DNA of 64,000 bases from a virus: the IMG/VR virus record IMGVR_UViG_3300023049_000574, positions 1 through 64,000 of that record. One strand, written 5' to 3'. The notes below the pieces were generated by a model, which searched no databases, was not told where the DNA came from, and was given only the letters and a program-made list of their open reading frames with translations. This document shows positions 1 through 64,000 of the stretch, piece by piece. Position numbers and translations under genes: made by a program. The first letter of the stretch is position 1. Each line of letters opens with the position of its first letter.

Positions 1-2
1 TA

Positions 3-206
3 AAATTTGATAGAGTGAAAGATATAAACGGAATTGAAATAACAGAAGGGTGTGAATTACAATACAGTAGTTATACGCCAAGTGAGAATGTAGAAAAAGG
101 TAAAGTTTACACTCATAAAAAATATGGCGGATTGTGGGTAAATAGTGTGCCTGTATCGTTATTGAATTCTCACGGATTAGATTACAGAAAATTGAAAGTG
201 TTGTAG
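3..206 (+). CDS. Cassette-borne small hypothetical protein (probably 5' partial)
   Basis: A short reading frame ends at TAG 204-206 and stays open to the left edge. A GTG at 15 is the only start inside the window, so the true start may lie outside. The visible protein is about 63-67 residues, soluble and mixed-charge, with a DINGIEITEGCELQY stretch that resembles the openings of small beta-rich phage and bacterial proteins. I do not recognise a family. The attC-like hairpin begins three bases after its stop, which is the arrangement expected of an integron cassette gene. No phage-type TTAATATATA box precedes what is visible, and the context suggests acquisition from a bacterium. Confidence 0.6.
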   Translation, partial: KFDRVKDINGIEITEGCELQYSSYTPSENVEKGKVYTHKKYGGLWVNSVPVSLLNSHGLDYRKLKVL

Positions 207-208
207 TA

Positions 209-349
209 GCATTACACACAACGTTTTGTGTATGGTTTGAAAGCCTATAACTAAAACTAATAAATGGCACTAAATTATGTTTACTGCCGAAACATAGAAA
301 ATAAACAATAACCTTAATTGGCTTTTTAACTATACACGTTGTTATAGCC
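209..349 (+). repeat. attC-like recombination site 1
   Basis: An imperfect inverted repeat of about 140 bases. The left arm (209-244) contains ACACAACG and TGTATGGTTTGAAAGCC; the right arm (320-349) contains GGCTTTTTAACTATACACG followed by TTGTTATAGCC. The inner arms (TGTAT.GTT..AAAGCC against GGCTTT..AAC.ATACA) pair with few mismatches, and ACAACG pairs with CGTTGT. A nested hairpin TATGTTT/AAACATA lies at 276-296. Length, position directly after a stop codon, two-tier stem and a GTT core at 341-343 fit an integron attC folded from one strand. Closely similar repeats are, from memory, common in Flavobacteriia. Confidence 0.65.
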
Positions 350-370
350 AGTTATTTAATAAACGAAAAA

Positions 371-592
371 ATGAAAGACTTGAAATTATTTATTTGGAAA
401 GATGTATTGACTGACTATACAAGTGGAATTGCTTTTGCATTAGCCGAAAATGCAGAAGAAGCAAGAAAAATAATTTTTGCAAAGTTTGAAAAAGAAGAAC
501 AGTATTTAAGTGACACACTAAAAGCTGATTTGTCTGACGAACCTGAAATAGTAGATACTAAAGCTGGTTTCTATGTTTGGGGTGGGGGCTAA
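371..592 (+). CDS. Cassette-borne hypothetical protein ending in VWGGG
   Basis: A 73-residue acidic protein with no signal peptide or membrane segment. It starts MKDLKLFIWKDVLTDYTSG and ends GFYVWGGG; from memory, small proteins with a similar start and a VVWGGG-type end occur widely in bacterial genomes and cassettes, but I cannot name a family. It is the only gene between two attC-like sites. Its 5' boundary (GTTATAGCC, 341-349) is the exact reverse complement of the GGCTATAAC at 595-603 after its stop, as expected when one circular cassette supplied both. The codon context differs from the phage genes to the right. Function unknown. Confidence 0.75.
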   Translation: MKDLKLFIWKDVLTDYTSGIAFALAENAEEARKIIFAKFEKEEQYLSDTLKADLSDEPEIVDTKAGFYVWGGG

Positions 593-594
593 TT

Positions 595-628
595 GGCTAT
601 AACTATTATGTATATACACCTTTTTGTA
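595..628 (+). repeat. Short or degenerate attC-like site 2
   Basis: GGCTATAAC at 595-603 is the perfect reverse complement of the junction at 341-349. It is followed by TATTATGTATATACACC, which resembles a much-shortened attC with the same TATACAC element as site 1. It sits between the cassette stop and the recombinase start. It could be a contracted attC, a truncated site, or the recombinase-proximal attachment site. Extent is approximate. Confidence 0.45.
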
Positions 629-655
629 AAACAATAATAATCAATTAATTACACT

Positions 656-1459
656 ATGTTAAATCAGAAAATTGTTAAGATCTGTGAACAAAAGTTTACA
701 TATCTTAACTATTCAAGTAGAACCAAAGATACATACATATTTTATATTAAACAATTTGTAAAGTGGTGTGGCGATAAAAGAGTAACCCATATTAGTTCGA
801 AAGATTTTCAATCATATCTTGATAATTATAAATTCACTTCTATATCACAACAAAATCAAGTAATAAATGCAATTAGATTTCTATATAAATTTGGTCTTAA
901 TAAAAAATACGATAAAGTGTCTTTTGGAAGACCAAAGAAAGAAAACAATCTACCAAAAGTTATTGATGGGGAGTCAATAAAAAAGAAACTACTCGATATT
1001 AAGAACCTAAAACATAAAACTATATTAACACTTACCTATTCAATAGGGCTTCGTGTTTCAGAGGTAGTTAACTTAAAAATAGAAAACATTGACTCCAACC
1101 GAATGTTGATCTATATCAAAAATGCTAAAGGAAGAAAAGATAGAATCGTACCACTATCTGAATATGTGTTGAAATTATTGAGGGAATATTGGAAAGAATA
1201 TAAACCTAAAATATATTTATTCAATGGTCAAAATTCTCTTCAATATTCGGTTAGTAGTTGTCAAAAAATATATAAGAAATATATTGATATTAATTCCTCT
1301 ATCCACACATTGAGACATTCATCATTTACTAATATGTTGGAGGGTGGTTGTGATCTGAGAGTAATACAGAAAATAGCGGGGCATTCATCAACTAAAACCA
1401 CTGAGTTATATACACATGTGTCAAATAAAATATTAAGTAATGTTGTCTTACCTATCTAA
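656..1459 (+). CDS. Tyrosine recombinase, Xer/phage-integrase type
   Basis: A 267-residue site-specific recombinase that would cut and rejoin DNA through a covalent phosphotyrosine. Residues 1-90 form the SAM-like core-binding domain; the catalytic domain follows. All catalytic residues are visible: R133 (GLRVSE), K158 (KGRKDR), H217 and R220 (HTLR), H243 (AGHSS) and nucleophile Y252 (YTHVS). The R133-H217 spacing of 84 residues leaves no room for the extra helix that marks integron integrases (IntI), so it is Xer-like by architecture. It lies immediately downstream of the cassette array on the same strand, the obvious candidate to move those cassettes. It could instead be a conventional phage integrase or dimer-resolution enzyme. 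Confidence 0.9.
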   Translation: MLNQKIVKICEQKFTYLNYSSRTKDTYIFYIKQFVKWCGDKRVTHISSKDFQSYLDNYKFTSISQQNQVINAIRFLYKFGLNKKYDKVSFGRPKKENNLPKVIDGESIKKKLLDIKNLKHKTILTLTYSIGLRVSEVVNLKIENIDSNRMLIYIKNAKGRKDRIVPLSEYVLKLLREYWKEYKPKIYLFNGQNSLQYSVSSCQKIYKKYIDINSSIHTLRHSSFTNMLEGGCDLRVIQKIAGHSSTKTTELYTHVSNKILSNVVLPI

Positions 1460-1489
1460 GTTAAATGATAAATAATATAGCTTGTATAT

Positions 1490-1500
1490 TTAATATATAA
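1490..1500 (+). promoter_or_regulatory. Putative phage promoter box
   Basis: TTAATATATAA ends three bases before the ATG at 1504. It is the first example of the recurrent box and marks the return from the cassette/recombinase insert to ordinary phage genes. Confidence 0.5.
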
Positions 1501-1503
1501 GTC

Positions 1504-2673
1504 ATGCGATATATAATAGAAAGAACAGAGTGGCTAGAACACAGAAAACAAGATTGGAGTAAGGGGATTTCAGAATTACTTACCCCCCTTTCTGATAGTA
1601 TTTTAGATATGATAGAAGACTTAAAGGAGGAATATAACGATAAATCTGATCCTTTTAAAGTTCATAAGTCTTATATAGAAGGGTTGGATTCGGCTTTAAA
1701 TCAGTTAAGAGATGATATATCAACGGTAAAGAAAAAGGAAACTTTATCTAAACTATGGGATGAGTTAACACTAAATCTTACGTTTTGGAAAGAACATTTT
1801 AAAAATTTATCAGAAACATTAGATAACTACGGGTCTATATTCAAATTAGGTTACGAGATATTTAGTTTGATAACTAGATATAACACAAAGAAAATAGGGG
1901 TAGATTATTATAATAATTTAGAGTCTGAGGAATTAGATACGATAAGAACTGATATTAGTAAATTCTTAAAAAACTTTAAGAATGATATATTACTGAGAGT
2001 AACAGAACTATCCGCAGATGATATATTTGAGATAGGTAATCTAGAAGATAAACCTGATATAGATTATGGCGATTACGTAGGAGATGAGATAAGATATTAT
2101 ATGCAAGACGGAGAAGAAAACAAAGCTATAATATCATATAACCAAGATGATTTAGATGAAAATAAGATCAGAATAGTTTCCAAGAAAACGGGAGAGAAAT
2201 TTGAGATCGAAAAGAGAGAATTGATCGAAGTTATTCCACAGGAAAAATCACTTAATCAAGAAGTGTTTGCTAAATTAAAAAAGATCAAAGACGATCCCGA
2301 TAAGCTAAAGGACTTAAATACCTACTTAGATAAAATAGATGAAAGTATAGATTTTAAAAATAAACTTAGTGTAGTTGATGTTATTTCTGATATATTTGAT
2401 AATATTTCTAATATAGAATTCGATGATCCTAAGGTCTATTTTACAAAGAATGGTAAAAACAAAGAATTAGAAATAATAGAAGTTAGTGGAGTATTTAAAG
2501 AGAAATCTGATTACAGAGTAGTTGGGTTACATAATAAGTCAATAACAACGGACTATGTAGCGTTCCTAACAAATTCAACTTTATACTTCTTTGATAGTAG
2601 TGGGGTATCTGTACTAGAGAATAGTGACCTATTGTTCAGTATGAATAGCATCATAAAGAGCTACAAATTTTAA
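1504..2673 (+). CDS. Hypothetical phage protein, 389 aa
   Basis: An acidic, largely helical protein without signal peptide or membrane segments. Residues 1-170 look alpha-helical; the middle (about 180-240) has a short beta-rich segment with KTGEKFEIEKRE, and the C-terminal 100 residues are mixed. It begins MRYIIERTEWLEH, weakly resembling the short N-terminal motif shared by many proteins in this window. The start is fixed by the TTAATATATAA box three bases upstream. It is a monocistronic unit with about 90 bases of non-coding DNA after it. I do not recognise a family and assign no function. Confidence 0.8.
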   Translation: MRYIIERTEWLEHRKQDWSKGISELLTPLSDSILDMIEDLKEEYNDKSDPFKVHKSYIEGLDSALNQLRDDISTVKKKETLSKLWDELTLNLTFWKEHFKNLSETLDNYGSIFKLGYEIFSLITRYNTKKIGVDYYNNLESEELDTIRTDISKFLKNFKNDILLRVTELSADDIFEIGNLEDKPDIDYGDYVGDEIRYYMQDGEENKAIISYNQDDLDENKIRIVSKKTGEKFEIEKRELIEVIPQEKSLNQEVFAKLKKIKDDPDKLKDLNTYLDKIDESIDFKNKLSVVDVISDIFDNISNIEFDDPKVYFTKNGKNKELEIIEVSGVFKEKSDYRVVGLHNKSITTDYVAFLTNSTLYFFDSSGVSVLENSDLLFSMNSIIKSYKF

Positions 2674-2702
2674 TAAAAAAGAAGAAAAAGGGACTTTTAT
2701 AC

Positions 2703-2713
2703 TTAATATATAG
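2703..2713 (+). promoter_or_regulatory. Putative phage promoter box with longer leader
   Basis: TTAATATATAG lies 47 bases upstream of the ATG at 2761, in an otherwise empty A-rich gap. The spacing differs from the three-base class, suggesting a message with a real 5' leader. Confidence 0.45.
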
Positions 2714-2760
2714 AATAACTTATTTTATATAGCTATAAAAATAAAAAAAAAGTTTAAACT

Positions 2761-3045
2761 ATGAAATTAAATGTAACATGCGCAGGATGCGAAATCACAG
2801 TAGAAGAGGTGGACGGAAAATGTGTTGTAATGGCAATGAAAGATGGTGAATTAGTAGAAGAATTCGCTGTTGATTGTGAAGAAATGGAAGAAGAAGCTGA
2901 AGAAGCGGAAGAAGAAATGGAAGACGCAGAAGACGCAGAAGAAGAAGAAGCTGATGAAATGGAAGAAGAATCTTTAGAGGAATCTAAAGAAGAAGTTAAC
3001 GAAAGTGTTAAAAACTTCGGGGATTTTATGAAATCTAGTAAATAA
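2761..3045 (+). CDS. Small hyperacidic Glu-rich protein
   Basis: A 94-residue protein. The first 40 residues form a small beta-like domain with Cys7-x2-Cys10 plus two more cysteines. Residues 40-80 are almost entirely Glu, Asp, Ala and Met. The end reads VKNFGDFMKSSK, resembling the capsid-targeting-like motif found at the start of other proteins here but placed C-terminally. Hyperacidic phage proteins can be scaffold or internal head proteins, DNA mimics or inhibitors; which applies here cannot be told. It has its own promoter box 47 bases upstream and a strong terminator 23 bases downstream, so it is a single-gene transcription unit and probably well expressed. Confidence 0.85.
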   Translation: MKLNVTCAGCEITVEEVDGKCVVMAMKDGELVEEFAVDCEEMEEEAEEAEEEMEDAEDAEEEEADEMEEESLEESKEEVNESVKNFGDFMKSSK

Positions 3046-3067
3046 GATGTTTATTAACATTTTATGG

Positions 3068-3103
3068 AAAGGGAACTAAATAAACATTTAGTTCCCTTTT
3101 TTT
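3068..3103 (+). terminator. Rho-independent terminator
   Basis: A perfect 10-bp stem (GGGAACTAAA at 3071-3080, TTTAGTTCCC at 3087-3096) with a 6-base loop, followed by seven T. It ends the acidic-protein unit and overlaps the region just upstream of the next start. Confidence 0.85.
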
Positions 3104-3114
3104 ATATATACTAC

Positions 3115-3573
3115 ATGAGAGTAAAGAATTATACAGAATATATCACCGAGAGCTTAGATACTAATAGTCTTAAAACAAATCAGAAAAGACTTAGAGAATA
3201 TATTAAAGTACTAAAAGATAACGATGAAATAGTATCAAATAAAGAAGATCCTGAATATAAGTATAACAAATATGAAGTTTATATCACATATTTTACTATA
3301 ATCCACAATGCTTTATTATTAGAACAGAGGTTCTATAACCTTTTTAAGCTAAGTAATAAGGAGGTCAATAAATATTTAGATCTACCTGAGTTAAGTGATG
3401 TAAAGGATATTATTGATAAGTTTAGTGAATTATATGATTCACACAACAAGGTTAGGTTCGCAGTAGAAACTATGGATAGTATAGAAGAAGTGAGGCAATA
3501 TTTTAAAAAATTAGAAGAAGTGAATAAAAGAGGTAATTACTACTCTAAGATCTTTTTTAAATTACCTGTCTAA
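3115..3573 (+). CDS. Hypothetical protein with capsid-targeting-like N-terminus
   Basis: A 152-residue helical, charged protein. I place the start at ATG 3115, three bases after a TTTATATATAC box; an upstream ATG at 3064 would put its first codons inside the terminator hairpin and is rejected. The N-terminus MRVKNYTEYITES closely resembles the T4 internal-protein targeting sequence (MKTYQEFI.E), which directs proteins into the prohead and is removed by the head protease. By analogy it may be packaged with the DNA, but this is inference. The remainder matches no family I know. The 3' end overlaps the convergent gene at 3562-4026 by 12 bases. Confidence 0.75.
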   Translation: MRVKNYTEYITESLDTNSLKTNQKRLREYIKVLKDNDEIVSNKEDPEYKYNKYEVYITYFTIIHNALLLEQRFYNLFKLSNKEVNKYLDLPELSDVKDIIDKFSELYDSHNKVRFAVETMDSIEEVRQYFKKLEEVNKRGNYYSKIFFKLPV

Positions 3574-4026
3574 ATTTCTAAATTCTTCGAAAACAGAATC
3601 TTCTGTTCTTTTGAATATTTCCCCCTTAGGGCTTTGTGTCCAAGAAGGAGATATATAATTCCAACAAGACATATCGTTTCTTTCATCTAAGTCTTTCAAT
3701 ACATTATACATATCATCATCATAAGGAAGTAATATTGATAAACACATATAGGGGGTATCATCACCATCGAATCTAACTAATGGGACAATGTTTCTTGCTA
3801 GGGTAATTCTATCAAATCCGATAATCTCACCTACCTTTAAAGAATTGGCTTGGTTTGATACCGATATTATTCTGCTACCTATGTATAGTGGGTATCTAAC
3901 TTCTTTATCATTCTCAATATAATAATGGAAGTCGTCTTTAGTAACAGGCTCTTCAGTTATCTCTTTAGGAGATGATGTTGTTTCTTTTTCTTCTTCTTTT
4001 AGTAATCTCTTAAGTATTCCAAACAT
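3562..4026 (-). CDS. Hypothetical protein, 154 aa
   Basis: A 154-residue soluble protein. Residues 1-35 are a charged, low-complexity Lys/Glu/Thr stretch. From about residue 45 there is a compact domain with IGSRIISVSN, VGEIIGFDRI and PLVRFDG, suggesting a small beta-barrel fold of the kind that gauges a value or binds a ligand. I do not recognise the family. It is the most downstream of three minus-strand genes (5126 to 3562) and converges on the gene at 3115-3573, overlapping it by 12 bases. Confidence 0.75.
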   Translation of the reverse strand: MFGILKRLLKEEEKETTSSPKEITEEPVTKDDFHYYIENDKEVRYPLYIGSRIISVSNQANSLKVGEIIGFDRITLARNIVPLVRFDGDDTPYMCLSILLPYDDDMYNVLKDLDERNDMSCWNYISPSWTQSPKGEIFKRTEDSVFEEFRNLDR

Positions 4027-4054
4027 AGTTTTAATTTTTAGTAAATATACACAT

Positions 4055-4579
4055 TTATTTTAGTTTAAAAACGATTTTAAAGCTATTGAAACCATCTTCT
4101 TTTTCTGAATTAACAAAGTTGAATTGTATGTCTTCTTTTTTAACATACCCATCTTTGAAATAAATGCCATCAAATGAGTTAATTATCTTAATACAGGCAA
4201 TTTGTATATCCTCTTGACCTTCGATCAGTTTAGATAAAAAGTTATTATACCTATTTTTTAAAATATGATCTACATAAGTATTAAAGGTTTTCTGTAATTT
4301 ATCAATATCTTTTGTGGTTACTTTTAAAACAGGTTCTGATAAAGTTTTATATTCCTTAAAACTACTTTTGGGTAAACTTTTAACTATGATTTTTTTATCC
4401 CCTTTTATATAATCATACCTTTCTAAGCTAGATTCATCTATATCGATTTTAAACTCAGAGGGATTATAATTAACAGTCTTTATCTTATCAAAGATATTAC
4501 CCCCCTCTACTACCCATTCTATCTTAGGGTAAGTATTAGATTTATTCCATTGTTTCAGGTCTATTTCCATAAAATTCAT
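4055..4579 (-). CDS. Hypothetical protein, 174 aa
   Basis: I choose ATG 4579 (MNFMEIDLKQWN) rather than the farther start at 4660, because the longer form would overlap the upstream gene by 119 bases with low-quality sequence; ATG 4570 is also possible. The protein is basic, with alternating strands and a helical middle (about residues 85-130), no membrane segments and no motif I recognise. It overlaps the end of the 5126-4542 gene by 38 bases, indicating translational coupling in one minus-strand operon. Confidence 0.7.
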   Translation of the reverse strand: MNFMEIDLKQWNKSNTYPKIEWVVEGGNIFDKIKTVNYNPSEFKIDIDESSLERYDYIKGDKKIIVKSLPKSSFKEYKTLSEPVLKVTTKDIDKLQKTFNTYVDHILKNRYNNFLSKLIEGQEDIQIACIKIINSFDGIYFKDGYVKKEDIQFNFVNSEKEDGFNSFKIVFKLK

Positions 4580-5126
4580 TTTTTTGGTTCTCCACGTAGT
4601 TCGTACAGCTATCATATTTTGATAGTATACCACCTTTAGTATCATCGAACCAAGATTCAATTATATGATCATAACAATCACTATAGCCTCCAAAGTTATT
4701 ATAATTTTCTGAAAATTCAAAAAGTTTATCATAAATATATTTATATGAAAGCATTATATGGTAGTTAGTTGGGGTTAATTTAAATATCTGATCATTCATT
4801 TTATACATAGAACTAGATGATATTGTTTCTGTTACAGAATTTATATTACCATTAACCATCTCTTTTATGAAGTAAATATCACATTCGTATATAATAGGTT
4901 CGCCTACTTTGTAATCGAAATTAAGAATATCACTATCATTTTCTAGTATTTGGTCTACATTATGTTCTCTTAGATAGTCCTTTGTTATAATATGGTAATA
5001 ATTATTATCAAAAACTATCATAATTCCATTCGGTAAATAGTCTTCATACTCATCTACTACAGTGATTATCTTATTTTCATCATAGTCAAGTTTTTTTATT
5101 ATATTTGTATAATTAAGCTCAGGCAT
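4542..5126 (-). CDS. Hypothetical protein, 194 aa
   Basis: A 194-residue acidic protein, rich in Asn, Asp, Tyr and Ile, with no signal peptide or transmembrane segment. The middle includes VGEPIIYECDIYFIKEMVNG, a beta-rich region, and the second half is more helical. It is the first gene of a short minus-strand operon and is divergent from the nuclease gene at 5175; the 48-base gap between them is AT-rich and must hold both start regions. No recognisable family. Confidence 0.75.
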   Translation of the reverse strand: MPELNYTNIIKKLDYDENKIITVVDEYEDYLPNGIMIVFDNNYYHIITKDYLREHNVDQILENDSDILNFDYKVGEPIIYECDIYFIKEMVNGNINSVTETISSSSMYKMNDQIFKLTPTNYHIMLSYKYIYDKLFEFSENYNNFGGYSDCYDHIIESWFDDTKGGILSKYDSCTNYVENQKNEFYGNRPETME

Positions 5127-5174
5127 TTAAACATTTTTATTATAAGTTATATAATAAAAAAATAAATACCCATT

Positions 5175-6032
5175 ATGCAGTTAACAGAACTTCTAGATTT
5201 AGCAAAAGATATACGTGAGTATCTAAACGAAGAAAGAGGAAGAAGAAAAATTTCTTTTCGTGAGGAAGATCATATCTATAATATCTATGATCCTAATAAG
5301 GGTGATATGGTTAATGACTTACCTAGTGTGTCTACGGTACTAAAGAATTGGTATGAACCATTCGATAGCGTGAATAAATCGTTACAAATGATGAATGGTG
5401 ATGTTAAACTAGCAGAAGATCTAAGAAAGAAGTGGGAAAAAAAGGGTGATGATGCCAATAGTATTGGATCTTTTGCACACTATAAGTTAGAGCAATATAT
5501 TTGGTCTATATTCGATATAGATAAAGAAGTGAGAAGACCTTACTATGATCTAAAAAGCACCGAATTACTTACCGCACAAGAAATGACTAGGAACGGTATC
5601 AATATGATTAATATGATACTTGATAATGGTTTTGTACCTATTGATACAGAAGTAGTGATGGGTTCTACTGAGTTAGGTTATGTGGGTCAGTGTGATAATA
5701 TGTGGTTAGGTCAACATAAAGGTAAAATAGTATTTTTAATGACTGATCACAAAACTAATCAAGAAAAGAACTTTGAAGCTGCAGCTTATAATATGCCTAT
5801 GAAAGAGCCTTTTGAAGAATTGCTCGATACAGCTTTATATAAATATTATATACAACAACCTTTATATGCACAACTGTTTAAAGATATGTTAAAAGATAGT
5901 CCTTATAAAGATATCGAATTTATAGGATTTAGGATCTTACACTTAAGAACAGAGAAATCACATAAGATTCCACTTTGGGTATATAGAGAAGTTAAAAAAT
6001 TATATCCAATAAAAGAACATGAACAAGTTTGA
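5175..6032 (+). CDS. PD-(D/E)XK nuclease, Cas4/RecB-like
   Basis: A 285-residue predicted DNA exonuclease of the RecB/Cas4-like PD-(D/E)XK group. The motifs occur in order: GSFAHYKLE (motif I, like GTxxH), GYVGQCD (metal-binding Asp), FLMTDHKT (DxK catalytic pair), and QQPLYAQLF (QxxxY motif). I see no Cys cluster for an iron-sulfur centre, unlike typical Cas4. Such phage nucleases act in recombination, DNA-end processing or host DNA degradation. It begins a plus-strand run and overlaps the next start at 6019 by 14 bases, so the two are probably co-translated. Confidence 0.8.
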   Translation: MQLTELLDLAKDIREYLNEERGRRKISFREEDHIYNIYDPNKGDMVNDLPSVSTVLKNWYEPFDSVNKSLQMMNGDVKLAEDLRKKWEKKGDDANSIGSFAHYKLEQYIWSIFDIDKEVRRPYYDLKSTELLTAQEMTRNGINMINMILDNGFVPIDTEVVMGSTELGYVGQCDNMWLGQHKGKIVFLMTDHKTNQEKNFEAAAYNMPMKEPFEELLDTALYKYYIQQPLYAQLFKDMLKDSPYKDIEFIGFRILHLRTEKSHKIPLWVYREVKKLYPIKEHEQV

Positions 6033-6423
6033 TTTAATTAGTGATATCCACACGAGGATATCAGAAACCTTAGAGATAGATGGTATTAAAGTTGAGCTAT
6101 ATAATGGCGAAAAAGTGTATCAGAAATATGGTAAATATTATTCTGAGATCGACGGGAGTGTAAAACAGATAGAAAAAGATTTTTATATTTATCTATGGGA
6201 TGCGTTGAATAACTTTGATTATTGGGAAAAGGAATCAGGTGCTAAAATGGAGTTAAACCAAATGTCAACTACCCATTTATCTAGAGCAATCGACTATTTG
6301 AAAAGAAGTAAAATAAACCCTGAAGGCGTTTTACCTAAAATGGAAGCCATATTAAGAGATAGAAAAATCGATACTATACTAAACGACCCCACCGAAGAAA
6401 ATTTTGGATTAGATATAGGATGA
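6019..6423 (+). CDS. Hypothetical protein carrying the RDxxIDxIL tag
   Basis: A 134-residue soluble protein. Its ATG is embedded in the last codons of the nuclease gene. A helical centre (WDALNNFDYWEKESG) precedes the stretch LRDRKIDTILND, the shared tag, here followed by 11 extra residues rather than standing at the very end. The rest resembles nothing I know. Overlap with the nuclease suggests a functional pair, but the tag occurs on many unrelated small proteins and so does not indicate a shared activity. Confidence 0.75.
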   Translation: MNKFDLISDIHTRISETLEIDGIKVELYNGEKVYQKYGKYYSEIDGSVKQIEKDFYIYLWDALNNFDYWEKESGAKMELNQMSTTHLSRAIDYLKRSKINPEGVLPKMEAILRDRKIDTILNDPTEENFGLDIG

Positions 6424-6440
6424 TCTTTCATATATAGTAT

Positions 6441-7070
6441 ATGAAAGAATCAGAATTAGCAGAAGAAATAATCAAACTTTATGAGAAAGATGGTTATGAA
6501 ATATATTCAGAGGTGATCCATAGAGCAGGTTCTAAACGCTGTGACATCATTGCAGTAAAGAACGGAGAATATATTGCTATAGAAGTAAAAAAGTCTATGA
6601 GCCTTACTTTAATAGAACAAGCTCACTTTTGGAAAGATAAGAGCCATAAGACTTATATCTTTTTCCCATCACAAAGAAAACTTAATTGGTTTGGAATAAA
6701 CCTATGTAGAGATTATGGTATAGGTGTTTATATCTATAATAAACACAAGGGCGTTAGGATAATAAACGAAAGTACATATTGTGATAACCCTGACCTACCT
6801 AAGTTATATGAAGGTCAAAAAGATAGTGTATCAGGAAGTAAGGGCGGTGGATATATTACACCGTTTAGTATTACTAAGGATAAACTAATTGACCATCTTA
6901 AAGAGGTTAAAGAATGTTCACTAAATTCAGCAGTAGAAGATATTGATCACCATTACAGTTCTAATAACAGTGCTAAACAAGCATTAAGAAAGCTTATTGA
7001 TACAAATGTTATAAAGCCTATCTCTTGTTATAAGAAAGGAAGAGTGGTTTGGGTGAAATATAATATATAA
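6441..7070 (+). CDS. PD-(D/E)XK endonuclease-like protein with C-terminal winged-helix-like region
   Basis: A 209-residue protein. Residues 1-60 show a helix, then CDIIAVKNGEYIAIEVKKS, the D...E-x-K core of Holliday-junction-resolvase-like and VRR-NUC-like nucleases; Lys51-Lys52 follow the Glu. Residues 60-110 complete the alpha/beta fold. The C-terminal 75 residues (LKEVKECSLNSAVEDIDHHY, then AKQALRKLID) look like a helix-turn-helix or winged helix that would bind DNA. It may cleave or resolve branched DNA. The start is preceded by a CATATATAG box three bases upstream. It is four bases from the fibre array. Confidence 0.7.
   Translation: MKESELAEEIIKLYEKDGYEIYSEVIHRAGSKRCDIIAVKNGEYIAIEVKKSMSLTLIEQAHFWKDKSHKTYIFFPSQRKLNWFGINLCRDYGIGVYIYNKHKGVRIINESTYCDNPDLPKLYEGQKDSVSGSKGGGYITPFSITKDKLIDHLKEVKECSLNSAVEDIDHHYSSNNSAKQALRKLIDTNVIKPISCYKKGRVVWVKYNI
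7061..7070 (+). promoter_or_regulatory. Putative phage promoter box
   Basis: TAATATATAA overlaps the stop codon of the preceding nuclease gene and ends three bases before the first fibre gene (7074). Confidence 0.5.
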
Positions 7071-7073
7071 CCT

Positions 7074-9797
7074 ATGAATTTATCGGGTAATATAGGATTT
7101 AAAGAAATTTATTCAGTGGATGATGTTACATGGGACTCTGTTTTCGCAGAAGATCGTGGTAGAAAGAAAATATATGTAGGTTCAGGAAGACCTATTTTTG
7201 AAGGTAGTAACCCAACCGAAGATAACACTCCTATAATATATAAAACTAACTATGATTTAACATATGATCCATTAGAAGATGTTTATACTTTACCAACAGG
7301 ATACGCTGCCGATTATAACTCAGAAGAGTGTTATCTAACAGAAGATAATAATCACATACTAATAAATGTTCGGATTCTTGATGAGTTTATAGGAGCGTCT
7401 ACGGTAAATGGTTGGAGAAATTATATAGCGAAAGTTACTATTAACCATGATAGCTTTACAGGATCTACTACATCTTTCATAGATCTAAATCATGGTGGTG
7501 GTCCAGGCGTAACTCAATATCTTTATGAAATAGATAACGAAGTATATGTAGTAAAGGGTTCAGATCCAAGAGATATCAATAATCTATACCCCGTGACTAT
7601 AGTAGATTATATAGCTTCGACAGTATCATCTACCACATTTTCTGTACCTGAGGTGAATTATTATAGTAAAACTAAAATAAGCGATACTGAATATGTATAC
7701 GGAACAGGGTTTAGGGATAGTAGTTTAATGTATAAACACGCATTAATTAAGATAGATACTGAAAATAAAACATATGCAACAAGTTCTAATATTATAGAAG
7801 GAAGAGGATTATCTTATATTAGAGAAGTAGGGGATGACTTATATGAATTTGTTTATACGAATAGAGATGATGATACATTAAACATTAGTTATACTGATTT
7901 TAATTTAAATGTTATAAGTAATATAAAATCCGAACCTAATACTGTATTTGAAACAGGTGGTGGTGGTTTTAATACTATGTTAAAGATTAATAATTTATTT
8001 TATTTATCAAATTTTAGTGGTAATGTAAGTGCTTTCATAGCTGAACAAAAAGACATAACGAAACCAATTTTTTCGGGTGATCTAACTTTATCTATAAAAT
8101 CTTCCGTAAATATAGGAGCATTAAATAGCGGTAGACATTTAGCTGTAGATACAAATAAAGGTTTCGCTTATATATTTTCAGGAGAGATGCAATCAGGGGT
8201 TGGTACACAATCTTGTATATTAAGGAGATATGATTTAGATCTTAATATAATAGAAAGTATTACTTTAACTGATATACGAGCAGCAGAACAACACAACAGA
8301 CCGTTTTTTGATTTCGAACGAAATAAATTAATATGTTTTCAATATGCTCAGGATTCTTATACAGGAGAAACTACGACATTTAATAGAAGTTATAGGTTTT
8401 TTGAAGTGGCTCTTGATAGTGGATCATATAGTGATTTAGGTCGTGCTACACCATCAGCCCCACTAGAAAGCGATAGTGATTTATATACAATAGTATCATA
8501 TGATTTTGATAATCAATTATGTTATTACCAAAAAGGAGAAACAAATGTTTCGAGTACTTACTTAAAAAGAGATTTTGACTTAGATACAATAACATCAAGT
8601 ACCATAGCTACTGTGAATGGGGATACATATCCTATTTATTTCGATAGAAAAGATTTAGTATACTATCACTCACTCGATAATAGTTATAGTGGAACTAGGG
8701 TTAATATGTTAGCTACTTTTGATTACTCTACTATGACATTAGTAGGCACGTCTTCGAATACATGGATTAGTGGGAGATCATTAAGACCCGCTAGATTGGA
8801 TTATTTTACTAATACATTTAATCCCAATGCTTTTAAAAATATTTATTATACACCTAGTCCTACTTCCCTGTCAACATTTTATTCCGATATGAATTTAAAC
8901 ACAGGGGGGTTAACTGCTAGTTATAATAGTCCTAGTTTAATTGGTTCTAATTACCCCACAGTAGATAGTAGAGAGAACTATTATTTATTAGGAAGTTCAT
9001 ATAGAAATGTTTTAACGTTTGAGGAAACACAACAAACTAATAATAGAGCTAGAGTACAAAAAAATGATAATTTAGAATTATTTAGGATAGATGCTGATAA
9101 TATTAAGACTGATATAACTAATAGGATAAGTAGAATAAAAAACTTATCCCCACAAGGAAACGATTTAATACAACCTGATTATAACAGAAGACTTAGGTAT
9201 GTTGAGAACCCTGCTTCTCCTATCAACTTACCTGTGATATCTACTGATATTGGGTTTCGTGAGTTTATGAGTTGTAGTATTGACTTATTTAAATTTACTA
9301 AACCGAATAATTCTTTTTGGATTCTATTCTTAATTAAAAACGACACAAATAACCAAGTTCGTTTATTTACTGACCGTGAAATTCCTGCGGATAGGGCGCA
9401 GTTTATTGTAGGTCTGTTCTTTGATCAAGTTCTTTTAACTATTAAAAGGGGATATGGATACGAGTTCAACCCCTCTATTTCAGTCAACCCTCCTGGTGGG
9501 ATCACAGACTTTCACTTTTATGCAGTAAGATTTGAGCCATACACAGAAGGTGAATTGTATATATGTAACACCGATGGTACTTTATTCGGCTACACTGCTT
9601 CTTTTTCTGATTCGGGTAATCCATATTTGGGATATAAATTATTCTCAGATGATACGACAGGTTATGCATATGAGTTAAGAGAATTACAGATTATAGATAC
9701 ATCTGATTTAACATATAGTGAAGAAATAACTGAAGTAAACAGTAGAATGAATGATATGGCAAGTGGTACAGGTTTTACTTGGAGTAACATTACTTAA
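7074..9797 (+). CDS. Fibre/adhesin-like protein 1 (propeller-like plus lectin-like C-terminus)
   Basis: A 907-residue beta-rich protein, very probably part of the receptor-binding or fibre apparatus. It opens MNLSGNIGF, shared with the next fibre genes. Residues 20-320 and 335-650 contain repeated short strands with Asp/Asn/Tyr-rich turns, consistent with two beta-propeller-like modules separated by EQKDITKPIFSGD near residue 322. Residues about 690-907 look like a LamG/concanavalin-like jelly roll (FWILFLIK, HFYAVRFEP, ELYICNTDG). It ends TGFTWSNIT, as does its neighbour. There is no signal peptide, so it is a virion or cytosolic protein rather than a secreted one. Family assignment is by composition and repeats only. 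Confidence 0.7.
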   Translation: MNLSGNIGFKEIYSVDDVTWDSVFAEDRGRKKIYVGSGRPIFEGSNPTEDNTPIIYKTNYDLTYDPLEDVYTLPTGYAADYNSEECYLTEDNNHILINVRILDEFIGASTVNGWRNYIAKVTINHDSFTGSTTSFIDLNHGGGPGVTQYLYEIDNEVYVVKGSDPRDINNLYPVTIVDYIASTVSSTTFSVPEVNYYSKTKISDTEYVYGTGFRDSSLMYKHALIKIDTENKTYATSSNIIEGRGLSYIREVGDDLYEFVYTNRDDDTLNISYTDFNLNVISNIKSEPNTVFETGGGGFNTMLKINNLFYLSNFSGNVSAFIAEQKDITKPIFSGDLTLSIKSSVNIGALNSGRHLAVDTNKGFAYIFSGEMQSGVGTQSCILRRYDLDLNIIESITLTDIRAAEQHNRPFFDFERNKLICFQYAQDSYTGETTTFNRSYRFFEVALDSGSYSDLGRATPSAPLESDSDLYTIVSYDFDNQLCYYQKGETNVSSTYLKRDFDLDTITSSTIATVNGDTYPIYFDRKDLVYYHSLDNSYSGTRVNMLATFDYSTMTLVGTSSNTWISGRSLRPARLDYFTNTFNPNAFKNIYYTPSPTSLSTFYSDMNLNTGGLTASYNSPSLIGSNYPTVDSRENYYLLGSSYRNVLTFEETQQTNNRARVQKNDNLELFRIDADNIKTDITNRISRIKNLSPQGNDLIQPDYNRRLRYVENPASPINLPVISTDIGFREFMSCSIDLFKFTKPNNSFWILFLIKNDTNNQVRLFTDREIPADRAQFIVGLFFDQVLLTIKRGYGYEFNPSISVNPPGGITDFHFYAVRFEPYTEGELYICNTDGTLFGYTASFSDSGNPYLGYKLFSDDTTGYAYELRELQIIDTSDLTYSEEITEVNSRMNDMASGTGFTWSNIT

Positions 9798-9799
9798 AT

Positions 9800-9809
9800 A
9801 AATATATAA
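9800..9809 (+). promoter_or_regulatory. Putative phage promoter box
   Basis: AAATATATAA ends three bases before ATG 9813. Each fibre gene seems to have its own box. Confidence 0.4.
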
Positions 9810-9812
9810 CTT

Positions 9813-12590
9813 ATGAATGTTTCAGGTAATACTTTTCTTAATACAGTTTCCTTTGAAGATAGGAATAGTTCGGGTGCTTTTCAAGTACCTAATTATAAAG
9901 TATATGATAGAAATTATAGTTGGTATTGGGATATCGGGGTTAATTTTGCCCCACCAAACGAGTTGATAATATATGACATAGATGCTCAGAATATATATCA
10001 AACAGTTAGCTTAACCGCTAGTTATCTAACCTATTTTAGAAAATCTAATGTATATTTTGACGAAGATTTAACTTTCGTCACCACATTAAGAAGAATAGAT
10101 GATGGTAACGCTATTCATTATGTGAAAGTTGAATTAGACCCTAATAATAATTTTGAGGCTACTATAACCGACTTAGGTAATGCCACCGCATCTAGCTCAA
10201 ATGGTATAACTGTTATATATGGTTATGATAAAAAAGAAGAAGATCTTTATATATGTACAACAGGATCAAGTGGTAACTTTGCTAATGGTGGTAGAGGAAC
10301 TAGGTTTATGATATACAATACTATAAGTGAAACTACTACTTTTTATAGTCAAGATTGGAGAGGCGCAAGTTTTAGTATAGTAGGTGCAGGTGGAGTATTT
10401 AGATTTAGGGGTTATGATATAGATTTTAGGGGTGATCAAGAATTATTTTTCGCAGGAAGAGATCAAGAAGCAGACACAACTCCTTCTTTAGCTAGGTATA
10501 GCTATAAAACAGATACAATGACATATAGCACTGATTATATACAGGAGACTGCGCCATATGGCAATATACTCAACAACAGTTTATATTATTCAAAGAGGGA
10601 GGAAGCAGTAATGATATCATATGCAAGTTGGAATAACCCAAATGATATAATTAATCTAAGGAAATATTCCAAAACTGATTTTTCTATATTAGATGAAATC
10701 AAAAGTTTTACAAACCCCCATTTCAGTTACGTGATTCTTATCAATTATGATGAAAGTAGAAACACCTTAGAAACAATAGGAGATATTTCTTTCGGTAGTA
10801 GAAGATATATTTATGAATTAGGATTCGAACAAGAAAATAATACTATTCCAATAGTTTCAGGAGAAAATAAATATACTTCTGAGTACACTAATACTGTTAG
10901 TCGTTCTAACTCTTCAGATGTGATTGAGCATATGATAGATCCCGAAAGAGAAGTAATATATTTATCTATAAGCTCTAATAACGAAAACGCTCCAATATTA
11001 ATTGAGAGATATGACTTTGATTTTAATTATTTAGATAGTTGGAGCGAATCTAATTATTTATTAGGAATGGAAAGAAGAACACAACCCAATTTAAATTATG
11101 ATAATACTAAAATATTAATAGGTGGGAAAGATTCTAATATAGACGGAACGGGTAATGGGGGTATATTTAGAACAGGTTACATAGATATAGATTTTGATGA
11201 TTTTTCTAATAGTATAATCACTTTATCAGACCAAAGAGAAAGCCCTATACCTAATATACAAACACAATTTGAGACGATTGATCATAATTCTGATTATTAT
11301 TTTTTCACAAAAAGTTCAATAGATGTAACAGCCTTAGATATAGAATTCCATAGGATGGACTTCCCCTCTTTAACTAACTCTGTTAGTTATGATACTAATA
11401 TAAGAGGTAAAGTTATTGGTTCGGAGGTAGATAGAAAGAATAATACGATTAAGTCAGTAGTAGTGACCAATGGTAATAACATAGAATTTTTCCAATATGA
11501 TTTTGACGCTATGACATTTTCTAGATCAGCAACGGGGGTTTCAATTAGTTATATAACAGGTGCTGATAATACGGATTCGCAAATATTTGTAACCGATATA
11601 AGAGATGATTCATTTGATATCGCATATTTACAAGACGGTGATACTAATTTTAAAGTAGAAACCTTTGACTATGATATGAATAGTTATAGTAATCCAATCG
11701 AATTTGATATTACTAATACAGTTGGTATTGATAGAATAAGCGTAGAGCCATATAATAATTCTAGTAAAGATTTATTATTTGTTAGAAACACTACATGGGA
11801 TAAATTAGAGTTAACACAAAGTGATAACACTAGACCATTTATACAAAATTATACAGCATCTATATTCCGAAATTATTCTGCTTCTAATGTGCAAACAGTT
11901 GGTAGTGATAATAGAATACTTAAAATATATGATTCAGCAAGAGGTATAAATTTAATTCAACCTAGTCCAAGAATAGCGGGTACATTAATTGAATCCGATC
12001 CTAATTTTAACGGTGAACCATCTATGGATATGGACGGTGAACAAAATAAATTAGATTTTGGACTTAGTTATAGAACTGCAGTGTATAAGGGAAGTTTCGA
12101 TAATAGAAACCAAGATAAATCTTGGTATTTATTTATAGCAAGGTGTCCATACTCAAATAAGCTTAGTAGATTTTTTGATTTAAATGATGGATCAGCATAC
12201 CTTACTGTCGATAGAGCTAATACTCGTGTAATTTTTGTTTCAGGTTCACATAACGTCATATGGACTTCTTCTGTTCTAAGTCATGATTTTGGTGACACTA
12301 CTATATATGCTATCAAACAAGTAGATGGAGAAATGGGTAAACTTTGGATAAATGGAGGCACTGTTATAGAAAATGATAGTGGTACAGATGGTACATCGTC
12401 GGTATTTAAATCAGCCAATAGACATCCTCATCAAACATTTTTCGGTGGGACGGATCGTGCGGTTGTAATTTCTGATTTTATAGCACTTGATACAAGTGAT
12501 TTAAACACAACAGAAGAATATAATTTAGTTAATGGTCTAATGAACCCACTTGCTACTAAATACGGCTTAACGTGGTCTAATATAACTTAA
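9813..12590 (+). CDS. Fibre/adhesin-like protein 2
   Basis: A 925-residue paralogue of the preceding gene: MNVSGNTFL start, two propeller-like modules separated by linkers near residues 336 (EQENNTIPIVSGE) and 665 (TQSDNTRPFI), and a lectin-like C-terminal domain (about 690-925) ending GLTWSNIT. The first module closely matches the second module of the 12811 gene: both contain NF/NYGNG-type turns, a DWRG/NWRN element and an FRFRG/YRFRD strand. This shows domain-level exchange rather than simple gene duplication. Likely virion adhesin; receptor unknown. Confidence 0.7.
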   Translation: MNVSGNTFLNTVSFEDRNSSGAFQVPNYKVYDRNYSWYWDIGVNFAPPNELIIYDIDAQNIYQTVSLTASYLTYFRKSNVYFDEDLTFVTTLRRIDDGNAIHYVKVELDPNNNFEATITDLGNATASSSNGITVIYGYDKKEEDLYICTTGSSGNFANGGRGTRFMIYNTISETTTFYSQDWRGASFSIVGAGGVFRFRGYDIDFRGDQELFFAGRDQEADTTPSLARYSYKTDTMTYSTDYIQETAPYGNILNNSLYYSKREEAVMISYASWNNPNDIINLRKYSKTDFSILDEIKSFTNPHFSYVILINYDESRNTLETIGDISFGSRRYIYELGFEQENNTIPIVSGENKYTSEYTNTVSRSNSSDVIEHMIDPEREVIYLSISSNNENAPILIERYDFDFNYLDSWSESNYLLGMERRTQPNLNYDNTKILIGGKDSNIDGTGNGGIFRTGYIDIDFDDFSNSIITLSDQRESPIPNIQTQFETIDHNSDYYFFTKSSIDVTALDIEFHRMDFPSLTNSVSYDTNIRGKVIGSEVDRKNNTIKSVVVTNGNNIEFFQYDFDAMTFSRSATGVSISYITGADNTDSQIFVTDIRDDSFDIAYLQDGDTNFKVETFDYDMNSYSNPIEFDITNTVGIDRISVEPYNNSSKDLLFVRNTTWDKLELTQSDNTRPFIQNYTASIFRNYSASNVQTVGSDNRILKIYDSARGINLIQPSPRIAGTLIESDPNFNGEPSMDMDGEQNKLDFGLSYRTAVYKGSFDNRNQDKSWYLFIARCPYSNKLSRFFDLNDGSAYLTVDRANTRVIFVSGSHNVIWTSSVLSHDFGDTTIYAIKQVDGEMGKLWINGGTVIENDSGTDGTSSVFKSANRHPHQTFFGGTDRAVVISDFIALDTSDLNTTEEYNLVNGLMNPLATKYGLTWSNIT

Positions 12591-12598
12591 ATATATAG
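12587..12598 (+). promoter_or_regulatory. Putative phage promoter box
   Basis: TTAAATATATAG overlaps the stop codon of fibre gene 2 and ends three bases before ATG 12602. Confidence 0.45.
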
Positions 12599-12601
12599 GT
12601 T

Positions 12602-12799
12602 ATGGTACATATCAAAAAAGTATATGTTAGATTAACTAACGAAGGAAACACAATAGAACTTTATAGCACCAAAGAAAAGGATGGGCTTATTGAAATAGAG
12701 AATTATCCTAAAGATTATCCACAAGTTCCTATGAAATATATTATCACTGAGGTAGATAATGAATACATATTCACTATCGTCCCTGAATGGGAATTATAA
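12602..12799 (+). CDS. Small protein between fibre genes
   Basis: A 65-residue beta-rich protein (KVYVRLTNEGNTIELYST, then MKYIITEVDNEYIFTIVPEWEL). It has no signal peptide and no membrane segment. It is inserted between two giant fibre genes and has its own box, and the next box begins at its stop codon. Position suggests a fibre assembly chaperone, a capping subunit or a small fibre-associated protein, but the sequence itself gives no family. Confidence 0.7.
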   Translation: MVHIKKVYVRLTNEGNTIELYSTKEKDGLIEIENYPKDYPQVPMKYIITEVDNEYIFTIVPEWEL

Positions 12800-12807
12800 A
12801 TATATAG
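12797..12807 (+). promoter_or_regulatory. Putative phage promoter box
   Basis: TAAATATATAG, starting at the stop codon of the small gene, ends three bases before ATG 12811. Confidence 0.45.
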
Positions 12808-12810
12808 AAC

Positions 12811-15801
12811 ATGAATTTATCGGGTAATATTAAAATTGAAAACATAGAAACATTTGATCTAAGTGGTTTAGGTTTATCTTATGATAAGGGTTCGTTCTTC
12901 GCAGACAAAAGAAGAGGGTGGTATTACCAATTTGATACAGGCGTTAGTATGGGTACATTAAGTGATCCTATGAGACTTTATAGATATAACTTAGATTTCA
13001 CATTAGAAGAAGATTGGAGTCCTGATGATACTTATGGTGCTTCTCAATACGGTGCTTCATATAGAGAAGGTAAACCTTATTATGATGAAGAATCGGGTGA
13101 TTTTTTCGCAATAATGTCAGTAAATGATGATATTTTGGGTGGAACTCCATCACCAAGTAATCAATACCAAAGATGGGTGAGATGGCATATAGATCAAGAT
13201 AATTTAGATAGTACCACAGTTTCTATTTATTCTTTATATGGGGGTGGGGAGGCTCAAACAATAGTCAGGAGAATCACCCCGATATATATTGATATACCAA
13301 AAGGAAAAATATATTACCAAAGAGGTGAAGTAAATAAACCCGAAAACCAACTTGTAAAATTTGATGTAAATACAAACACAACAGACGTAACTTTCTCTGA
13401 TACTTATTTAGAAGGAAACATAAAGGGGTTTACTTTCGATACCCAACAAGAAACACTTAAAGGATTACTTGTTAGATATGGTAAAGTAGGTACAAATGTA
13501 TATGATACAGTATATTTCGAATTTGATTTTAAAACACAGGCAATAACCTTTACTGCTTCTAATACATTAGTAGGGTTTAATTTTAATGATGTTGATTTTA
13601 ATGTTTATGACGACATAATTGATACTACTATTTGGACAAATCCATTTAACGCAACCCAAAGTATTCCTGTTAGTAATTTAGGTATACAGCGATATACCTT
13701 CGATAAAAATTTAAACCTATTAGATGTTAGGGCAACATCAGATCCTGACACATTTGCTTCTCCTGCTTTTTTAGATAAAGTCGATGGTGAAATAATTGGC
13801 TTTAATAGCCTTGGTAGGTTTTTTAGAAGGTTTGTGGAAGTACAAAAGGATACGACAGTATCTGTAATAAGTGGTGATGAATCATATACTAAGGTATTAT
13901 ATGATGAAGATACTAACATTACGGGAGCATCTAATTCTGCGGCATTCTATGTTTTTGAATATGATTATGCTTGGGGGTGGGGGGTTGGTTCAGGAAACGG
14001 TGGCACTGTGAGTAGCTTTCGAACATATGATGGATATAGTCAAACATTATTACACACAATAGATTTTCCCGAATATGAGACGTATTTTAGGTCTTCTAAT
14101 AACGAAATATATTTCGATGGAACAAACACATTTATCAATACTTTAGCGAGAAGATCTGATAGCTCTTTGAGGTATGTTAAAATAGAAGTAGATTTAGAGA
14201 ATGGATTTTCTCTAACATATTCAGAATTAGGAACTGTTATAGCTCCTAATGGTGCTACTCAGTTTGGTGCTAGTTATAACGGTGCATATAGAATATTTGA
14301 TTACGTTGAAGAAGATAATCTAATATATGCGCTTAATATAGGGTTCAGTGGTAATTATGGTAATGGTACTAATGGTAATAGATTTCTGAAATATGATATT
14401 GCTACAGAAACAAACACATTTGTTAGTCAAAATTGGAGAAACAATACACCTGAAATAACAGGGAGACAATATAGATTTAGGGATCTAAGAGTAGATCCGC
14501 TAACAGAAAAAATAACTTTCCCTGCTAATAACCAAGAAGATGGAATTCGTGGTTACTTTGCTGAATATGATTATAAAAATGATATATTAGCCACATATAG
14601 TTTTTTCCAAGGATCAGAAAGGATTGCATATGTAGACTTAGATAGTTCTAATTATATTTTTTTTACAAATGTTGCCAATAAATTAACTGCTTATGTTTAT
14701 GATAATAATACATACGAATTAATAAATGAAATCCAAAGTGAAGTAATACAAACTTATATAAATGGTACAGTTTATGACCAAGTAACTAAAGATGTCTTCT
14801 TTGCATATTCTAATGTTTTCCAAGATGGTAGGTATAAAAGAAGACAGGGGTTATTACAGGGAGATAACACAATCCCTTTATATGATGATGATCGTTTTGA
14901 AATATTAGCAACCGCATCAACTGTTTCTGTTTTTGGTACAGCAGGTATTATAGGCGGTGGTAATATAGACACTATGGGGTTTGACGAGGCTAATGATACA
15001 ATTTATATATTAGTCAATGGTCAACCATCAACACCAAGGGCTAAGGTTGTGAAGACAGATCTTGATTTTAACTTAATTGATACCTTTGATATAGATTCTA
15101 CACCTTATAATAATTTAGATTCTCGTGAAGTAAAGGGGTTTTTTGACTTAGAAACTTTAACCTTTTATACTTTATTAGAATTGGATTCAGGTGGCTTAAG
15201 AAATCTTGTTAGGATAGAAGTTGATGGTATGACATTATCATCTACTACAGTAAGCACGATAGATACTATAAATCCACTCGGAAACGGAACATTTAACTAT
15301 ATGTTTGGTGTAGTAGATGATATCTTATATTGGAATCATGGTTACTTGGAGGAACAAGTAGGTAAAGAGTTATATTTCAGAACACATAATATTGCAACTG
15401 ATACTGAAACATCTGCTGTCTTTTTGGGAACATACAGCCATATAACAAATTACTACTTTGATCAAGATAATTTATCAGTATATTATAACTTGGCTTCAGA
15501 TGATAAAAGGTATAAATATGATTATAATACATTAACATCTTCTGTTATTAACCCGTATACGAATAATACTATTCCTCGACTTAGACATTTAGGCACAGCC
15601 TCTGTGTCTAATTCAAATAAATTAGTTGGTTATCCAACAGGTGAAACATTCAAGGAAGTAACTGCTAATTATGTATCAAATACATATATGACAAATATAG
15701 ACCCTCAGTTCGAAGAAGGTGTGATTATAGAATATATATCTAACGATATTTTATATGGTTATAATGGCGGTGGTGTATTATATAAGATACGAAAGAAATA
15801 A
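12811..15801 (+). CDS. Fibre/adhesin-like protein 3 (three propeller-like modules)
   Basis: A 996-residue protein starting MNLSGNIKIEN. Three propeller-like modules are separated by linkers near residues 342 (VQKDTTVSVISGDE), 680 (LQGDNTIPLYDDD) and 915 (NNTIPRLRHLG). The second module is homologous to the first of fibre protein 2. Unlike proteins 1 and 2 it lacks the lectin-like end and stops in VLYKIRKK. Composition is Asp/Asn/Thr/Tyr-rich with few cysteines, typical of extracellular-exposed phage fibres. Probably another member of a host-recognition set; no receptor can be inferred. Confidence 0.7.
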   Translation: MNLSGNIKIENIETFDLSGLGLSYDKGSFFADKRRGWYYQFDTGVSMGTLSDPMRLYRYNLDFTLEEDWSPDDTYGASQYGASYREGKPYYDEESGDFFAIMSVNDDILGGTPSPSNQYQRWVRWHIDQDNLDSTTVSIYSLYGGGEAQTIVRRITPIYIDIPKGKIYYQRGEVNKPENQLVKFDVNTNTTDVTFSDTYLEGNIKGFTFDTQQETLKGLLVRYGKVGTNVYDTVYFEFDFKTQAITFTASNTLVGFNFNDVDFNVYDDIIDTTIWTNPFNATQSIPVSNLGIQRYTFDKNLNLLDVRATSDPDTFASPAFLDKVDGEIIGFNSLGRFFRRFVEVQKDTTVSVISGDESYTKVLYDEDTNITGASNSAAFYVFEYDYAWGWGVGSGNGGTVSSFRTYDGYSQTLLHTIDFPEYETYFRSSNNEIYFDGTNTFINTLARRSDSSLRYVKIEVDLENGFSLTYSELGTVIAPNGATQFGASYNGAYRIFDYVEEDNLIYALNIGFSGNYGNGTNGNRFLKYDIATETNTFVSQNWRNNTPEITGRQYRFRDLRVDPLTEKITFPANNQEDGIRGYFAEYDYKNDILATYSFFQGSERIAYVDLDSSNYIFFTNVANKLTAYVYDNNTYELINEIQSEVIQTYINGTVYDQVTKDVFFAYSNVFQDGRYKRRQGLLQGDNTIPLYDDDRFEILATASTVSVFGTAGIIGGGNIDTMGFDEANDTIYILVNGQPSTPRAKVVKTDLDFNLIDTFDIDSTPYNNLDSREVKGFFDLETLTFYTLLELDSGGLRNLVRIEVDGMTLSSTTVSTIDTINPLGNGTFNYMFGVVDDILYWNHGYLEEQVGKELYFRTHNIATDTETSAVFLGTYSHITNYYFDQDNLSVYYNLASDDKRYKYDYNTLTSSVINPYTNNTIPRLRHLGTASVSNSNKLVGYPTGETFKEVTANYVSNTYMTNIDPQFEEGVIIEYISNDILYGYNGGGVLYKIRKK

Positions 15802-15808
15802 TATATAA
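15799..15808 (+). promoter_or_regulatory. Putative phage promoter box
   Basis: TAATATATAA overlaps the stop codon of fibre gene 3 and lies six bases before ATG 15815, slightly farther than the usual three. Confidence 0.4.
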
Positions 15809-15814
15809 TTTTAT

Positions 15815-18800
15815 ATGAACGTTAGTGGAAATTTTGGTATAAAAAAACAAAAACTTATACAGAGTAGTGATATATCACTTAACTATATCGATGATGAGAG
15901 AGAAGTTATAATATCATTCTTTTCTAATGATGATAACCCTCCTGTTTATAATTTTTATAACTATGATAACCAAAAGATAGGAACATTCACTTTGGATAGT
16001 GCTAATGTTCACCCAACTAATGATTTCTTAGAAGCGGATGATAGAGATAGTGGTTATTATAACGCAGAAGAAGGATATTTATTATCACTTGTTAGAATAT
16101 ATTGGGAATTAACACCATATTCAGCATCATATACTACACAAAGTTATTTAAATGGTTTTGTTAAAATAGAATTTGATTATAATGATTTTGCTTCATCCAC
16201 ATATTCTATTGTTGGTTACTATGGAAATGGTGGAACACCATATCTTAATAGAGTGACTTATGCTAATACACATATACATTATTATGATGAACCAAATAAT
16301 TTAGTATACTTAACAAGCGGTCATCCAAATTTGAATGCAAAATTTGAAATAATTGATGCGGGTAGTCCTAGTATAACACAGTCGAGAGGAACAACCGCTA
16401 ATGGATATACGCATATTATAGACGTAGATAAAGAAAATTTAATATCAGAAATAAGAATAGCAGGTATAGACGCTACTGATAATTTGTATCATAATTATAG
16501 ATATAATTGGAACACTGATACATTAGTGATGTCTGCCACCTCAGGTAACGGACCTACCGTATACAAGGACGGTAGCAGGTATATCGAAATAGACGCAATA
16601 AGTTCTCAGAGTTCAACCCTTATAGTTAGGTTACAAGACTTTGACTGTAATGATATTACAATATTAGCACAAGAAGATAGCATATTAAGTTCAACACCGA
16701 ATAGAGTATCTAGTTCAGAAATAAGAGGGGGGAGGTTCTTTGATGATACTACAAGGTTTATGATGTCTGATTCAACAGGTACTTATATTTATACTATGGA
16801 TCAAAAAGATATAACAAAATTGATTACTTCGGATGATCTTACTTTTAAAGAATTATATGCAACAACTAATGATTTTGGAAATAACTCTGTTGTCGTGGAC
16901 GAAGACAGGGGATATATCTATATATCTAATAATGGGGCTGCAACAGTTTTCTCAGGTGCGATAATCATAGAGAGGTATGATTTAGACTTCAACTTTATTG
17001 ATCAATTTGCACCTGCTACTTATAATTGGGGCTATAACTTTATGGTATTTAGAAATTTTGCGAATGAAAAAAAATCTCAGTTTATCATACCTTTTAAAAT
17101 CGGTGCAGGTACTGTTCAAATAGGTATTTTAGATATTAATTTTGATACTTTTTCACAATCAGCTTTTGTGTCAACAGCAACAGCGAGTGTAACTAATGGT
17201 GGTAGTGTATTTACTGCTTTTTATTATGATGATAGATTAAATAAGGTATATTATTCCGAAGGTTTATTCACTGCTCAAAACCTATGGTTCAAAAAATTAG
17301 ATATGGAGACAGCAGCAGTTGATGTTAATTATAATACTACAGCAGTTGCACACGTAGGGGATATTATTTTTGATCCACTTTCTGAATCTTTATATGGTGT
17401 TATTAGTTATTCGGGAAGTAGTTATTCTATAGCTACATTCGATTATAAAACAACAACCTTTACAAATGTTACATATAATTTACCAAAAAGAGGTATCTGT
17501 TTATCATCAGTTAATGATAGAGTTATTACAATATATTATGTTAACATAACAGAAGATACTTTAAGCTTAGAGATATATACAAACAATAACTCATTCGATT
17601 TAGAACAATCGATATCTGCTCCTGTTAGTGCTTTTGTGAGTCGAGTAAAATCGGATGATATGGTACATTTTTATGCATATGGAGTAGGTGGTTCACATAA
17701 TGGCATCGGAAGGTATTTACTCACTTCTAAAAACGATAGAAATCCTGTAAATAGTGATTGTACGTATCTAAAAGAAGTTGAATATACCACTCTTTCAACA
17801 ATTGAAGGAGAAATGGTAATAGGTATAGATAATAGTGATAACTATTTATATACGATGAATACTATCGATAATGATGGGATAGCACTTACTATCAGACAAT
17901 ATGTTATGGGGGCTACCTTATCCTTAACCCAAAGTTGGTCACCTGCATCTAAAATAGGTATAAGATATAGTACATCTCCAATATGGGATCAGGATAAAAG
18001 AACATTTTGGGTAACCACAGTATCGGGAGGTAATCTTGTTTTGAATAAAATACAGATCAATGAAATCACACTAACCGCTTCAACATTCTTAGAAGAGATA
18101 TCATATAATTTCCCATCAGGTTATGGAAGTAGTATAACAAAGGTAGCATACTTAAAAGAAGAAGTCAATGATATTATTATATCCCTTTCTACTACGGATA
18201 ACGGATTGAATAATGTATACTATGTAGATAAAGATTTAGGAACGACTTCTACAACAGTTGACCTTTCGTATATCTCTGATTCTTTTCAATTAAGAGAAAA
18301 TCTATATTTAAGTGATTTTAATGTTTCATATTTCAACACATTGGGCTATGGTATAGCAGGTATACCTAGTTTAAATGTGAGGTATGATTTTAATACAGAC
18401 ACGGCAGAGACATTATATTCAAATATTGATAGGGATAATTATATATTTGAAACATATTTAAGTAAAAAATTACAAAGAGTTCTATATAAAGATATCACTG
18501 ATGATTACCTAAAATACTCGGTTTTCGATTTCAAAAATGATAATGAGTATAGTATAATAAGAAGCGGAGCTACTGTTTCATCGTCTTTAAGTCATATTAT
18601 AAAAAAGGATGGCAATATAGCTTCTTTTGATACAGGTAATGGAATATACCAAGAATTCAAGATCGATAATAAGGTATTCGAAATAGCTAGTGATCCGTGT
18701 GGTGAGGAAGAATTAGATGTGTCTACTATATCCCCTTTCATAATAGAAATGGTAACCAATGGTAGTAACCAAGTATCTATACCTATAGAAGTAGATACGG

Positions 18801-20869
18801 GTATAGGGGATTTTGATGTGAATTGGGGGGATGGTGTAGTGGAAAACATTACTACTACTTCTACTATAACACATACCTATAATCAATCAGGTATATATGA
18901 AATAAGGATGTATGAGGGGATATCAGGGTTTGATTTCACATCTGTGGGGTTTGATCAAATAAGATCCATTATTCAATTTGGTGATATAAAATGGAAAAAC
19001 TCATTTAGTTTCAGAAATTGTAGTGATCTTGTTGCAAAATATACAGATGCCCCTGATTTCTCACAACACATTAGTGGGAATTTGGGTTATTGTTTTGCGG
19101 GTTGTGTAAAATTCAATGGCGAAATGAATCATTGGGATATGAGTAATATTAATAACTTAGTGGGGTTCTTATCGGGCGCAAGTTCTTTCAATCAACCATT
19201 AAATAATTGGGATGTCTCAAATGTGACATCTATGAGAGTATTATTTTTTGGGTGTGATTCCTTTAACCAACCATTGAGTAATTGGGATCTTTCTAGTTGT
19301 ACAAATTTACAATCCACGTTCTACGGTGCTACATTATTTAATCAACCATTAAATAATTGGAACACATCTAATGTGGCTGACTTTTCGAATTTGTTTAGAG
19401 ATGCGATAACATTCAACCAACCATTAGATAAATGGGATACCTCAAATGTGATAAGTATGAGTAATACATTTAATAACGCAGAAGCATTCAACCAACCTTT
19501 AAATAATTGGAATGTATCAAAGGTTACAAATATGGATAACCTATTTATTAATACTGACTCATTTAATCAAGATTTAGATAATTGGGATACAGGTTCTGTT
19601 TCTTCTATGGTAAATATTTTCTTTAATGCAATAAGCTTTAATGGGAAAGTAAATACTTGGGATGTGTCTAATGTTACAAATTTTTCGAGTGTGTTCAGAA
19701 ATGCATTTGTATTCAACCAACCATTAAATAATTGGAACACAGCATCAGCAAGTACTTTTAACTCAATGTTTACATCTGCTGATAGATTTAACCAAAATAT
19801 TGATAGTTGGACAACTTCTAATGTTACTAATATGATTTCTATGTTCTCACCAACAGATGATTATAACCAACCTATGAATAGTTGGGATGTTGGTAGTGTT
19901 TCTTTGTTTAATCGTATGTTCTTTAATGCTGATAGTTTCTCCCAAAGTTTAACGAATTGGGATATGAGTAGCGCAGATAATATCTCACTTATGTTAGGGG
20001 ATGGGGTATTTAACGGTGATGTTAGTACTTGGGACACTTCAAATATTACAAATATGGCAGCAACATTTAGACTATCCCCATTTAACGGTGATGTTAGTGG
20101 TTGGGACACGTCTAATGTAATTAATATGGATTCTATGTTCTTGAACTTGGTGAATTTTAATTCAGATATCAGTGGATGGACAGTATCAAGTGTAACAAAT
20201 ATGACAAGTATGTTTGCTGGTAATGTATCTTTCTCCCAAGATATAGGTGGTTGGGATACTAGTAGTCTAGAAATTACGAGTGGTATGTTCTTTAATTGTG
20301 AATCCTTAGGTACACAAAGTTTAAATAATTGGGATGTGTCTAATGTAACTAATATGGCAGCAATGTTTAGGAGAGCTAATTTTGATGGAGATATCAGTAG
20401 TTGGGATACTACGAATGTTACTAACATGTCATTTATGCACGAACGTTTAACAACTAATACATTGTTTTTTAATCAAGATATCAGTAGTTGGACTGTATCA
20501 AATGTTGAGAACATGAGCTTTATGTTTAATACTAATGAGGAGTTTAACCAAGATATCAGTGGATGGGATGTTGGAGCTGTTACTAACATGGATAGTATGT
20601 TTAGTAACGCTGATGCGTTTGATATAGATATATCTTCTTGGGATATAAACCAAATTACAAATTTCTCGGACTTCTTAGTTGGTGCGCCTGGTTTCACCAC
20701 ATCAAACTATGATGCTATATTAATTGGGTGGGAATCCCAAGCACCAACATCAGGTCTTAGTATTGACTTTGGTAATAGTAAATATACAAGTGGTGGTACA
20801 GCAGCCGCAGCAAGAGCTTCGCTAGTCGGAACATATAGTTGGATAATATCAGATGGTGGTATTGCCTAA
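15815..20869 (+). CDS. Giant fibre/adhesin with propeller modules, PKD-like domain and 21 DUF285 (BspA-type) repeats
   Basis: A 1684-residue protein starting MNVSGNFGIK. Residues 1-960 contain three propeller-like modules with linkers near 327 (DQKDITKLITSDD) and 635 (SKNDRNPVNSD). Residues about 970-1030 form a PKD-like domain (FDVNWGDG, THTYNQSGIYEI). Residues about 1105-1630 are 21 repeats of roughly 25 residues with core W-D-x-S-x-V-x-x-M-x-x-M-F and F-N-Q-P-L, the DUF285 family known from BspA-like surface proteins and Mycoplasma. The end is GTYSWIISDGG. The gene completes the four-gene fibre array. A role in binding host surface or matrix is likely but inferred. Confidence 0.85.
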   Translation: MNVSGNFGIKKQKLIQSSDISLNYIDDEREVIISFFSNDDNPPVYNFYNYDNQKIGTFTLDSANVHPTNDFLEADDRDSGYYNAEEGYLLSLVRIYWELTPYSASYTTQSYLNGFVKIEFDYNDFASSTYSIVGYYGNGGTPYLNRVTYANTHIHYYDEPNNLVYLTSGHPNLNAKFEIIDAGSPSITQSRGTTANGYTHIIDVDKENLISEIRIAGIDATDNLYHNYRYNWNTDTLVMSATSGNGPTVYKDGSRYIEIDAISSQSSTLIVRLQDFDCNDITILAQEDSILSSTPNRVSSSEIRGGRFFDDTTRFMMSDSTGTYIYTMDQKDITKLITSDDLTFKELYATTNDFGNNSVVVDEDRGYIYISNNGAATVFSGAIIIERYDLDFNFIDQFAPATYNWGYNFMVFRNFANEKKSQFIIPFKIGAGTVQIGILDINFDTFSQSAFVSTATASVTNGGSVFTAFYYDDRLNKVYYSEGLFTAQNLWFKKLDMETAAVDVNYNTTAVAHVGDIIFDPLSESLYGVISYSGSSYSIATFDYKTTTFTNVTYNLPKRGICLSSVNDRVITIYYVNITEDTLSLEIYTNNNSFDLEQSISAPVSAFVSRVKSDDMVHFYAYGVGGSHNGIGRYLLTSKNDRNPVNSDCTYLKEVEYTTLSTIEGEMVIGIDNSDNYLYTMNTIDNDGIALTIRQYVMGATLSLTQSWSPASKIGIRYSTSPIWDQDKRTFWVTTVSGGNLVLNKIQINEITLTASTFLEEISYNFPSGYGSSITKVAYLKEEVNDIIISLSTTDNGLNNVYYVDKDLGTTSTTVDLSYISDSFQLRENLYLSDFNVSYFNTLGYGIAGIPSLNVRYDFNTDTAETLYSNIDRDNYIFETYLSKKLQRVLYKDITDDYLKYSVFDFKNDNEYSIIRSGATVSSSLSHIIKKDGNIASFDTGNGIYQEFKIDNKVFEIASDPCGEEELDVSTISPFIIEMVTNGSNQVSIPIEVDTGIGDFDVNWGDGVVENITTTSTITHTYNQSGIYEIRMYEGISGFDFTSVGFDQIRSIIQFGDIKWKNSFSFRNCSDLVAKYTDAPDFSQHISGNLGYCFAGCVKFNGEMNHWDMSNINNLVGFLSGASSFNQPLNNWDVSNVTSMRVLFFGCDSFNQPLSNWDLSSCTNLQSTFYGATLFNQPLNNWNTSNVADFSNLFRDAITFNQPLDKWDTSNVISMSNTFNNAEAFNQPLNNWNVSKVTNMDNLFINTDSFNQDLDNWDTGSVSSMVNIFFNAISFNGKVNTWDVSNVTNFSSVFRNAFVFNQPLNNWNTASASTFNSMFTSADRFNQNIDSWTTSNVTNMISMFSPTDDYNQPMNSWDVGSVSLFNRMFFNADSFSQSLTNWDMSSADNISLMLGDGVFNGDVSTWDTSNITNMAATFRLSPFNGDVSGWDTSNVINMDSMFLNLVNFNSDISGWTVSSVTNMTSMFAGNVSFSQDIGGWDTSSLEITSGMFFNCESLGTQSLNNWDVSNVTNMAAMFRRANFDGDISSWDTTNVTNMSFMHERLTTNTLFFNQDISSWTVSNVENMSFMFNTNEEFNQDISGWDVGAVTNMDSMFSNADAFDIDISSWDINQITNFSDFLVGAPGFTTSNYDAILIGWESQAPTSGLSIDFGNSKYTSGGTAAAARASLVGTYSWIISDGGIA
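19120..20720 (+). repeat. DUF285 coding repeat array
   Basis: Twenty-one tandem units of about 75 bases, each encoding a Trp-Asp-x-Ser element and an FNQ(P/D)(L/I)-type end. Units are diverged at the DNA level rather than identical, so this is an old protein repeat, not a recent slippage tract. Some units are shortened by one residue, and unit 18 carries a longer insert. Confidence 0.85.
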
Positions 20870-20874
20870 AAATA

Positions 20875-20885
20875 TTAATATATAG
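20875..20885 (+). promoter_or_regulatory. Putative phage promoter box
   Basis: A perfect TTAATATATAG ends three bases before ATG 20889, directly after the fibre array. Confidence 0.55.
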
Positions 20886-20888
20886 TCT

Positions 20889-22670
20889 ATGAGATATATA
20901 CTTCTATTAGAATATTATAATGATTTACAAAACGAATATTTCTTTTTGAGAAAAGAACCTAAGTATTTAGATATTTTTAAAAAAATGAAAGATAACGGAG
21001 CGTCCTTAGAAGAACTAGAAGAACTATATAATAGAATCAAAGGACATAAGAATACGTTAAAGCAACAGGATGTGAACCTTTTGGAATTAGACTTTGATGA
21101 AGAAGGAACAGATATCTACGAAAAAATAATTGACGTATTACAAGAAATTAACCTTACTGAAAAATTCAATAAATTCTCAAAATTACTTCCGAAACACCTA
21201 AGAGATGATATTAGAAACAAAAAAGAATATAGATCTAGGTTCAAAGAACTAATTATAGAATTTGATTACGATTATTATAAGAAATTCTTATCAACGGTTG
21301 CGAAGATAAAGGATGTTGATACACTTATTAAAAATATCGAGAAGTTCTTAGATAATAAAGATAGACATCAGATTATTAAGTCTATTGGAGAAATAGATGG
21401 TGTAGAGGTGTTCTTAAACAATAAAGATTATATAGTAGCCATAGTTTATAGTAGAGAAGCTTCGTGTGAATTAGGCGTATCACAATGGTGTATATCAACA
21501 CCCCAAAATAGTATGTGGAATCATTATGTAGAACACAAATCAGGTGTGCAATATTTTATGTGGGATTTAACATTAGGATCAACTAACCCATTATCTAAGA
21601 TAGGGATAACTATTTATAAAGCTGATTTCGATGCTTTCGATAAGGCTAATAACCGATTTAACGGAGCAATGGAAACTAAGTGGTGGAAAGAATTAAAAGA
21701 CGTTACAGAGCTTAATGACGATCAGCTACTCAAATATTTAAAACATAATACTAATAAAGACGCTTTTATACAATTAAGTGATGATAAGAAAAAGGAAGTT
21801 ATTAGAGAAAAACCACAATATTTATCTTACACATTAGATAGTATATATACTAAGGAAGAATTAAACGAATTAATAATGTCTAACCCTAATGTATTATTAT
21901 ATTTAGACGAACAATTTTTCGAAAGAGTTAAAAAAGAAATGGGCAATAAAATAATGGATCTTGTTATTAAAGCACCCTTACTTTTGTTGAAACAAAGCTC
22001 TATGGTAAAAGATGCGACACCCGATCAAAAGGCAGAGTATATTTGTAGTTATTTTAGTTTTGATAATTACCACACTGATAAATTAGAAGCACATTTAATT
22101 AATATTAAACACATATTTAATGAAGAATTCCAAGATCACAAATTCTTATTGCGATTATTAGATTGTAACCCAAGTATAATACATTACTTGCAAAATATAT
22201 ATCAAAGGGATTTGAAAAACGGTTTGTTGTTAATTTCTGATTTAGTAGATAAGTATGAAAGTAATAAAGATCATTGGAACGAATCTTTAAGTATATTAAG
22301 CGATAACTCTTTAATGAAAAGGTATTTTATAAACGGTGTTTATAAAGATTATGTAGATCAAGACTTATATATCTTTAATGGATCTATGGAAAAGAAAAAA
22401 GTAGGGACTAGTGATAGTGGTAGAGACCTATTTGAAGAAGTATTGGACATCGAAAGAATGGTTAAATACAATCCCCTTATAACTGAGCATGAAGCTAGTG
22501 GTATGAAAATGAGATCTAAGTTCGAGAGTTCTAAAAAACTAAAAACATATGGAATTTGGACATCTAAGAATATGTTCGCAGAAGAAGGACAACTATTTGT
22601 TGATCGTGATGTATATGAAGGCGACCAAATGATACAAGACTTGATTCAGGAAAAGATGTTTGAGATTTAA
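20889..22670 (+). CDS. Large hypothetical phage protein with WCIST motif
   Basis: A 593-residue, mostly helical protein beginning MRYILLLEYYNDL. Around residues 190-245 is LGVSQWCISTPQN, then VQYFMWDL and KIGITI; from memory, proteins with an LGxxTxWCxx(A/T) motif followed by Y and K/H elements recur in large phages, but their activity is unknown to me. Residues 270-500 contain repeated helical segments with NPNVLLYL- and NPSIIHYL-type ends, perhaps a solenoid. No catalytic signature is recognised. It overlaps the convergent gene at 22667 by four bases. Confidence 0.8.
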   Translation: MRYILLLEYYNDLQNEYFFLRKEPKYLDIFKKMKDNGASLEELEELYNRIKGHKNTLKQQDVNLLELDFDEEGTDIYEKIIDVLQEINLTEKFNKFSKLLPKHLRDDIRNKKEYRSRFKELIIEFDYDYYKKFLSTVAKIKDVDTLIKNIEKFLDNKDRHQIIKSIGEIDGVEVFLNNKDYIVAIVYSREASCELGVSQWCISTPQNSMWNHYVEHKSGVQYFMWDLTLGSTNPLSKIGITIYKADFDAFDKANNRFNGAMETKWWKELKDVTELNDDQLLKYLKHNTNKDAFIQLSDDKKKEVIREKPQYLSYTLDSIYTKEELNELIMSNPNVLLYLDEQFFERVKKEMGNKIMDLVIKAPLLLLKQSSMVKDATPDQKAEYICSYFSFDNYHTDKLEAHLINIKHIFNEEFQDHKFLLRLLDCNPSIIHYLQNIYQRDLKNGLLLISDLVDKYESNKDHWNESLSILSDNSLMKRYFINGVYKDYVDQDLYIFNGSMEKKKVGTSDSGRDLFEEVLDIERMVKYNPLITEHEASGMKMRSKFESSKKLKTYGIWTSKNMFAEEGQLFVDRDVYEGDQMIQDLIQEKMFEI

Positions 22671-23092
22671 ATCAACTGATCGATAAAGAAATCCCTCAAT
22701 ATATGTTTATAATCTTCTCTATGTAATAGATTAGTATAAAAATCTATTTTGTTTATCCTTGCTTGGTTCGTATATTCATATTTTTTTTTCTTATAAACAC
22801 CTATGTCTGTTTTACCATCTACGGTTCTAAAGCTTATAAACTTCTCATTTATTTTAGTTATCACAATAGTAATAGAACCAATAAAGAACCTTTTATTATT
22901 AAAGTTAAAATTTTTAATGATATTGTCTTCTTGTACCATTTCCATATCACTTAACTTTTCTGAAAATTCAGAAATCATTTCCTTGGTTTTATTATGGTTA
23001 ATAAAGAATTCCTTTCTATGGTATTCTCTATTGTCCAACACTTCTTGGAATTCAGGGAATAATTTATAAAGCACCTTTTCTCTACTATTCAT
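22667..23092 (-). CDS. Hypothetical protein ending in an RDxxIDxL tag
   Basis: A 141-residue basic protein. The first 55 residues are helical, followed by a beta-rich middle (RFFIGSITIVITKINEKFISF). It ends HILRDFFIDQLI, a variant of the C-terminal tag shared by other small proteins in the window. Its ATG overlaps the end of the upstream HD-domain gene by eight bases, so the two are probably co-translated. No family recognised. Confidence 0.75.
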   Translation of the reverse strand: MNSREKVLYKLFPEFQEVLDNREYHRKEFFINHNKTKEMISEFSEKLSDMEMVQEDNIIKNFNFNNKRFFIGSITIVITKINEKFISFRTVDGKTDIGVYKKKKYEYTNQARINKIDFYTNLLHREDYKHILRDFFIDQLI

Positions 23093-23615
23093 ATACCGTT
23101 ATTTTGCTTTCTATTTTACTAATAAGTTCTTGGTGTGTTTCAGATAAAAATCTATCTTTTAATTTGTCTAAAATATACCTTGTTTCACTAACATACTTTT
23201 CTCTAAAACTATCAGAAGCTTTAGGTAAATCAGAACAGTTATGTAATCGATCTGCTAGTTTAATTACTAACGCATAGCTAGTCATTTTAAGCATTTTCCT
23301 AGAAAGATATTCTTTCTTTCCTATTTTCTCTATCTCATCTTTATCTGATGTCAATTCATATACGATTGATGCAACAGATTCACCGAACTCTTTTTCAATA
23401 TCTTCTAAGGTAACATCTGTGTCTTCAACAGTATCGTGTAACAAAGAAGCAATAAGTAACTTAATTATCTTATTACTTCTTTTGTGATCTTTCACAATCT
23501 TAGCAACTGCAGCAGGATGGTGTGCATATTCTAATTTTGAATACTTTCTGAATTGACCCTCATGGGATACAATCATTAGCTCTAACGCCTTTCTTAGCTC
23601 TGACTTAGGTTTCAT
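23085..23615 (-). CDS. HD-domain small alarmone hydrolase-like protein (SpoT/MESH1-type)
   Basis: A 176-residue single-domain HD phosphohydrolase. Motifs match the (p)ppGpp hydrolase domain of RelA/SpoT and the small hydrolase MESH1: AHHP (His32), LLHDTVED (His60-Asp61, Glu64-Asp65) and KLADRLHN (Asp122). These supply the metal-binding residues. There is no synthetase, TGS or ACT domain, so it would only remove the 3' pyrophosphate from ppGpp. A phage could use it to relieve the stringent response during infection. Other HD nucleotidases cannot be excluded. It is the first gene of a two-gene minus-strand operon. Confidence 0.75.
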   Translation of the reverse strand: MKPKSELRKALELMIVSHEGQFRKYSKLEYAHHPAAVAKIVKDHKRSNKIIKLLIASLLHDTVEDTDVTLEDIEKEFGESVASIVYELTSDKDEIEKIGKKEYLSRKMLKMTSYALVIKLADRLHNCSDLPKASDSFREKYVSETRYILDKLKDRFLSETHQELISKIESKITVYE

Positions 23616-23650
23616 AGTACAAAGATACGAATTTTTTTATATATATTATA

Positions 23651-23983
23651 ATGGATATTACTAATAAATACCTTAGCGTTCTCTCCGAATGTGTGTTCAT
23701 CTCTAAAATGAACAACGGATTTATAACAAATTGCAATTGTACATTAGAAAACCTAACAGATGATTATGATCGGGATAAGATCTTCAAAGAGAATAGAGGT
23801 ACGTTCAGAGGCTTAGTTAATAAATCGAATGGTCGAAAGTATATTACTTTGTTAGACAGTAAGTTGTGTGAATTGAAAGATTTCTATATAATAGATAAGA
23901 ACAAAAAGGATATATCAGATTTAACATTCGCTCAATACAAGGCATATTTAAGAGATAAGAAAATAGACGATATATTGGACTAG
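23651..23983 (+). CDS. Hypothetical protein with C-terminal RDKKIDDILD tag
   Basis: A 110-residue soluble protein with no recognised fold. The middle has VNKSNGRKYITLLDSKLCEL, suggesting a small beta domain. The final residues, AYLRDKKIDDILD, are a near-consensus copy of the tag. It is divergent from the alarmone hydrolase gene, with 35 bases between starts containing a TTTATATATAT tract four bases before this ATG. It ends in TAG, showing amber is a normal stop in this genome. Confidence 0.75.
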   Translation: MDITNKYLSVLSECVFISKMNNGFITNCNCTLENLTDDYDRDKIFKENRGTFRGLVNKSNGRKYITLLDSKLCELKDFYIIDKNKKDISDLTFAQYKAYLRDKKIDDILD

Positions 23984-23999
23984 AGAAGAAAGACATTTT

Positions 24000-24010
24000 C
24001 TAATATATAG
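24000..24010 (+). promoter_or_regulatory. Putative phage promoter box
   Basis: CTAATATATAG lies 23 bases before ATG 24034, a longer-leader example. Confidence 0.4.
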
Positions 24011-24033
24011 TTTATAAAAATAAGATTAAAATT

Positions 24034-24264
24034 ATGGAATTTATTAAGTGGGCTTTAGGTCACAAGAAACATTGGTATAAATTAGTAATATTATTTCCTA
24101 TTGGTTTAATAGGATGTATATTCCTTTTACCCGAAGCGTATAGTAGCGATTCTGCATTGGTTGCTAAAATTATGATCACAGTAGCCTTAGTAGGATTTAC
24201 ATCTGCGATTGTATATCAGCCTTATACTATTTACAAAAGGCTCAAAAGAATGGGTGAACTGTAA
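24034..24264 (+). CDS. Small two-helix membrane protein
   Basis: A 76-residue protein with two hydrophobic segments: about residues 16-34 (KLVILFPIGLIGCIFLL) and 44-64 (AKIMITVALVGFTSAIVY). A basic N-terminal KHKK-type region and basic C-terminal YKRLKRM suggest both ends face the cytoplasm. It could sit in the host inner membrane (holin-like, spanin-like or superinfection-exclusion roles are possible), but nothing decides between these. It is followed by a 123-base gap with hairpins. Confidence 0.75.
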   Translation: MEFIKWALGHKKHWYKLVILFPIGLIGCIFLLPEAYSSDSALVAKIMITVALVGFTSAIVYQPYTIYKRLKRMGEL

Positions 24265-24310
24265 GGAAGAATATATTATTTACTATATATTGAGTTGATT
24301 ATTTAATGTC

Positions 24311-24351
24311 CTGTTATCATAGGGTAACAGTCGAGAAATACTTAGTGTTTC
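24311..24351 (+). promoter_or_regulatory. Tandem hairpins in the 5' leader of the SHOCT gene
   Basis: The first stem is CTGTTATC (24311-24318) with GGTAACAG (24323-24330), eight pairs including one wobble, with a 4-base loop. The second is GAAATAC (24335-24341) with GTGTTTC (24345-24351), including one wobble, with a 3-base loop. They lie in a 123-base gap, the longest non-coding leader in this half. No T-run follows, so they are not a classical terminator; mRNA stabilisation or regulation is possible. Confidence 0.5.
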
Positions 24352-24387
24352 GAAGATATTAAAATAAAAAAAAATAAAATATCAATT

Positions 24388-25197
24388 ATGAAAAGTTTTA
24401 ACAAAAAACCGAGTGCATGGATATGTACTAATGACAAAAATCGTCAAAACAGAGGTAGGGCAAAGATCTACCAACCACAATCAAAAGTTTACCTTAACGA
24501 CAACGAAGAATTCGAAATAGAACTATTTAACCCTAGTTCCTATAACGTAAAAGCCGTTATTAAGATCGATGGTAAAGCAATTATGCAAGGTGGTTTAGTA
24601 TTAAGATCAGGAGAAAGAGTTTACTTAGAATGTTTCCCTGACAACAAAAAGAAATTTACTTTTAAGACATATGAAGTAGAAAACTCAAATGAAGTTATTG
24701 AAGCTATTAGTGAAAATGGTAACGTTGAGATAAATTTCTATAGAGAAAAGATTATCGATTATTATTTCTATAATAGTACTAATTTTGATACATCAATTAA
24801 TATCGGAAATACAAGATGTTTTGATAACTCATCAAGTACTGTTTTTGGGTCACCAACAACTACTTTAACTAACTTTGGTTCTTCTTCGGATACAGTTTCT
24901 ACTGCTTATTTTTCAAGTAATATTGAAACAGGGCAAGTGGACGGTGGTTTACAGTCGGATCAAAATTTCACACCTGTGGGTATGGACTTCGAAACATGGG
25001 TATTATCATCTTATAGTTTTAAACTATTACCGATGAGTCAAAAACCTGCCGAACCTAAACAGTTTAAGGTCGATAAGGAAAAAGTCAATACGATAGGTAA
25101 TAAAATAAAACTATTGTCTGAGTTAAATCAACTTAAAGAAAGTGGCACAATAACCCACAAAGAATTTAAGGAGATGAAAAGTGAGATCATGGACTAA
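24388..25197 (+). CDS. SHOCT-domain protein with Ser/Thr-rich middle
   Basis: A 269-residue protein. Residues 1-120 form a beta-rich domain (AKIYQPQSKVYLNDNEEFEIEL, GGLVLRSGERVYLECFP). Residues 130-200 are Ser/Thr/Asn-rich and low complexity. Residues 235-269 match the SHOCT pattern: KLLSELNQLKESGTITHKEF, a short C-terminal domain thought to help oligomerisation. It is flanked by a structured leader and a strong terminator, so it is a single-gene unit and probably abundant, which suits a virion component. The exact role is unknown. Confidence 0.75.
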   Translation: MKSFNKKPSAWICTNDKNRQNRGRAKIYQPQSKVYLNDNEEFEIELFNPSSYNVKAVIKIDGKAIMQGGLVLRSGERVYLECFPDNKKKFTFKTYEVENSNEVIEAISENGNVEINFYREKIIDYYFYNSTNFDTSINIGNTRCFDNSSSTVFGSPTTTLTNFGSSSDTVSTAYFSSNIETGQVDGGLQSDQNFTPVGMDFETWVLSSYSFKLLPMSQKPAEPKQFKVDKEKVNTIGNKIKLLSELNQLKESGTITHKEFKEMKSEIMD

Positions 25198-25200
25198 GTG

Positions 25201-25228
25201 AAAAGGAGGGTATATCCCTCCTTTTTTT
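25201..25228 (+). terminator. Rho-independent terminator
   Basis: GGAGGG (25205-25210) pairs with CCCTCC (25216-25221), extended by four A-T pairs, then seven T. It closes the SHOCT gene and may also work in reverse for the convergent gene that stops at 25227, since AAAAGG on the other side gives a short U-run. Confidence 0.85.
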
Positions 25229-25694
25229 ATTCTTCTTCTTCTTCTTCTTCGTCGCTTAATATACTATCGATTGTACGATCTCTTAATATATCTTTAGATA
25301 AATGTTTAACTACCATATTGGGTTTGTTCGTAAATTTCATAGGTTTATTGCTATGTACGTTCCACGTAGATCTTGCGCCTTCCTTCTCTAAAACCTTCTG
25401 TCTACTGTGTATAATATCTTTATACATTTCATAAATATGATCTGTTTCGGGATCTTTACCTACCCCCATATTTTCGTGTTCGTGTAAATCAGGAAATAGA
25501 ATAGATTTAATTCCCTTAAAATGCTCCATTAGTTTATCACGATCTTCTGTACTGATACTACTCCGTAATATCATATCATTGTATGGATATGACCTATCGG
25601 GCATTTTACCTAACTTGATATCAACAGCAGTTTCTAAACAATTTGCTATAATGAAAAGTTGCTCATCATTAAGCGTAATTTCATATTCTTCCAT
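25227..25694 (-). CDS. Hypothetical protein with RDRTIDSILSD tag and poly-Glu tail
   Basis: A 155-residue acidic/basic mixed protein. The first 70 residues are helical (LNDEQLFIIANCLETAVDIK; KLMEHFKGIKSIL). Near the end, DILRDRTIDSILSD is a copy of the shared tag, followed by seven Glu encoded by a TTC/GAA triplet microsatellite at 25230-25250. The microsatellite is prone to slippage, so the tail length may vary between isolates. The family is not recognised. It stops inside the shared terminator region. Confidence 0.75.
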   Translation of the reverse strand: MEEYEITLNDEQLFIIANCLETAVDIKLGKMPDRSYPYNDMILRSSISTEDRDKLMEHFKGIKSILFPDLHEHENMGVGKDPETDHIYEMYKDIIHSRQKVLEKEGARSTWNVHSNKPMKFTNKPNMVVKHLSKDILRDRTIDSILSDEEEEEEE

Positions 25695-25711
25695 ATTACA
25701 AATATAGTAAA

Positions 25712-26560
25712 TTATATTCTTTTATATGCTTTCACATAATCAATATAATAATTAGTAGGATATTTAGCTTTCTCAGGGTTCTCGTTAGCTAGTACTGCAC
25801 CGTTTATAATAATGTGCATTTTATATTTAAACTCTTTTAAAACATCTCTTTCAGTTATTTTCCTAATCAATATTTTATCATAAAAGAATTTCATATAGCC
25901 CTCTTCCCATTCTAATGAATAGTTGTGGAAATCTTTAGATACGTCTTTAACTCTATGTGTATAAGTATTCCTTTTATTATCAGGTGTTTTTCCCCAATGT
26001 ATTGTAGTCGCTAGTTTATTAAATCCCTTAGTAGTATTCACTTCATAGATATCTATTTTTGAGGGATACGCATCGATGGTAGTCAAACAAAACGCAGGGA
26101 ACTGTCCGATCTGATCAGGCATCTTACTTCTTATCTCATAATACCCATATTTTTGTCTAAAATATTGACTTGAATCTATTTGTCCTGTTCTATAAAGTAT
26201 CTTAAAATACCCCCAATCCATACCATTCCAATCTACATGTTTTATTTTAATGGATTCATCAGTAGTGATTATATCTAATATACCGTCTTTTTCAGCAAAT
26301 GCGTTATCAGCAAAATATATTGATGGTGCTTTATTATCACCTTCTATTGTTCCCGAATGATACCTATAACCCTGATAACTCTTAGTTATCCATTTCTTTC
26401 TATCTAATGATCCTTTATTGAATCCATCGATAAAAGTAAGTTTATATTCCAACATATGTCGATCATCTATATCTATATTAAGTTTTAATATAACGAATAG
26501 TCTGATTTGTAAGTATAAGTTTACGACATAATCTTTTATTTTATCTATTTTTAAATTCAT
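25712..26560 (-). CDS. Glycoside hydrolase family 16-like protein with altered nucleophile
   Basis: A 282-residue beta-jelly-roll protein of the GH16 (laminarinase/lichenase/agarase) type. Recognisable elements: YGYYEIRSKMP (about 138-148), FHNYSLEWEEGYMKFFYD, and MHIIINGAV followed by YYIDYVKAYK at the end. The GH16 active-site pattern E-[IL]-D-x-x-E appears as K168-I-D170-I-Y-E173: the nucleophile Glu is Lys, while Asp170 and acid/base Glu173 remain. It may be a carbohydrate-binding, non-hydrolytic member or have an altered mechanism. Residues 1-35 are hydrophobic/basic and could be an anchor. It overlaps the upstream gene by 20 bases. Confidence 0.75.
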   Translation of the reverse strand: MNLKIDKIKDYVVNLYLQIRLFVILKLNIDIDDRHMLEYKLTFIDGFNKGSLDRKKWITKSYQGYRYHSGTIEGDNKAPSIYFADNAFAEKDGILDIITTDESIKIKHVDWNGMDWGYFKILYRTGQIDSSQYFRQKYGYYEIRSKMPDQIGQFPAFCLTTIDAYPSKIDIYEVNTTKGFNKLATTIHWGKTPDNKRNTYTHRVKDVSKDFHNYSLEWEEGYMKFFYDKILIRKITERDVLKEFKYKMHIIINGAVLANENPEKAKYPTNYYIDYVKAYKRI

Positions 26561-27041
26561 TTAGCTTTTTTAAATATTTGAAATTCTCCTGTTTGAAAAA
26601 AGGATGTAATGCTATATTTTCTAATATATGTAATAGTAATGAGAGGTCTATATCTTCCTCGCTTTCGTTTAGAAATACTTCTACTCCATCTACATTAACA
26701 TAACTATATCTAAAGGTAAGCCTCGAATATTCTTCGCTTTCTAATATAACAGATTGTAAAGTCTGTAAACTCATTCCACCTTTCAATAAATTTACACTTT
26801 CTAGATTTATTAAATTAGCAAACGCAGTATGATTATTATTGTCTTTATATAAATAAAGGTCTGTTATATTTGCACCATTTGGTGATCCCCTTCTTACTTT
26901 AGCCATTATATTAACAAACATAGCAACTAATAGTTCAATTAGTTCTTCCCTATGTTTATAGCCAACTTCGTCTATTTTTTTATATAATGCTTCTTTTTCT
27001 TCGAGTAATTTGCCTACTTTCTTCTTTATGTCCTTTATCAT
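26541..27041 (-). CDS. Hypothetical protein, 166 aa, N-terminal coiled coil
   Basis: Residues 1-30 (KKKVGKLLEEKEALYKKIDE) form a probable coiled coil. The rest is a mixed domain with INLESVNLLKGGMSLQTL and RLTFRYSYVNVDGVEVFL. There are no membrane segments and no family I recognise. The start is set by a perfect TTAATATATAA box three bases upstream on the minus strand, and its 3' end overlaps the GH16-like gene, suggesting a two-gene operon. Confidence 0.75.
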   Translation of the reverse strand: MIKDIKKKVGKLLEEKEALYKKIDEVGYKHREELIELLVAMFVNIMAKVRRGSPNGANITDLYLYKDNNNHTAFANLINLESVNLLKGGMSLQTLQSVILESEEYSRLTFRYSYVNVDGVEVFLNESEEDIDLSLLLHILENIALHPFFKQENFKYLKKLNEFKNR

Positions 27042-27044
27042 GTA

Positions 27045-27055
27045 TTATATATTAA
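27045..27055 (-). promoter_or_regulatory. Putative phage promoter box (minus strand)
   Basis: TTAATATATAA, read on the minus strand, ends three bases before the ATG at 27041. Confidence 0.55.
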
Positions 27056-27612
27056 AGGAAGTAGGTAGAAAAGCTTTCCAAGTATTTGAATTTATCTTTA
27101 TTTTTACTAGGTATTACTTGGTTTTCGTGTCTTAGAAAAACTACTTCTATATCATGTTTTTCTTCGATATAGTCTTTCACTTCTTTCAATGTCTTTGCTT
27201 TAATATTAAAGACGTGAACAAACCATTGTAATATAAAATGTTTCCTGTCTTCAGATTCGAAAAAGTATATCTTTTTCACTAATTTATTATCAAGTGGGAT
27301 TTCTCTTTTCAGTATTATTTCCTCGCTTTCAACGGTCTCAGGATTAGACTTATAATCATCTTCATCATTAAAATAGTTAAATGGATATAATTTATATCGT
27401 CTTTTAAGTTCTTCTCTATCAATCTCTAAACAAGCCCTAGTATTAATAGCCGTACCCATTATATTAAAATTCCTTGTGAAAAATATAGCAGGTTCGTTCT
27501 CGCCTTTAAATGATTGATGGTTATGGAAATTAGTATCCCTAATAGTTCTTAATGTACCTGATTTAAGTATTCTGAACATTTTAACATAGTCTGTGAAGTG
27601 GTATAAATTCAT
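27052..27612 (-). CDS. Putative ADP-ribosyltransferase-like protein (YHFT/FTRN family)
   Basis: A 186-residue protein. LYHFTDYVKMFRILKSG at the start, FFTRNFNI near 45-52, a LEIDREELK strand-helix near 62-70, and ESEEIILKREIPL near 95-107 form an ordered set of motifs also present in the proteins at 45371 and 61856. A YH-x-T / TR / EE order recalls the H-Y-E class of ADP-ribosyltransferase folds, but this is by eye and unproven. Phages such as T4 modify host RNA polymerase and other proteins by ADP-ribosylation. The start is fixed by a box three bases upstream. Confidence 0.55.
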   Translation of the reverse strand: MNLYHFTDYVKMFRILKSGTLRTIRDTNFHNHQSFKGENEPAIFFTRNFNIMGTAINTRACLEIDREELKRRYKLYPFNYFNDEDDYKSNPETVESEEIILKREIPLDNKLVKKIYFFESEDRKHFILQWFVHVFNIKAKTLKEVKDYIEEKHDIEVVFLRHENQVIPSKNKDKFKYLESFSTYFL

Positions 27613-27615
27613 GTA

Positions 27616-27626
27616 TTATATATTAA
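27616..27626 (-). promoter_or_regulatory. Putative phage promoter box (minus strand)
   Basis: TTAATATATAA on the minus strand ends three bases before ATG 27612. It lies in the divergent region facing the M16 peptidase gene. Confidence 0.55.
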
Positions 27627-27673
27627 AACAATTCTCATTAATTTTATATATAAGTAAAATATAATTTAAGCAT

Positions 27674-28783
27674 ATGAGCATAATTAATTTACCATCACAA
27701 ACAGACTTATCGGGGTTTTACGTAGTATACAAAGGATCTACTAATATTGAAGAAAAAGGAAACCTAGGAATAAGCCATTTAATGGAACATCTAGTATGTA
27801 AAGCATTAGATCCTTATCAAGATGATTTAGACCGTTTGGGTATAAATAGCAATGCATATACATCTAATAATGAGATCGTATTTCATATGAAAGGATTGGA
27901 AGAATCTTTAAACAAGTGGAGAACTAAGTATGTAGATCTATTATCTAACTTTGATGTTACGAAAGAAGAATTCGAGAACGAAAGAAACATCGTATTACAA
28001 GAGTATTATGATAGTTTTAACGATCAACAAGCAAACCATTGGTTAAATTTAGATAGGAAAACCTTTGGTAACTACAATGCGATTGGTTCAGGTGAAGATT
28101 TGAAAAATTTAACATACTTAGATTGTCTAAACTTCTTTGAGAAGCAATATATTAAACCTAGTTTTATTATCAATGTGAGTAAAGAAATTGAATTCGGTAC
28201 TGATATTAGCTTTAATAATATTGATTCGGATTTAGTATATACTAAGAAAGATCATCAGTTTGAATTACAGAGAAACAATGATTATAATAATAAAGTGTCT
28301 CTTATAATGAATTCAGAGTTGATGGACAAAGATTTCAATAAGATCAACTTTATAAACAACATGCTTGCTTCGGGTTTACAATCACCATTTTATCAAGAGA
28401 TAAGAGAGAAAAGAGGATTGGTCTATTATATAGGGGCTTCTTGTACTCAGTTAAATAAACAAGGATATAATAGTATTTATACAATGACTACTGAAGAAAA
28501 CATAGATAAGATTGTCGATATCACCTCTACTATATTTGGGGATATTGATAAATTCTTAACTAAGGAAAGGTTTAACGTAGTGAAAGAATCAATTCAGTTA
28601 CAATTAAAAGAAAGTGAGATTAATAGATATAAGAGTGTTAATAGATGGATCACACCTGATGGTTGGTCATTGGCTGAGATAGTTGATGACTTAGAATACT
28701 TAGAAGTTTTATCTATTGCTAAGAAGCATTTTAATATGGATAACTATACTGTTTCTAGGGATGATCAAGAATTCAAATCGTAA
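27674..28783 (+). CDS. M16 family zinc metallopeptidase
   Basis: A 369-residue protease of the pitrilysin/insulinase/MPP family. The inverted zinc motif HxxEH is H35-L-M-E38-H39, and the third ligand fits E110 in the E103-x6-E110 pattern (ENERNIVLQE). The second half carries REKRGLVYYIGAS, the Arg/Tyr substrate-binding element of the C-terminal domain. Both halves of a normal small M16 subunit are therefore present and the enzyme should be active. M16 enzymes degrade or trim unfolded peptides. In a phage it might process tagged or head proteins. It is followed within two bases by a tiny gene. Confidence 0.85.
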   Translation: MSIINLPSQTDLSGFYVVYKGSTNIEEKGNLGISHLMEHLVCKALDPYQDDLDRLGINSNAYTSNNEIVFHMKGLEESLNKWRTKYVDLLSNFDVTKEEFENERNIVLQEYYDSFNDQQANHWLNLDRKTFGNYNAIGSGEDLKNLTYLDCLNFFEKQYIKPSFIINVSKEIEFGTDISFNNIDSDLVYTKKDHQFELQRNNDYNNKVSLIMNSELMDKDFNKINFINNMLASGLQSPFYQEIREKRGLVYYIGASCTQLNKQGYNSIYTMTTEENIDKIVDITSTIFGDIDKFLTKERFNVVKESIQLQLKESEINRYKSVNRWITPDGWSLAEIVDDLEYLEVLSIAKKHFNMDNYTVSRDDQEFKS

Positions 28784-28785
28784 AA

Positions 28786-28953
28786 ATGGATAAATCAATT
28801 CTTGACTATTTTAAAACAGTTATGGATTTTGATAATGAATCAAAGGAATATTGTGAAGTTACTGAGAAAGAATTCAAAGAAGAATTAGAGAAGTCACTAA
28901 ATTGTAATGGATCTACTAACAAGGAAATTGTTTGGGTAGATACCTTAATTTAA
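28786..28953 (+). CDS. Small acidic protein, 55 aa
   Basis: ATG 28786 follows the peptidase stop by two bases and reads through 55 codons to TAA 28951. The product (MDKSILDYFKTVMDFDNES, ending IVWVDTLI) is acidic and helical. Tight spacing, good codon context and a neighbouring tiny gene support it as real. Function unknown; co-transcription with the M16 peptidase could make it a partner or inhibitor. Confidence 0.6.
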   Translation: MDKSILDYFKTVMDFDNESKEYCEVTEKEFKEELEKSLNCNGSTNKEIVWVDTLI

Positions 28954-28957
28954 TATT

Positions 28958-29092
28958 ATGGGAGAAGCATATTTAATAACGATAAGAGATTTTGAAATAG
29001 CACAAACACACACCGAATGGTGGAGGTTTAAAAGAATTAACTATTTACAAAAACAAATAGATCATTACGAAAAGTTACTTAATGATCTCTGA
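28958..29092 (+). CDS. Small protein, 44 aa
   Basis: ATG 28958 starts four bases after the previous stop and ends at TGA 29090-29092. The product is a helical, amphipathic peptide (MGEAYLITIRDFEIAQTHTE, then WWRFKRINYLQKQIDHYEKL). It completes a three-gene run with the M16 peptidase. No family is recognised. Support is from spacing and the coding-like sequence only. Confidence 0.5.
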   Translation: MGEAYLITIRDFEIAQTHTEWWRFKRINYLQKQIDHYEKLLNDL

Positions 29093-29124
29093 TAGTAATA
29101 TTTCAAACATCAAAAGAAATTGAT

Positions 29125-30135
29125 TTATTTAAAAGAGAAACATTTTTGGTAACGATCAGGATCTAAGTTTATTTTTTTATTTCCTTTTAGTTTCACTTTT
29201 CCTTTCTTAGATTTGTTTATGTTAACCTTATGTTTAGCTTCACTGTCCATTACTTTATAATAAACAGTAACAACATTTTCTTTAACCTCAACATCTTTCT
29301 TACCTGCTTCTTTCTTAGTCATCTTAAGTACTACTTTGTTATATCTCAATGCTTCATTTTCGCCCGAATCTTCATTCCATTGAATTCTTTGAGTAACTAC
29401 ACCGTCCTCTATTTGTGTCATATTAACTAAGATATTCTTCATAGCATCGTTTCTAGCCTCACTAAGACCTTCATTATTGCCTTCGTATCCATCTTTTTCT
29501 AAAGAACTTGATAAGTTATTAGATAGCCCTTGTCCATCTGTACTACTTTCTACTATAACATTTTCTAAACCATATCCTTTCTGTGAAATAGCATTAACTG
29601 TATCTTTTACATTTTGTACAAGTGGATTAGTTTTACTCATTTTATAGCTTCCGCTTTCAAAGAAGGCTTCTTCATACAGATCGATATAAATAGTACTTGG
29701 TTGTTCTTGGGTAATCAAAGTATCATAAGTAGTAATCTCAGCTATTTTTTCATATCCCGATCTCTCATAATCTTTAACAAATATTACGGGATCTTTCATA
29801 TCTTTAGCTTCTTCTACGAATTGTTTAGCAAGTTTAACCATTGTGTTTTGGTCAAATTCACCGTCTTCATATTTATCCATGATCTTCTCTAATTGGAATA
29901 TCATTTGTTTAGAGTTCTTATATCCTTTCTCATTTTGTTTAATAAATTCAATCAGTTTCTCGATATAATTAGTAGCTTCGGTTTCTGATAATTCAGCAAC
30001 TTCTTTATTATCGATAGTATTTGGATTACTATTCGCATATGACATAGACGGTGCTAATAACATTAGACCTGCTAAAAGGTTATGATACCATTTTTCATCT
30101 ATTCTTTCGAAATCTTTATATTTTTTAATATACAT
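29125..30135 (-). CDS. OmpA-C-like protein with targeting-like N-terminus and hydrophobic segment
   Basis: A 336-residue protein starting at ATG 30135 (its A is shared with the TAA stop of the upstream gene), not the farther start at 30162. The N-terminus MYIKKYKDFERIDE resembles the capsid-targeting motif and is followed by a hydrophobic signal-like segment (LLAGLMLLAPSMSYANS). Residues 60-150 are helical. Around residues 195-245, a VIVESSTDGQGLSNNLS...GLSEARNDAMKNIL stretch resembles the OmpA C-terminal peptidoglycan-binding pattern (tDxxG..N..LS..RA). It may associate with the cell wall or with the virion. The end is Lys-rich. Confidence 0.65.
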   Translation of the reverse strand: MYIKKYKDFERIDEKWYHNLLAGLMLLAPSMSYANSNPNTIDNKEVAELSETEATNYIEKLIEFIKQNEKGYKNSKQMIFQLEKIMDKYEDGEFDQNTMVKLAKQFVEEAKDMKDPVIFVKDYERSGYEKIAEITTYDTLITQEQPSTIYIDLYEEAFFESGSYKMSKTNPLVQNVKDTVNAISQKGYGLENVIVESSTDGQGLSNNLSSSLEKDGYEGNNEGLSEARNDAMKNILVNMTQIEDGVVTQRIQWNEDSGENEALRYNKVVLKMTKKEAGKKDVEVKENVVTVYYKVMDSEAKHKVNINKSKKGKVKLKGNKKINLDPDRYQKCFSFK

Positions 30136-30512
30136 TATTCTTCTAACATTTTTCTGAAGCACTCTTGGATAGAAACCTTTGTACTTTTAATAATATAGTC
30201 GTATATACTTGTGTTAACTGATAGATCAGCAGGAGATTTTTCAAAGTGATCTACGTTTGATAAAATCATATCGATTTGGTTTCTGTGTGTTAAATAAAAA
30301 TCAAAGACATCACTATCATTCACTAAACCAATAATTGTAGTAGAATCGTCTTCTATGTATGATCCCATTGTTTCTTTTTTCAATGTATCATCATCAGAAT
30401 TCACACTATTGTCTATTATTTCTAATAGACTAAGTTGTAGATCTTCTAATTCGGGATCTATATTAAGAGAATTCTGTAGACTCTCATTTATTTTAGTGAA
30501 TTTTTTAAACAT
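30135..30512 (-). CDS. Hypothetical protein with targeting-like N-terminus
   Basis: A 125-residue acidic helical protein starting MFKKFTKINESLQNS, a good match to the recurrent N-terminal motif (compare T4 MKTYQEFI.E). The remainder has two helices and the segment STTIIGLVNDSDVFDFYL. Its stop overlaps the start of the OmpA-like gene by one base, so the two are translationally coupled. A TTAATATATAA box lies 19 bases upstream on the minus strand. No known family; packaging into the head is only inferred. Confidence 0.7.
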   Translation of the reverse strand: MFKKFTKINESLQNSLNIDPELEDLQLSLLEIIDNSVNSDDDTLKKETMGSYIEDDSTTIIGLVNDSDVFDFYLTHRNQIDMILSNVDHFEKSPADLSVNTSIYDYIIKSTKVSIQECFRKMLEE

Positions 30513-30531
30513 AAGTCTAAGGTTATTTTAC

Positions 30532-30542
30532 TTATATATTAA
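30532..30542 (-). promoter_or_regulatory. Putative phage promoter box (minus strand)
   Basis: TTAATATATAA on the minus strand, 19 bases before ATG 30512: one of the longer-leader class. Confidence 0.45.
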
Positions 30543-30580
30543 AATATTTCTTTAGTATTTGAAACATACTTGGATAGTTA

Positions 30581-31237
30581 ATGTATAATTATATGATAAA
30601 CTTATTTTATAGTTTTTATTTATCCGAAGATCGGGTTAGAAATAGTGAGTTATTACAGGCTTTAAATCATTCTATTTCTAATCAAATGATAGATAATATC
30701 TATCTAATGTCAACCTCAGAGTTATATGAAAGTATAAAGTATATGAGTAACAAATTAGTGTTTATTGAACAAGGGGGGATACCATCTTACAAAAAGGTAT
30801 TTAGTTTAATAGATGTATATACAGGTGAATCAGATATTAATATTATCACTAATTCAGATTGTTATTTTGATACAAAAACGTTTTATTATATTGATCAGAT
30901 AAAAGAAAACGAAGCTTGGTGCTTAACTAGATGGGATTATGATAAAGAAAAGAAAAAATCAGAGTTCAGAAATAGTAGTCAGTCTCAGGATGCTTGGATA
31001 ATAAGAGGTAAACCTAAAGAATTTAATGATATAGGTTTTCAGTTTGGGCGAGTAGGATGTGATAATAGAATAGCTTATGAGTTAAAAGAAGCAGGATATG
31101 ATGTTAAAAATCCATCAAAGACTATAAAGTTAGTACATCTACATAATTCCGATATTAGAACCAATGGTAGTAGTTATTCTAATAGGGAACATTTTAGAGT
31201 AAGAGGTGAATATTTATTTGTCGAACCAACGTTTTAA
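30581..31237 (+). CDS. Glycosyltransferase-like protein
   Basis: A 218-residue soluble protein; ATG 30593 is an alternative start. ESDINIITNSDCYFD (about 86-100) gives an NSD element after a strand, followed by WCLTRWDY, SQDAWIIRG, GRVGCDNRIAYELKEAGYDV and LVHLHNS. This order (NSDxxF, SRWD-like, SxDxW, GCDN, HxH) occurs in proteins linked to polysaccharide biosynthesis, where the Asp residues may bind sugar-nucleotide and metal. It opens the glycan cluster. Exact donor and acceptor cannot be read from sequence. Confidence 0.5.
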   Translation: MYNYMINLFYSFYLSEDRVRNSELLQALNHSISNQMIDNIYLMSTSELYESIKYMSNKLVFIEQGGIPSYKKVFSLIDVYTGESDINIITNSDCYFDTKTFYYIDQIKENEAWCLTRWDYDKEKKKSEFRNSSQSQDAWIIRGKPKEFNDIGFQFGRVGCDNRIAYELKEAGYDVKNPSKTIKLVHLHNSDIRTNGSSYSNREHFRVRGEYLFVEPTF

Positions 31238-31251
31238 TAAACTATTAAGTC

Positions 31252-31283
31252 AGATTTTTTATATACTTATATATAAAAAATCT
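31252..31283. repeat. Perfect AT-only palindrome
   Basis: AGATTTTTTATATA (31252-31265) and TATATAAAAAATCT (31270-31283) form a 14-bp stem with a 4-base loop. It has one G-C pair per end and sits in the 87-base gap between the first and second glycan genes. It may be a weak terminator, a protein-binding site, or overlap a promoter. Confidence 0.6.
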
Positions 31284-31324
31284 AAATTCAAACTAAACAA
31301 TATTAATTTTCTATATATAAAGGT

Positions 31325-32098
31325 ATGGGTGATAAAAAAATTATCATAATATGTGGATCGAAAAGGTATGACAATATTAACTTTAATAATATTGTAGATG
31401 GGTTTGATATAATACAACGCTGTAATATGAATATTAATAAAAGTGGTTATGGGACGAGAGAATCTGATATACAGGTATTAAACATACACGCAAATCAAAA
31501 TTTCAAACACGCAGATAGAATGAGGTCTGTTTATAAAAATTTTGCTAGTGGAGATGTTATTGAAGCTTTTATTGAATATGTCAGAAAAGCAAAAACAGAA
31601 TATGTGTCATTTCCTAAAAATAATACAGATAGAATTCAACGGTTTTTGAATGATAATAATATAAAATTCAAAATGAATTTAAAGAAAAAGGAACTAAGGG
31701 GAGGGTTTGCTTATATACCAAAAGCCCATGACTGTAAATATGAAATTTACCTTATTGGGTTTTCTTTAACTAAGGAACAGTACACAACCCATCAGGTAAA
31801 TTTTGACGAAAATAAACTTAAAGTCAATGATGATATACATGATAGGGATATTGAAATAGAATTATTAAAAACATTACACAATAACAACATATTAGATGCT
31901 ACATTATGTGCTATTGTAGATGAAAAAGATTTAACAATAGATTGTTCTTTAATTTCACCAAAGGTTGAATCTTTATTATATATATTACAAATATATAATA
32001 ATATGTGGTTAAAAAATTATAAAGATTTTACTAATATATTAGATACGAATAATATTAATTGGGAAAAAGATAATGATAAAATAAAATTAAGTATATGA
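31325..32098 (+). CDS. Sialyltransferase-like protein (GT42-like N-terminus)
   Basis: A 257-residue protein. The N-terminus KIIIICGSKRYDNI, then DGFDIIQRCNMNI, resembles the CMP-sialic-acid-binding start of Campylobacter Cst-type sialyltransferases (GNGPSL..., then FDVFRCN). A later IYLIGFSL strand fits the same fold. It lies directly upstream of NeuB, overlapping its start by four bases, which supports a role in transferring the NeuB/NeuA product. The match is partial; other GT-like or DUF115-like enzymes are possible. Confidence 0.45.
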   Translation: MGDKKIIIICGSKRYDNINFNNIVDGFDIIQRCNMNINKSGYGTRESDIQVLNIHANQNFKHADRMRSVYKNFASGDVIEAFIEYVRKAKTEYVSFPKNNTDRIQRFLNDNNIKFKMNLKKKELRGGFAYIPKAHDCKYEIYLIGFSLTKEQYTTHQVNFDENKLKVNDDIHDRDIEIELLKTLHNNNILDATLCAIVDEKDLTIDCSLISPKVESLLYILQIYNNMWLKNYKDFTNILDTNNINWEKDNDKIKLSI

Positions 32099-32949
32099 AA
32101 ATAATAGCAGAAGTGGGATGTAACCATATGGGAAATATAGAGACCGCAAAGGAACTTATAGATATCGCATCAGATTTTTGTGAAGTAGATGTAGTTAAAT
32201 TTCAAAAAAGGGATAATAAAGAATTATTAACTGAGGAACAATACAATTCTCCACACCCTGTGCCAAGTAATTCATATGGGGATACTTATGGTGAGCATAG
32301 AGAATACCTAGAATTTAGCTTAGAACAACACAAGGATCTTAAAGAGTATTGTGAAGAAAAGGGAATAATTTATAGCACTTCTGTTTGGGACTTAACTAGT
32401 GCTAAAGAAATAACATCTCTAAACCCACAACTAATAAAAATACCTTCAGCATGTAATAATAATTTTGAAATGTTATCTTGGTTATGTGATAACTATACAG
32501 GAGAAATACATTGTTCTTTTGGGATGACTACAAAAGAAGAAGAACGTAATATTGTTGGACTATTTATGGAAAAGAAAAGAAACAAAGATTTAGTTATATA
32601 TAGTTGTACTAGTGGCTACCCTGTAGATTTTGAAGATGTGTGTCTTTTAGAAATAACAAGACTTAAAGAAAATTATGGGAACTTTGTAAAAGAAATAGGT
32701 TTTTCGGGACACCATTTAGGGATTGCAATTGATGTGGCAGCATTAACATTAGGTGCTAGTGTAATTGAAAGACATTTCACTAAAGACAGAACATGGAAAG
32801 GAACTGATCATTCCGCAAGTTTAGAACCTGAAGGAATGAGAAGATTAAAGAGAAATATGGTTGCTACAGAGAAAAGTTTAACATATAAATCTAAGGATAT
32901 ATTAAATATTGAAATACCACAAAGAGACAAATTAAAATATAAAAAATAA
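32095..32949 (+). CDS. neuB: N-acetylneuraminate (nonulosonate) synthase, NeuB-like
   Basis: A 284-residue TIM-barrel enzyme that condenses phosphoenolpyruvate with ManNAc or a related hexosamine to give sialic acid or another nonulosonic acid. Motifs: IIAEVGCNHMGNIETAKELI (1-22), VDVVKFQKRD, LIKIPSACNNN, GFSGHHLGIAIDVAALTLGA and ERHFTKDRTWKGTDHSASLE. These match the NeuB barrel. The C-terminal SAF (antifreeze-like) domain, which makes the usual enzyme about 345 residues, is absent. Its start overlaps the sialyltransferase-like gene by four bases, and the next gene starts two bases after its stop. Confidence 0.9.
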   Translation: MKIIAEVGCNHMGNIETAKELIDIASDFCEVDVVKFQKRDNKELLTEEQYNSPHPVPSNSYGDTYGEHREYLEFSLEQHKDLKEYCEEKGIIYSTSVWDLTSAKEITSLNPQLIKIPSACNNNFEMLSWLCDNYTGEIHCSFGMTTKEEERNIVGLFMEKKRNKDLVIYSCTSGYPVDFEDVCLLEITRLKENYGNFVKEIGFSGHHLGIAIDVAALTLGASVIERHFTKDRTWKGTDHSASLEPEGMRRLKRNMVATEKSLTYKSKDILNIEIPQRDKLKYKK

Positions 32950-32950
32950 T

Positions 32951-33643
32951 ATGGAATTGAGTGAGTTGATTATAAATAAAGAAATGGGGATCACTAAAGA
33001 AAACATTATGAATTCTTTAGTAAGAAATGGTATAGTGATATTAGAGGATTATTATACAAATGAAGAGGTGTCTAAAATGGAAGAAGAATTTAATTCTGTG
33101 TTTGAGAAACATGGTGATGTGGTTGATATATTGGATAAAGAAGATTGTTCAAAGGATGAAAGAATATTTCATGCAGAAAAGTTCTCTCCTTACTTGAAAC
33201 AGAGAATATCCGATGATAAATTGTTTGAAACAATAGTTACCGAATATACTAAAGTGAATAGAAGGAATAAAAAAGTTCTTTTGAATAAAGTTGAGTATAA
33301 AGAGGGTGAGGTTAGAAATAGTGGCGCAGGTTGGCACAGAGATAACCATGATTGTCAATTCAAAGTTATTGTTTATCTAAGTGATGTGAATGAAAGAAAT
33401 GGTAATTTTCAGTTTTTGACTAATTCTTCGAAGCACCATATAGGCTATCCCACACCTAGAACTACTTCTTATAATACTAGGTTCTCAGATGAGGTAGTAG
33501 AGGGTCTAATAAAAGACAATGTTGAATTAATTAACATCGTTGGTAAGAAAGGAACAGTCTTGTTAGCTAATACTATTTATATACATAGGGGTAATATCAT
33601 CCAAGAAGGTGATAGAAAAGCCATAACACAATATTATTTTTAA
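32951..33643 (+). CDS. Phytanoyl-CoA dioxygenase-like Fe(II)/2-oxoglutarate oxygenase
   Basis: A 230-residue PhyH-family oxygenase. The iron-binding facial triad is visible: GWHRDNHD (His-x-Asp), then VYLSDVNERNGNFQFLTNSS (the conserved product-side loop), then TIYIHRGN (distal His) and GDRKAITQYYF with the 2-oxoglutarate-binding Arg. PhyH enzymes hydroxylate small molecules, including sugars and antibiotic intermediates. Here it would most likely modify the nonulosonic acid or the glycan. It is the third gene of a tightly packed plus-strand operon. Confidence 0.75.
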   Translation: MELSELIINKEMGITKENIMNSLVRNGIVILEDYYTNEEVSKMEEEFNSVFEKHGDVVDILDKEDCSKDERIFHAEKFSPYLKQRISDDKLFETIVTEYTKVNRRNKKVLLNKVEYKEGEVRNSGAGWHRDNHDCQFKVIVYLSDVNERNGNFQFLTNSSKHHIGYPTPRTTSYNTRFSDEVVEGLIKDNVELINIVGKKGTVLLANTIYIHRGNIIQEGDRKAITQYYF

Positions 33644-33645
33644 AC

Positions 33646-34317
33646 ATGGAAAAGAAAAAAATCGATAATTATTACAGTGAAAATAAAGAAAGTCTTATTA
33701 ATTTTTACAATGAAATTGAGAATAAGATAGAGGGTAGGATTTGCCACTCTTCTGTTATCTTAATCAAGATCGTTTGTGATCTAAATAAGATAGAAAACTA
33801 TTTAGAAATAGGCGTACATAACGGGGGTTCAATGGGTCTCATAATAGGTGATGATAATGTGAAAAACCTATATGGGCTAGATCTATTTGAAGACATGTAT
33901 GATCAGAGTAAACATCTGAATAAAAGTAAATTTGATAAATATCAGTATTTCAAAAGAGATAATTTATCAATGGCTAAAACAATTAGAAACCTAGAAAAAA
34001 TCGATAACACTAAAAACCTAAATCTAATACAGGGTAATACATACTTTGACGAAACGGAAGAAAAATTACAAGAAGTATTGGGTAATAATAAATTGGATCT
34101 AATACATATTGATGGTGATCACACATTAGATGGTGTTTCTAATGATTTTAAACGTTATTTCAAATATTTAAACACGGGTGGGTTCTTAGTATTTGATGAT
34201 TATCATCATAGTATAATAAAAAAATATGTTGATTCTATTGGAGGTGATAATATATCAAAAATAGGTAGCTTTAAGTTTAATTCGGAAGCAGAACAATTTT
34301 TAATAAAGAAGGTATGA
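33646..34317 (+). CDS. Class I SAM-dependent methyltransferase (Methyltransf_24/CmcI-like)
   Basis: A 223-residue methyltransferase-fold protein. NYLEIGVHNGGSMGLII is motif I (SAM-binding Gly loop), LYGLDLFED is motif II, LDLIHIDGDHTLDGVSNDF is the motif IV/metal region and GGFLVFDDYHH is motif V. The IDGDH...DDYH pattern is typical of cephalosporin-hydroxylase-like and sugar O-methyltransferases that use a divalent metal. It probably methylates the cluster sugar. It overlaps the next gene by four bases. Confidence 0.75.
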   Translation: MEKKKIDNYYSENKESLINFYNEIENKIEGRICHSSVILIKIVCDLNKIENYLEIGVHNGGSMGLIIGDDNVKNLYGLDLFEDMYDQSKHLNKSKFDKYQYFKRDNLSMAKTIRNLEKIDNTKNLNLIQGNTYFDETEEKLQEVLGNNKLDLIHIDGDHTLDGVSNDFKRYFKYLNTGGFLVFDDYHHSIIKKYVDSIGGDNISKIGSFKFNSEAEQFLIKKV

Positions 34318-34970
34318 ACTATAAAGTAGATTTATCAAAGAAATGGGATTACGAAAACGGGTTTTATCTAACTTGTGACACAGGTAGAATAGGTAAGTTT
34401 TTGAATCACTTAGAAATATACAAACAGATTATCGACCTACCAGGTGATGTCATGGAATTTGGTGTGTACAAAGGAACTTCTTTTGTTAGATTAATTTCAT
34501 TCAGAGACCTATTAGAGAACAAAGATTCTAGAAAGGTGATAGGGTTTGATGCTTTTGGTAAATTTCCTGATCAGTTATCCATTGATAGTGATAAAGATTT
34601 TGTAGGTAGTTTCGAAAATGACGGTGGATACGGAATCAATAAAAGTGACTTAGAATCTTTACTTTTAGAAAAAGGCACATCCAATTTTGATTTAGTAGAA
34701 GGTGATATAAATGAAACTTTAATTAAGTATATAGAAGAGAATCCACAGTTGAAAATATCATTATTACACATAGACGTAGATGTTTATGAGCCGACTAAAA
34801 TTATACTAGAACACCTTTGGGATAGAATAGTACCGAAAGGAATATTAATGTTAGATGACTATGGGACAATTGAAGGTGAAACGAGAGCAGTTGATGAATT
34901 CTTCGAAGGACAAAACATTGAGATAAAAAAACCTAAACATTATCATATACCATCATATATAATTAAATAA
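34314..34970 (+). CDS. TylF-like sugar O-methyltransferase
   Basis: A 218-residue protein matching the macrocin O-methyltransferase (TylF) pattern: GDVMEFGVYKGTSFVRL (motif I), VIGFDAFGKFPD, SLLHIDVDVYEPTKIILEHL (metal-binding Asp pair), and PKGILMLDDYGTIEGETRAVDEF. TylF enzymes methylate deoxysugar hydroxyls using SAM and Mg2+. In this operon it lies between another methyltransferase and NeuA, indicating a doubly modified sugar. Four-base overlap with the upstream gene implies coupled translation. Confidence 0.8.
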   Translation: MNYKVDLSKKWDYENGFYLTCDTGRIGKFLNHLEIYKQIIDLPGDVMEFGVYKGTSFVRLISFRDLLENKDSRKVIGFDAFGKFPDQLSIDSDKDFVGSFENDGGYGINKSDLESLLLEKGTSNFDLVEGDINETLIKYIEENPQLKISLLHIDVDVYEPTKIILEHLWDRIVPKGILMLDDYGTIEGETRAVDEFFEGQNIEIKKPKHYHIPSYIIK

Positions 34971-34980
34971 CAAATAAACC

Positions 34981-35634
34981 ATGAAGATATATGCATTCAT
35001 ACCATTAAGAAGCGGGAGTAAGGGAATCATAAAGAAGAATATAAAACATATGGCAGGTAAACCACTTGCGCAATGGGTAATAGATTCAGCCAATAAATCT
35101 TATTATGTTGATGAAACTTACATATCTACGGATTCAGATGAAATATCAGATCCTTTAAGCGAGTGTTATGTACATAAAAGGTCGGATATAAGTGCTACGG
35201 ATGAGGCATCATCCGAAATAGTGTTATTAGAATTCTGTGAAAATCTAGAAGATGATGACATAGTAGTATTTATACAAGCTACTTCACCATTACTCGAACC
35301 TTCTGAAATAGATGAAGGTATTGAAAGTATTATAAAGGGTGGATACGATTCTGCTATAAGTGTAGTTCGACAAAAAAGGTTTATTTGGGAAAATGGAAAT
35401 CCGATTAATTATAATTTAAACAATAGACCAAGGCGACAAGAATGGGATGGGTATTTAGTTGAGAATGGTGCATTTTATATAAGTAAGGTGAAGAATATTA
35501 AAGATTCTAAACTTAGAGTTTCTAGTAAAATATCAACAATTATTTGTAGTGAATATAGCTACTTTGAAATAGATGATATATCTGATTGGTATATATTAGA
35601 ATCGATAATAGAAAATAAGAATATAAAAAAATAA
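34981..35634 (+). CDS. neuA: CMP-N-acylneuraminate cytidylyltransferase, NeuA-like
   Basis: A 217-residue nucleotidyltransferase that activates a nonulosonic acid with CTP to the CMP-sugar. IPLRSGSKGIIKKNIK (about 7-22) is the CTP-binding signature, followed by MAGKPLAQWVIDSA, TDSDEISD, the VFIQATSPLL strand, and DSAISVVRQ. Length suits a single-domain CMP-sialate synthetase (KdsB is longer and differs in motifs). With NeuB upstream it completes synthesis and activation. NeuC/epimerase is not in the window, so the ManNAc-type precursor would come from the host or from elsewhere in the phage. Confidence 0.9.
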   Translation: MKIYAFIPLRSGSKGIIKKNIKHMAGKPLAQWVIDSANKSYYVDETYISTDSDEISDPLSECYVHKRSDISATDEASSEIVLLEFCENLEDDDIVVFIQATSPLLEPSEIDEGIESIIKGGYDSAISVVRQKRFIWENGNPINYNLNNRPRRQEWDGYLVENGAFYISKVKNIKDSKLRVSSKISTIICSEYSYFEIDDISDWYILESIIENKNIKK

Positions 35635-35644
35635 AAGAAAGAAA

Positions 35645-36814
35645 ATGGCATTTATATTAAAAAACCCCACACAAGAAAACAAAGGCATTATTATGTTGAC
35701 TCATAAAGAGACCAATCTTAATAACTTATTAAAAAAATACAGAAGTAGATATTTAATAGGTGTCCATGTAGGTTGGGATTTATCAAACAATAGTAACTCA
35801 GTTATGTCATTTAAGCCTGACTTTGTATTATCCTCTTTTAGTCATTTAGGACATAATGTTCCTAGAGATATAGTAATAGAATTAAATGCTAGGAACTTCT
35901 TACCTAATCACTTTAATTTCGAAAATAAAGATAAAAACCAATTATTAGAATCGATAATTAAATTAAACGAAGCCTCAGACCCTCAAATAGCTAAAAGGAT
36001 TATAGATAAGGTTAATGTTACTGAGGATGCGAATGTTTGGGATATTATATGGGTAAATAGACCAACAATTAACAAACAAATAAAAAGCTTTTTAGATAAT
36101 TTAAAAAGGTTATTTGAAGTTTATGGTATGTATGAAACATTAATAGTATGCGGTTACACAAAAGCAGAGAAAGAAGATATTAATCATAAATCTTATTTTG
36201 ATGTAGAAACATATATTAATAAAATATTTACAGAAAAAGAAAGAGAATATATCTCTTTATCTCGACCTTGGGCGGGAGAAGGATGCTTAGGTATTTCTAC
36301 ATATTATATAGCTCCCCTATATCATTGGTCAAAGGTTTACACATTTTATTCGGGGGTAGAGGGAGATGCTAGATCTTTACATGAAGCATTGTGTGGTAAA
36401 TGTAAGGTAATATATTATAAAAATTTAAAAGGCGCAGGTAAAGATTATTTAGATAAAGATAACTCACTGTATTTTGAAAACTACAGCGAATCATATAAAA
36501 CATTATACAACGCTATACAAGATGATAAAGAATTCGATCTAGATTTTATAAATAGTAAATGCTTCCAATCCAATTCTTTTAAAGTATTAAAAGATGAATT
36601 AGTAAAAATATATAAAAAGAATGGAGAAGATTTTGATGGTATTTTAAACGAAGAATACTCTTTAAACTTGGAATTAGCAGCACATAATGAAAAAACCGCA
36701 CCTTGGAAAGACCCTAGTAAAGTAACAGCAGATCTAATCCCTAAAAACTTCGATAAATTTGTTAAACATTCTACCATACTAATGGATGGTGATGGTAACG
36801 AAATAATTTTTTAA
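35645..36814 (+). CDS. Putative glycosyltransferase, GT-B-like
   Basis: A 389-residue protein. The first half contains IGVHVGWDLSNN, DFVLSSFSHLG and a long helix. The second half has YTFYSGVEGDARSLHEALCGKCKVIYYKN, which resembles the donor-binding end of GT-B glycosyltransferases (E...hEA...G.pvi), followed by a KDNSLYFEN-type loop. No signal peptide or membrane segment. It is the last plus-strand gene of the glycan operon and converges on the FAD enzyme gene, two bases away. Family assignment is tentative. Confidence 0.5.
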   Translation: MAFILKNPTQENKGIIMLTHKETNLNNLLKKYRSRYLIGVHVGWDLSNNSNSVMSFKPDFVLSSFSHLGHNVPRDIVIELNARNFLPNHFNFENKDKNQLLESIIKLNEASDPQIAKRIIDKVNVTEDANVWDIIWVNRPTINKQIKSFLDNLKRLFEVYGMYETLIVCGYTKAEKEDINHKSYFDVETYINKIFTEKEREYISLSRPWAGEGCLGISTYYIAPLYHWSKVYTFYSGVEGDARSLHEALCGKCKVIYYKNLKGAGKDYLDKDNSLYFENYSESYKTLYNAIQDDKEFDLDFINSKCFQSNSFKVLKDELVKIYKKNGEDFDGILNEEYSLNLELAAHNEKTAPWKDPSKVTADLIPKNFDKFVKHSTILMDGDGNEIIF

Positions 36815-36816
36815 TA

Positions 36817-37926
36817 TCAACTATATTCTTTTATTAATGGATCTAGTTCATAAATACTACTTAATTTTCCCGAAAATATACTTATAAAAAAGGTATCGTT
36901 TTTGTTTTGATTAATATCAATTGATACTAATCTACTATCATCGATTTCCGAATTAGAATCTAAAACTTTTATAGTATAAATAGATTTTAGATAATTGATA
37001 TCGACATCTATAAAATTATTAACAACTCCCAACATTTTATCATAATTACTTTTTGGTACAAAAGGACAATTATTACAATTATCTAGTTGTAATATATCAC
37101 ACTTATCACTCTTTATCTGACAGGGCATATTAGGATATTTATCATACACCGAGTAGTGTGGTGTATATTCTACGGAAGATAGTGAGTAAGTATTTTGTAA
37201 ACCAAATGGCATCAATGAAAAAAACAACCCATCCATTACAGTTAACCCATAGTTCCCTAGATCTATTGGTGGGTCACATATTACCATCTCACATAACTGA
37301 TATTTAGTGGAAAATTCTTCAAAATTAAATAATTTCTTTATTTGGTTAATACTACTATATGTTGTATTAAAAACACCTCTACATGATATAGTATCACCAT
37401 TATTTAATTTAATTTTATAAATATCTGATTTTTCTTCTACTTGTGTTATATATGTGTTATATGAAAAGTTAGTATTATTATCTTTTAGTAATTTTTGTTT
37501 GATTATAGATACATCCATTGAACACTCTTTAACTAGATATTCATCTGTTATACTACCAGGTTTAAAAATACCACTATCTACCTTTGTGTAAGGAATTGAT
37601 ATATCGTCACAGAAGTATTCAAATTGCTCTGAGTCTATTTTACTGCCCTCTGTGGATATAGAGTATATGTGATCAAAACTATCATTTATAGAGTCTTTAA
37701 AATCATTTATGAATTTATCATAATAATTAGCTGAAAGTTCTGCTGTTTCTTTACTTCTCGGATAATGGTATCCATTGTGTAACCTTGCTTGGTTTACATA
37801 TGTTGATCTAGTAAATAAATCATTATCTATCTCTATTAACAAAACTTTCTTATCTTTAGATAAATATTTAGATAGATATAAACCATATATACCCCCACCT
37901 ATTATCAAATAATCATACTCTTTCAT
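36817..37926 (-). CDS. FAD-dependent oxidoreductase (DAO-like)
   Basis: A 369-residue protein with an N-terminal Rossmann motif, YLIIGGGIYGLYLSKYLS, then VLLIEID (adenine-ribose-binding Glu/Asp), typical of the D-amino-acid-oxidase/glycine-oxidase fold. A middle region (VNQARLHNGYHYPRS) resembles the substrate domain of sugar-linked DAO enzymes. The C-terminal half lacks an obvious second FAD contact, so I cannot predict substrate. It overlaps the upstream dehydrogenase gene by 14 bases. Both face the glycan operon and probably belong to it functionally. Confidence 0.75.
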   Translation of the reverse strand: MKEYDYLIIGGGIYGLYLSKYLSKDKKVLLIEIDNDLFTRSTYVNQARLHNGYHYPRSKETAELSANYYDKFINDFKDSINDSFDHIYSISTEGSKIDSEQFEYFCDDISIPYTKVDSGIFKPGSITDEYLVKECSMDVSIIKQKLLKDNNTNFSYNTYITQVEEKSDIYKIKLNNGDTISCRGVFNTTYSSINQIKKLFNFEEFSTKYQLCEMVICDPPIDLGNYGLTVMDGLFFSLMPFGLQNTYSLSSVEYTPHYSVYDKYPNMPCQIKSDKCDILQLDNCNNCPFVPKSNYDKMLGVVNNFIDVDINYLKSIYTIKVLDSNSEIDDSRLVSIDINQNKNDTFFISIFSGKLSSIYELDPLIKEYS

Positions 37927-38761
37927 CCAAGTCTTCTATAAATTTTGTTATCTTTAAAGAAACATTTTTACTGATGTCATCTTTATTTAACCTATTAAAC
38001 ATATAATTGATATTATCACATACTTTGTTTATATAAACATTCTCCTTATTTATTAAAAGTTCACCACTCAGTTCATCCCATATTATATGATTATTATCAG
38101 TTTTAATACGTATAACTCTTTTTTTATTGGTATTATATTTAGATACTATTTTCACCTTATTACTTCTTAAAAAACAGCTTTCAAATTTTTTGTGTTCTAT
38201 ATTTATATTTGATAGATTATCTACGTTAAATAAATAATCATAGATATACAAATCGTGATACATTAAATTCCCTATTATAGAACTATCGAATGTCGAGCAT
38301 TGACCGTTATATCTATATGCTTGATATTCTAACAGAATATCATTTTTTATAATATCTTTAATGTAATTTATTTCAGGGCAGAAAGTATAGATGTGATCAA
38401 CATATAATTTTCTATTCGATTCTTTTGACAATTGTACCATTTCATATACTTGATCATATGTTAAGCACATTGGTTTTTCGACAAAAACATCCTTTCCATT
38501 TATTAAAAATTCTTTAATATATTTATAATGATACTTAGTTTGGGTAGTTATAATAACTAAATCGATATTATCGGAGTTCAACAAATCTGTATATTCTGTC
38601 GAATAGGTACAATTATCTATTTTATCTACATCATTTAATCTTGATATCTTTCCTTCTCTGCCAATAACATATTTAATAGAATAATTATCATTGCCTTTTA
38701 AGGAGTTATGTATAATATTACCCCAATAACCAAATCCTAGTATTCCGATATTTTTCTTCAT
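37913..38761 (-). CDS. Gfo/Idh/MocA-family oxidoreductase
   Basis: A 282-residue NAD(P)-dependent sugar dehydrogenase. IGILGFGYWGNIIHNSL is the dinucleotide-binding GxGxxG; VIITTQTKYHYKYI and GKDVFVEKPMCL include the diagnostic EKP with catalytic Lys; KLYVDHIYTFCPEI and LMYHDLYIYDYL follow (substrate and catalytic His). Such enzymes oxidise or reduce nucleotide sugars. It is the first gene of the minus-strand pair, divergent from the HAD phosphatase gene. Confidence 0.85.
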   Translation of the reverse strand: MKKNIGILGFGYWGNIIHNSLKGNDNYSIKYVIGREGKISRLNDVDKIDNCTYSTEYTDLLNSDNIDLVIITTQTKYHYKYIKEFLINGKDVFVEKPMCLTYDQVYEMVQLSKESNRKLYVDHIYTFCPEINYIKDIIKNDILLEYQAYRYNGQCSTFDSSIIGNLMYHDLYIYDYLFNVDNLSNINIEHKKFESCFLRSNKVKIVSKYNTNKKRVIRIKTDNNHIIWDELSGELLINKENVYINKVCDNINYMFNRLNKDDISKNVSLKITKFIEDLDERV

Positions 38762-38804
38762 ATTTTAAACTTTTATATATATATGATATATAAAAAGGGA
38801 ACTA

Positions 38805-39131
38805 ATGTTTAAAATTATGACGATTTATATAGATATAGATCATACTATTTGTATGACAGATGGTATGAAATATGAAGCAGCAGCACCCATCCCTGAGGCA
38901 ATTAAAAAAGCAAATAGTTTATATGATGAGGGTCATACTATTGTTTATTGGACAGCAAGGGGAACAATGTCAGGTATCGATTGGGTAAAGGTTACAAAAA
39001 AGCAATTTAAAGAGTGGGGTGTTAAATACCATGAGTTAAAAATGGGTAAACCCGCATTTGATTTATTTATAGATGATAAGAATATGAATAGCCAAAATTG
39101 GTGGAATCTAATCGATAATATATTAAAATAA
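38805..39131 (+). CDS. HAD-family phosphatase, capsule-biosynthesis type
   Basis: A 108-residue (or 104, from ATG 38817) minimal HAD hydrolase. IYIDIDHTIC contains nucleophile and acid Asp (DxD), TIVYWTARG is motif II (Thr), KMGKPAFDLFIDDK gives the Lys and the acidic motif. There is no cap domain. Similar small HAD proteins occur next to polysaccharide and nucleotide-sugar genes. In this cluster it could remove phosphate from a sugar precursor. It is divergent from the dehydrogenase across 43 bases rich in TATATA on both strands. Confidence 0.8.
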   Translation: MFKIMTIYIDIDHTICMTDGMKYEAAAPIPEAIKKANSLYDEGHTIVYWTARGTMSGIDWVKVTKKQFKEWGVKYHELKMGKPAFDLFIDDKNMNSQNWWNLIDNILK

Positions 39132-39145
39132 TTTCTTATATTTGT

Positions 39146-39364
39146 ATGGTGGAATGGATAAAGATAGATATAAATCATAAAGACGTTAAAACGGGTCAAA
39201 AAGTAATTGGTGCGTTTCAACACTTCTATACGAAGAATTATCGTTATCACGAAGTCAAGAAAGCAGATGAAGACGATTGTACTTTTAGAACAGTAGATGA
39301 TAATAGTGAAGTGTCCTATGATTGGACTCTTACGCATTACATTATTCCCGAAACACCCCAATAA
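39146..39364 (+). CDS. DUF551-like small protein
   Basis: A 72-residue protein with an early Trp-Ile, a GQKVIGAFQHFY strand region and the end YDWTLTHYIIPETPQ. The W...V...W(T)..HW/Y-x-P-x-P-x-P pattern resembles DUF551, a small family frequent in phages. Function unknown. It sits 14 bases after the HAD gene and three bases before the next small gene in a plus-strand run of phage housekeeping genes. Confidence 0.65.
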   Translation: MVEWIKIDINHKDVKTGQKVIGAFQHFYTKNYRYHEVKKADEDDCTFRTVDDNSEVSYDWTLTHYIIPETPQ

Positions 39365-39367
39365 GCC

Positions 39368-39553
39368 ATGAAAAAAATGTTAGTAGAAATTGAAGTATAC
39401 TCAGTTGAAGATTTGAGTGAGGGTGCTGTAAACAAAGGTAGTTATATTGAATATAAAGATGAAATCTATAAATTCGATGGCTATGATTTTGGTACATACC
39501 CCATGGCGACCAACATTAAAACAGAGGAACAGATACAACTTCCTCACTATTAA
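39368..39553 (+). CDS. Small hypothetical protein, 61 aa
   Basis: An acidic 61-residue protein (MKKMLVEIEVYSVEDLSEG, ending TEEQIQLPHY) that looks like a small beta domain. There are no motifs or membrane segments. It starts three bases after the DUF551-like gene and ends five bases before the methyltransferase gene, so it is almost certainly translated as part of the same operon. No family recognised. Confidence 0.7.
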   Translation: MKKMLVEIEVYSVEDLSEGAVNKGSYIEYKDEIYKFDGYDFGTYPMATNIKTEEQIQLPHY

Positions 39554-39558
39554 ATAAC

Positions 39559-40560
39559 ATGAACGAATTATTCATAAATAAAAAAGTTTGGAAAGAGTTT
39601 AGTGAAGAAGAACTCGAAGATTATATTAATAAAGTTTTCAACTATTATAAGGAAAGAGGATTCCCATATTTCGAATTGAGTGAGGAAGCAATATTAAAAG
39701 TCTTTGAAAAAATGAAAATCTTAGATACTTCTACGTTAGATCTAGAAGATGATTGCATTAAACAAATAATGATTGGGTTGAATGTAGTTAATTATTATAT
39801 GCCACATATCTTTGAAACTCGTTCGGGTAAATTTAAGACACCTTTAGAATGTTTCAACGATGATGAGATGCTTCTCAAAGCTATTAACAAAAGAATTAGT
39901 TTTGGTGATAATATATCTGATTCGGCTATGAGAAAAGCACTTAGTTGGACACATGGTACACATAGAGTATCTAACTTTAGACCATCTGTTGCTAAATTCA
40001 TTTATGATAAATACGCAGGAGAAGGAACTGTATTAGATTTCAGTTGTGGATTCGGTGGTAGGTTGTTTGGCGCACTTTCATCTGATAAGATTAAGAAATA
40101 TATTGGAACTGATCCTAATACTAAGACACATAAGTATTTACTAAAAATGGAAAAGGATCTAAGTCCATATCATGATAAATACGTAGAGATACATGATAAA
40201 CCGATAGAAGATCTTGACTTTGAAGTTAAGTTTGATCTATCTTTTTCATCTCCTCCCTATTTTGACACAGAACAGTATAGCCATGAGGACACACAAAGCT
40301 TTATTAGATATAAAAGCAAGGAAGAATGGCGTGATGGTTTTCTAAGACAACTGATCGAAAAAAACTATGATTGGGTCAAAAAAGGTGGTTACTTTATAAT
40401 TAATATAGCCAATGTTAAGAATTATAAAGACCTAGAAACAGATACCGTAGAAATAGCTAAATCTGTTGGCTTTAATCTAGAAAGGACTCATAAGATGTTA
40501 TTATCATCATTAATGAGTGGTGGTTATAAATTTGAACCCATATTTGTATTTAAGAAGTAA
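39559..40560 (+). CDS. DNA methyltransferase, SPPY-type (N4/N6 amino)
   Basis: A 333-residue amino-methyltransferase. VLDFSCGFGGRLFGA is the SAM-binding FxGxG motif I; YIGTDPNTKTHKYL is motif II; LSFSSPPYFDTEQY is catalytic motif IV (SPPY). KKGGYFIINIANV follows. The N-terminal 150 residues are helical and may hold the target-recognition region. SPPY is typical of N4-cytosine or N6-adenine enzymes. It may modify phage DNA to escape restriction. It overlaps the next start by one base. Confidence 0.85.
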   Translation: MNELFINKKVWKEFSEEELEDYINKVFNYYKERGFPYFELSEEAILKVFEKMKILDTSTLDLEDDCIKQIMIGLNVVNYYMPHIFETRSGKFKTPLECFNDDEMLLKAINKRISFGDNISDSAMRKALSWTHGTHRVSNFRPSVAKFIYDKYAGEGTVLDFSCGFGGRLFGALSSDKIKKYIGTDPNTKTHKYLLKMEKDLSPYHDKYVEIHDKPIEDLDFEVKFDLSFSSPPYFDTEQYSHEDTQSFIRYKSKEEWRDGFLRQLIEKNYDWVKKGGYFIINIANVKNYKDLETDTVEIAKSVGFNLERTHKMLLSSLMSGGYKFEPIFVFKK

Positions 40561-40850
40561 TGTATACTGAATCAGAAATAAAATTATATGTTAAACGGGT
40601 AATATTAAACGATGTTATACCACTAAGTGATATAGTAGTTGATGTCAATAATGATTGTAATTACTTTACTTGGAAACGGCTTTTTGGATACGAATATAAA
40701 GATAAAACAAGAAGTTATAGTGATCCATTACCTAGTAACGGAAAGGGGTCATTTCGTAGTATTTCGGACTCAGGATTCGATAAATTCCTAATTATTTCGA
40801 AAAGAAGCCTCTATATTAACTCAATGTTAAGAAATATCGAAGAAAGTTAA
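40560..40850 (+). CDS. Small hypothetical protein, 96 aa
   Basis: A 96-residue basic protein with YTESEIKLYVKRVILND, a central SDPLPSNGKGSFR loop and the end INSMLRNIEES. The end has a faint echo of the tag (RSLYINSML) but fails the R-D and I-D positions, so I do not count it. The ATG shares a base with the methyltransferase stop, implying coupled translation. Function unknown. Confidence 0.7.
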   Translation: MYTESEIKLYVKRVILNDVIPLSDIVVDVNNDCNYFTWKRLFGYEYKDKTRSYSDPLPSNGKGSFRSISDSGFDKFLIISKRSLYINSMLRNIEES

Positions 40851-40877
40851 GAAATTGTTAAACTTTCGGTATATTTT

Positions 40878-40888
40878 TTAATATATAA
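40878..40888 (+). promoter_or_regulatory. Putative phage promoter box with leader
   Basis: TTAATATATAA lies 24 bases before the lipoprotein ATG (40913), a longer-leader example after an A/T-rich gap. Confidence 0.5.
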
Positions 40889-40912
40889 TATAGAGAAAAA
40901 TATACAATAATT

Positions 40913-41203
40913 ATGAAAAATTTAATAATAATACTAGTGATGTTTATGATGGCTTCTTGTTCTATTATGAACTCAACGTCAGTTAACCAAGAAATATCAA
41001 ATGACGGAAACGATATTTATCACAAAGGAAAGAAGGTTGCTTATATAGAGAATATATCTTATGTGTACCACAAAGGAAAAAAAACAGTTGGGATTAACAT
41101 TATACAATACCAACCAGGTTTTAATGATGATACAGATTTGATCGTAGAATATGTTGCGAATAAACACCCCAAAGCAAAGGTTGAAATAACTGCTTTGAAA
41201 TAA
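40913..41203 (+). CDS. Small lipoprotein
   Basis: A 96-residue protein with a lipoprotein signal: MKNLIIILVMFMMASC, where MASC is a lipobox and Cys16 would be lipidated. The mature part is small and beta-rich, with two KGKK elements and a C-terminal KAKVEITALK. It should reach the outer or inner membrane of the infected cell. Phage lipoproteins often block superinfection, form spanin complexes or alter the surface, but no specific family is recognisable. Its own promoter box suggests independent expression. Confidence 0.8.
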   Translation: MKNLIIILVMFMMASCSIMNSTSVNQEISNDGNDIYHKGKKVAYIENISYVYHKGKKTVGINIIQYQPGFNDDTDLIVEYVANKHPKAKVEITALK

Positions 41204-41223
41204 GAAAAAATGAACTTTACTTC

Positions 41224-41234
41224 TTAATATATAG
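41224..41234 (+). promoter_or_regulatory. Putative phage promoter box
   Basis: A perfect TTAATATATAG ends three bases before ATG 41238. Confidence 0.55.
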
Positions 41235-41237
41235 TGT

Positions 41238-41660
41238 ATGAGAATACAAAAATTTAACGAATTAAACAGCAGCCCTGAAGCAGCTTTAGTAAAAGGTAAA
41301 AAATTTGAACCTGATTTTGCTAAGATAAAATCTACTTTTAATGAAATATTAGAAGATAATCATATCGATCTAGTTAAACTAGAAGGTTTGAAAAAAATAG
41401 TAAAAACCGAGCATAAAAGAGCAGAGGCTATACATTCTGTATTAAAAACAGAAATAAATAAGATCCATGATGAGTATAAGAAAAACCCAACAGATGATGA
41501 AGAATCTGAAAAATTAGTTGGTGATCTAGAAAATACTGAGATGGATATCTATGAACAAATAGATAAACTAGAAGATTACTTAGAAATACTTGAAGAATTA
41601 TCGGAGGTAGTAGACCAAGAAAATGATCTTGTTACAAGCTTAAGGAAGTTTAAATTTTAA
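41238..41660 (+). CDS. Coiled-coil protein with targeting-like N-terminus
   Basis: A 140-residue strongly helical, charged protein. It starts MRIQKFNELNSS, one of the recurring N-terminal motifs. Residues 45-140 form a long coiled coil (LEGLKKIVKTEHKRAEAIHS, then LEDYLEILEELSEVV). Such proteins suit prohead core or internal head roles. It overlaps the convergent gene at 41657 by four bases. No specific family. Confidence 0.7.
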   Translation: MRIQKFNELNSSPEAALVKGKKFEPDFAKIKSTFNEILEDNHIDLVKLEGLKKIVKTEHKRAEAIHSVLKTEINKIHDEYKKNPTDDEESEKLVGDLENTEMDIYEQIDKLEDYLEILEELSEVVDQENDLVTSLRKFKF

Positions 41661-41917
41661 TCACCACAATCCTCTGAGTACTTTTTACTTATACTTTCTA
41701 ATAAATGATCTACATCATAGACCATGTATTGGTTAGTTGTGTCTGATTCAGATACTATTTCTTTTTCCAATTCCAAGAAATACTTTAAATTTAGGTCTTC
41801 TGCTAATTGATTGGCTTCTTCAACATTGTTGAAATTTCCCATAACATATTTACTGATGTTACCTACATCATAGTTTTTATGTATTATGACAAATGTTTTT
41901 GATAAGTTTGTTTCCAT
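41657..41917 (-). CDS. Small hypothetical protein, 86 aa
   Basis: An 86-residue acidic protein. FVIIHKNYDVGNISKYVMGN followed by NNVEEANQLAEDLNLKY looks like a small alpha/beta domain of the kind that assists or regulates larger enzymes. No membrane segment. It stands alone on the minus strand, convergent with the coiled-coil gene and divergent from the 41969 gene. Confidence 0.65.
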   Translation of the reverse strand: METNLSKTFVIIHKNYDVGNISKYVMGNFNNVEEANQLAEDLNLKYFLELEKEIVSESDTTNQYMVYDVDHLLESISKKYSEDCGD

Positions 41918-41968
41918 AGTTAAACATTTTTGCTTAATTTTATATATTAATTAAACGAACGGTAAAAA

Positions 41969-42307
41969 ATGGAATTAGATAAAGATAAAAATGGTAATAT
42001 TATACTCAGAAAAGTATACAATGGTGTAGGTTTTGAAACAGAAGGTGGTGAAAAATTGTCTGTCTGTATGAGAGATTCGGGTTATGAATTCACTTATAAT
42101 GATATTACCTACGAAGCCAAAGATGGTGAGATATCATTGCTAGGTAGCGACGAAGACATCTTAATGGGCATCTTAGAACGAAAGTTAAAAGGCGTTATGG
42201 ATAACCCTAAAGTAGAAAAGAAAGTAAATGAATTTAAAGAAAAACTTGTTAAAGAAGGGGTAGATACTATCTTTAATACGTTCCTAAAAAAGAAAAAGAA
42301 AACATGA
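41969..42307 (+). CDS. Hypothetical protein, 112 aa
   Basis: A 112-residue protein: a beta-rich first half (LSVCMRDSGYEFTYNDITYE) and a helical basic second half ending FLKKKKKT. A TTTTATATATTAATTA stretch precedes the start. It overlaps the next ATG by four bases, forming an operon with the NSSSSH protein and the radical SAM enzyme. No family recognised. Confidence 0.7.
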   Translation: MELDKDKNGNIILRKVYNGVGFETEGGEKLSVCMRDSGYEFTYNDITYEAKDGEISLLGSDEDILMGILERKLKGVMDNPKVEKKVNEFKEKLVKEGVDTIFNTFLKKKKKT

Positions 42308-43068
42308 AAAAGATAAGAAAATCAGTATTTGAAACAAATAGTTCTAGTTCCCACGTGCTTCATATCGATGAAGAAACAGAACTAATGGACATATCACTTG
42401 TGCCTAGAGAAGATGGGGTGATAGAAATAACGCCTTCTGATGACTATGGTTGGGAATGGGAAAAGTATAATACGGCTAGAGAGAAAATTATGTATTGTAT
42501 CGTAGACCAAGGGGATAACAATAACTATATGGATATGCTCAAAGAAGTCATCAAAAATCAGACAGGAGCTAAAGAAGTTATTCTACATACTGACCATGAT
42601 TGTTATTTAGATCACGAAAGTGTGGGTACATCACAAAGAGCATTTAACTCCAAGAGCTTACTAAGAAATTTTATTTTCAATAGGAAGTCTGCTGTTTTCA
42701 CAGGTAATGATAATGGTGATCCTGAACCTGAGTTCTATTGTGATAAATACACAGCACCATATAAAATCAGATTGGTGAGTTTGGTAGAATTAAGAGATAA
42801 TCTAATAAATTCAGTTGTTGGTGAAGAAAAAGAAGTGGAGTCAGTAAATGAGTGGATGTATACTTTAAACAAGCCTGAAAACGATTATAATTGGTCAGAT
42901 GATTACATACCCTTTCTAAAAGATTTTGTAGGTACTAGTCCTTGGCTGCGTAATTATGATAGTGAAAATAAGACTATCGAAATCACTGCGGGTAATGACG
43001 GGAGTGTAATTAAATATAAAGTTCAGGTTGAATTAAACGAGGAAAAAAATGAATCTATTCCAATATAA
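42304..43068 (+). CDS. Phage protein with conserved FETNSSSSH N-terminus
   Basis: A 254-residue protein starting MKKIRKSVFETNSSSSHVLHI. From memory, the VFETNSSSSHSL start recurs in hypothetical proteins of many unrelated phages, but I know no function. The rest is acidic with several Trp/Tyr (DDYGWEWEKYN, HTDHDCYLDHESVGTSQRAF). It overlaps the radical SAM gene by 20 bases, which hints at a shared role, perhaps as substrate or partner, though this is inference. Confidence 0.7.
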   Translation: MKKIRKSVFETNSSSSHVLHIDEETELMDISLVPREDGVIEITPSDDYGWEWEKYNTAREKIMYCIVDQGDNNNYMDMLKEVIKNQTGAKEVILHTDHDCYLDHESVGTSQRAFNSKSLLRNFIFNRKSAVFTGNDNGDPEPEFYCDKYTAPYKIRLVSLVELRDNLINSVVGEEKEVESVNEWMYTLNKPENDYNWSDDYIPFLKDFVGTSPWLRNYDSENKTIEITAGNDGSVIKYKVQVELNEEKNESIPI

Positions 43069-43924
43069 AAACGGAAACACATTTGTAACGATTAAGGAAG
43101 ATGGTACAAAGATCAGGGAATATGACTCTGATCCTTGTCCATCTTTTCCTGAATCTATGGATATTAAGATAACAAACTATTGTTCTCTTTCTAATTATTG
43201 TAAATGGTGTCATGAGGCATCTGATACTAATGGTAAACACGCTGATCTAGATTTCGTGATCACTAAGTTAAATGAACTACCTAGTGGTGTTGAACTAGCT
43301 ATTGGTGGCGGTAATCCATTAGATCATCCTCAGTTAGAAGAATTTTTGACTAAGGTTAGAGATCTTGGTATTATTGCTAATATTACTGTTAACCAACTTC
43401 ACGTTAAGAAGCATTTTGGTCAGATCGTTGACCTAATTGAAAACGATTTGATTAAAGGTCTTGGTATTAGCTATAATGGCAATAATATAAAGGAAACTAA
43501 AGCTTTAGTTAAGATGACTAATAATGTAGTATTCCATGTTATCGCAGGTGTTAATACATTACAAGATCTTCAAGACATCTCTGAAATACATAATAAGGTA
43601 TTGGTACTAGGATATAAACAATTCAGAAAAGGAGAGAAATATTTTTCTGATGCTGTCCAAGATAATATTGATCAGTGGTATAGGAGGCTTCCATTATTTT
43701 TCAAGAAACTTATTATCAGCTTTGATAATCTAGCAATTACCCAATTAAACCTAAGAAGGTATTTCACTGATAAGAGTTGGGAAACCTTTTATATGGGCGA
43801 TGACGGAACATTCACATATTACATTGATGCCGTAAATAAAACATATGGGAGGAATTCTACTTCTAGTGAAACTTTTGATCTGACTACTAAATCTATAAAA
43901 GAAAGTTTCGGAGAGTTTACTTAA
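43049..43924 (+). CDS. Radical SAM enzyme
   Basis: A 291-residue protein. MDIKITNYCSLSNYCKWCHE carries the iron-sulfur cysteines as C45-x5-C51-x2-C54, a lengthened form of the CxxxCxxC motif, with the usual aromatic before the last Cys. LAIGGGNPLDHPQLEEFL provides the GGxP-like SAM-binding element. A GISYNGNN strand and VIAGVNTL follow. It lacks an obvious SPASM domain. Similar enzymes occur in large phages with unknown substrate; RNA, cofactor or peptide modification are possible. It is the last gene of a three-gene operon. Confidence 0.8.
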   Translation: MNLFQYKNGNTFVTIKEDGTKIREYDSDPCPSFPESMDIKITNYCSLSNYCKWCHEASDTNGKHADLDFVITKLNELPSGVELAIGGGNPLDHPQLEEFLTKVRDLGIIANITVNQLHVKKHFGQIVDLIENDLIKGLGISYNGNNIKETKALVKMTNNVVFHVIAGVNTLQDLQDISEIHNKVLVLGYKQFRKGEKYFSDAVQDNIDQWYRRLPLFFKKLIISFDNLAITQLNLRRYFTDKSWETFYMGDDGTFTYYIDAVNKTYGRNSTSSETFDLTTKSIKESFGEFT

Positions 43925-43930
43925 TATATA
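43921..43930 (+). promoter_or_regulatory. Putative phage promoter box
   Basis: TTAATATATA overlaps the radical SAM stop codon and sits just before ATG 43935, with the pattern box-C-TGT-ATG. Confidence 0.5.
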
Positions 43931-43934
43931 CTGT

Positions 43935-44978
43935 ATGTATATGTTTGAAACGTTTAAGTCACAAAAAGACTTAGAGAAATTAGCCAATGAGATATTATTA
44001 AAAGTAGCAGAGAAAACCTTTGACTACCATAATAAGATTTATTGGAATCCGAAAGTAAATTTTGATGGTGAGTATTGGAAAGACCGTGACTTCAATCCTG
44101 AGGATATGCTTAATATTAAGTATAGAGCATATGGTGTACCCGAAGGTTGGGTAGATGGTGCTATATATCAAGTAGCCTACTGCAGTTCATCACAATTATA
44201 TTTTCACGGATATAATAAAATATTCAATCACGGAGATCTTAAATTAGAATGGGCAGAAGAAAATAAATACGTTTTCGCTAAATTAGAACCTGTTTATCTA
44301 AGTGAGACAAAGGTTGATTTGGATGAAATAAGTAATATGTTACTTGTTAAAGACGTTAAGATAAATTTTTCTGAAACTAAATCAAAAGATAATAAAGGAA
44401 CTTTTATAGACGGTGAGTTTCCTTCCATTTACTTATATTATAACCCTAATGTTTTTAAATCTCTAAGAGATAAAAAAAAGAGATCCGATAATTTCACATA
44501 CAAAGATATATACTTTGATATCTTCTATGATTTCTTTTCTTCCCTATTACATGAATTACAACATGCTTACGATAGTTATAGAAGCGGAGGGGAAGCTTTT
44601 GATAAACAGATTAAGGACGAAAAATATAGAGAAGAACTTAAAAAGAAACAAACCCTTTTACAGAGGCGTGAAGAATTGGTTGAGGATGAAATAAACTTTG
44701 TTAACAGTGTTTCTAAAAAATACCTTAATTTCCCACATGAAATAAACGCAAGATTCACACAAGCAGTTAAGGATACTAGTTTTTGGGAATTTGATGTTGA
44801 TGTTGAAAAAGAAGAAGAAATTTCCAAGATGATAGATTTCAGAAAAGTGTTCAAAGATTTCAAAAGAAAATTTGATGGGTGGAATATATTAAGCGAAGAA
44901 GATAAATATAAACTCAGAAGGAAACTATCTCAGTTTTGGTATTTAGAAAAAGATTGGATAAAAAAGAAAAATATATAA
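43935..44978 (+). CDS. Putative zincin metallopeptidase (HELQH)
   Basis: A 347-residue protein with SSLLHELQHAYDSYRS, an HExxH zinc motif at H206-E207-L-Q-H210, and a downstream KYLNFPHEINARFTQA that could supply the third ligand Glu. The N-terminus MYMFETFKSQKDLEKLA weakly resembles the targeting-like motif. Residues 235-260 form a coiled coil. The first half is beta-rich. Proteases of this sort could act in the virion, in head maturation, or against a host protein; the sequence does not decide. Confidence 0.65.
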   Translation: MYMFETFKSQKDLEKLANEILLKVAEKTFDYHNKIYWNPKVNFDGEYWKDRDFNPEDMLNIKYRAYGVPEGWVDGAIYQVAYCSSSQLYFHGYNKIFNHGDLKLEWAEENKYVFAKLEPVYLSETKVDLDEISNMLLVKDVKINFSETKSKDNKGTFIDGEFPSIYLYYNPNVFKSLRDKKKRSDNFTYKDIYFDIFYDFFSSLLHELQHAYDSYRSGGEAFDKQIKDEKYREELKKKQTLLQRREELVEDEINFVNSVSKKYLNFPHEINARFTQAVKDTSFWEFDVDVEKEEEISKMIDFRKVFKDFKRKFDGWNILSEEDKYKLRRKLSQFWYLEKDWIKKKNI

Positions 44979-44984
44979 ATCATA

Positions 44985-45359
44985 ATGGAATATATTAAAG
45001 AATATAATAGTAGAGTAACAATAGAATGTGCTAATAAATATAGTGGTCATGGTGAACTAGCACAGGGGTATGATTTTGATAAAATGTATAAACAAGCCAT
45101 CCGTGATAAAAAAAGAACGATCCAAGAAGAATTAAATAATGATGTAGTAGATTATACTACTTATATCGGGGTTAATTCTAACGATAAATTTGCTATTGTT
45201 TATATGACAAGGGAGTATTTCGATTACATAAAGACACTTCCTTCCGATAAATACACTGACCAATTTGTAAACGCTGCTAAAGATTTCATGGAATCGGGTG
45301 GCGAACCTAAGGTTTATTCTTATAGCGACCAAACTGAAATGAGATTATTTGAAGATTAA
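44985..45359 (+). CDS. Hypothetical protein, 124 aa, targeting-like start
   Basis: A 124-residue protein starting MEYIKEYNSRVT, which fits the recurring N-terminal motif. The middle has VDYTTYIGVNSNDKFAIVYM, a beta hairpin, and the C-terminal half is helical, ending TEMRLFED. It follows the zincin gene by six bases and should share its message. No family recognised. Confidence 0.7.
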   Translation: MEYIKEYNSRVTIECANKYSGHGELAQGYDFDKMYKQAIRDKKRTIQEELNNDVVDYTTYIGVNSNDKFAIVYMTREYFDYIKTLPSDKYTDQFVNAAKDFMESGGEPKVYSYSDQTEMRLFED

Positions 45360-45370
45360 ACATAATAATT

Positions 45371-46036
45371 TTAATTTAGGTATTGGTCATTTATCTTAGA
45401 TCCCATTTTCATTTTGATTTTTTGAATCATATTATCATATATTAACTTAAGTTCTTTCGTGCCGCCTTCTTTCTGATCATTAACAATATCTTCTACACTG
45501 ACATTTATATCAATATTTAAATCCGCTAATACTTCTTCCGTAAACATATCTAACATATACCTATAATCTTCTCTATAACTGTAAATTTCTTTCACGAATA
45601 ATCCATAAGTAGGTAAAGTTATTGATTTAACATATTTTTTGAAACCAATATGGTTTACTCCCTTTCTTAAGAGAATAGCTTCTTCGCTTTCATCATCTAC
45701 GTGTTTTTCTTTATCTAAACTTGAAAACCAATTAACAGGGAGTACTTTAAAATTATCTGTTAACTTATCAACATCAAGTTCAACCATACTGCTTAGGGAA
45801 TTTAAAATCCCATGATTCTTTTTATATAAATATTTGTTTCTAGTAGTAGATATATACAAAGGATACTTTTCTTCTAAATCCATCATCCTTTGTTCGTTTC
45901 CTATGTTATCTACATATAGGTCATCTAGTGGTTTACCCGTTTCTATCTTATCGGATTCGATGATCATATAAAGAGCCGTTAATGATGTAAAATGATATAA
46001 CGAGCCGTAATTTTTTCTTTCTAATAAAAATTTCAT
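45371..46036 (-). CDS. Putative ADP-ribosyltransferase-like protein (YHFT/TTRN family), copy 2
   Basis: A 221-residue protein. GSLYHFTSLTALYMIIESDK, then YISTTRNKYLYKK, MVELDVDKL, KVLPVNWF and DDESEEAILLRKG occur in the same order as in the 27052 protein, showing homology. The YHFT / TRN / EE set may form an ADP-ribosyltransferase-like active site. It begins MKFLLERKNYGS, near the targeting-like motif, so it might be packaged and injected, as T4 Alt is. The start is fixed by the TTAATATATAG box three bases upstream. Confidence 0.55.
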   Translation of the reverse strand: MKFLLERKNYGSLYHFTSLTALYMIIESDKIETGKPLDDLYVDNIGNEQRMMDLEEKYPLYISTTRNKYLYKKNHGILNSLSSMVELDVDKLTDNFKVLPVNWFSSLDKEKHVDDESEEAILLRKGVNHIGFKKYVKSITLPTYGLFVKEIYSYREDYRYMLDMFTEEVLADLNIDINVSVEDIVNDQKEGGTKELKLIYDNMIQKIKMKMGSKINDQYLN

Positions 46037-46039
46037 AAC

Positions 46040-46050
46040 CTATATATTAA
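46040..46050 (-). promoter_or_regulatory. Putative phage promoter box (minus strand)
   Basis: TTAATATATAG on the minus strand ends three bases before ATG 46036. Confidence 0.55.
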
Positions 46051-46116
46051 ATCTGCGTATAAACAATAATATATATAACACTATAACGGAATAGTTATAA
46101 CCAATAAAATGTTGAT

Positions 46117-47973
46117 ATGTGGGAAGGTGTAATAATATTAGCTGCGATAGCTTTCATTTTCGATGGTATAAAGGTACTTATAGAATCATATAATGAACCT
46201 ATTAAATATGAAGGTAAGAGAAATAAAAAAGAAACAACAGCAGTAGTTTCAGTATATAATAGCCTAGATATATTAGAATCAATAGATTCAATAAAAAGAG
46301 AATTCGGTTCTATTATTATTATAAATGATGGTAGTAATGATGGAACAGAGGATATCTTATTTAATATGGGTAAAACTATAGACAAAGAAGAAACACCATT
46401 TGGTTGGTTATATACTAAGAAATACAAGCGAATGAATATTAAACTTTTATTCAATAAAGAGAATAAAGGTAAAGTCAATTCTATACATAGCGGATTAGAA
46501 TATGTAGACACTAAATATGTATTTATATGTGATGATGATATAAAGTTATCGGAAGACTTCGAACTACCTGTTTCATTATTAGAATCTGATCAAGCAGATG
46601 CGGTTTCATTCTTTGTTTTACCTGAACCTAATAATAGCAAGCTGTGGTACAACCTACAACTTCATGAATATATCAAGTCTATGCAAATAGGTAGACGATA
46701 TGCAGCTAACTCTAAAACAGTTGAATGTGTATCAGGTTGTTCGGGTTTATTTAAAACAGAAAGGATACAAAAATTCTCAAAGGAACATAGTTCGAAATGG
46801 GAAGGAGAAGACTTAGAAAGAACATTAATAGAACTAACACATGGCGGTAGAATAGTTTATTCTGAACAATTAATATTTACTGATGTGCCGAAAACTTTTA
46901 TATCATTAGCTAAACAACGTATATTCTCGTGGTGGGGTGGGTTATATAGAAACTTTGGGTTGTTCTTAAAAATATTAAGATCAAAGAAACAACCATTAAG
47001 ACTTCGTTTAGAAGTGTTATACAACATCATTAGTTTAATATTAGATCCGATTAAATTATTTTCTTTGTTATATATGCTATATACACTTAATTGGGTATCA
47101 ATAACTACAGTGTATATAATATACGCATACTTTGAATCGTTTATGTGGGAAACCTATTCAACCGAAACTAAATATAAGCCACATTCGACATACACATTAA
47201 TATATCCGTTTTATGGTTTTTTCCAATTAATATTCAGAGCATTAGCAGGTTTGTATATGTTAAAGAACTATATGGATAAAAAACTTTTAACTACTTTAAT
47301 AACAATATTCATATCTTCTGTTCCTTTATTGGCTCAACAAGATAGTGTTGAAGTTAAACAAGATAGTGTTGAAGCTAAACCTGATTGGACTATATCATAT
47401 AATCATGCTCAGTACGGATTTGATAATGAAATAGGATCTCCTAATAATAATCTTTATGTGGGTTGGAGAAATTATTATGCATCTGTTAACAACGGGTTGT
47501 TTGATCAAGTAATGATTGGAACATATTATAAAAGGTTTCAGTTTGATATTAGTGTGGGTAGGGAAGTGATTATACCAACTTTAAGATATGAACAATGGTT
47601 TGGTGATAATACCCTTATGGCGATGGCTCGGTATAACCAAGGATATAATGGTATAAACACAAACTTATATCCAAATACTTCATTAACAAGTGTTGGTTAT
47701 GGTATGTATAGGGGGAATAATTTCTATTCATTAGAAATTATGCAAGAATTCGAAAGGGAATATGCTACTACATTAATTGCAACAGTGAAACAAGAAATAT
47801 TGAATGATTTCAGATCGAAAAGTAAAATATTTGTGAACAATAAAAAAGATTATGTACTCTCACAAGCATTTGAATATAAGATATTTGGATTAGGTTATAT
47901 ATACCACACAGATTTTGACTTCACGGGTAGAGAATTGAGTTGGATTAACGGATATGTTACTGTTAAATTCTAG
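46117..47973 (+). CDS. GT2 polysaccharide synthase fused to a YaiO-like outer-membrane barrel
   Basis: A 618-residue protein in two parts. Residues 1-385 are a processive GT2 synthase: one N-terminal membrane helix, IIIINDGSNDGTED, VFICDDDIKLSED (DxD), GEDLERTLIE (catalytic ED), QRIFSWWGG (QxxRW-like), then several transmembrane helices. At residue 386 a new Met begins MDKKLLTTLITIFISSVPLLAQ, a typical signal peptide with a cleavage-like LLAQQ, followed by a Tyr-rich beta-barrel like the YaiO family (YVGWRNYYASVN, TLRYEQWFGDN, GLGYIYH). Internal initiation at 47272 could yield a separate barrel. A link to surface polysaccharide synthesis and export is likely. Confidence 0.75.
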   Translation: MWEGVIILAAIAFIFDGIKVLIESYNEPIKYEGKRNKKETTAVVSVYNSLDILESIDSIKREFGSIIIINDGSNDGTEDILFNMGKTIDKEETPFGWLYTKKYKRMNIKLLFNKENKGKVNSIHSGLEYVDTKYVFICDDDIKLSEDFELPVSLLESDQADAVSFFVLPEPNNSKLWYNLQLHEYIKSMQIGRRYAANSKTVECVSGCSGLFKTERIQKFSKEHSSKWEGEDLERTLIELTHGGRIVYSEQLIFTDVPKTFISLAKQRIFSWWGGLYRNFGLFLKILRSKKQPLRLRLEVLYNIISLILDPIKLFSLLYMLYTLNWVSITTVYIIYAYFESFMWETYSTETKYKPHSTYTLIYPFYGFFQLIFRALAGLYMLKNYMDKKLLTTLITIFISSVPLLAQQDSVEVKQDSVEAKPDWTISYNHAQYGFDNEIGSPNNNLYVGWRNYYASVNNGLFDQVMIGTYYKRFQFDISVGREVIIPTLRYEQWFGDNTLMAMARYNQGYNGINTNLYPNTSLTSVGYGMYRGNNFYSLEIMQEFEREYATTLIATVKQEILNDFRSKSKIFVNNKKDYVLSQAFEYKIFGLGYIYHTDFDFTGRELSWINGYVTVKF

Positions 47974-48451
47974 AACAGTTTGTTATTATTAATTCATCTC
48001 TTAGAAAAAAGGTATCACCACTATATTTGATTATATTGAAATCCTTATATAATTCTCTGATAAATTTACAGTCTTGATAAGATAAGAAAAACTCACCCTT
48101 TATGCCCTTTAAAACATTTCTTAGTTCTGTGTGGAATACACCATCACCCTTTATTAAATCGTATAGATGTTCTTTGTTATAGTACGGTGGGTCTAAATAA
48201 AACACAGTTTGTTCTGAATCAAATTCAGCCATCACTTTTTTGTAGTCTTGGTGCGATTTGATATCTGCTTCTATATCAAAATCATATTGGTGTATATCAT
48301 TATACACAAGAGTGTCAGGTCTATTCTCTAAATAAGTAGACATATTAAATGTGCCACCAAATGGCTCAACATATGTTTTGATATTTTTTGGTAAATATTC
48401 TTTTAGGAAATCAGTGTAATGTGGTTTTCTTTTTTCGCCTACTAGTTTCAT
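47963..48451 (-). CDS. D12-class DNA adenine methylase, short form
   Basis: A 162-residue Dam/D12-type N6-adenine methyltransferase. KTYVEPFGGTFNMSTYL is the SAM-binding FxGG region, LVYNDIH is the next motif, and VFYLDPPYY (D87-P-P-Y90) is catalytic motif IV. Typical D12 enzymes are about 270 residues with a target-recognition insert between these motifs; it is largely absent here, so specificity may be relaxed or supplied by a partner. It overlaps the GT2 gene by 11 bases in convergent orientation and the upstream gene by four. Confidence 0.8.
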   Translation of the reverse strand: MKLVGEKRKPHYTDFLKEYLPKNIKTYVEPFGGTFNMSTYLENRPDTLVYNDIHQYDFDIEADIKSHQDYKKVMAEFDSEQTVFYLDPPYYNKEHLYDLIKGDGVFHTELRNVLKGIKGEFFLSYQDCKFIRELYKDFNIIKYSGDTFFLRDELIITNCSRI

Positions 48452-49218
48452 TTGATAACTCGGTTTAAGTCCTTAATCATATTCTTTAGTTTGTTAGAAC
48501 CTAAATGTCTATCAAGTTCAGCAAAAAATTTACTATCCTTATATAATCTAAGAATTATATTTTGGATAATTTCTATATTGTTATTATCGATCTTTATACG
48601 AAATTGGTTCAATAAACACTTAACTTCTTCTATATCTCTTATAGCAGTTGTATAATCTAATCTACCTTCTGTTACATCGGGATAACAATGTACTAAATTT
48701 TTTAAATACATAGTACCACTTAATAGCCCTACGTCTTCAATCGTTGTTGGGAAATTTGATAACACTTCCATGGGATAATAATCACTGAAAAAGGAATATT
48801 CTAATGCGTATGGTATTTCAACAACAGTGCCGATAAGTTTAGAATCTTCTATGTAGTCTTCATGATCGGTATCTATTTTACCATTGCCTTCTTCGTCTGT
48901 ATAGAAATAACTATCTTCTACTTCTTCTTTCGTAAGTAATTTACCTAACTCTAATCTATACTCCGTACCAACTTCATTTGGTAAAATGATACCGTTTTTT
49001 TTAGTATAATCTCCTTGATTAACACTAAGTACACCTAGATTATTATCAGCAAGGACTGATCTAATGTCTTTAACCATTGGCATATTAGTTATCTTATCTA
49101 ACTTTTTTTGAATTTCTTTTCTTTTAGTGGGGCTAATAGTTTTACCTGACCAACCATCTAGACTGCTCTTGTTAACAACTTTCATATTTTCGTTAAATGT
49201 ATCGATGTGTTTTCTCAT
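48448..49218 (-). CDS. Hypothetical protein, 256 aa, targeting-like start
   Basis: A 256-residue protein starting MRKHIDTFNENMK, one of the recurring N-terminal motifs. The first 100 residues contain LSVNQGDYTKKNGI and EYRLELGKLLTKEE; an acidic patch (YTDEEGNGKIDTDHEDY) precedes a hydrophobic stretch and a helical C-terminus. No family recognised. It starts the two-gene minus-strand operon that ends in the D12 methylase and has a TTAATATATAA box three bases upstream. Confidence 0.75.
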   Translation of the reverse strand: MRKHIDTFNENMKVVNKSSLDGWSGKTISPTKRKEIQKKLDKITNMPMVKDIRSVLADNNLGVLSVNQGDYTKKNGIILPNEVGTEYRLELGKLLTKEEVEDSYFYTDEEGNGKIDTDHEDYIEDSKLIGTVVEIPYALEYSFFSDYYPMEVLSNFPTTIEDVGLLSGTMYLKNLVHCYPDVTEGRLDYTTAIRDIEEVKCLLNQFRIKIDNNNIEIIQNIILRLYKDSKFFAELDRHLGSNKLKNMIKDLNRVIK

Positions 49219-49221
49219 GTA

Positions 49222-49232
49222 TTATATATTAA
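49222..49232 (-). promoter_or_regulatory. Putative phage promoter box (minus strand)
   Basis: TTAATATATAA on the minus strand ends three bases before ATG 49218 and overlaps the stop region of the preceding minus-strand gene. Confidence 0.55.
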
Positions 49233-49522
49233 TCTCCAATTATAGAACTAATTTTATACTCCCTTAGTGCTATTTTTAGTTCTCTGTTTACTTTCTCTGT
49301 TATATCATTGGGTGCGTGTAATTGGAAGTATGTAACATCACCTGTTGCAAAATTGAAGTAAACCCTACTGTCTATATATTTCTGAGAAGAAAAAATCTGA
49401 ACATCGTAAATGAATTTTAGATAGTTGATCCTTTCATCTGTAGCCCCACCATGGCTATATTCATCTTCTAGACGAAAACCATTCTTTATTAATATACCAT
49501 AATATACTTCATATTCTTCCAT
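49229..49522 (-). CDS. Small hypothetical protein, 97 aa
   Basis: I choose ATG 49522 (MEEYEVYYGILIKNGF) over the upstream start at 49570, because the longer form would lie in the frame-shadow of the preceding reading frame. The protein is beta-rich (IYDVQIFSSQKYIDSRVYFN) with a helical end, REYKISSIIGD, which only faintly resembles the tag. It overlaps the amber-interrupted frame upstream by 14 bases, as expected in an operon. Function unknown. Confidence 0.65.
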   Translation of the reverse strand: MEEYEVYYGILIKNGFRLEDEYSHGGATDERINYLKFIYDVQIFSSQKYIDSRVYFNFATGDVTYFQLHAPNDITEKVNRELKIALREYKISSIIGD

Positions 49523-49721
49523 AATTAATCTTACCGATATTATCTTCGTCTTCAAAGGTAGGAGTAACACTAATTATTTCAGCTACCCCATCTCCCATAC
49601 TACCCATAGGAACAGCTTCTTCGACTTGCCATTCTTCCCAATCACTTGGGCATCTAGCAGTAGTCTACCTATAATTACCCTCACAAGAAGTATATTCTAT
49701 CTTCCAATATTCGTATTCCAT
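49509..49721 (-). pseudogene. Small gene interrupted by an in-frame amber codon
   Basis: On the minus strand ATG 49721 opens a frame reading MEYEYWKIEYTSCEGNYR, then TAG (49667-49665), then continues without further stops as TTARCPSDWEEWQVEEAV, MGDGVAEIISVTPT and so on to TGA 49509. The post-stop part is clearly coding-like (Trp pairs, GVAEIISV) and, from memory, resembles small phage proteins with a P-x-x-W-x-x-x-x-V...AEI.s. pattern. Options are a nonsense mutation, a sequencing error, or readthrough/suppression. TAG ends several intact genes here, so code reassignment across the genome is unlikely. Confidence 0.6.
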
Positions 49722-49734
49722 TAAGCAAATATAG

Positions 49735-49956
49735 CTAAAATATGCGCATGAATCCCTTATTTACGCCTAAAAAATCACCTATTTGATAATCATAACCATA
49801 TTCCTTGATACAACTAATAACTAGATCTTTCATATCTTCTGAGTTACCTGTTATAATTATAAGCTCGTTTCTATCATAATACTTACATATAAACTGATCA
49901 ATCTTACTACTTACCTCACTATGTCTTGTATTATGTAAATCTAATTCAGGTATCAT
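49735..49956 (-). CDS. Smr-domain protein
   Basis: A 73-residue stand-alone Smr (small MutS-related) domain. LDLHNTRHSEV is the LDLHG..-like start, ELIIITGNSEDM occupies the central HGxG region with TGNS instead of TGHG/HGKG, and FMRIF is the terminal strand. Smr domains bind or nick nucleic acids. The altered central motif may reduce catalysis. It begins the minus-strand run that includes the amber-interrupted gene. Its ATG lies 48 bases from the divergent gp47-like gene. Confidence 0.7.
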   Translation of the reverse strand: MIPELDLHNTRHSEVSSKIDQFICKYYDRNELIIITGNSEDMKDLVISCIKEYGYDYQIGDFLGVNKGFMRIF

Positions 49957-50004
49957 TAAACAAATTACTTATTTTTTGATATATAGTAAAAAGTATAATT
50001 CATT

Positions 50005-51123
50005 ATGGGTAAAGTCTATTTATCGACTGATTGGCACTTCGGTGTATATAAAGTAAACTTAAATAAATGGTTGAATATCCAACTAGATTATTTTTATAAA
50101 GAATTTATACCACACCTTAAAAAAACATCAGAGAAAGGAGATATTCTAATTATGTTAGGTGATCTATTTGATGATAGAACAAGTGTGCCGATTATTGTTC
50201 AAAATAAAGTAGAGCAATTATTAATAGATATAGCTGATATCTTACCGATTCACTTAATCGTTGGAAACCATGATTGTTGGAACAAAGGTAATAATGAGAT
50301 TAATAGCCCTAGACTATTCAGACATTTAGATAATGTACATATCTATGATAGTACACATGTTCTAGAAATGGGCGGTAAGAAATTAGTACTAATGCCTTGG
50401 GTTGAACATAGAGATGATATGATCCAAGCTATTAAAGATAACCAAGGAGATTATTTATTTTGCCATAGTGATTTAAATGGGTGTAGAATGCACTTATCAA
50501 GTGTCGCACATAGAAACAGTAGTAAGATAGAAGTTGATGAATTTAGTGGGTATATAAGGGTGTTCAGTGGTCATATCCATATACGTCAAATACATAAAAA
50601 CTTTGAATTCATTGGCGCACCATATCAGATGGATCGTAATGACTATCATGATAATAAGGGTATGACTATATTAGATCTCGGAACAGGTGAAACTGAATTC
50701 ATAGAAAACACAATTAGCCCAACATTTAAGAAACATAAGATTGAGAAAGACGGTGATATTCTTTTATTAGCTCATATTGATACCAAAAAACATTTTGTTG
50801 ATTTAGAAATAAATAACTCTGTATTAGTTGGTAAGAGAAAGAATAGAAAGTTATTAGAGGAACACTTGAGTAATAAACAATTTTCTTCTGTTCAGTATAT
50901 CAATGATTTGGTTAAGGAAAGAAAGAAGAATGATGAGGTTGAGATAGAAGATGTAGATATTGCGGATCTTCAATTTGACGACTTCGATAAAACTATTATT
51001 AAGTATGTTGAACATCAATCCTATGAAACAAAGGATATTAAAGAAGGTGTTGGATCGGAGCTAGAGAAAGTTCTAAATATATATAATAAAGAACATAAAT
51101 TTAAAAGTGATGAACAACAATAA
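50005..51123 (+). CDS. SbcD/Mre11-like metallophosphoesterase, T4 gp47-type
   Basis: A 372-residue calcineurin-fold nuclease subunit. Motifs: STDWHFG (Asp, His), GDLFDDR, VGNHDCWN, FCHSDLNG and SGHIHIRQ, the ordered metal ligands of the family. Residues 280-372 form the helical region expected to contact the SMC-like partner. In T4, gp47 with gp46 resects DNA ends for recombination-dependent replication. The gp46/SbcC partner is not in this window. It starts a plus-strand operon of tiny genes. Confidence 0.85.
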   Translation: MGKVYLSTDWHFGVYKVNLNKWLNIQLDYFYKEFIPHLKKTSEKGDILIMLGDLFDDRTSVPIIVQNKVEQLLIDIADILPIHLIVGNHDCWNKGNNEINSPRLFRHLDNVHIYDSTHVLEMGGKKLVLMPWVEHRDDMIQAIKDNQGDYLFCHSDLNGCRMHLSSVAHRNSSKIEVDEFSGYIRVFSGHIHIRQIHKNFEFIGAPYQMDRNDYHDNKGMTILDLGTGETEFIENTISPTFKKHKIEKDGDILLLAHIDTKKHFVDLEINNSVLVGKRKNRKLLEEHLSNKQFSSVQYINDLVKERKKNDEVEIEDVDIADLQFDDFDKTIIKYVEHQSYETKDIKEGVGSELEKVLNIYNKEHKFKSDEQQ

Positions 51124-51286
51124 AGAAAAGATAAACGCAGAAGACCTATTATCGAAAACACTAGCAGGGGAGCTTAGTAAAGAAATAGATAAAATGATAA
51201 TCGAGGATTTGAAAGAAATGGCAACACAAATGAAAATCGAAGACAGGGATAAGTTTATCGATAGTATATTAAAGGGAAAGAAATAA
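51110..51286 (+). CDS. Small tagged protein, 58 aa
   Basis: ATG 51110 lies inside the end of the gp47-like gene; the frame reads 58 codons to TAA 51284. The product is helical (LSKTLAGELSKEIDKMIIED) and ends DRDKFIDSILKGKK, a clear copy of the tag. The next ATG (51288) begins one base after the stop. First of six consecutive tagged genes. Confidence 0.65.
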   Translation: MNNNKEKINAEDLLSKTLAGELSKEIDKMIIEDLKEMATQMKIEDRDKFIDSILKGKK

Positions 51287-51287
51287 A

Positions 51288-51428
51288 ATGAGGAATAGGA
51301 AAAAGAAATTAATAATGGGTGGATACACACCTAAGGCTGCTATATTAGCCAAGAAGGTGAAAGAACGTAGGTTAAAAATAGCCAAACGAAATAAAATAAT
51401 AGATCGGATATTAAATGATAAAAAATGA
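51288..51428 (+). CDS. Small basic tagged protein, 46 aa
   Basis: A 46-residue, very basic peptide (MRNRKKKLIMGGYTPKAAIL, then KKVKERRLK) ending RNKIIDRILNDKK. Basic composition suggests nucleic-acid binding. Its AAT-GAT codons for the tag residues Asn-Asp contain the ATG of the next gene (51415), so the two overlap by 14 bases. Too short for many gene finders; support is the tag, spacing and composition. Confidence 0.6.
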   Translation: MRNRKKKLIMGGYTPKAAILAKKVKERRLKIAKRNKIIDRILNDKK

Positions 51429-51792
51429 GACTTGTTTAATTGTAAATGGTAATAAGTATATCGAAATAATGATAAATGATATTACTATACGCCAAGATCA
51501 AGAACAATTTTCCTATTTCAATGAAAATAAAATGGAACTAGCTATTTCCACTTGGTGGAATATAGACCTTTTAGATTTTTTAAACGCAGGTGAACGTGTG
51601 GATATCTATTTTCTACATAGGGATTGTGTTGAACGAAACCTACTATTAAATTCATATAGCGTTGAGAGTGATCTAATATCGATAGACCTAGTAACTTATG
51701 ATAGACAAATAACAAGCTACAAGAAAGATTTTATCTATATAGCTTATATGAGAGATAAAAAAATAGATAACTTACTAGATGGAGATGGATAG
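51415..51792 (+). CDS. Tagged hypothetical protein, 125 aa
   Basis: A 125-residue protein with a beta-rich first half (CLIVNGNKYIEIMINDITI), a FLNAGERVDIYFLH element and the end AYMRDKKIDNLLDGDG, a tag copy. Its last codons overlap the next ATG (51779) by 14 bases. It resembles the 23651 protein in size and tag but not convincingly elsewhere. No family recognised. Confidence 0.7.
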   Translation: MIKNETCLIVNGNKYIEIMINDITIRQDQEQFSYFNENKMELAISTWWNIDLLDFLNAGERVDIYFLHRDCVERNLLLNSYSVESDLISIDLVTYDRQITSYKKDFIYIAYMRDKKIDNLLDGDG

Positions 51793-52219
51793 CACTACTG
51801 CAGAAACTGAGGATATTGTATTTATGGTATCTAAACACAGACTTACTAAAAATTTCTTCATAGAAGATGTGTATTACCAATTAGATGATTATAATAATAT
51901 TAGAATAGAAATACATTACGAAATTCAACAAGATAAAGAAGAACAAAGAGATATTATCATAACTGAATTATTTGATCATTTAGAATCTGAGTTCTTCTTG
52001 GATTCCATTTATTTTATGGAATCAAGTATCTATATAAGCAGAGTAGATGTATTTAATGGGAATAAAGAAAATGATGGTAAAATTTGGTTAGATATAACAG
52101 CAACAAGCAGGAAATACTCTACGAAGTTAGGTGATTTAAACCTTTTAGATACAAATGAATATAATATTTACAAAGCTAGTAAAAGAAACAAATTTATAGA
52201 TAATATAATCAATGAATGA
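51779..52219 (+). CDS. Tagged hypothetical protein, 146 aa
   Basis: A 146-residue protein of alternating strands and helices (DYNNIRIEIHYEIQQD, FLDSIYFMESSIYISRVDVF) ending KRNKFIDNIINE, a variant of the tag. The start at 51779 or the second Met at 51785 both lie within the previous gene. Its final AAT-GAA codons contain the ATG of the next gene (52212). No family recognised. Confidence 0.7.
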   Translation: MEMDSTTAETEDIVFMVSKHRLTKNFFIEDVYYQLDDYNNIRIEIHYEIQQDKEEQRDIIITELFDHLESEFFLDSIYFMESSIYISRVDVFNGNKENDGKIWLDITATSRKYSTKLGDLNLLDTNEYNIYKASKRNKFIDNIINE

Positions 52220-52394
52220 AATAGAAAGGTTAAAAGACGAACTAAGAAATATTGATGCTAAAAAAAGACGTGCTATCGAACATCAACAATATGAGACAGC
52301 AGCAGAAGCAAGAACAGAGGAAAAAAGACTAACAGAAATTATAGAAAAGTTAGAAAAAAGATACGATATAATAGATAGTATATTAAATGGATAA
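52212..52394 (+). CDS. Tagged UVR-motif-like helical hairpin protein, 60 aa
   Basis: A 60-residue helical hairpin: LKDELRNIDAKKRRAIEHQQ then YETAAEARTEEKRLTEIIEK. This matches the UVR motif (paired helices with xxYExAAxxRxxxxxL) by which UvrB and UvrC, and several other proteins, contact partners. It ends RYDIIDSILNG, a tag copy whose AAT-GGA codons hold the next ATG (52387). It may be an adaptor protein. Confidence 0.7.
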   Translation: MNEIERLKDELRNIDAKKRRAIEHQQYETAAEARTEEKRLTEIIEKLEKRYDIIDSILNG

Positions 52395-52779
52395 TTATAT
52401 ACACGTATTAGAAGATAATAATGGATTTTATCCAATTGGTAAAGGTATATGCTCTCCTGTTGATCTGATACCGATGGACGAAGATCCTTCTAATATGAGA
52501 ATGCTTATGTTGATACGTATTCAAATATATGAAGATGCAGAACATATGCACGAAATTTTCAATAGGTTGGAAAAGTTTAATATCTATACAACAGATCCTA
52601 ACGATAGGCATTATTTTAGTGGCTGTGAACTATCTGATCTATATAGTAGAGAGTCTTTATCGGTATACTTAACGTATAAACAATATGAATATTTAAGTGA
52701 TGAAGAATTTAAAAACAAGATGTCGTACTTCAGTTCTATAATAAGAGATGATAAAATAGATGGGATATTAAATATATAA
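52387..52779 (+). CDS. Tagged hypothetical protein, 130 aa
   Basis: A 130-residue protein: MDNYIHVLEDNNGFYPIGKG, a helical middle and the end SIIRDDKIDGILNI, a tag copy. The ATG is nested in the tag codons of the previous gene. Its own last codons (ATA TTA AAT ATA TAA) coincide with the TTAAATATATAA box that precedes the next gene. No family recognised. Last of the six consecutive tagged genes. Confidence 0.7.
   Translation: MDNYIHVLEDNNGFYPIGKGICSPVDLIPMDEDPSNMRMLMLIRIQIYEDAEHMHEIFNRLEKFNIYTTDPNDRHYFSGCELSDLYSRESLSVYLTYKQYEYLSDEEFKNKMSYFSSIIRDDKIDGILNI
52768..52779 (+). promoter_or_regulatory. Putative phage promoter box inside a stop region
   Basis: TTAAATATATAA overlaps the final codons and stop of the preceding gene and ends three bases before ATG 52783. 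Confidence 0.45.
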
Positions 52780-52782
52780 GGT

Positions 52783-53268
52783 ATGGATTATATGAAAAGC
52801 TTTGAGTCGTTTGAAACAGATGATATAAAATATATGCTTAAAAGAGCAGAAAAGAATGGTGATATTGTTATTAAAACAAATGCTGATTCTGTCTTAAAAA
52901 ATTTACATGAAATAAAAATAGGTAGCTTTGAATCTCTTATTTTGAAAAACCCCAATAACTCAGTTGTTTATAAGTGGTTATATAAAGAACATATAACAGA
53001 GTTAATTGATAAATTTGGTGGGATGGGACTAGATGTTTCTGAGTTAAAGAAACTAAATAAAGGATATTTGGAAAGGCACTTTAATATTGATGAAAGGATA
53101 TCAGAACTTCTTTATGATGGTGATCCTGATTTCGAAACCGAAGAAGAAAGAGATAAGGAAGTTGAACGACTTCAAATAGAGTCTGATCAAGCTGAGACTA
53201 AAATGGAAGAAGTTAAAAAGGAGATCATAAAGCTCAAAGAACAAGCCCATAAAATATTAACTGATTAA
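52783..53268 (+). CDS. Coiled-coil protein with targeting-like N-terminus
   Basis: A 161-residue protein starting MDYMKSFESFETDD, a good match to the N-terminal motif. The C-terminal 50 residues form an acidic coiled coil (EERDKEVERLQIESDQAETK). The middle is helical with KIGSFESLILKNPNNS. It lacks the C-terminal tag although it directly follows six tagged genes. Possibly an internal head or core protein. No specific family. Confidence 0.7.
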   Translation: MDYMKSFESFETDDIKYMLKRAEKNGDIVIKTNADSVLKNLHEIKIGSFESLILKNPNNSVVYKWLYKEHITELIDKFGGMGLDVSELKKLNKGYLERHFNIDERISELLYDGDPDFETEEERDKEVERLQIESDQAETKMEEVKKEIIKLKEQAHKILTD

Positions 53269-53298
53269 ACAATTATTCACTTTTAAACTATAAGGCTA

Positions 53299-54480
53299 GT
53301 GGAAGGACTAGAAATTAATATAGGATATATCAAAAGTGTGCTACAACAGATAGTTAATAAAGCACATACTCACCCCCAAAAGAAGGAAGTTAGAGAGAAA
53401 TCCAATGGCAAAGGTTTCCAAATAGCTTGTCCTTACTGTGGTGATAGTGATAAAAATCCCAATAAATATAGAGGTAACATAAACAGTATCTTATTTTACA
53501 AATGTTTCAACGATGGTTGTTTCAGAACAACTCACTTTACAAGTATGTGTAAAGACTTCGGTATAGATATCGATGGGGAAACAAAGAGGAATATCTATGA
53601 TTATTTAGATAACTATACAGATAAAGTTGATACGTTACAAGACGAACTATCAGAACATGGGTTAAATAACTTAATCGATTTGGATCAATTATCTAAATGT
53701 ATTAATGAAAACCTATGTGATTCCTCTTTATCTGATTTCAAACCAATAGAGAAGGGTTCTGCCCAATGGTATTATTTAGTTGAGAATAGAGGCTTAACTG
53801 ATCCAAAGATGTGGAAAAATATATATCAAGCCAATTTTCATATCACAGGCGATTGGATAGAGAAGAGTATTATCTTCCTAAATAAGCGTGGTAACAAAGT
53901 AATAGGCGCACAGATGCGTAACTTAAAGGATGGATATAAACGAAAGTTTAAGATCTATACTTTCTCTGATCTATATGAATGGGTTGGTGATAAAGAGTTA
54001 TCTGATGGTCAATTAATGATGTATAACAAACTAAGTTATTACTACGGTATATTAGAAGTTGATTTTAGTAAAGACCTTACTATATTCGAGGGATATGGTG
54101 ATGCTGTTCTTTTCCCAAATAGTATTGGATTAGCAGGTGTGAACACAGAATTGACATTTTTAGAAAATAATGGACTTAAAATTAGATACTTCTTTGATAA
54201 TGATGAAGCAGGATCTCCTAAAACAGAAGAAAAGATAAGAGAAGGGTTTCCTTGTTTCTTATGGAATAAGATGTTTGAATTTGTTGTTGATAAGAAGAAG
54301 TCTAGTGATCCATATTATCACGAAAGACAAATAAAGAAAGTGAAGGATTTAACTAACTTAAATAAATTAGTACCTAATTGTTATATTAAATTAGAGATGG
54401 AAAGTTATTTTTCAAAAGACGTATTTGATTTAAGATATGTCCCTAAAGCTGAAAAGAAAAAGTATTATAAGAAATCATAG
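53299..54480 (+). CDS. DNA primase (zinc ribbon plus TOPRIM)
   Basis: A 393-residue phage primase. The N-terminal zinc ribbon is C44-x2-C47 (ACPYCGDS) with C69 and C74 (FYKCFNDGC). The TOPRIM catalytic residues are E264 (TIFEGYGDAV) and the D300-N-D302 motif (YFFDNDEAG). It makes RNA primers for lagging-strand synthesis. No helicase domain is fused, so a separate helicase is expected elsewhere. The start is GTG at 53299; no ATG is suitably placed. It ends in TAG. Confidence 0.85.
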   Translation: MEGLEINIGYIKSVLQQIVNKAHTHPQKKEVREKSNGKGFQIACPYCGDSDKNPNKYRGNINSILFYKCFNDGCFRTTHFTSMCKDFGIDIDGETKRNIYDYLDNYTDKVDTLQDELSEHGLNNLIDLDQLSKCINENLCDSSLSDFKPIEKGSAQWYYLVENRGLTDPKMWKNIYQANFHITGDWIEKSIIFLNKRGNKVIGAQMRNLKDGYKRKFKIYTFSDLYEWVGDKELSDGQLMMYNKLSYYYGILEVDFSKDLTIFEGYGDAVLFPNSIGLAGVNTELTFLENNGLKIRYFFDNDEAGSPKTEEKIREGFPCFLWNKMFEFVVDKKKSSDPYYHERQIKKVKDLTNLNKLVPNCYIKLEMESYFSKDVFDLRYVPKAEKKKYYKKS

Positions 54481-54517
54481 TTTATGAACTATTCTTGATA
54501 GGTTTTTAATACTATCT

Positions 54518-54676
54518 CTAAATCCTTCCATCTACTTCTCTACTCGGTTTAGTTTTACTATTAACGAATTTCATCATTTTTCTCGCTAATCTATCTTGAC
54601 CTAATACACTTGCTTTAGCTGCTGATTTTATATAAGTATCAGTGTTTAACTCGTTTATTTTCTTTAAATATTTCAT
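54518..54676 (-). CDS. Small targeting-motif protein, 52 aa
   Basis: ATG 54676 overlaps the TGA of the upstream gene (ATGA), and the frame runs 52 codons to TAG 54518. The start MKYLKKINELNTDTYIKSAA is a close copy of the neighbouring MEYLRKINELNAETYKNAA, so it is a paralogue of that N-terminal module without the rest. Residues 25-52 are basic. It supports the view that the N-terminal motif is a transferable module. The 37 bases between this stop and the primase stop hold nothing obvious. Confidence 0.7.
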   Translation of the reverse strand: MKYLKKINELNTDTYIKSAAKASVLGQDRLARKMMKFVNSKTKPSREVDGRI

Positions 54677-55320
54677 AATCTATCGTAATACTTTCTAGGT
54701 TGGATATTAGATTTGAATTCCTTAAAACTCCCAAAGATATTATTTATAAATTCATTGAACTCACCGTTTTCTATATCAGGTACTTCGGTGTCGTTTAACT
54801 TACCCATCATTTTAGCTACGGTATTTCTATCTTCCATCTTATAATACTTTTCTAATATAGCTATAAATGTATTAAAGTCCTTTCTAGATGCAAATTTATT
54901 TTTATCTCCTGTGAATTCCATATCGACTTTACCATTATCTTCTGTAATAGCACAGTTTAAACCTATGTGTTCATCGGGGTGTTGGTGTCCTATATCCTTT
55001 CTAAATTGTTCTAAATCTGCATTTAAGAAAATAAAACATATATCGGGTTCAGGTACATCTATATCAGCCATATTAACGTCCAATATTTTAGAACTTACCT
55101 TATGTAGATCCCCCTCATATAAAACTTCTTCGATATTCATCTTGAAACTATTTTGTTCTATTAAAGTTTGTTTAAGTCTATTCTCTTGGCTCATTGATCT
55201 AAACCTATACATCTTCATTAGATCTTGGTAGGTTTTCATTTGACCCATTTCTTTAACTTTCTTAGCAGCGTTTTTATACGTTTCTGCATTTAGCTCATTT
55301 ATTTTTCTTAAATATTCCAT
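54673..55320 (-). CDS. Targeting-motif protein with shared C-terminal module, copy 1
   Basis: A 215-residue protein with MEYLRKINELNAETYKNAAK at the start. Residues 80-130 form a beta domain (DICFIFLNADLEQFRKDI). The C-terminal 75 residues (FASRKDFNTFIAILEKYY, VAKMMGKLNDTE, GEFNEFINNIF) are homologous to the end of the 55331 protein. It is likely a virion-associated or internal protein, by analogy with the N-terminal motif only. A TTAATATATAG box lies three bases upstream. Confidence 0.7.
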   Translation of the reverse strand: MEYLRKINELNAETYKNAAKKVKEMGQMKTYQDLMKMYRFRSMSQENRLKQTLIEQNSFKMNIEEVLYEGDLHKVSSKILDVNMADIDVPEPDICFIFLNADLEQFRKDIGHQHPDEHIGLNCAITEDNGKVDMEFTGDKNKFASRKDFNTFIAILEKYYKMEDRNTVAKMMGKLNDTEVPDIENGEFNEFINNIFGSFKEFKSNIQPRKYYDRL

Positions 55321-55323
55321 ATC

Positions 55324-55334
55324 CTATATATTAA
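55324..55334 (-). promoter_or_regulatory. Putative phage promoter box (minus strand)
   Basis: TTAATATATAG on the minus strand ends three bases before ATG 55320 and overlaps the stop codon of the upstream gene. Confidence 0.5.
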
Positions 55335-55885
55335 ACCCTATTATGTTTTTTTAAAGTTGTTTCGAATTTATCAAAATTATCAAAGTTAGTTTTCACAAAC
55401 TCAAAAAACTCACCACCTTGTATATTATGGTCTTTTAGATCCGTATCACTTAATCTCCCAATCATAGTAGCAATAGCTCCTTTATCTTCTGATAAATAAA
55501 ACTTTCTTAATATGTTTATAAATTTTTGGAAATCTTCCTTTGATGCAAAGTTATTATCTCCTTCGCCATCATTATGTACTATTACTCCATCATGGTATAT
55601 ATCTAAATCAAATGATAATGAGTAATTTCCATTATAGCCTATCTTATCTTCTATTTCATTTTCTATATATGTATCTACAAATCCTAAAAATACATTAGCA
55701 CGATCTTCAACAGAAGAATCAACACCCGTTATTTTAATATCTACTATCATATCTATATCGGTATAATAAGTATCTGCTGTTATCGCATCTAATTTATATT
55801 TAAAACTTTCCTTTCCTAAAAATTCCCTAATTTCGTCCCTGTGGGATTCGTTTATAAATTGGTCGAATTTTTTTATAACTTTCAT
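55331..55885 (-). CDS. Targeting-motif protein with shared C-terminal module, copy 2
   Basis: A 184-residue protein starting MKVIKKFDQFINESHRDE, the clearest capsid-targeting-like sequence in the window (compare T4 MKTYQEFI.E). Residues 35-120 form a beta-rich domain. Residues 125-184 match the end of the 54673 protein (FASKEDFQKFINILRKFY, IATMIGRLSDTD, GEFFEFVKTNF). The two are tandem paralogues with diverged middles. A TTAATATATA box lies just upstream of the start. Confidence 0.7.
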   Translation of the reverse strand: MKVIKKFDQFINESHRDEIREFLGKESFKYKLDAITADTYYTDIDMIVDIKITGVDSSVEDRANVFLGFVDTYIENEIEDKIGYNGNYSLSFDLDIYHDGVIVHNDGEGDNNFASKEDFQKFINILRKFYLSEDKGAIATMIGRLSDTDLKDHNIQGGEFFEFVKTNFDNFDKFETTLKKHNRV

Positions 55886-55929
55886 ATAATATATATTAAA
55901 CTTTTGGATAATAAAATGATATTATATAT

Positions 55930-56121
55930 ATGGAAGATTATTACCAAGATTTAGAATTGATGAAATTGTACAAAGAAGGTAATTTACAAATCTTAACAGA
56001 TGGTTCTGTTTCTATTATAAACAAAATACAATATGTTCACTATAGAAAGGGTTCACCATTTACTAATCGATGCAAAATACTCATAAGAGATACAAAAATA
56101 GACCAAATACTAAATGATTAA
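55930..56121 (+). CDS. Tagged small protein, 63 aa
   Basis: A 63-residue protein (MEDYYQDLELMKLYKEGN) ending ILIRDTKIDQILND, a near-consensus tag. The AAT-GAT codons of the tag contain the ATG of thymidylate synthase (56114), repeating the nested architecture of the 51288-52394 genes. A TATTATATAT tract directly abuts the ATG. The untagged part shows no known family. Confidence 0.7.
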   Translation: MEDYYQDLELMKLYKEGNLQILTDGSVSIINKIQYVHYRKGSPFTNRCKILIRDTKIDQILND

Positions 56122-56944
56122 GGCAGACGAATATTACCTAAACAACTTAAAAGAGATCCTAGAAAACGGATCATGGGATAAAGACCCTAGACCTTCTTAT
56201 AAAGACGGAACAAAAGCACATTCAAAATTCATTACACAAGTATTCGAAAAGTATGATATTTCTAAAGGGGAATACCCGATTACTACGTTAAGAAATACTG
56301 CAATTAAAACAGGGATAAAGGAAATGTTTTGGATCTACCAAAAACAAACTTCTTCATTAGAGGTAGCAAGGGAACTCGGTATCAATTGGTGGGAAGAATG
56401 GAACGTTGGTGATGGCACTATCGGTACTAGATACGGAGAAACTATTGCACGTTATGACTTGATGAATAAATTATTATGGGGTCTTAAAAAAGATCCGTTC
56501 TCAAGAAGACATATAATTGATATGTATCAATATACTGATCTAGAAGAGACGGATGGTTTATTTCCTTGTGCTTATTTGACTGAGTGGAGTGTTAGAGAAA
56601 AAGACGGAAGAATGTATATAGATATGACATTAAACCAAAGATCTAATGATTATATTATGGCAGGTTACATTAATAAGATACAATATGTAGCACTAATGGA
56701 AATGGTAGCAGCACATTTAGGTTATGAGGTGGGAGTATTTGCACATAAGGTACAAAATTTACATATCTATGATAGACATCTAGATGCGGCAAGAGAGATT
56801 TTAGACCGAGAACCATTAGATGTACAGCCATCCATTCTTTTAAAATCATATAAAGGTTTTTACGATTATACGATTAAAGATTTCGAAGTACATAATGTAA
56901 CAGGAATTAAAAAAATAGAATCAGAATTAGAAATAGCAATTTAA
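56114..56944 (+). CDS. thyA: Thymidylate synthase
   Basis: A 276-residue ThyA that methylates dUMP to dTMP with methylene-tetrahydrofolate. The catalytic Cys is C152 in GLFPCAYLTEW, where the usual LPPCH is LFPCA; RSNDYIMAG (176-184) is the dUMP-binding element, followed by KIQYVALMEMVAAHLG. LHIYDRHLD is the C-terminal conserved part. Length is normal. The enzyme supplies thymidine for an AT-rich phage genome. It starts inside the tag codons of the preceding gene. Confidence 0.9.
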   Translation: MIKADEYYLNNLKEILENGSWDKDPRPSYKDGTKAHSKFITQVFEKYDISKGEYPITTLRNTAIKTGIKEMFWIYQKQTSSLEVARELGINWWEEWNVGDGTIGTRYGETIARYDLMNKLLWGLKKDPFSRRHIIDMYQYTDLEETDGLFPCAYLTEWSVREKDGRMYIDMTLNQRSNDYIMAGYINKIQYVALMEMVAAHLGYEVGVFAHKVQNLHIYDRHLDAAREILDREPLDVQPSILLKSYKGFYDYTIKDFEVHNVTGIKKIESELEIAI

Positions 56945-56955
56945 TAATTAAAGAT

Positions 56956-57195
56956 ATGATAGAAGAAATAATAGAACAATATTCCGACGAAGAATTTTTA
57001 ATAGCTGATGGATTTGATGATGTTATTATAGGAATAGACGAAAAAGAAATGCGACTAATATATTCAGTGTCCTTATGTTTAGCGATATTAGAGGAAGAAA
57101 TGGATGAAGTAGATGCTATAGAATATTTCACCTTTAATGTGAGTGGTGCTTATGTTGGTGAAAAAACCCCAATATGGTGTTGGGATATTTACTAA
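56956..57195 (+). CDS. Small acidic phage protein, 79 aa
   Basis: A 79-residue acidic protein: LIADGFDDVIIGIDEKEMRL, a helix with SVSLCLAILEEEMDEVDAIE and then FNVSGAYVGEKTPIWCWD. From memory, the GFDxAIIG...YS...C...L...M...EAxEYFxFNVxGAYxGExTPI pattern is a recurrent small family in many phages and of unknown function. It lies between thymidylate synthase and a methyltransferase in a co-directional operon. Confidence 0.75.
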   Translation: MIEEIIEQYSDEEFLIADGFDDVIIGIDEKEMRLIYSVSLCLAILEEEMDEVDAIEYFTFNVSGAYVGEKTPIWCWDIY

Positions 57196-57207
57196 TAAAA
57201 TATAGTT

Positions 57208-58179
57208 ATGAAATTACTTAATAAAATACATTTAATTGATAATTTAGAATTATCTAAAAAGATACCTGATAATTCTATTGCGTTGATATATGCCGATGTT
57301 CTTTATGGAACTAATAGCAAAGACATTAAAGATTATGATGATACTACATTCAATAATCCACAGGAAGCATTAGAATTTTACCGACCAAGATTTATCGAAT
57401 ATAAAAGGATACTCAAAAATAACGGGTCTATTTACATTCATTGTGATTGGCATTTATCTCATTATCTTAAAGTATTGATGGATGAAGTTTTTGGAATCGA
57501 TTGTTTCAAGAATGATATTATAAGACAATGCACAAATGCTAAAAACAACTCTAAGAATTGGGGTAGGATATATGATAACATCCTTTATTATACAATGGAT
57601 GAAAAAGATTATACCTGGAACTATGTTCAGGAAGTGAAATCAGAAGCTGAGTTACAGAAACAATATAATAAGGTAGATGATGAGGGAAGAATATATACTA
57701 CTGTTCCATTACATGGAAAGGGTGGCTCAAATGGGGTAACAGGTTTTGATTGGGAGCATCCCGAAAGAGGCACTATTAGTTTACCCAATGGTAGACATTG
57801 GGCTACTACTCCTGATAAACTACTTTTATTAGATCAAGAAGGTGGTGTTTCTTGGAGCAAGAATAACGTACCTAGAAAAATTCAGTATGCGGATGATTAT
57901 GATAGTAAGCATATTCAGAATATATGGGATATGAAATCAATCGGAACAAGACAGAAGAATAAAGATATGGTATATGATACACAGAAGCCATATGAATTAT
58001 TGAAGCGAATCATATTACAGTCTTCTAACGAAGGTGATATAATCTTTGATCCATTCGTGGGATCGGGTTGTACATGTGAAGTAGCTAGAGATCACAATAG
58101 GAAATTCTTAGGCTGTGACATCACAGAGAAGTCTGTTAATATATGTGAGAAGAAAGACTTTGAAATAATTAAACATTAG
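57208..58179 (+). CDS. DNA methyltransferase (beta-type) with altered motif IV
   Basis: A 323-residue amino-methyltransferase. Motif IV, normally DPPY/F, reads IYADVLYGT, keeping Asp and Tyr but replacing both Pro with Val-Leu. SIYIHCDWH and VLMDEVFG follow. The late motif I is IIFDPFVGSGCTCEVA, then FLGCDITEKSV. The order IV then I is the beta class. The changed motif may alter specificity or the target atom, or be a normal subfamily variant. It probably modifies phage DNA. Confidence 0.75.
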   Translation: MKLLNKIHLIDNLELSKKIPDNSIALIYADVLYGTNSKDIKDYDDTTFNNPQEALEFYRPRFIEYKRILKNNGSIYIHCDWHLSHYLKVLMDEVFGIDCFKNDIIRQCTNAKNNSKNWGRIYDNILYYTMDEKDYTWNYVQEVKSEAELQKQYNKVDDEGRIYTTVPLHGKGGSNGVTGFDWEHPERGTISLPNGRHWATTPDKLLLLDQEGGVSWSKNNVPRKIQYADDYDSKHIQNIWDMKSIGTRQKNKDMVYDTQKPYELLKRIILQSSNEGDIIFDPFVGSGCTCEVARDHNRKFLGCDITEKSVNICEKKDFEIIKH

Positions 58180-58224
58180 CATCTTAAAAAATATATAGCT
58201 AAATCATTAAACTAAAGTGGCTTT

Positions 58225-58235
58225 CTAATATATAA
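58225..58235 (+). promoter_or_regulatory. Putative phage promoter box with leader
   Basis: CTAATATATAA lies 25 bases before ATG 58261 in an 81-base gap. Confidence 0.45.
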
Positions 58236-58260
58236 GAATACAAAAAAGAAGTAAACATGT

Positions 58261-58788
58261 ATGTCATTAGTTATCAATTTATTGGGAGGTCCAGGGATCG
58301 GAAAAAGCACATTAGCTGCAGAAATATTCGTCAATTTAAAAAAGAGAAGAATTAAATGTGAATATATCACCGAGTATGCGAAGGATAAGACATGGGAAGA
58401 ATCAAAAATGACATTAGAAAACCAAATATATGTATTTGGAAAACAACAACATAAAATGTTTCGAGTAAATAATAAAGTCGATTACTTAGTATGTGATTCG
58501 CCACTTATATTAAGTATTATATACGGGGATCTAACACCTGAATCAAATTTCTATAAATTGATTATGGAAGAGTTTGATAAATATAGAAATTTAAATATTT
58601 ACCTAACAAGAAAAACAGAATATGATCCTGTCGGTAGAAACCAAAATGAAAGTGGTGCAATTGAATTAGATGAGTCTATTAAGAAAGTGATAGATGAAAA
58701 CAATCTACCTTATATCGAATATGATATTAATAGTGATATCAATGTACTAATAGAAAAAATAATTAAAGAACACGAACATGGTCAATAA
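58261..58788 (+). CDS. P-loop ATPase/nucleotide kinase-like protein
   Basis: A 175-residue P-loop NTPase. INLLGGPGIGKSTLAAEI is Walker A; DYLVCDSPLIL is the Walker B-like strand; the lid region has LTRKTEYDPVGRNQNE with Arg residues. The architecture resembles AAA_28/NadR-type or deoxynucleoside/polynucleotide kinases. It probably phosphorylates a nucleoside or nucleotide or acts as a small ATPase; the substrate is not evident. It overlaps the UvsY-like gene by 11 bases. Confidence 0.75.
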   Translation: MSLVINLLGGPGIGKSTLAAEIFVNLKKRRIKCEYITEYAKDKTWEESKMTLENQIYVFGKQQHKMFRVNNKVDYLVCDSPLILSIIYGDLTPESNFYKLIMEEFDKYRNLNIYLTRKTEYDPVGRNQNESGAIELDESIKKVIDENNLPYIEYDINSDINVLIEKIIKEHEHGQ

Positions 58789-59326
58789 CAATAAGAATAC
58801 TTTAGTGGATATCTTTAAACAAATATACCCTGATACAGAAATCAAAAGGATAGAAATACAAAAAGAGATTAATACAAAATACGAAACCGATTGTAAAAAA
58901 AGAAGGGAAGCGTGGACAAAACAAGTAAAGGAAGTAATGTCTGTTACTAATAACTATAACTTTAGTTTAGGTAACTCTAAACCCATAATCGATGCTCAGG
59001 CTAAATCCCTTAATTATAGACAAGCATTAAATGCAGAAATAGCAACTTATATGAAACGTCTAAGTGGTGTGAGAGTAGAGTTAAAGGAACTAGAGCAACA
59101 GAAAACCGTTTTCTACTTAACTGCAAATATTAGTCATCTAAATGTTAAACAAAAAGGGGAGAGAGATAAGATGATAGAAGGTAATCTTAGGGAGAATATT
59201 AGGACTGCCGAGATATTAGAAACACATATTGAATTCTTACGTGGTACTAGAGATCAATTAAATAACTTCCAATTCGCATTAAAGAATGTGATTGCGTTAG
59301 TAGATGTACTAAGTGGAAAAAGTTAA
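58778..59326 (+). CDS. Possible UvsY-like recombination mediator
   Basis: A 182-residue, highly helical protein. After a 60-residue extension, SLNYRQALNAEIATYMKRLS, LKELEQQKTVFYLTANI, the DKMIEGNLRENIRTAEILE region and FQFALKNVIALVDVL follow the order and spacing seen in T4 UvsY, which loads the UvsX recombinase onto ssDNA. The final ALKNVI element matches the UvsY FAIKHI-type end. The assignment is by motif memory only; an unrelated coiled coil is possible. A gp47-like protein elsewhere in the window supports a T4-type recombination system. Confidence 0.5.
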   Translation: MVNNNKNTLVDIFKQIYPDTEIKRIEIQKEINTKYETDCKKRREAWTKQVKEVMSVTNNYNFSLGNSKPIIDAQAKSLNYRQALNAEIATYMKRLSGVRVELKELEQQKTVFYLTANISHLNVKQKGERDKMIEGNLRENIRTAEILETHIEFLRGTRDQLNNFQFALKNVIALVDVLSGKS

Positions 59327-59381
59327 TCTAAACTATCTATTATAATATCCCTATTATGTTTCTTAATAGTTTTCCATAGTA

Positions 59382-59597
59382 TTATAGTCTTTCGAATTCT
59401 ATCTTGTGGTTAAAGGAATCTCCGTTTCCACTAGACCGCACTGCGTATTTATTACCTTCCTGATCAACTATCTCTGCATAGGTGGTATCTACTATTAGAA
59501 TTTCATATTCTTCGTCCATATGGTTATTTAAATAGTCTAACATAGTAATAGAATTGTCACTATGGTATTCATCGGTTGTCCAATAATAAGTATTCAT
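59382..59597 (-). CDS. Small hypothetical protein, 71 aa
   Basis: A 71-residue beta-rich protein (MLDYLNNHMDEEYEILIVDT, EIVDQEGNKYAVRS) ending EFERL at TAA. Past the stop, the -1 frame continues open for more than 20 codons, ending HNRDIIIDSLD, which resembles the RDxxID tag (see findings). Its ATG overlaps the upstream membrane-protein gene by four bases. No family recognised. Confidence 0.7.
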   Translation of the reverse strand: MNTYYWTTDEYHSDNSITMLDYLNNHMDEEYEILIVDTTYAEIVDQEGNKYAVRSSGNGDSFNHKIEFERL

Positions 59598-60028
59598 TTC
59601 TTAACCTTTATTTTGAAACTTTCATGATACCTTCTCACTAAATAATTTTTTAAGATACTGAATAGTGTAAATAATATCGTGATCTCAGTGATATCTATTA
59701 GAGTAACACTGATATCAAACATTGGGTATATGACAAACGATGCTGAGAAACTAACAATAGTTCCTATTCCTGTTTGTAAAACAGATTCAAACATTGATTG
59801 ATGTTTCTTTTGTGTAGTTTGTAAATAATTAAAAAACCTTCTTATCCCATAGTTCTTCACTATGGCGATCAACATAAATATGAAGTTAACGCCTGCTATT
59901 TGTTGTATATTCGCTTCAACACCACATAGGGGAAATACTATAAACGCCATACTGAAGCCAACAATAGTTCCTATAAAGGTTTGTATAATACTTTCTAAAA
60001 ACGATTTTAATTTACTTTGCTGACCCAT
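59594..60028 (-). CDS. Duplicated DUF7220-like membrane protein
   Basis: A 144-residue protein with four transmembrane segments in two homologous halves. Each half reads SxxES..QT.IGT.V.FS..F...P, a loop, F..I.I.KNY..RR (for example FLESIIQTFIGTIVGFSMAF and MFESVLQTGIGTIVSFSASF). The single-repeat form resembles DUF7220, a small membrane family frequent in phages. Gene fusion or internal duplication has made a double version. Function unknown; inner membrane expected. It overlaps both neighbours. Confidence 0.75.
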   Translation of the reverse strand: MGQQSKLKSFLESIIQTFIGTIVGFSMAFIVFPLCGVEANIQQIAGVNFIFMLIAIVKNYGIRRFFNYLQTTQKKHQSMFESVLQTGIGTIVSFSASFVIYPMFDISVTLIDITEITILFTLFSILKNYLVRRYHESFKIKVKK

Positions 60029-60962
60029 TTAATACTTTTTCAACATATTCTTTTGTATAATTATCTCCTTCTGCTGTACCTAAGATGTCCTTTTTCTTAT
60101 TAACTAAGGATACAAATTTTCCTTCTAAGTGAAGCACATACTTAGATTCATTCTTAGGGTTACTATACACGAATAATTCACCTAAATCATCATCATCGGT
60201 TGGCTTCTTAGAAACCTCAGTGTATCCGTGTTTGGAAATGATACTGTTGATCATCCCAGGGTCATTCTGATCTTCCTCATATTTATCAAGAACTTCTTTA
60301 ACATTACTCAACGTATAGTCTTCGCCTGTCAACGATTCAATCACTTTTCCGTTAGAGTTGCTTACGATAACACCCTTTTTTTCAAAGTGATCCACAAAAG
60401 ATAAATAATGTGAATATCTTTTGTGTCCTTCATTAGTTTCTTTTCCTTCTCCTAAATATCTATCTAAGTATTCATCGATTTCAGAAACGTGATTTCCGAT
60501 ATTCTGCTTGTGGAAGATTTCCTCAGAAGATTTAGTGGGTTCTTTCTTTTTGGGTACTTCCTTAGGTACTTCTGATCTTTCGGGTACATCTACTGTTTCA
60601 CTGTTGTTCTGTAGATCTTTTAGGTTCTTATGTGGGTCGAATATCTTTTTTCTTTCATATAGAAACGCTTCCATTAATTCGTGTTTCACGATTAATTCAG
60701 CACATACCCAAGCGGTTTTAACTAAACCATCAATAGATATATTTTGAGGCACATACATCCATCTACCATATCCTCTTTCTATTTCCCCGCTATTAATATC
60801 AGGACGCATAAATGTAGTTCTGATAGAAAATCCTTTTTCTAATACTACGTTACTTTCATCATATATCTTTGTTGGTTTAATATCCCATTCCCAACCCATA
60901 TCTAAATTAGATGGTGCAAATGATACATTTTTTAACGTGTCTTTGATTTCTTGAATATTCAT
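60012..60962 (-). CDS. Hypothetical phage protein, 316 aa
   Basis: A 316-residue protein. Residues 1-110 contain GWEWDIKPTK, IERGYGRWMYVPQ and VKHELMEAFLYERKKIFDPH; from memory, a comparable HE..EaF.Y....DPH element occurs in unnamed phage proteins, and the His/Glu cluster could bind metal. Residues 115-150 are a Lys/Glu/Pro linker. Residues 190-316 form repeated small beta/helix units (GKVIESLTGEDYTLSNVKEV and KKDILGTAEGDNYTKEYVEK). It overlaps the membrane-protein gene by 17 bases. Confidence 0.7.
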   Translation of the reverse strand: MNIQEIKDTLKNVSFAPSNLDMGWEWDIKPTKIYDESNVVLEKGFSIRTTFMRPDINSGEIERGYGRWMYVPQNISIDGLVKTAWVCAELIVKHELMEAFLYERKKIFDPHKNLKDLQNNSETVDVPERSEVPKEVPKKKEPTKSSEEIFHKQNIGNHVSEIDEYLDRYLGEGKETNEGHKRYSHYLSFVDHFEKKGVIVSNSNGKVIESLTGEDYTLSNVKEVLDKYEEDQNDPGMINSIISKHGYTEVSKKPTDDDDLGELFVYSNPKNESKYVLHLEGKFVSLVNKKKDILGTAEGDNYTKEYVEKVLNGSAK

Positions 60963-61225
60963 TACAGTATTTCTTTTAAGTTATCGGAATATAAAAGATT
61001 TCCCTTTCCGTCATTTAATACAAATATACCACTTTTCATCTTACAAATAGTAACCTTTGCTATACCCTTTTTTGGAACATTTTCCAAAATGTTCTTTTCT
61101 ATTTGATTTTCCCCCACTTTAAATTGAGTTTTTGTTGATCTTAGATTCCCCCATTTAGTGTTCATTATATTTTCTTGTATAGAAATTATCTCATTGGGAT
61201 CAAACTGTGAATCGAATTTTCTCAT
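60962..61225 (-). CDS. Small hypothetical protein, 87 aa
   Basis: An 87-residue protein. The first 30 residues are MRKFDSQFDPNEIISIQENI, possibly a variant of the N-terminal motif. The rest is a beta domain (GIAKVTICKMKSGIFVLNDG) with a short C-terminal helix. It shares one base with the next gene and begins six bases after the IF-3 stop, so it belongs to the IF-3 operon. Function unknown. Confidence 0.7.
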   Translation of the reverse strand: MRKFDSQFDPNEIISIQENIMNTKWGNLRSTKTQFKVGENQIEKNILENVPKKGIAKVTICKMKSGIFVLNDGKGNLLYSDNLKEIL

Positions 61226-61231
61226 TAAATA

Positions 61232-61777
61232 TTATTTCTTATGTGGGCTTAACACCATAGTCATAGCTCTTCCTTTCATAGAAGGTAATCCATCAGGTTT
61301 CCCGTGGTCTTCTAATTCTAGTGCAGTTTTAAGTAAAACTGCTTCACCAACTTTCTTGTTGTTTACTATCATTCTGCCCTTAAAGCGCATATCTAATTTT
61401 ACTTTATGTCCATCTTCTAAGAATCCGATCATTTTATTTTTCTTAACTTCTAGATCGTGTTCAGAAATATTAGGAGATAGTCTAATCTCTTTTAAAGGTT
61501 TATTATTTTCCTTTTGTTTCTTTACTTCTTCTTCTTTCTTCTTCTTCTCTATATAAAGAAATTTATTATAATCACACATTCTAACTACGGGAAGGTCTGC
61601 TTTCCCTGTAACTAACATTAGATCCAATCCTTCTGATTTGGAAATCTGTCTTGCTTTTTCGAGATCCATAATTTCTGCCTCTCTGTCGTCAGAAATTAAT
61701 CTAATTTTATCACCCTTAATTCTATCGTTTAGAATGTGGTTAGGTTTATCACTTGTGTAGTGTCTTTTGTTTTTCAT
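61232..61777 (-). CDS. infC: Translation initiation factor IF-3
   Basis: A 181-residue complete IF-3. Residues 17-70 are the N-terminal domain (NDRI, IRLISDDREAEIMDLEKA, LDLMLVTGKADLPVVRMCDY), residues 74-95 the Lys-rich linker helix (FLYIEKKKKEEEVKKQK), and 96-180 the C-terminal domain (KEIRLSPNISEHDLEVKK, FLEDGHKVKLDMRFKGR, GRAMTMVLSP). All conserved segments are present, at the length of bacterial IF-3. IF-3 binds the 30S subunit, checks the start codon and normally disfavours leaderless mRNA. A phage copy could bias host ribosomes toward phage messages. Confidence 0.9.
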   Translation of the reverse strand: MKNKRHYTSDKPNHILNDRIKGDKIRLISDDREAEIMDLEKARQISKSEGLDLMLVTGKADLPVVRMCDYNKFLYIEKKKKEEEVKKQKENNKPLKEIRLSPNISEHDLEVKKNKMIGFLEDGHKVKLDMRFKGRMIVNNKKVGEAVLLKTALELEDHGKPDGLPSMKGRAMTMVLSPHKK

Positions 61778-61838
61778 GTACTTATAGTTTTTTTGATCAT
61801 TTGCTTTATATATTAACGAACAAATAAATCTTTACTAT

Positions 61839-61848
61839 TTAATATATA
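61839..61848 (+). promoter_or_regulatory. Putative phage promoter box
   Basis: TTAATATATA ends seven bases before ATG 61856. Confidence 0.45.
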
Positions 61849-61855
61849 CAAATAT

Positions 61856-63427
61856 ATGAAGAAAGTTTACTCTAAAAAAATATTTGAAGCTAAAAATTAT
61901 AGTAAGTTATACCACATATTGGATTTCAAGAAATTGAAATATGTATTTGAAAATAACCATTTTAAGCCATATAGAGCAGCTAACGGTGCATATATCAGTT
62001 TCACGAGGAACAAGATGATGAATAGTTATCTAGGTGATAATACTACTTCTTTTTTTAAGCTAGAATTAGATGGGGAGAAACTTTCTAATAATCACAAGAT
62101 AAAACCATTCTCTTATATATCAGCTACAAACGTTAGATTTCAAGAATGGGAAGAAATAGTTAAAACTAATAAAGGGGGATTAATTACTAATATAGATAAG
62201 TATGTAACAAAGCTTATTATTATTAAAAGTAAAATAGAAAGCCTTATGGAAGTCCATTCTTGGTCAAGGAGCGATACGCCAAGCGATTACTTCACAACAG
62301 CAGGAACACGTAATGGCACAATGCCTGAGATATTTAAATACGTAGTGGAAAATTCTCCATTTGATATCTATGTTCAAGAAGGATCAGTAATTAAAAAGGA
62401 TGATGAATATATTAAAAGTATTATCAATTATGATTTACATAAAGTAGAATTTAAATATGATATTTGGTATAGAGGCAACATTAAACAAAAAAGAACTACA
62501 TTTGGGTCAACAGATGCTTTAGTAGATAGCGAAGGGAATGTTTATCCGAATTGGGTAGTTGGACATACGTATAATAATATTGAACTTAAGGACAAGGATG
62601 AATTAGATATTAACCAAGAGCCTAAAGAATTCAAAGGTGGTAATTTCATCGAAGGAGAAAAGTATAAACCATACATCTTAAAGTTTAGAAAAACCCCCAA
62701 AGGATATTATATGGAAGATGCTAGACCATTAGATTGGTTAAAACCTGATCAATTTTTCGAATCATTAAATGAAAGCTATGTAGTAAATCCTGAATTAGTA
62801 AAACACCATATTAGACAAATGATTAAAAGTATACAGAAGAAGTCTAAAAATAAGATAACAAATAGCCAACTTAGAAAAGGTATAGCTACAAGGCATATAG
62901 AAGTTAAATTTAATGATATAATAGATTATCAAGTATTTGAAAAAGTATTAAAGTCTTACCAAAAGAAATTACTTGATTATAATATAGTAATAGGATATGA
63001 TATGAAAGATGGATATGATACTAAGTTAGGAAATGATCTAGGTGATATCAAATCTATACCCAATGGTAAGAAAGATTTCTATATCCACATTAAGGATCTA
63101 CATACCATGAGAGTTAAACCACCTAAATACGTTTATCATTTCAGTGATAAAAAGAATAGAGAAAGTATATTGAAAGATGGACTAAAACCAATGGCACATA
63201 AAGATAGTGAAAGATGGAAAGAAATAAGTCTTACATATCCACCTGCTGTATTTGCAACACTTGATAGAGATATTATGTGGCATCACGATGAATGGAAAAT
63301 TGACACAGAAGGATTAGATAATAAGTGGTGGAAAGATATTAACTTCTTTATTCCAAAATCTGAAACTAGTGCTATAATGACTTTTGATAATATTCCGAGT
63401 GAGTGCTTAACTCTTGTTAATCCTTAA
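61856..63427 (+). CDS. Putative ADP-ribosyltransferase-like protein with two YH motifs
   Basis: A 523-residue protein. Residues 1-130 repeat the motif order of the 27052 and 45371 proteins: KLYHILDFKKLKYVFENN, YISFTRNKM, FFKLELDGEKL, KIKPFSYI and EWEEIV. Residues 150-420 form an unrelated middle with VKHHIRQMIKSIQKKSK. Near residue 425, KYVYHFSDKKNRESILKDGL starts a second YHFS-type domain with AVFATLDRD. It begins MKKVYSKKIFEAKNYSK, a variant of the targeting-like motif. It might be an injected protein-modifying enzyme, which is inference. Confidence 0.55.
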   Translation: MKKVYSKKIFEAKNYSKLYHILDFKKLKYVFENNHFKPYRAANGAYISFTRNKMMNSYLGDNTTSFFKLELDGEKLSNNHKIKPFSYISATNVRFQEWEEIVKTNKGGLITNIDKYVTKLIIIKSKIESLMEVHSWSRSDTPSDYFTTAGTRNGTMPEIFKYVVENSPFDIYVQEGSVIKKDDEYIKSIINYDLHKVEFKYDIWYRGNIKQKRTTFGSTDALVDSEGNVYPNWVVGHTYNNIELKDKDELDINQEPKEFKGGNFIEGEKYKPYILKFRKTPKGYYMEDARPLDWLKPDQFFESLNESYVVNPELVKHHIRQMIKSIQKKSKNKITNSQLRKGIATRHIEVKFNDIIDYQVFEKVLKSYQKKLLDYNIVIGYDMKDGYDTKLGNDLGDIKSIPNGKKDFYIHIKDLHTMRVKPPKYVYHFSDKKNRESILKDGLKPMAHKDSERWKEISLTYPPAVFATLDRDIMWHHDEWKIDTEGLDNKWWKDINFFIPKSETSAIMTFDNIPSECLTLVNP

Positions 63428-64000
63428 CCAATTCTTTGTATATTAAGTGATGTTTTTCTAGCATCAGCACCATTTACTATTGTCCATACAGTACCTGTTG
63501 TACCCGAAGGTGTGGTTTTATCAGTAAACCATAAAGCGGGAAGGGCAGCTAAAGCAGGGAAATCATTATCAGGTGTAATAACTCTTTTAATAATTGTTGC
63601 ATTTGTAATATCTACTGTGTCTAACACAAGATTATTTCCTACTATTGCGTATATTTCCCAAACTGTTTCAGAAACAATTGATCTTATTCTACCGAAAATA
63701 TACCCAAACCCAACACCACTTGGCATACCACCATATACAGTCTCTTCCATAGTATCGAAGTTAAAGGTTCTGAATGTTAGAGCGTTATTACCCACTCTTC
63801 TTTGTATGAAATATAATTTCTTAGTCCTAACATCAAAATAAGTATTGAAGCCTCGTGTTGATAATGGTAATGTTTCAGCATCTGTTCTCTGTTCAACTAC
63901 TCCCGAATTCTTATTTATAACTAACCACTCCCCTGTGCCATTATTCAATGAATAATTACAATAAATATAATGTCCATATATTTTATTGATTGTAAACACA
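63424..64000 (-). CDS. C-terminal part of a fibre/propeller-like protein (runs off the window)
   Basis: The frame is open to the right edge; a GTG at 63999 is unlikely to be the true start. The visible 190 residues are beta-rich with propeller-like Tyr/Asp/Gly turns (YIYCNYSLNNGTGEWLVIN, KLYFIQRRVGNNALTFRTFN, VWEIYAIVGNNLVLDTVDI), resembling modules of the 7074-20869 fibre array though less AT-rich. It ends SLNIQRIG and overlaps the convergent 61856 gene by four bases. Probably another virion adhesin. Confidence 0.6.
   Translation of the reverse strand, partial: VFTINKIYGHYIYCNYSLNNGTGEWLVINKNSGVVEQRTDAETLPLSTRGFNTYFDVRTKKLYFIQRRVGNNALTFRTFNFDTMEETVYGGMPSGVGFGYIFGRIRSIVSETVWEIYAIVGNNLVLDTVDITNATIIKRVITPDNDFPALAALPALWFTDKTTPSGTTGTVWTIVNGADARKTSLNIQRIG

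Follow-up and report, generated by a model that had tools for sequence, protein, structure and literature searches.

A probable phage-borne integron-like cassette system beside a tyrosine recombinase without the I2 insertion

The window studied here, which comprises bases 1-64000 of a 145,521-bp IMG/VR virus record and begins at record base 1, probably opens with the part of a phage-encoded integron-like cassette system that adjoins the recombinase. From the comparison of related sequences, the proposal that this system works like an integron appears well supported: an attI-like site lies beside the recombinase gene, and tandem cassettes, each composed of a gene and an attC, have been exchanged between relatives. 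Integrons are defined by IntI, and the system is not an IntI integron, as defining features of these elements (the IntI family, the I2 insertion, extrahelical bases) were looked for and not found. It may arguably be considered a new class of integron-like system with a putative recombinase activity. That the phage enzyme acts on these sites is suggested by its position, its orientation and its co-occurrence with them.

Anatomy of the locus and structure of its sites

The original prediction described two small co-oriented open reading frames followed by a complete tyrosine recombinase on the same strand, and this arrangement was confirmed, all the features lying on the plus strand. The gene of cassette 1 (3/15-206) is cut by the record start, with 67 aa visible, and no relative of it was found among the viral contigs searched. 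Because the window opens at record base 1, the array is truncated by the contig end. Between the two reading frames lies a long imperfect inverted repeat, an attC-type site (216-349), whose core is CAAC 219-222 / GTTA 341-344 and whose stem pairs 228-245 with 320-337, G239.T326 standing at the place of the wobble conserved in the family. The gene of cassette 2 (ORF 2, 371-592) encodes a 73-aa protein of the phage family phrog_34232, and its stop codon lies 7 bases upstream of the TAAC core that follows. The unit of attC, leader and gene would span 222-602, its ends being placed by analogy with the TAAC crossovers of relatives, and represents the only complete cassette of the window. The recombinase gene (656-1459) codes for 267 aa, including R133, K158, H217, R220, H243 and Y252, and has no IntI I2 insertion. 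A second attC-like site had been proposed after ORF 2; it proved to be a copy (TAACTATTATGTATA, 600-614) of a conserved attI-like sequence with the family consensus TAACTATTATATATA, and homology with the nearest relative (L118) begins here.

The attC-type nature of the first site was established with a covariance model, R1, whose 31 source sites all came from other phages and none from the window. The held-out window site gave 57.4 bits (E=2.7e-12) with the filters disabled; elsewhere in the 3 kb scanned the score did not exceed 10.7 bits. With default filters R1 missed the site, probably because its left core is CAAC and that of the family is TAAC; a first scan for TAAC...GTTA missed it as well. 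Rfam at the gathering score found nothing in the window, and a plain single-site folding test did not single out the window attC (z -0.28 and -1.10). The folding of its two strands (-13.0 vs -13.7) showed no strand bias, and this, together with the variant core, suggests that the site may be a weak copy. Its right arm and leader also occur before different genes in three other phage loci (L030-L032), of which L030 carries 12 R1 sites, and the same arm is present in L029.

Scans of viral contigs gave relatives whose recombinases are mostly 49-82% identical to that of the window, and upstream of which stand tandem small genes separated by hairpin sites. At E<=0.01, R1 detected 325 sites distributed over 71 phage loci. 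In the analysis set (E<=0.001, 67 phage loci, mirror hits merged) the matches comprised 241 upstream on the plus strand, 6 upstream on the minus strand, which are mirror hits of plus-strand sites, 11 downstream on the plus strand and 0 downstream on the minus strand. The order noted at first, an array upstream of a co-oriented recombinase, recurs in these phages (241 upstream vs 11 downstream). Among whole phage records 24 of 25 contained R1 matches, and these were clustered. Two objections that had been foreseen, a lack of further attC-like sites and a lack of any covariance-model match, are answered by the additional sites in related loci and whole records and by the detection of the held-out site. 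In L137 (G009, 103-107 kb and 116-121 kb) and L179 more attC clusters were observed on the same strand several kb downstream of the recombinase, possibly second arrays.

Pairing in each site falls into two blocks: the TAAC/GTTA core, which is invariant, and a stem of 19 bp whose sequence is free and whose pairing is kept. In the 31 aligned sites 97.5% of the cells were paired, compensatory changes occurred in 17 of the 23 pairs, and the covariation score was 0.75 vs 0.16 for shuffled and <=0.17 for slid alignments, statistics that are partly circular because these sites had been chosen for pairing. Conserved extrahelical or bulged bases were sought in the attC sites and none was found; instead, stem pair 13 is a G.T wobble in 254 of the 256 phage sites and 108 of the 110 bacterial sites, as counted on matches of R1, a model that contains this pair. 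The complementary strand would carry a C.A mismatch at that position. An additional base next to the wobble, placed there by the model alignment in about a quarter of the sites, seems to be an artefact of that alignment. Of 223 phage sites, 207 gave the better fold on the coding strand. AAC/GTT cores, an inner stem and a variable loop, all features of attC, are present, and the opposite strand reads YTAACAA...CGTTRR in the canonical attC order, so that the canonical bottom strand has its counterpart in the coding strand of the phage sites. In 63 of the 67 phage loci an attI-like TAAC...TATAT block precedes the recombinase.

The genes neighbouring the window locus are phage-like and include a 1684-aa protein with phage families, a phage-type ClpB-like protease family, thymidylate synthase, ribonucleotide reductase and an SbcD-like nuclease. 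T4-type Gp23 capsid genes were found in 9 and Terminase_6N in 10 of 15 related-phage records, the record of the window being counted among the 15 and itself matching neither family. Two adjacent large proteins (7074-9797 and 9813-12590; 907 and 925 aa) end alike (...GFTWSNIT / ...GLTWSNIT) and are perhaps tandem paralogues of a fibre-like protein. Near the other end of the record another attC (R1, 40.5 bits) is located at 145340-145407 (L033:19341-19408) on the minus strand, together with minus-strand small genes; since it is opposite in strand to the left-end array, a simple circular continuation is no explanation. A 368-aa minus-strand product at record 141078-142184 (L033:15079-16185) resembles by eye the tRNA thiolase MnmA, which is unusual in a phage.

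Exchange and content of the cassettes

Comparison of closely related phages pointed to a site-specific exchange. The pairs L151/L152 (100% identical over 2.65 kb), L156/L158 (99.84% over 10.8 kb) and L160/L161 (99.98% over 10.85 kb) carry wholly different cassettes left of a shared TAAC, and in all three the identical DNA spans the recombinase and the region downstream and starts precisely at the attI-like site's TAAC. Near-identical phages with different cassettes and a junction at TAAC argue that cassettes were swapped site-specifically, and they dispose of the objection that relatives might all share identical cassettes. In L149 and L151 the last cassette is common and the divergence starts at the TAACG core of the next attC. 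Taken together, these breakpoints place the crossovers in or beside TAAC, both at attI-like sites and at attC. Nearly identical attC sequences were also found before different genes.

The cassette proteins are very diverse, 225 of the 270 ORFs being singletons. Only 1 of 242 clusters was shared between phage and bacterial cassettes, and its 'bacterial' member came from a locus whose recombinase groups with those of phages. The orientation of the genes relative to attC is opposite in the two sets (180:21 in phages vs 16:53 in bacterial arrays), and the bacterial cassettes are longer, with a median longest ORF of 209 vs 94 aa. The cassettes thus look phage-specific rather than host-derived, and a host origin was rejected on gene orientation and protein clusters. 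Accordingly, the original prediction stands as far as it proposed a phage integron-like array with a Xer-like, non-IntI enzyme; the capture of cassettes from bacteria, which it also proposed, is not supported, given the orientation, the single shared cluster and the phage family of ORF 2.

An ATG lies inside 92 of 256 phage sites, its frame continuing across the right arm into the gene that follows, and in most of the others an ATG comes within 150 bases (median 35). In view of these start codons in or near attC, gene and site appear to move as one unit with the attC in front. In the 92 sites the start codon of the following gene, with some 20 N-terminal residues, is encoded by the loop and right arm of the attC (e.g. 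L006:3568-3701, L126, L127), and N-terminal types such as ...LNISDVSSS and ...QLGIGGVS recur.

The recombinase and its bacterial counterparts

The recombinase matched PF00589 with E=9e-32, and its catalytic residues R-K-H-R-H-Y are invariant in 18 relatives. It scored below the cut-offs of all the subfamily models considered, namely IntI (TIGR02249, 144 bits vs 265), XerD (146.6 vs 329.6), XerC (132.6 vs 335) and XerA (NF040815, 170.5 vs 220), the last being the closest NCBIfam model. The spacing between the catalytic R and H is 84 residues in the phages, 84-95 in the enzymes of bacterial arrays, 95-96 in XerC/D and 131 in IntI; IntI4 (2a3v) aligns in two pieces, with the I2 insertion left out, and the solved relatives are 4a8e and 5hxy. 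An AlphaFold model of moderate quality (pLDDT 80.9, pTM 0.57) gave IntI4 and XerA as top Foldseek matches. In a quick maximum-likelihood tree of 153 proteins, 20 true IntI formed one clade (support 100) free of phage rows and XerC/D a separate clade (support 100), while the phage enzymes, together with five rows from bacterial bins, formed a group (support 99) nested among I2-less, mostly Bacteroidota enzymes. The earlier statement that the enzyme, with only 84 residues from R133 to H217, lacks the extra IntI helix and is not a classical IntI is consistent with spacing, model score and tree. The deep branches are weak, so that the tree does not order I2-less ancestry against loss of I2. The recombinases of L038, L039, L040, L051 and L105, which derive from bacterial bins or genomes and fall in the phage group, perhaps belong to phage contigs or prophages.

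Alignment of the recombinase also brought 80 genome loci, mostly of Bacteroidota. In the bacterial loci R1 found 110 sites, 67 of them downstream on the minus strand and 39 upstream on the plus strand, and never downstream on the plus strand. The orientation of these sites relative to the recombinase-proximal end is the same as in the phages, and the bacterial cassette genes are mostly in the canonical orientation. R1 sites occurred in 108 of 198 sampled Bacteroidota genomes vs 2 of 150 Pseudomonadota genomes, and one of these two is a metagenome bin with a contig carrying a recombinase of the phage group. Eight R1 sites were counted in G233, a Methylophaga bin and the source of L039, and almost none in other Pseudomonadota. 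Bacteroidota arrays often adjoin I2-less recombinases, e.g. in L053, L094, L097, L102 and G026-G035. True IntI was present in 37 of 99 Bacteroidota genomes; the R1 matches at true-IntI loci, the flanks of which are short, were weak (best 32 bits), and true IntI was on this basis judged unlikely to be the cognate enzyme.

Proposed mechanism, rival explanations and relation to known systems

In the proposed mechanism the recombinase would act on each attC hairpin in the form of the folded coding strand, would cleave it within 5'-TAAC, and would insert or excise cassettes at the attI-like site in the way that IntI uses attI. The choice of strand, the covalent chemistry and a replication-dependent resolution are taken over from integrons. 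The reaction would proceed without the I2 insertion and without extrahelical bases, and the G.T wobble may mark the strand instead. Transcription of the cassettes would start from a promoter at the array end distal to the recombinase and proceed in the direction of that gene; the attC RNA would form a 5' leader and, for about a third of the cassettes, would also hold the start codon. The purpose may be a fast turnover of small accessory phage genes, perhaps for host takeover or anti-defence.

A duplex site-specific system acting on short TAAC sites, in which the inverted repeats are terminators or leader hairpins with no role in recombination, is rather unlikely. Xer enzymes normally use duplex sites, the I2 insertion and conserved extrahelical bases are lacking, and the start codons held by a third of the sites point to an RNA or coding role too; yet a duplex mechanism needs neither a stem of free sequence with its pairing kept, nor a fixed position of the G.T wobble, nor the constant orientation of the sites seen in phages and bacteria. 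It is less probable still that a host enzyme, either true IntI or an I2-less Bacteroidota recombinase, makes the arrays, that phages are only carriers and that the phage recombinase serves e.g. dimer resolution. Bacteroidota genomes hold both kinds of enzyme, the I2-less ones beside arrays of the same site type, and phage records with attC clusters and no integrase are known (PMC9892861). Against this, some 50-80 bases separate the last cassette boundary from the start of the phage recombinase gene, and the conserved block upstream of that gene sets in precisely at the crossover core; moreover, the phage recombinases form the well-supported group described above, and the true-IntI loci match R1 poorly.

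That homologous recombination between repeated hairpins produced the mosaics of phage genes, with the recombinase as a mere neighbour, is very improbable: near-identical attC sequences before different genes would permit such an exchange, but the cassette ends swapped at the attI-like site have no more than the few TAAC core bases in common, a stretch too short for this kind of recombination, and the junctions are base-exact in several independent pairs. The remaining explanation, host DNA joined to phage DNA in assembly, can hardly be credited and was rejected. The feature does lie at a contig end, as it does in several relatives; the arrangement nevertheless recurs in many contigs, often in the interior, including contigs of 100-362 kb, and capsid and terminase genes accompany it in many records, which makes a join unlikely. 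In G010, sites at both contig ends lie on one strand, as in a circular map. The phage-encoded integron-like system thus remains the preferred reading.

With integrons (IntI/attI/attC), both class 1 and chromosomal, the system has in common the attI-like site beside the recombinase, an array in which every gene has its hairpin site, YTAACAA...CGTTRR on one strand, a base-exact core exchange, a strand-asymmetric site and the diversity of cassettes. It differs in having a recombinase without I2, below the IntI cut-off (144 vs 265 bits), a G.T wobble in place of extrahelical bases, start codons in attC and carriage by large phages. The sites are oriented relative to the recombinase-proximal end as in canonical integrons and the cassette genes are flipped, being on the opposite strand and directed towards the recombinase. 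Qi et al. 2023 reported integron components from 21 phages, detected with IntegronFinder and HattCI+Infernal, tools that look for IntI and canonical attC, and 5 of 6 tested attC worked with IntI1 (PMC9892861). Those phage integrons likewise place attC and cassettes in phage genomes; unlike them, the present system is characterized by a separate group of recombinases and a distinct type of site. With XerA, XerC and XerD the enzyme shares the lack of I2, XerA being the closest model, but it is separate from the Bacteroidota XerC/D in the tree and adjoins a cassette array. The integration of CTX-phi by XerCD at a folded single-strand site also combines a Xer-type enzyme without I2 and a hairpin without extrahelical bases (PMC4792948), although CTX-phi lacks cassettes and does not itself encode a recombinase. 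In the mainly open-access journal literature searched, no prior account of a class of integrons without I2 was found for either phages or Bacteroidota.

Escudero et al. 2016 described a chicken-and-egg problem, in which the I2 domain and attC each seem unselectable without the other, and speculated on a viral origin of integrons (PMC4792948). It is tempting to suggest, as a tentative and somewhat doubtful possibility, that I2-less integrons, as a class widespread in Bacteroidota and large phages, are a living example of, or sister to, a pre-IntI intermediate, in which hairpin attC sites recombine with no need of the I2 domain and the G.T wobble sets the strand; large phages would be the vehicle and possibly the origin of integrons. 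The combination of attC-like hairpins with an I2-less recombinase offers a form in which the I2/attC paradox becomes testable. The data further suggest that integron-like arrays are common in Bacteroidota, a phylum thought to be almost free of integrons, IntegronFinder 2.0 having found them nearly absent there (PMC9024848). They also suggest that large phages own a dedicated device for the exchange of small genes, which would help to explain the hypervariable regions of their genomes.
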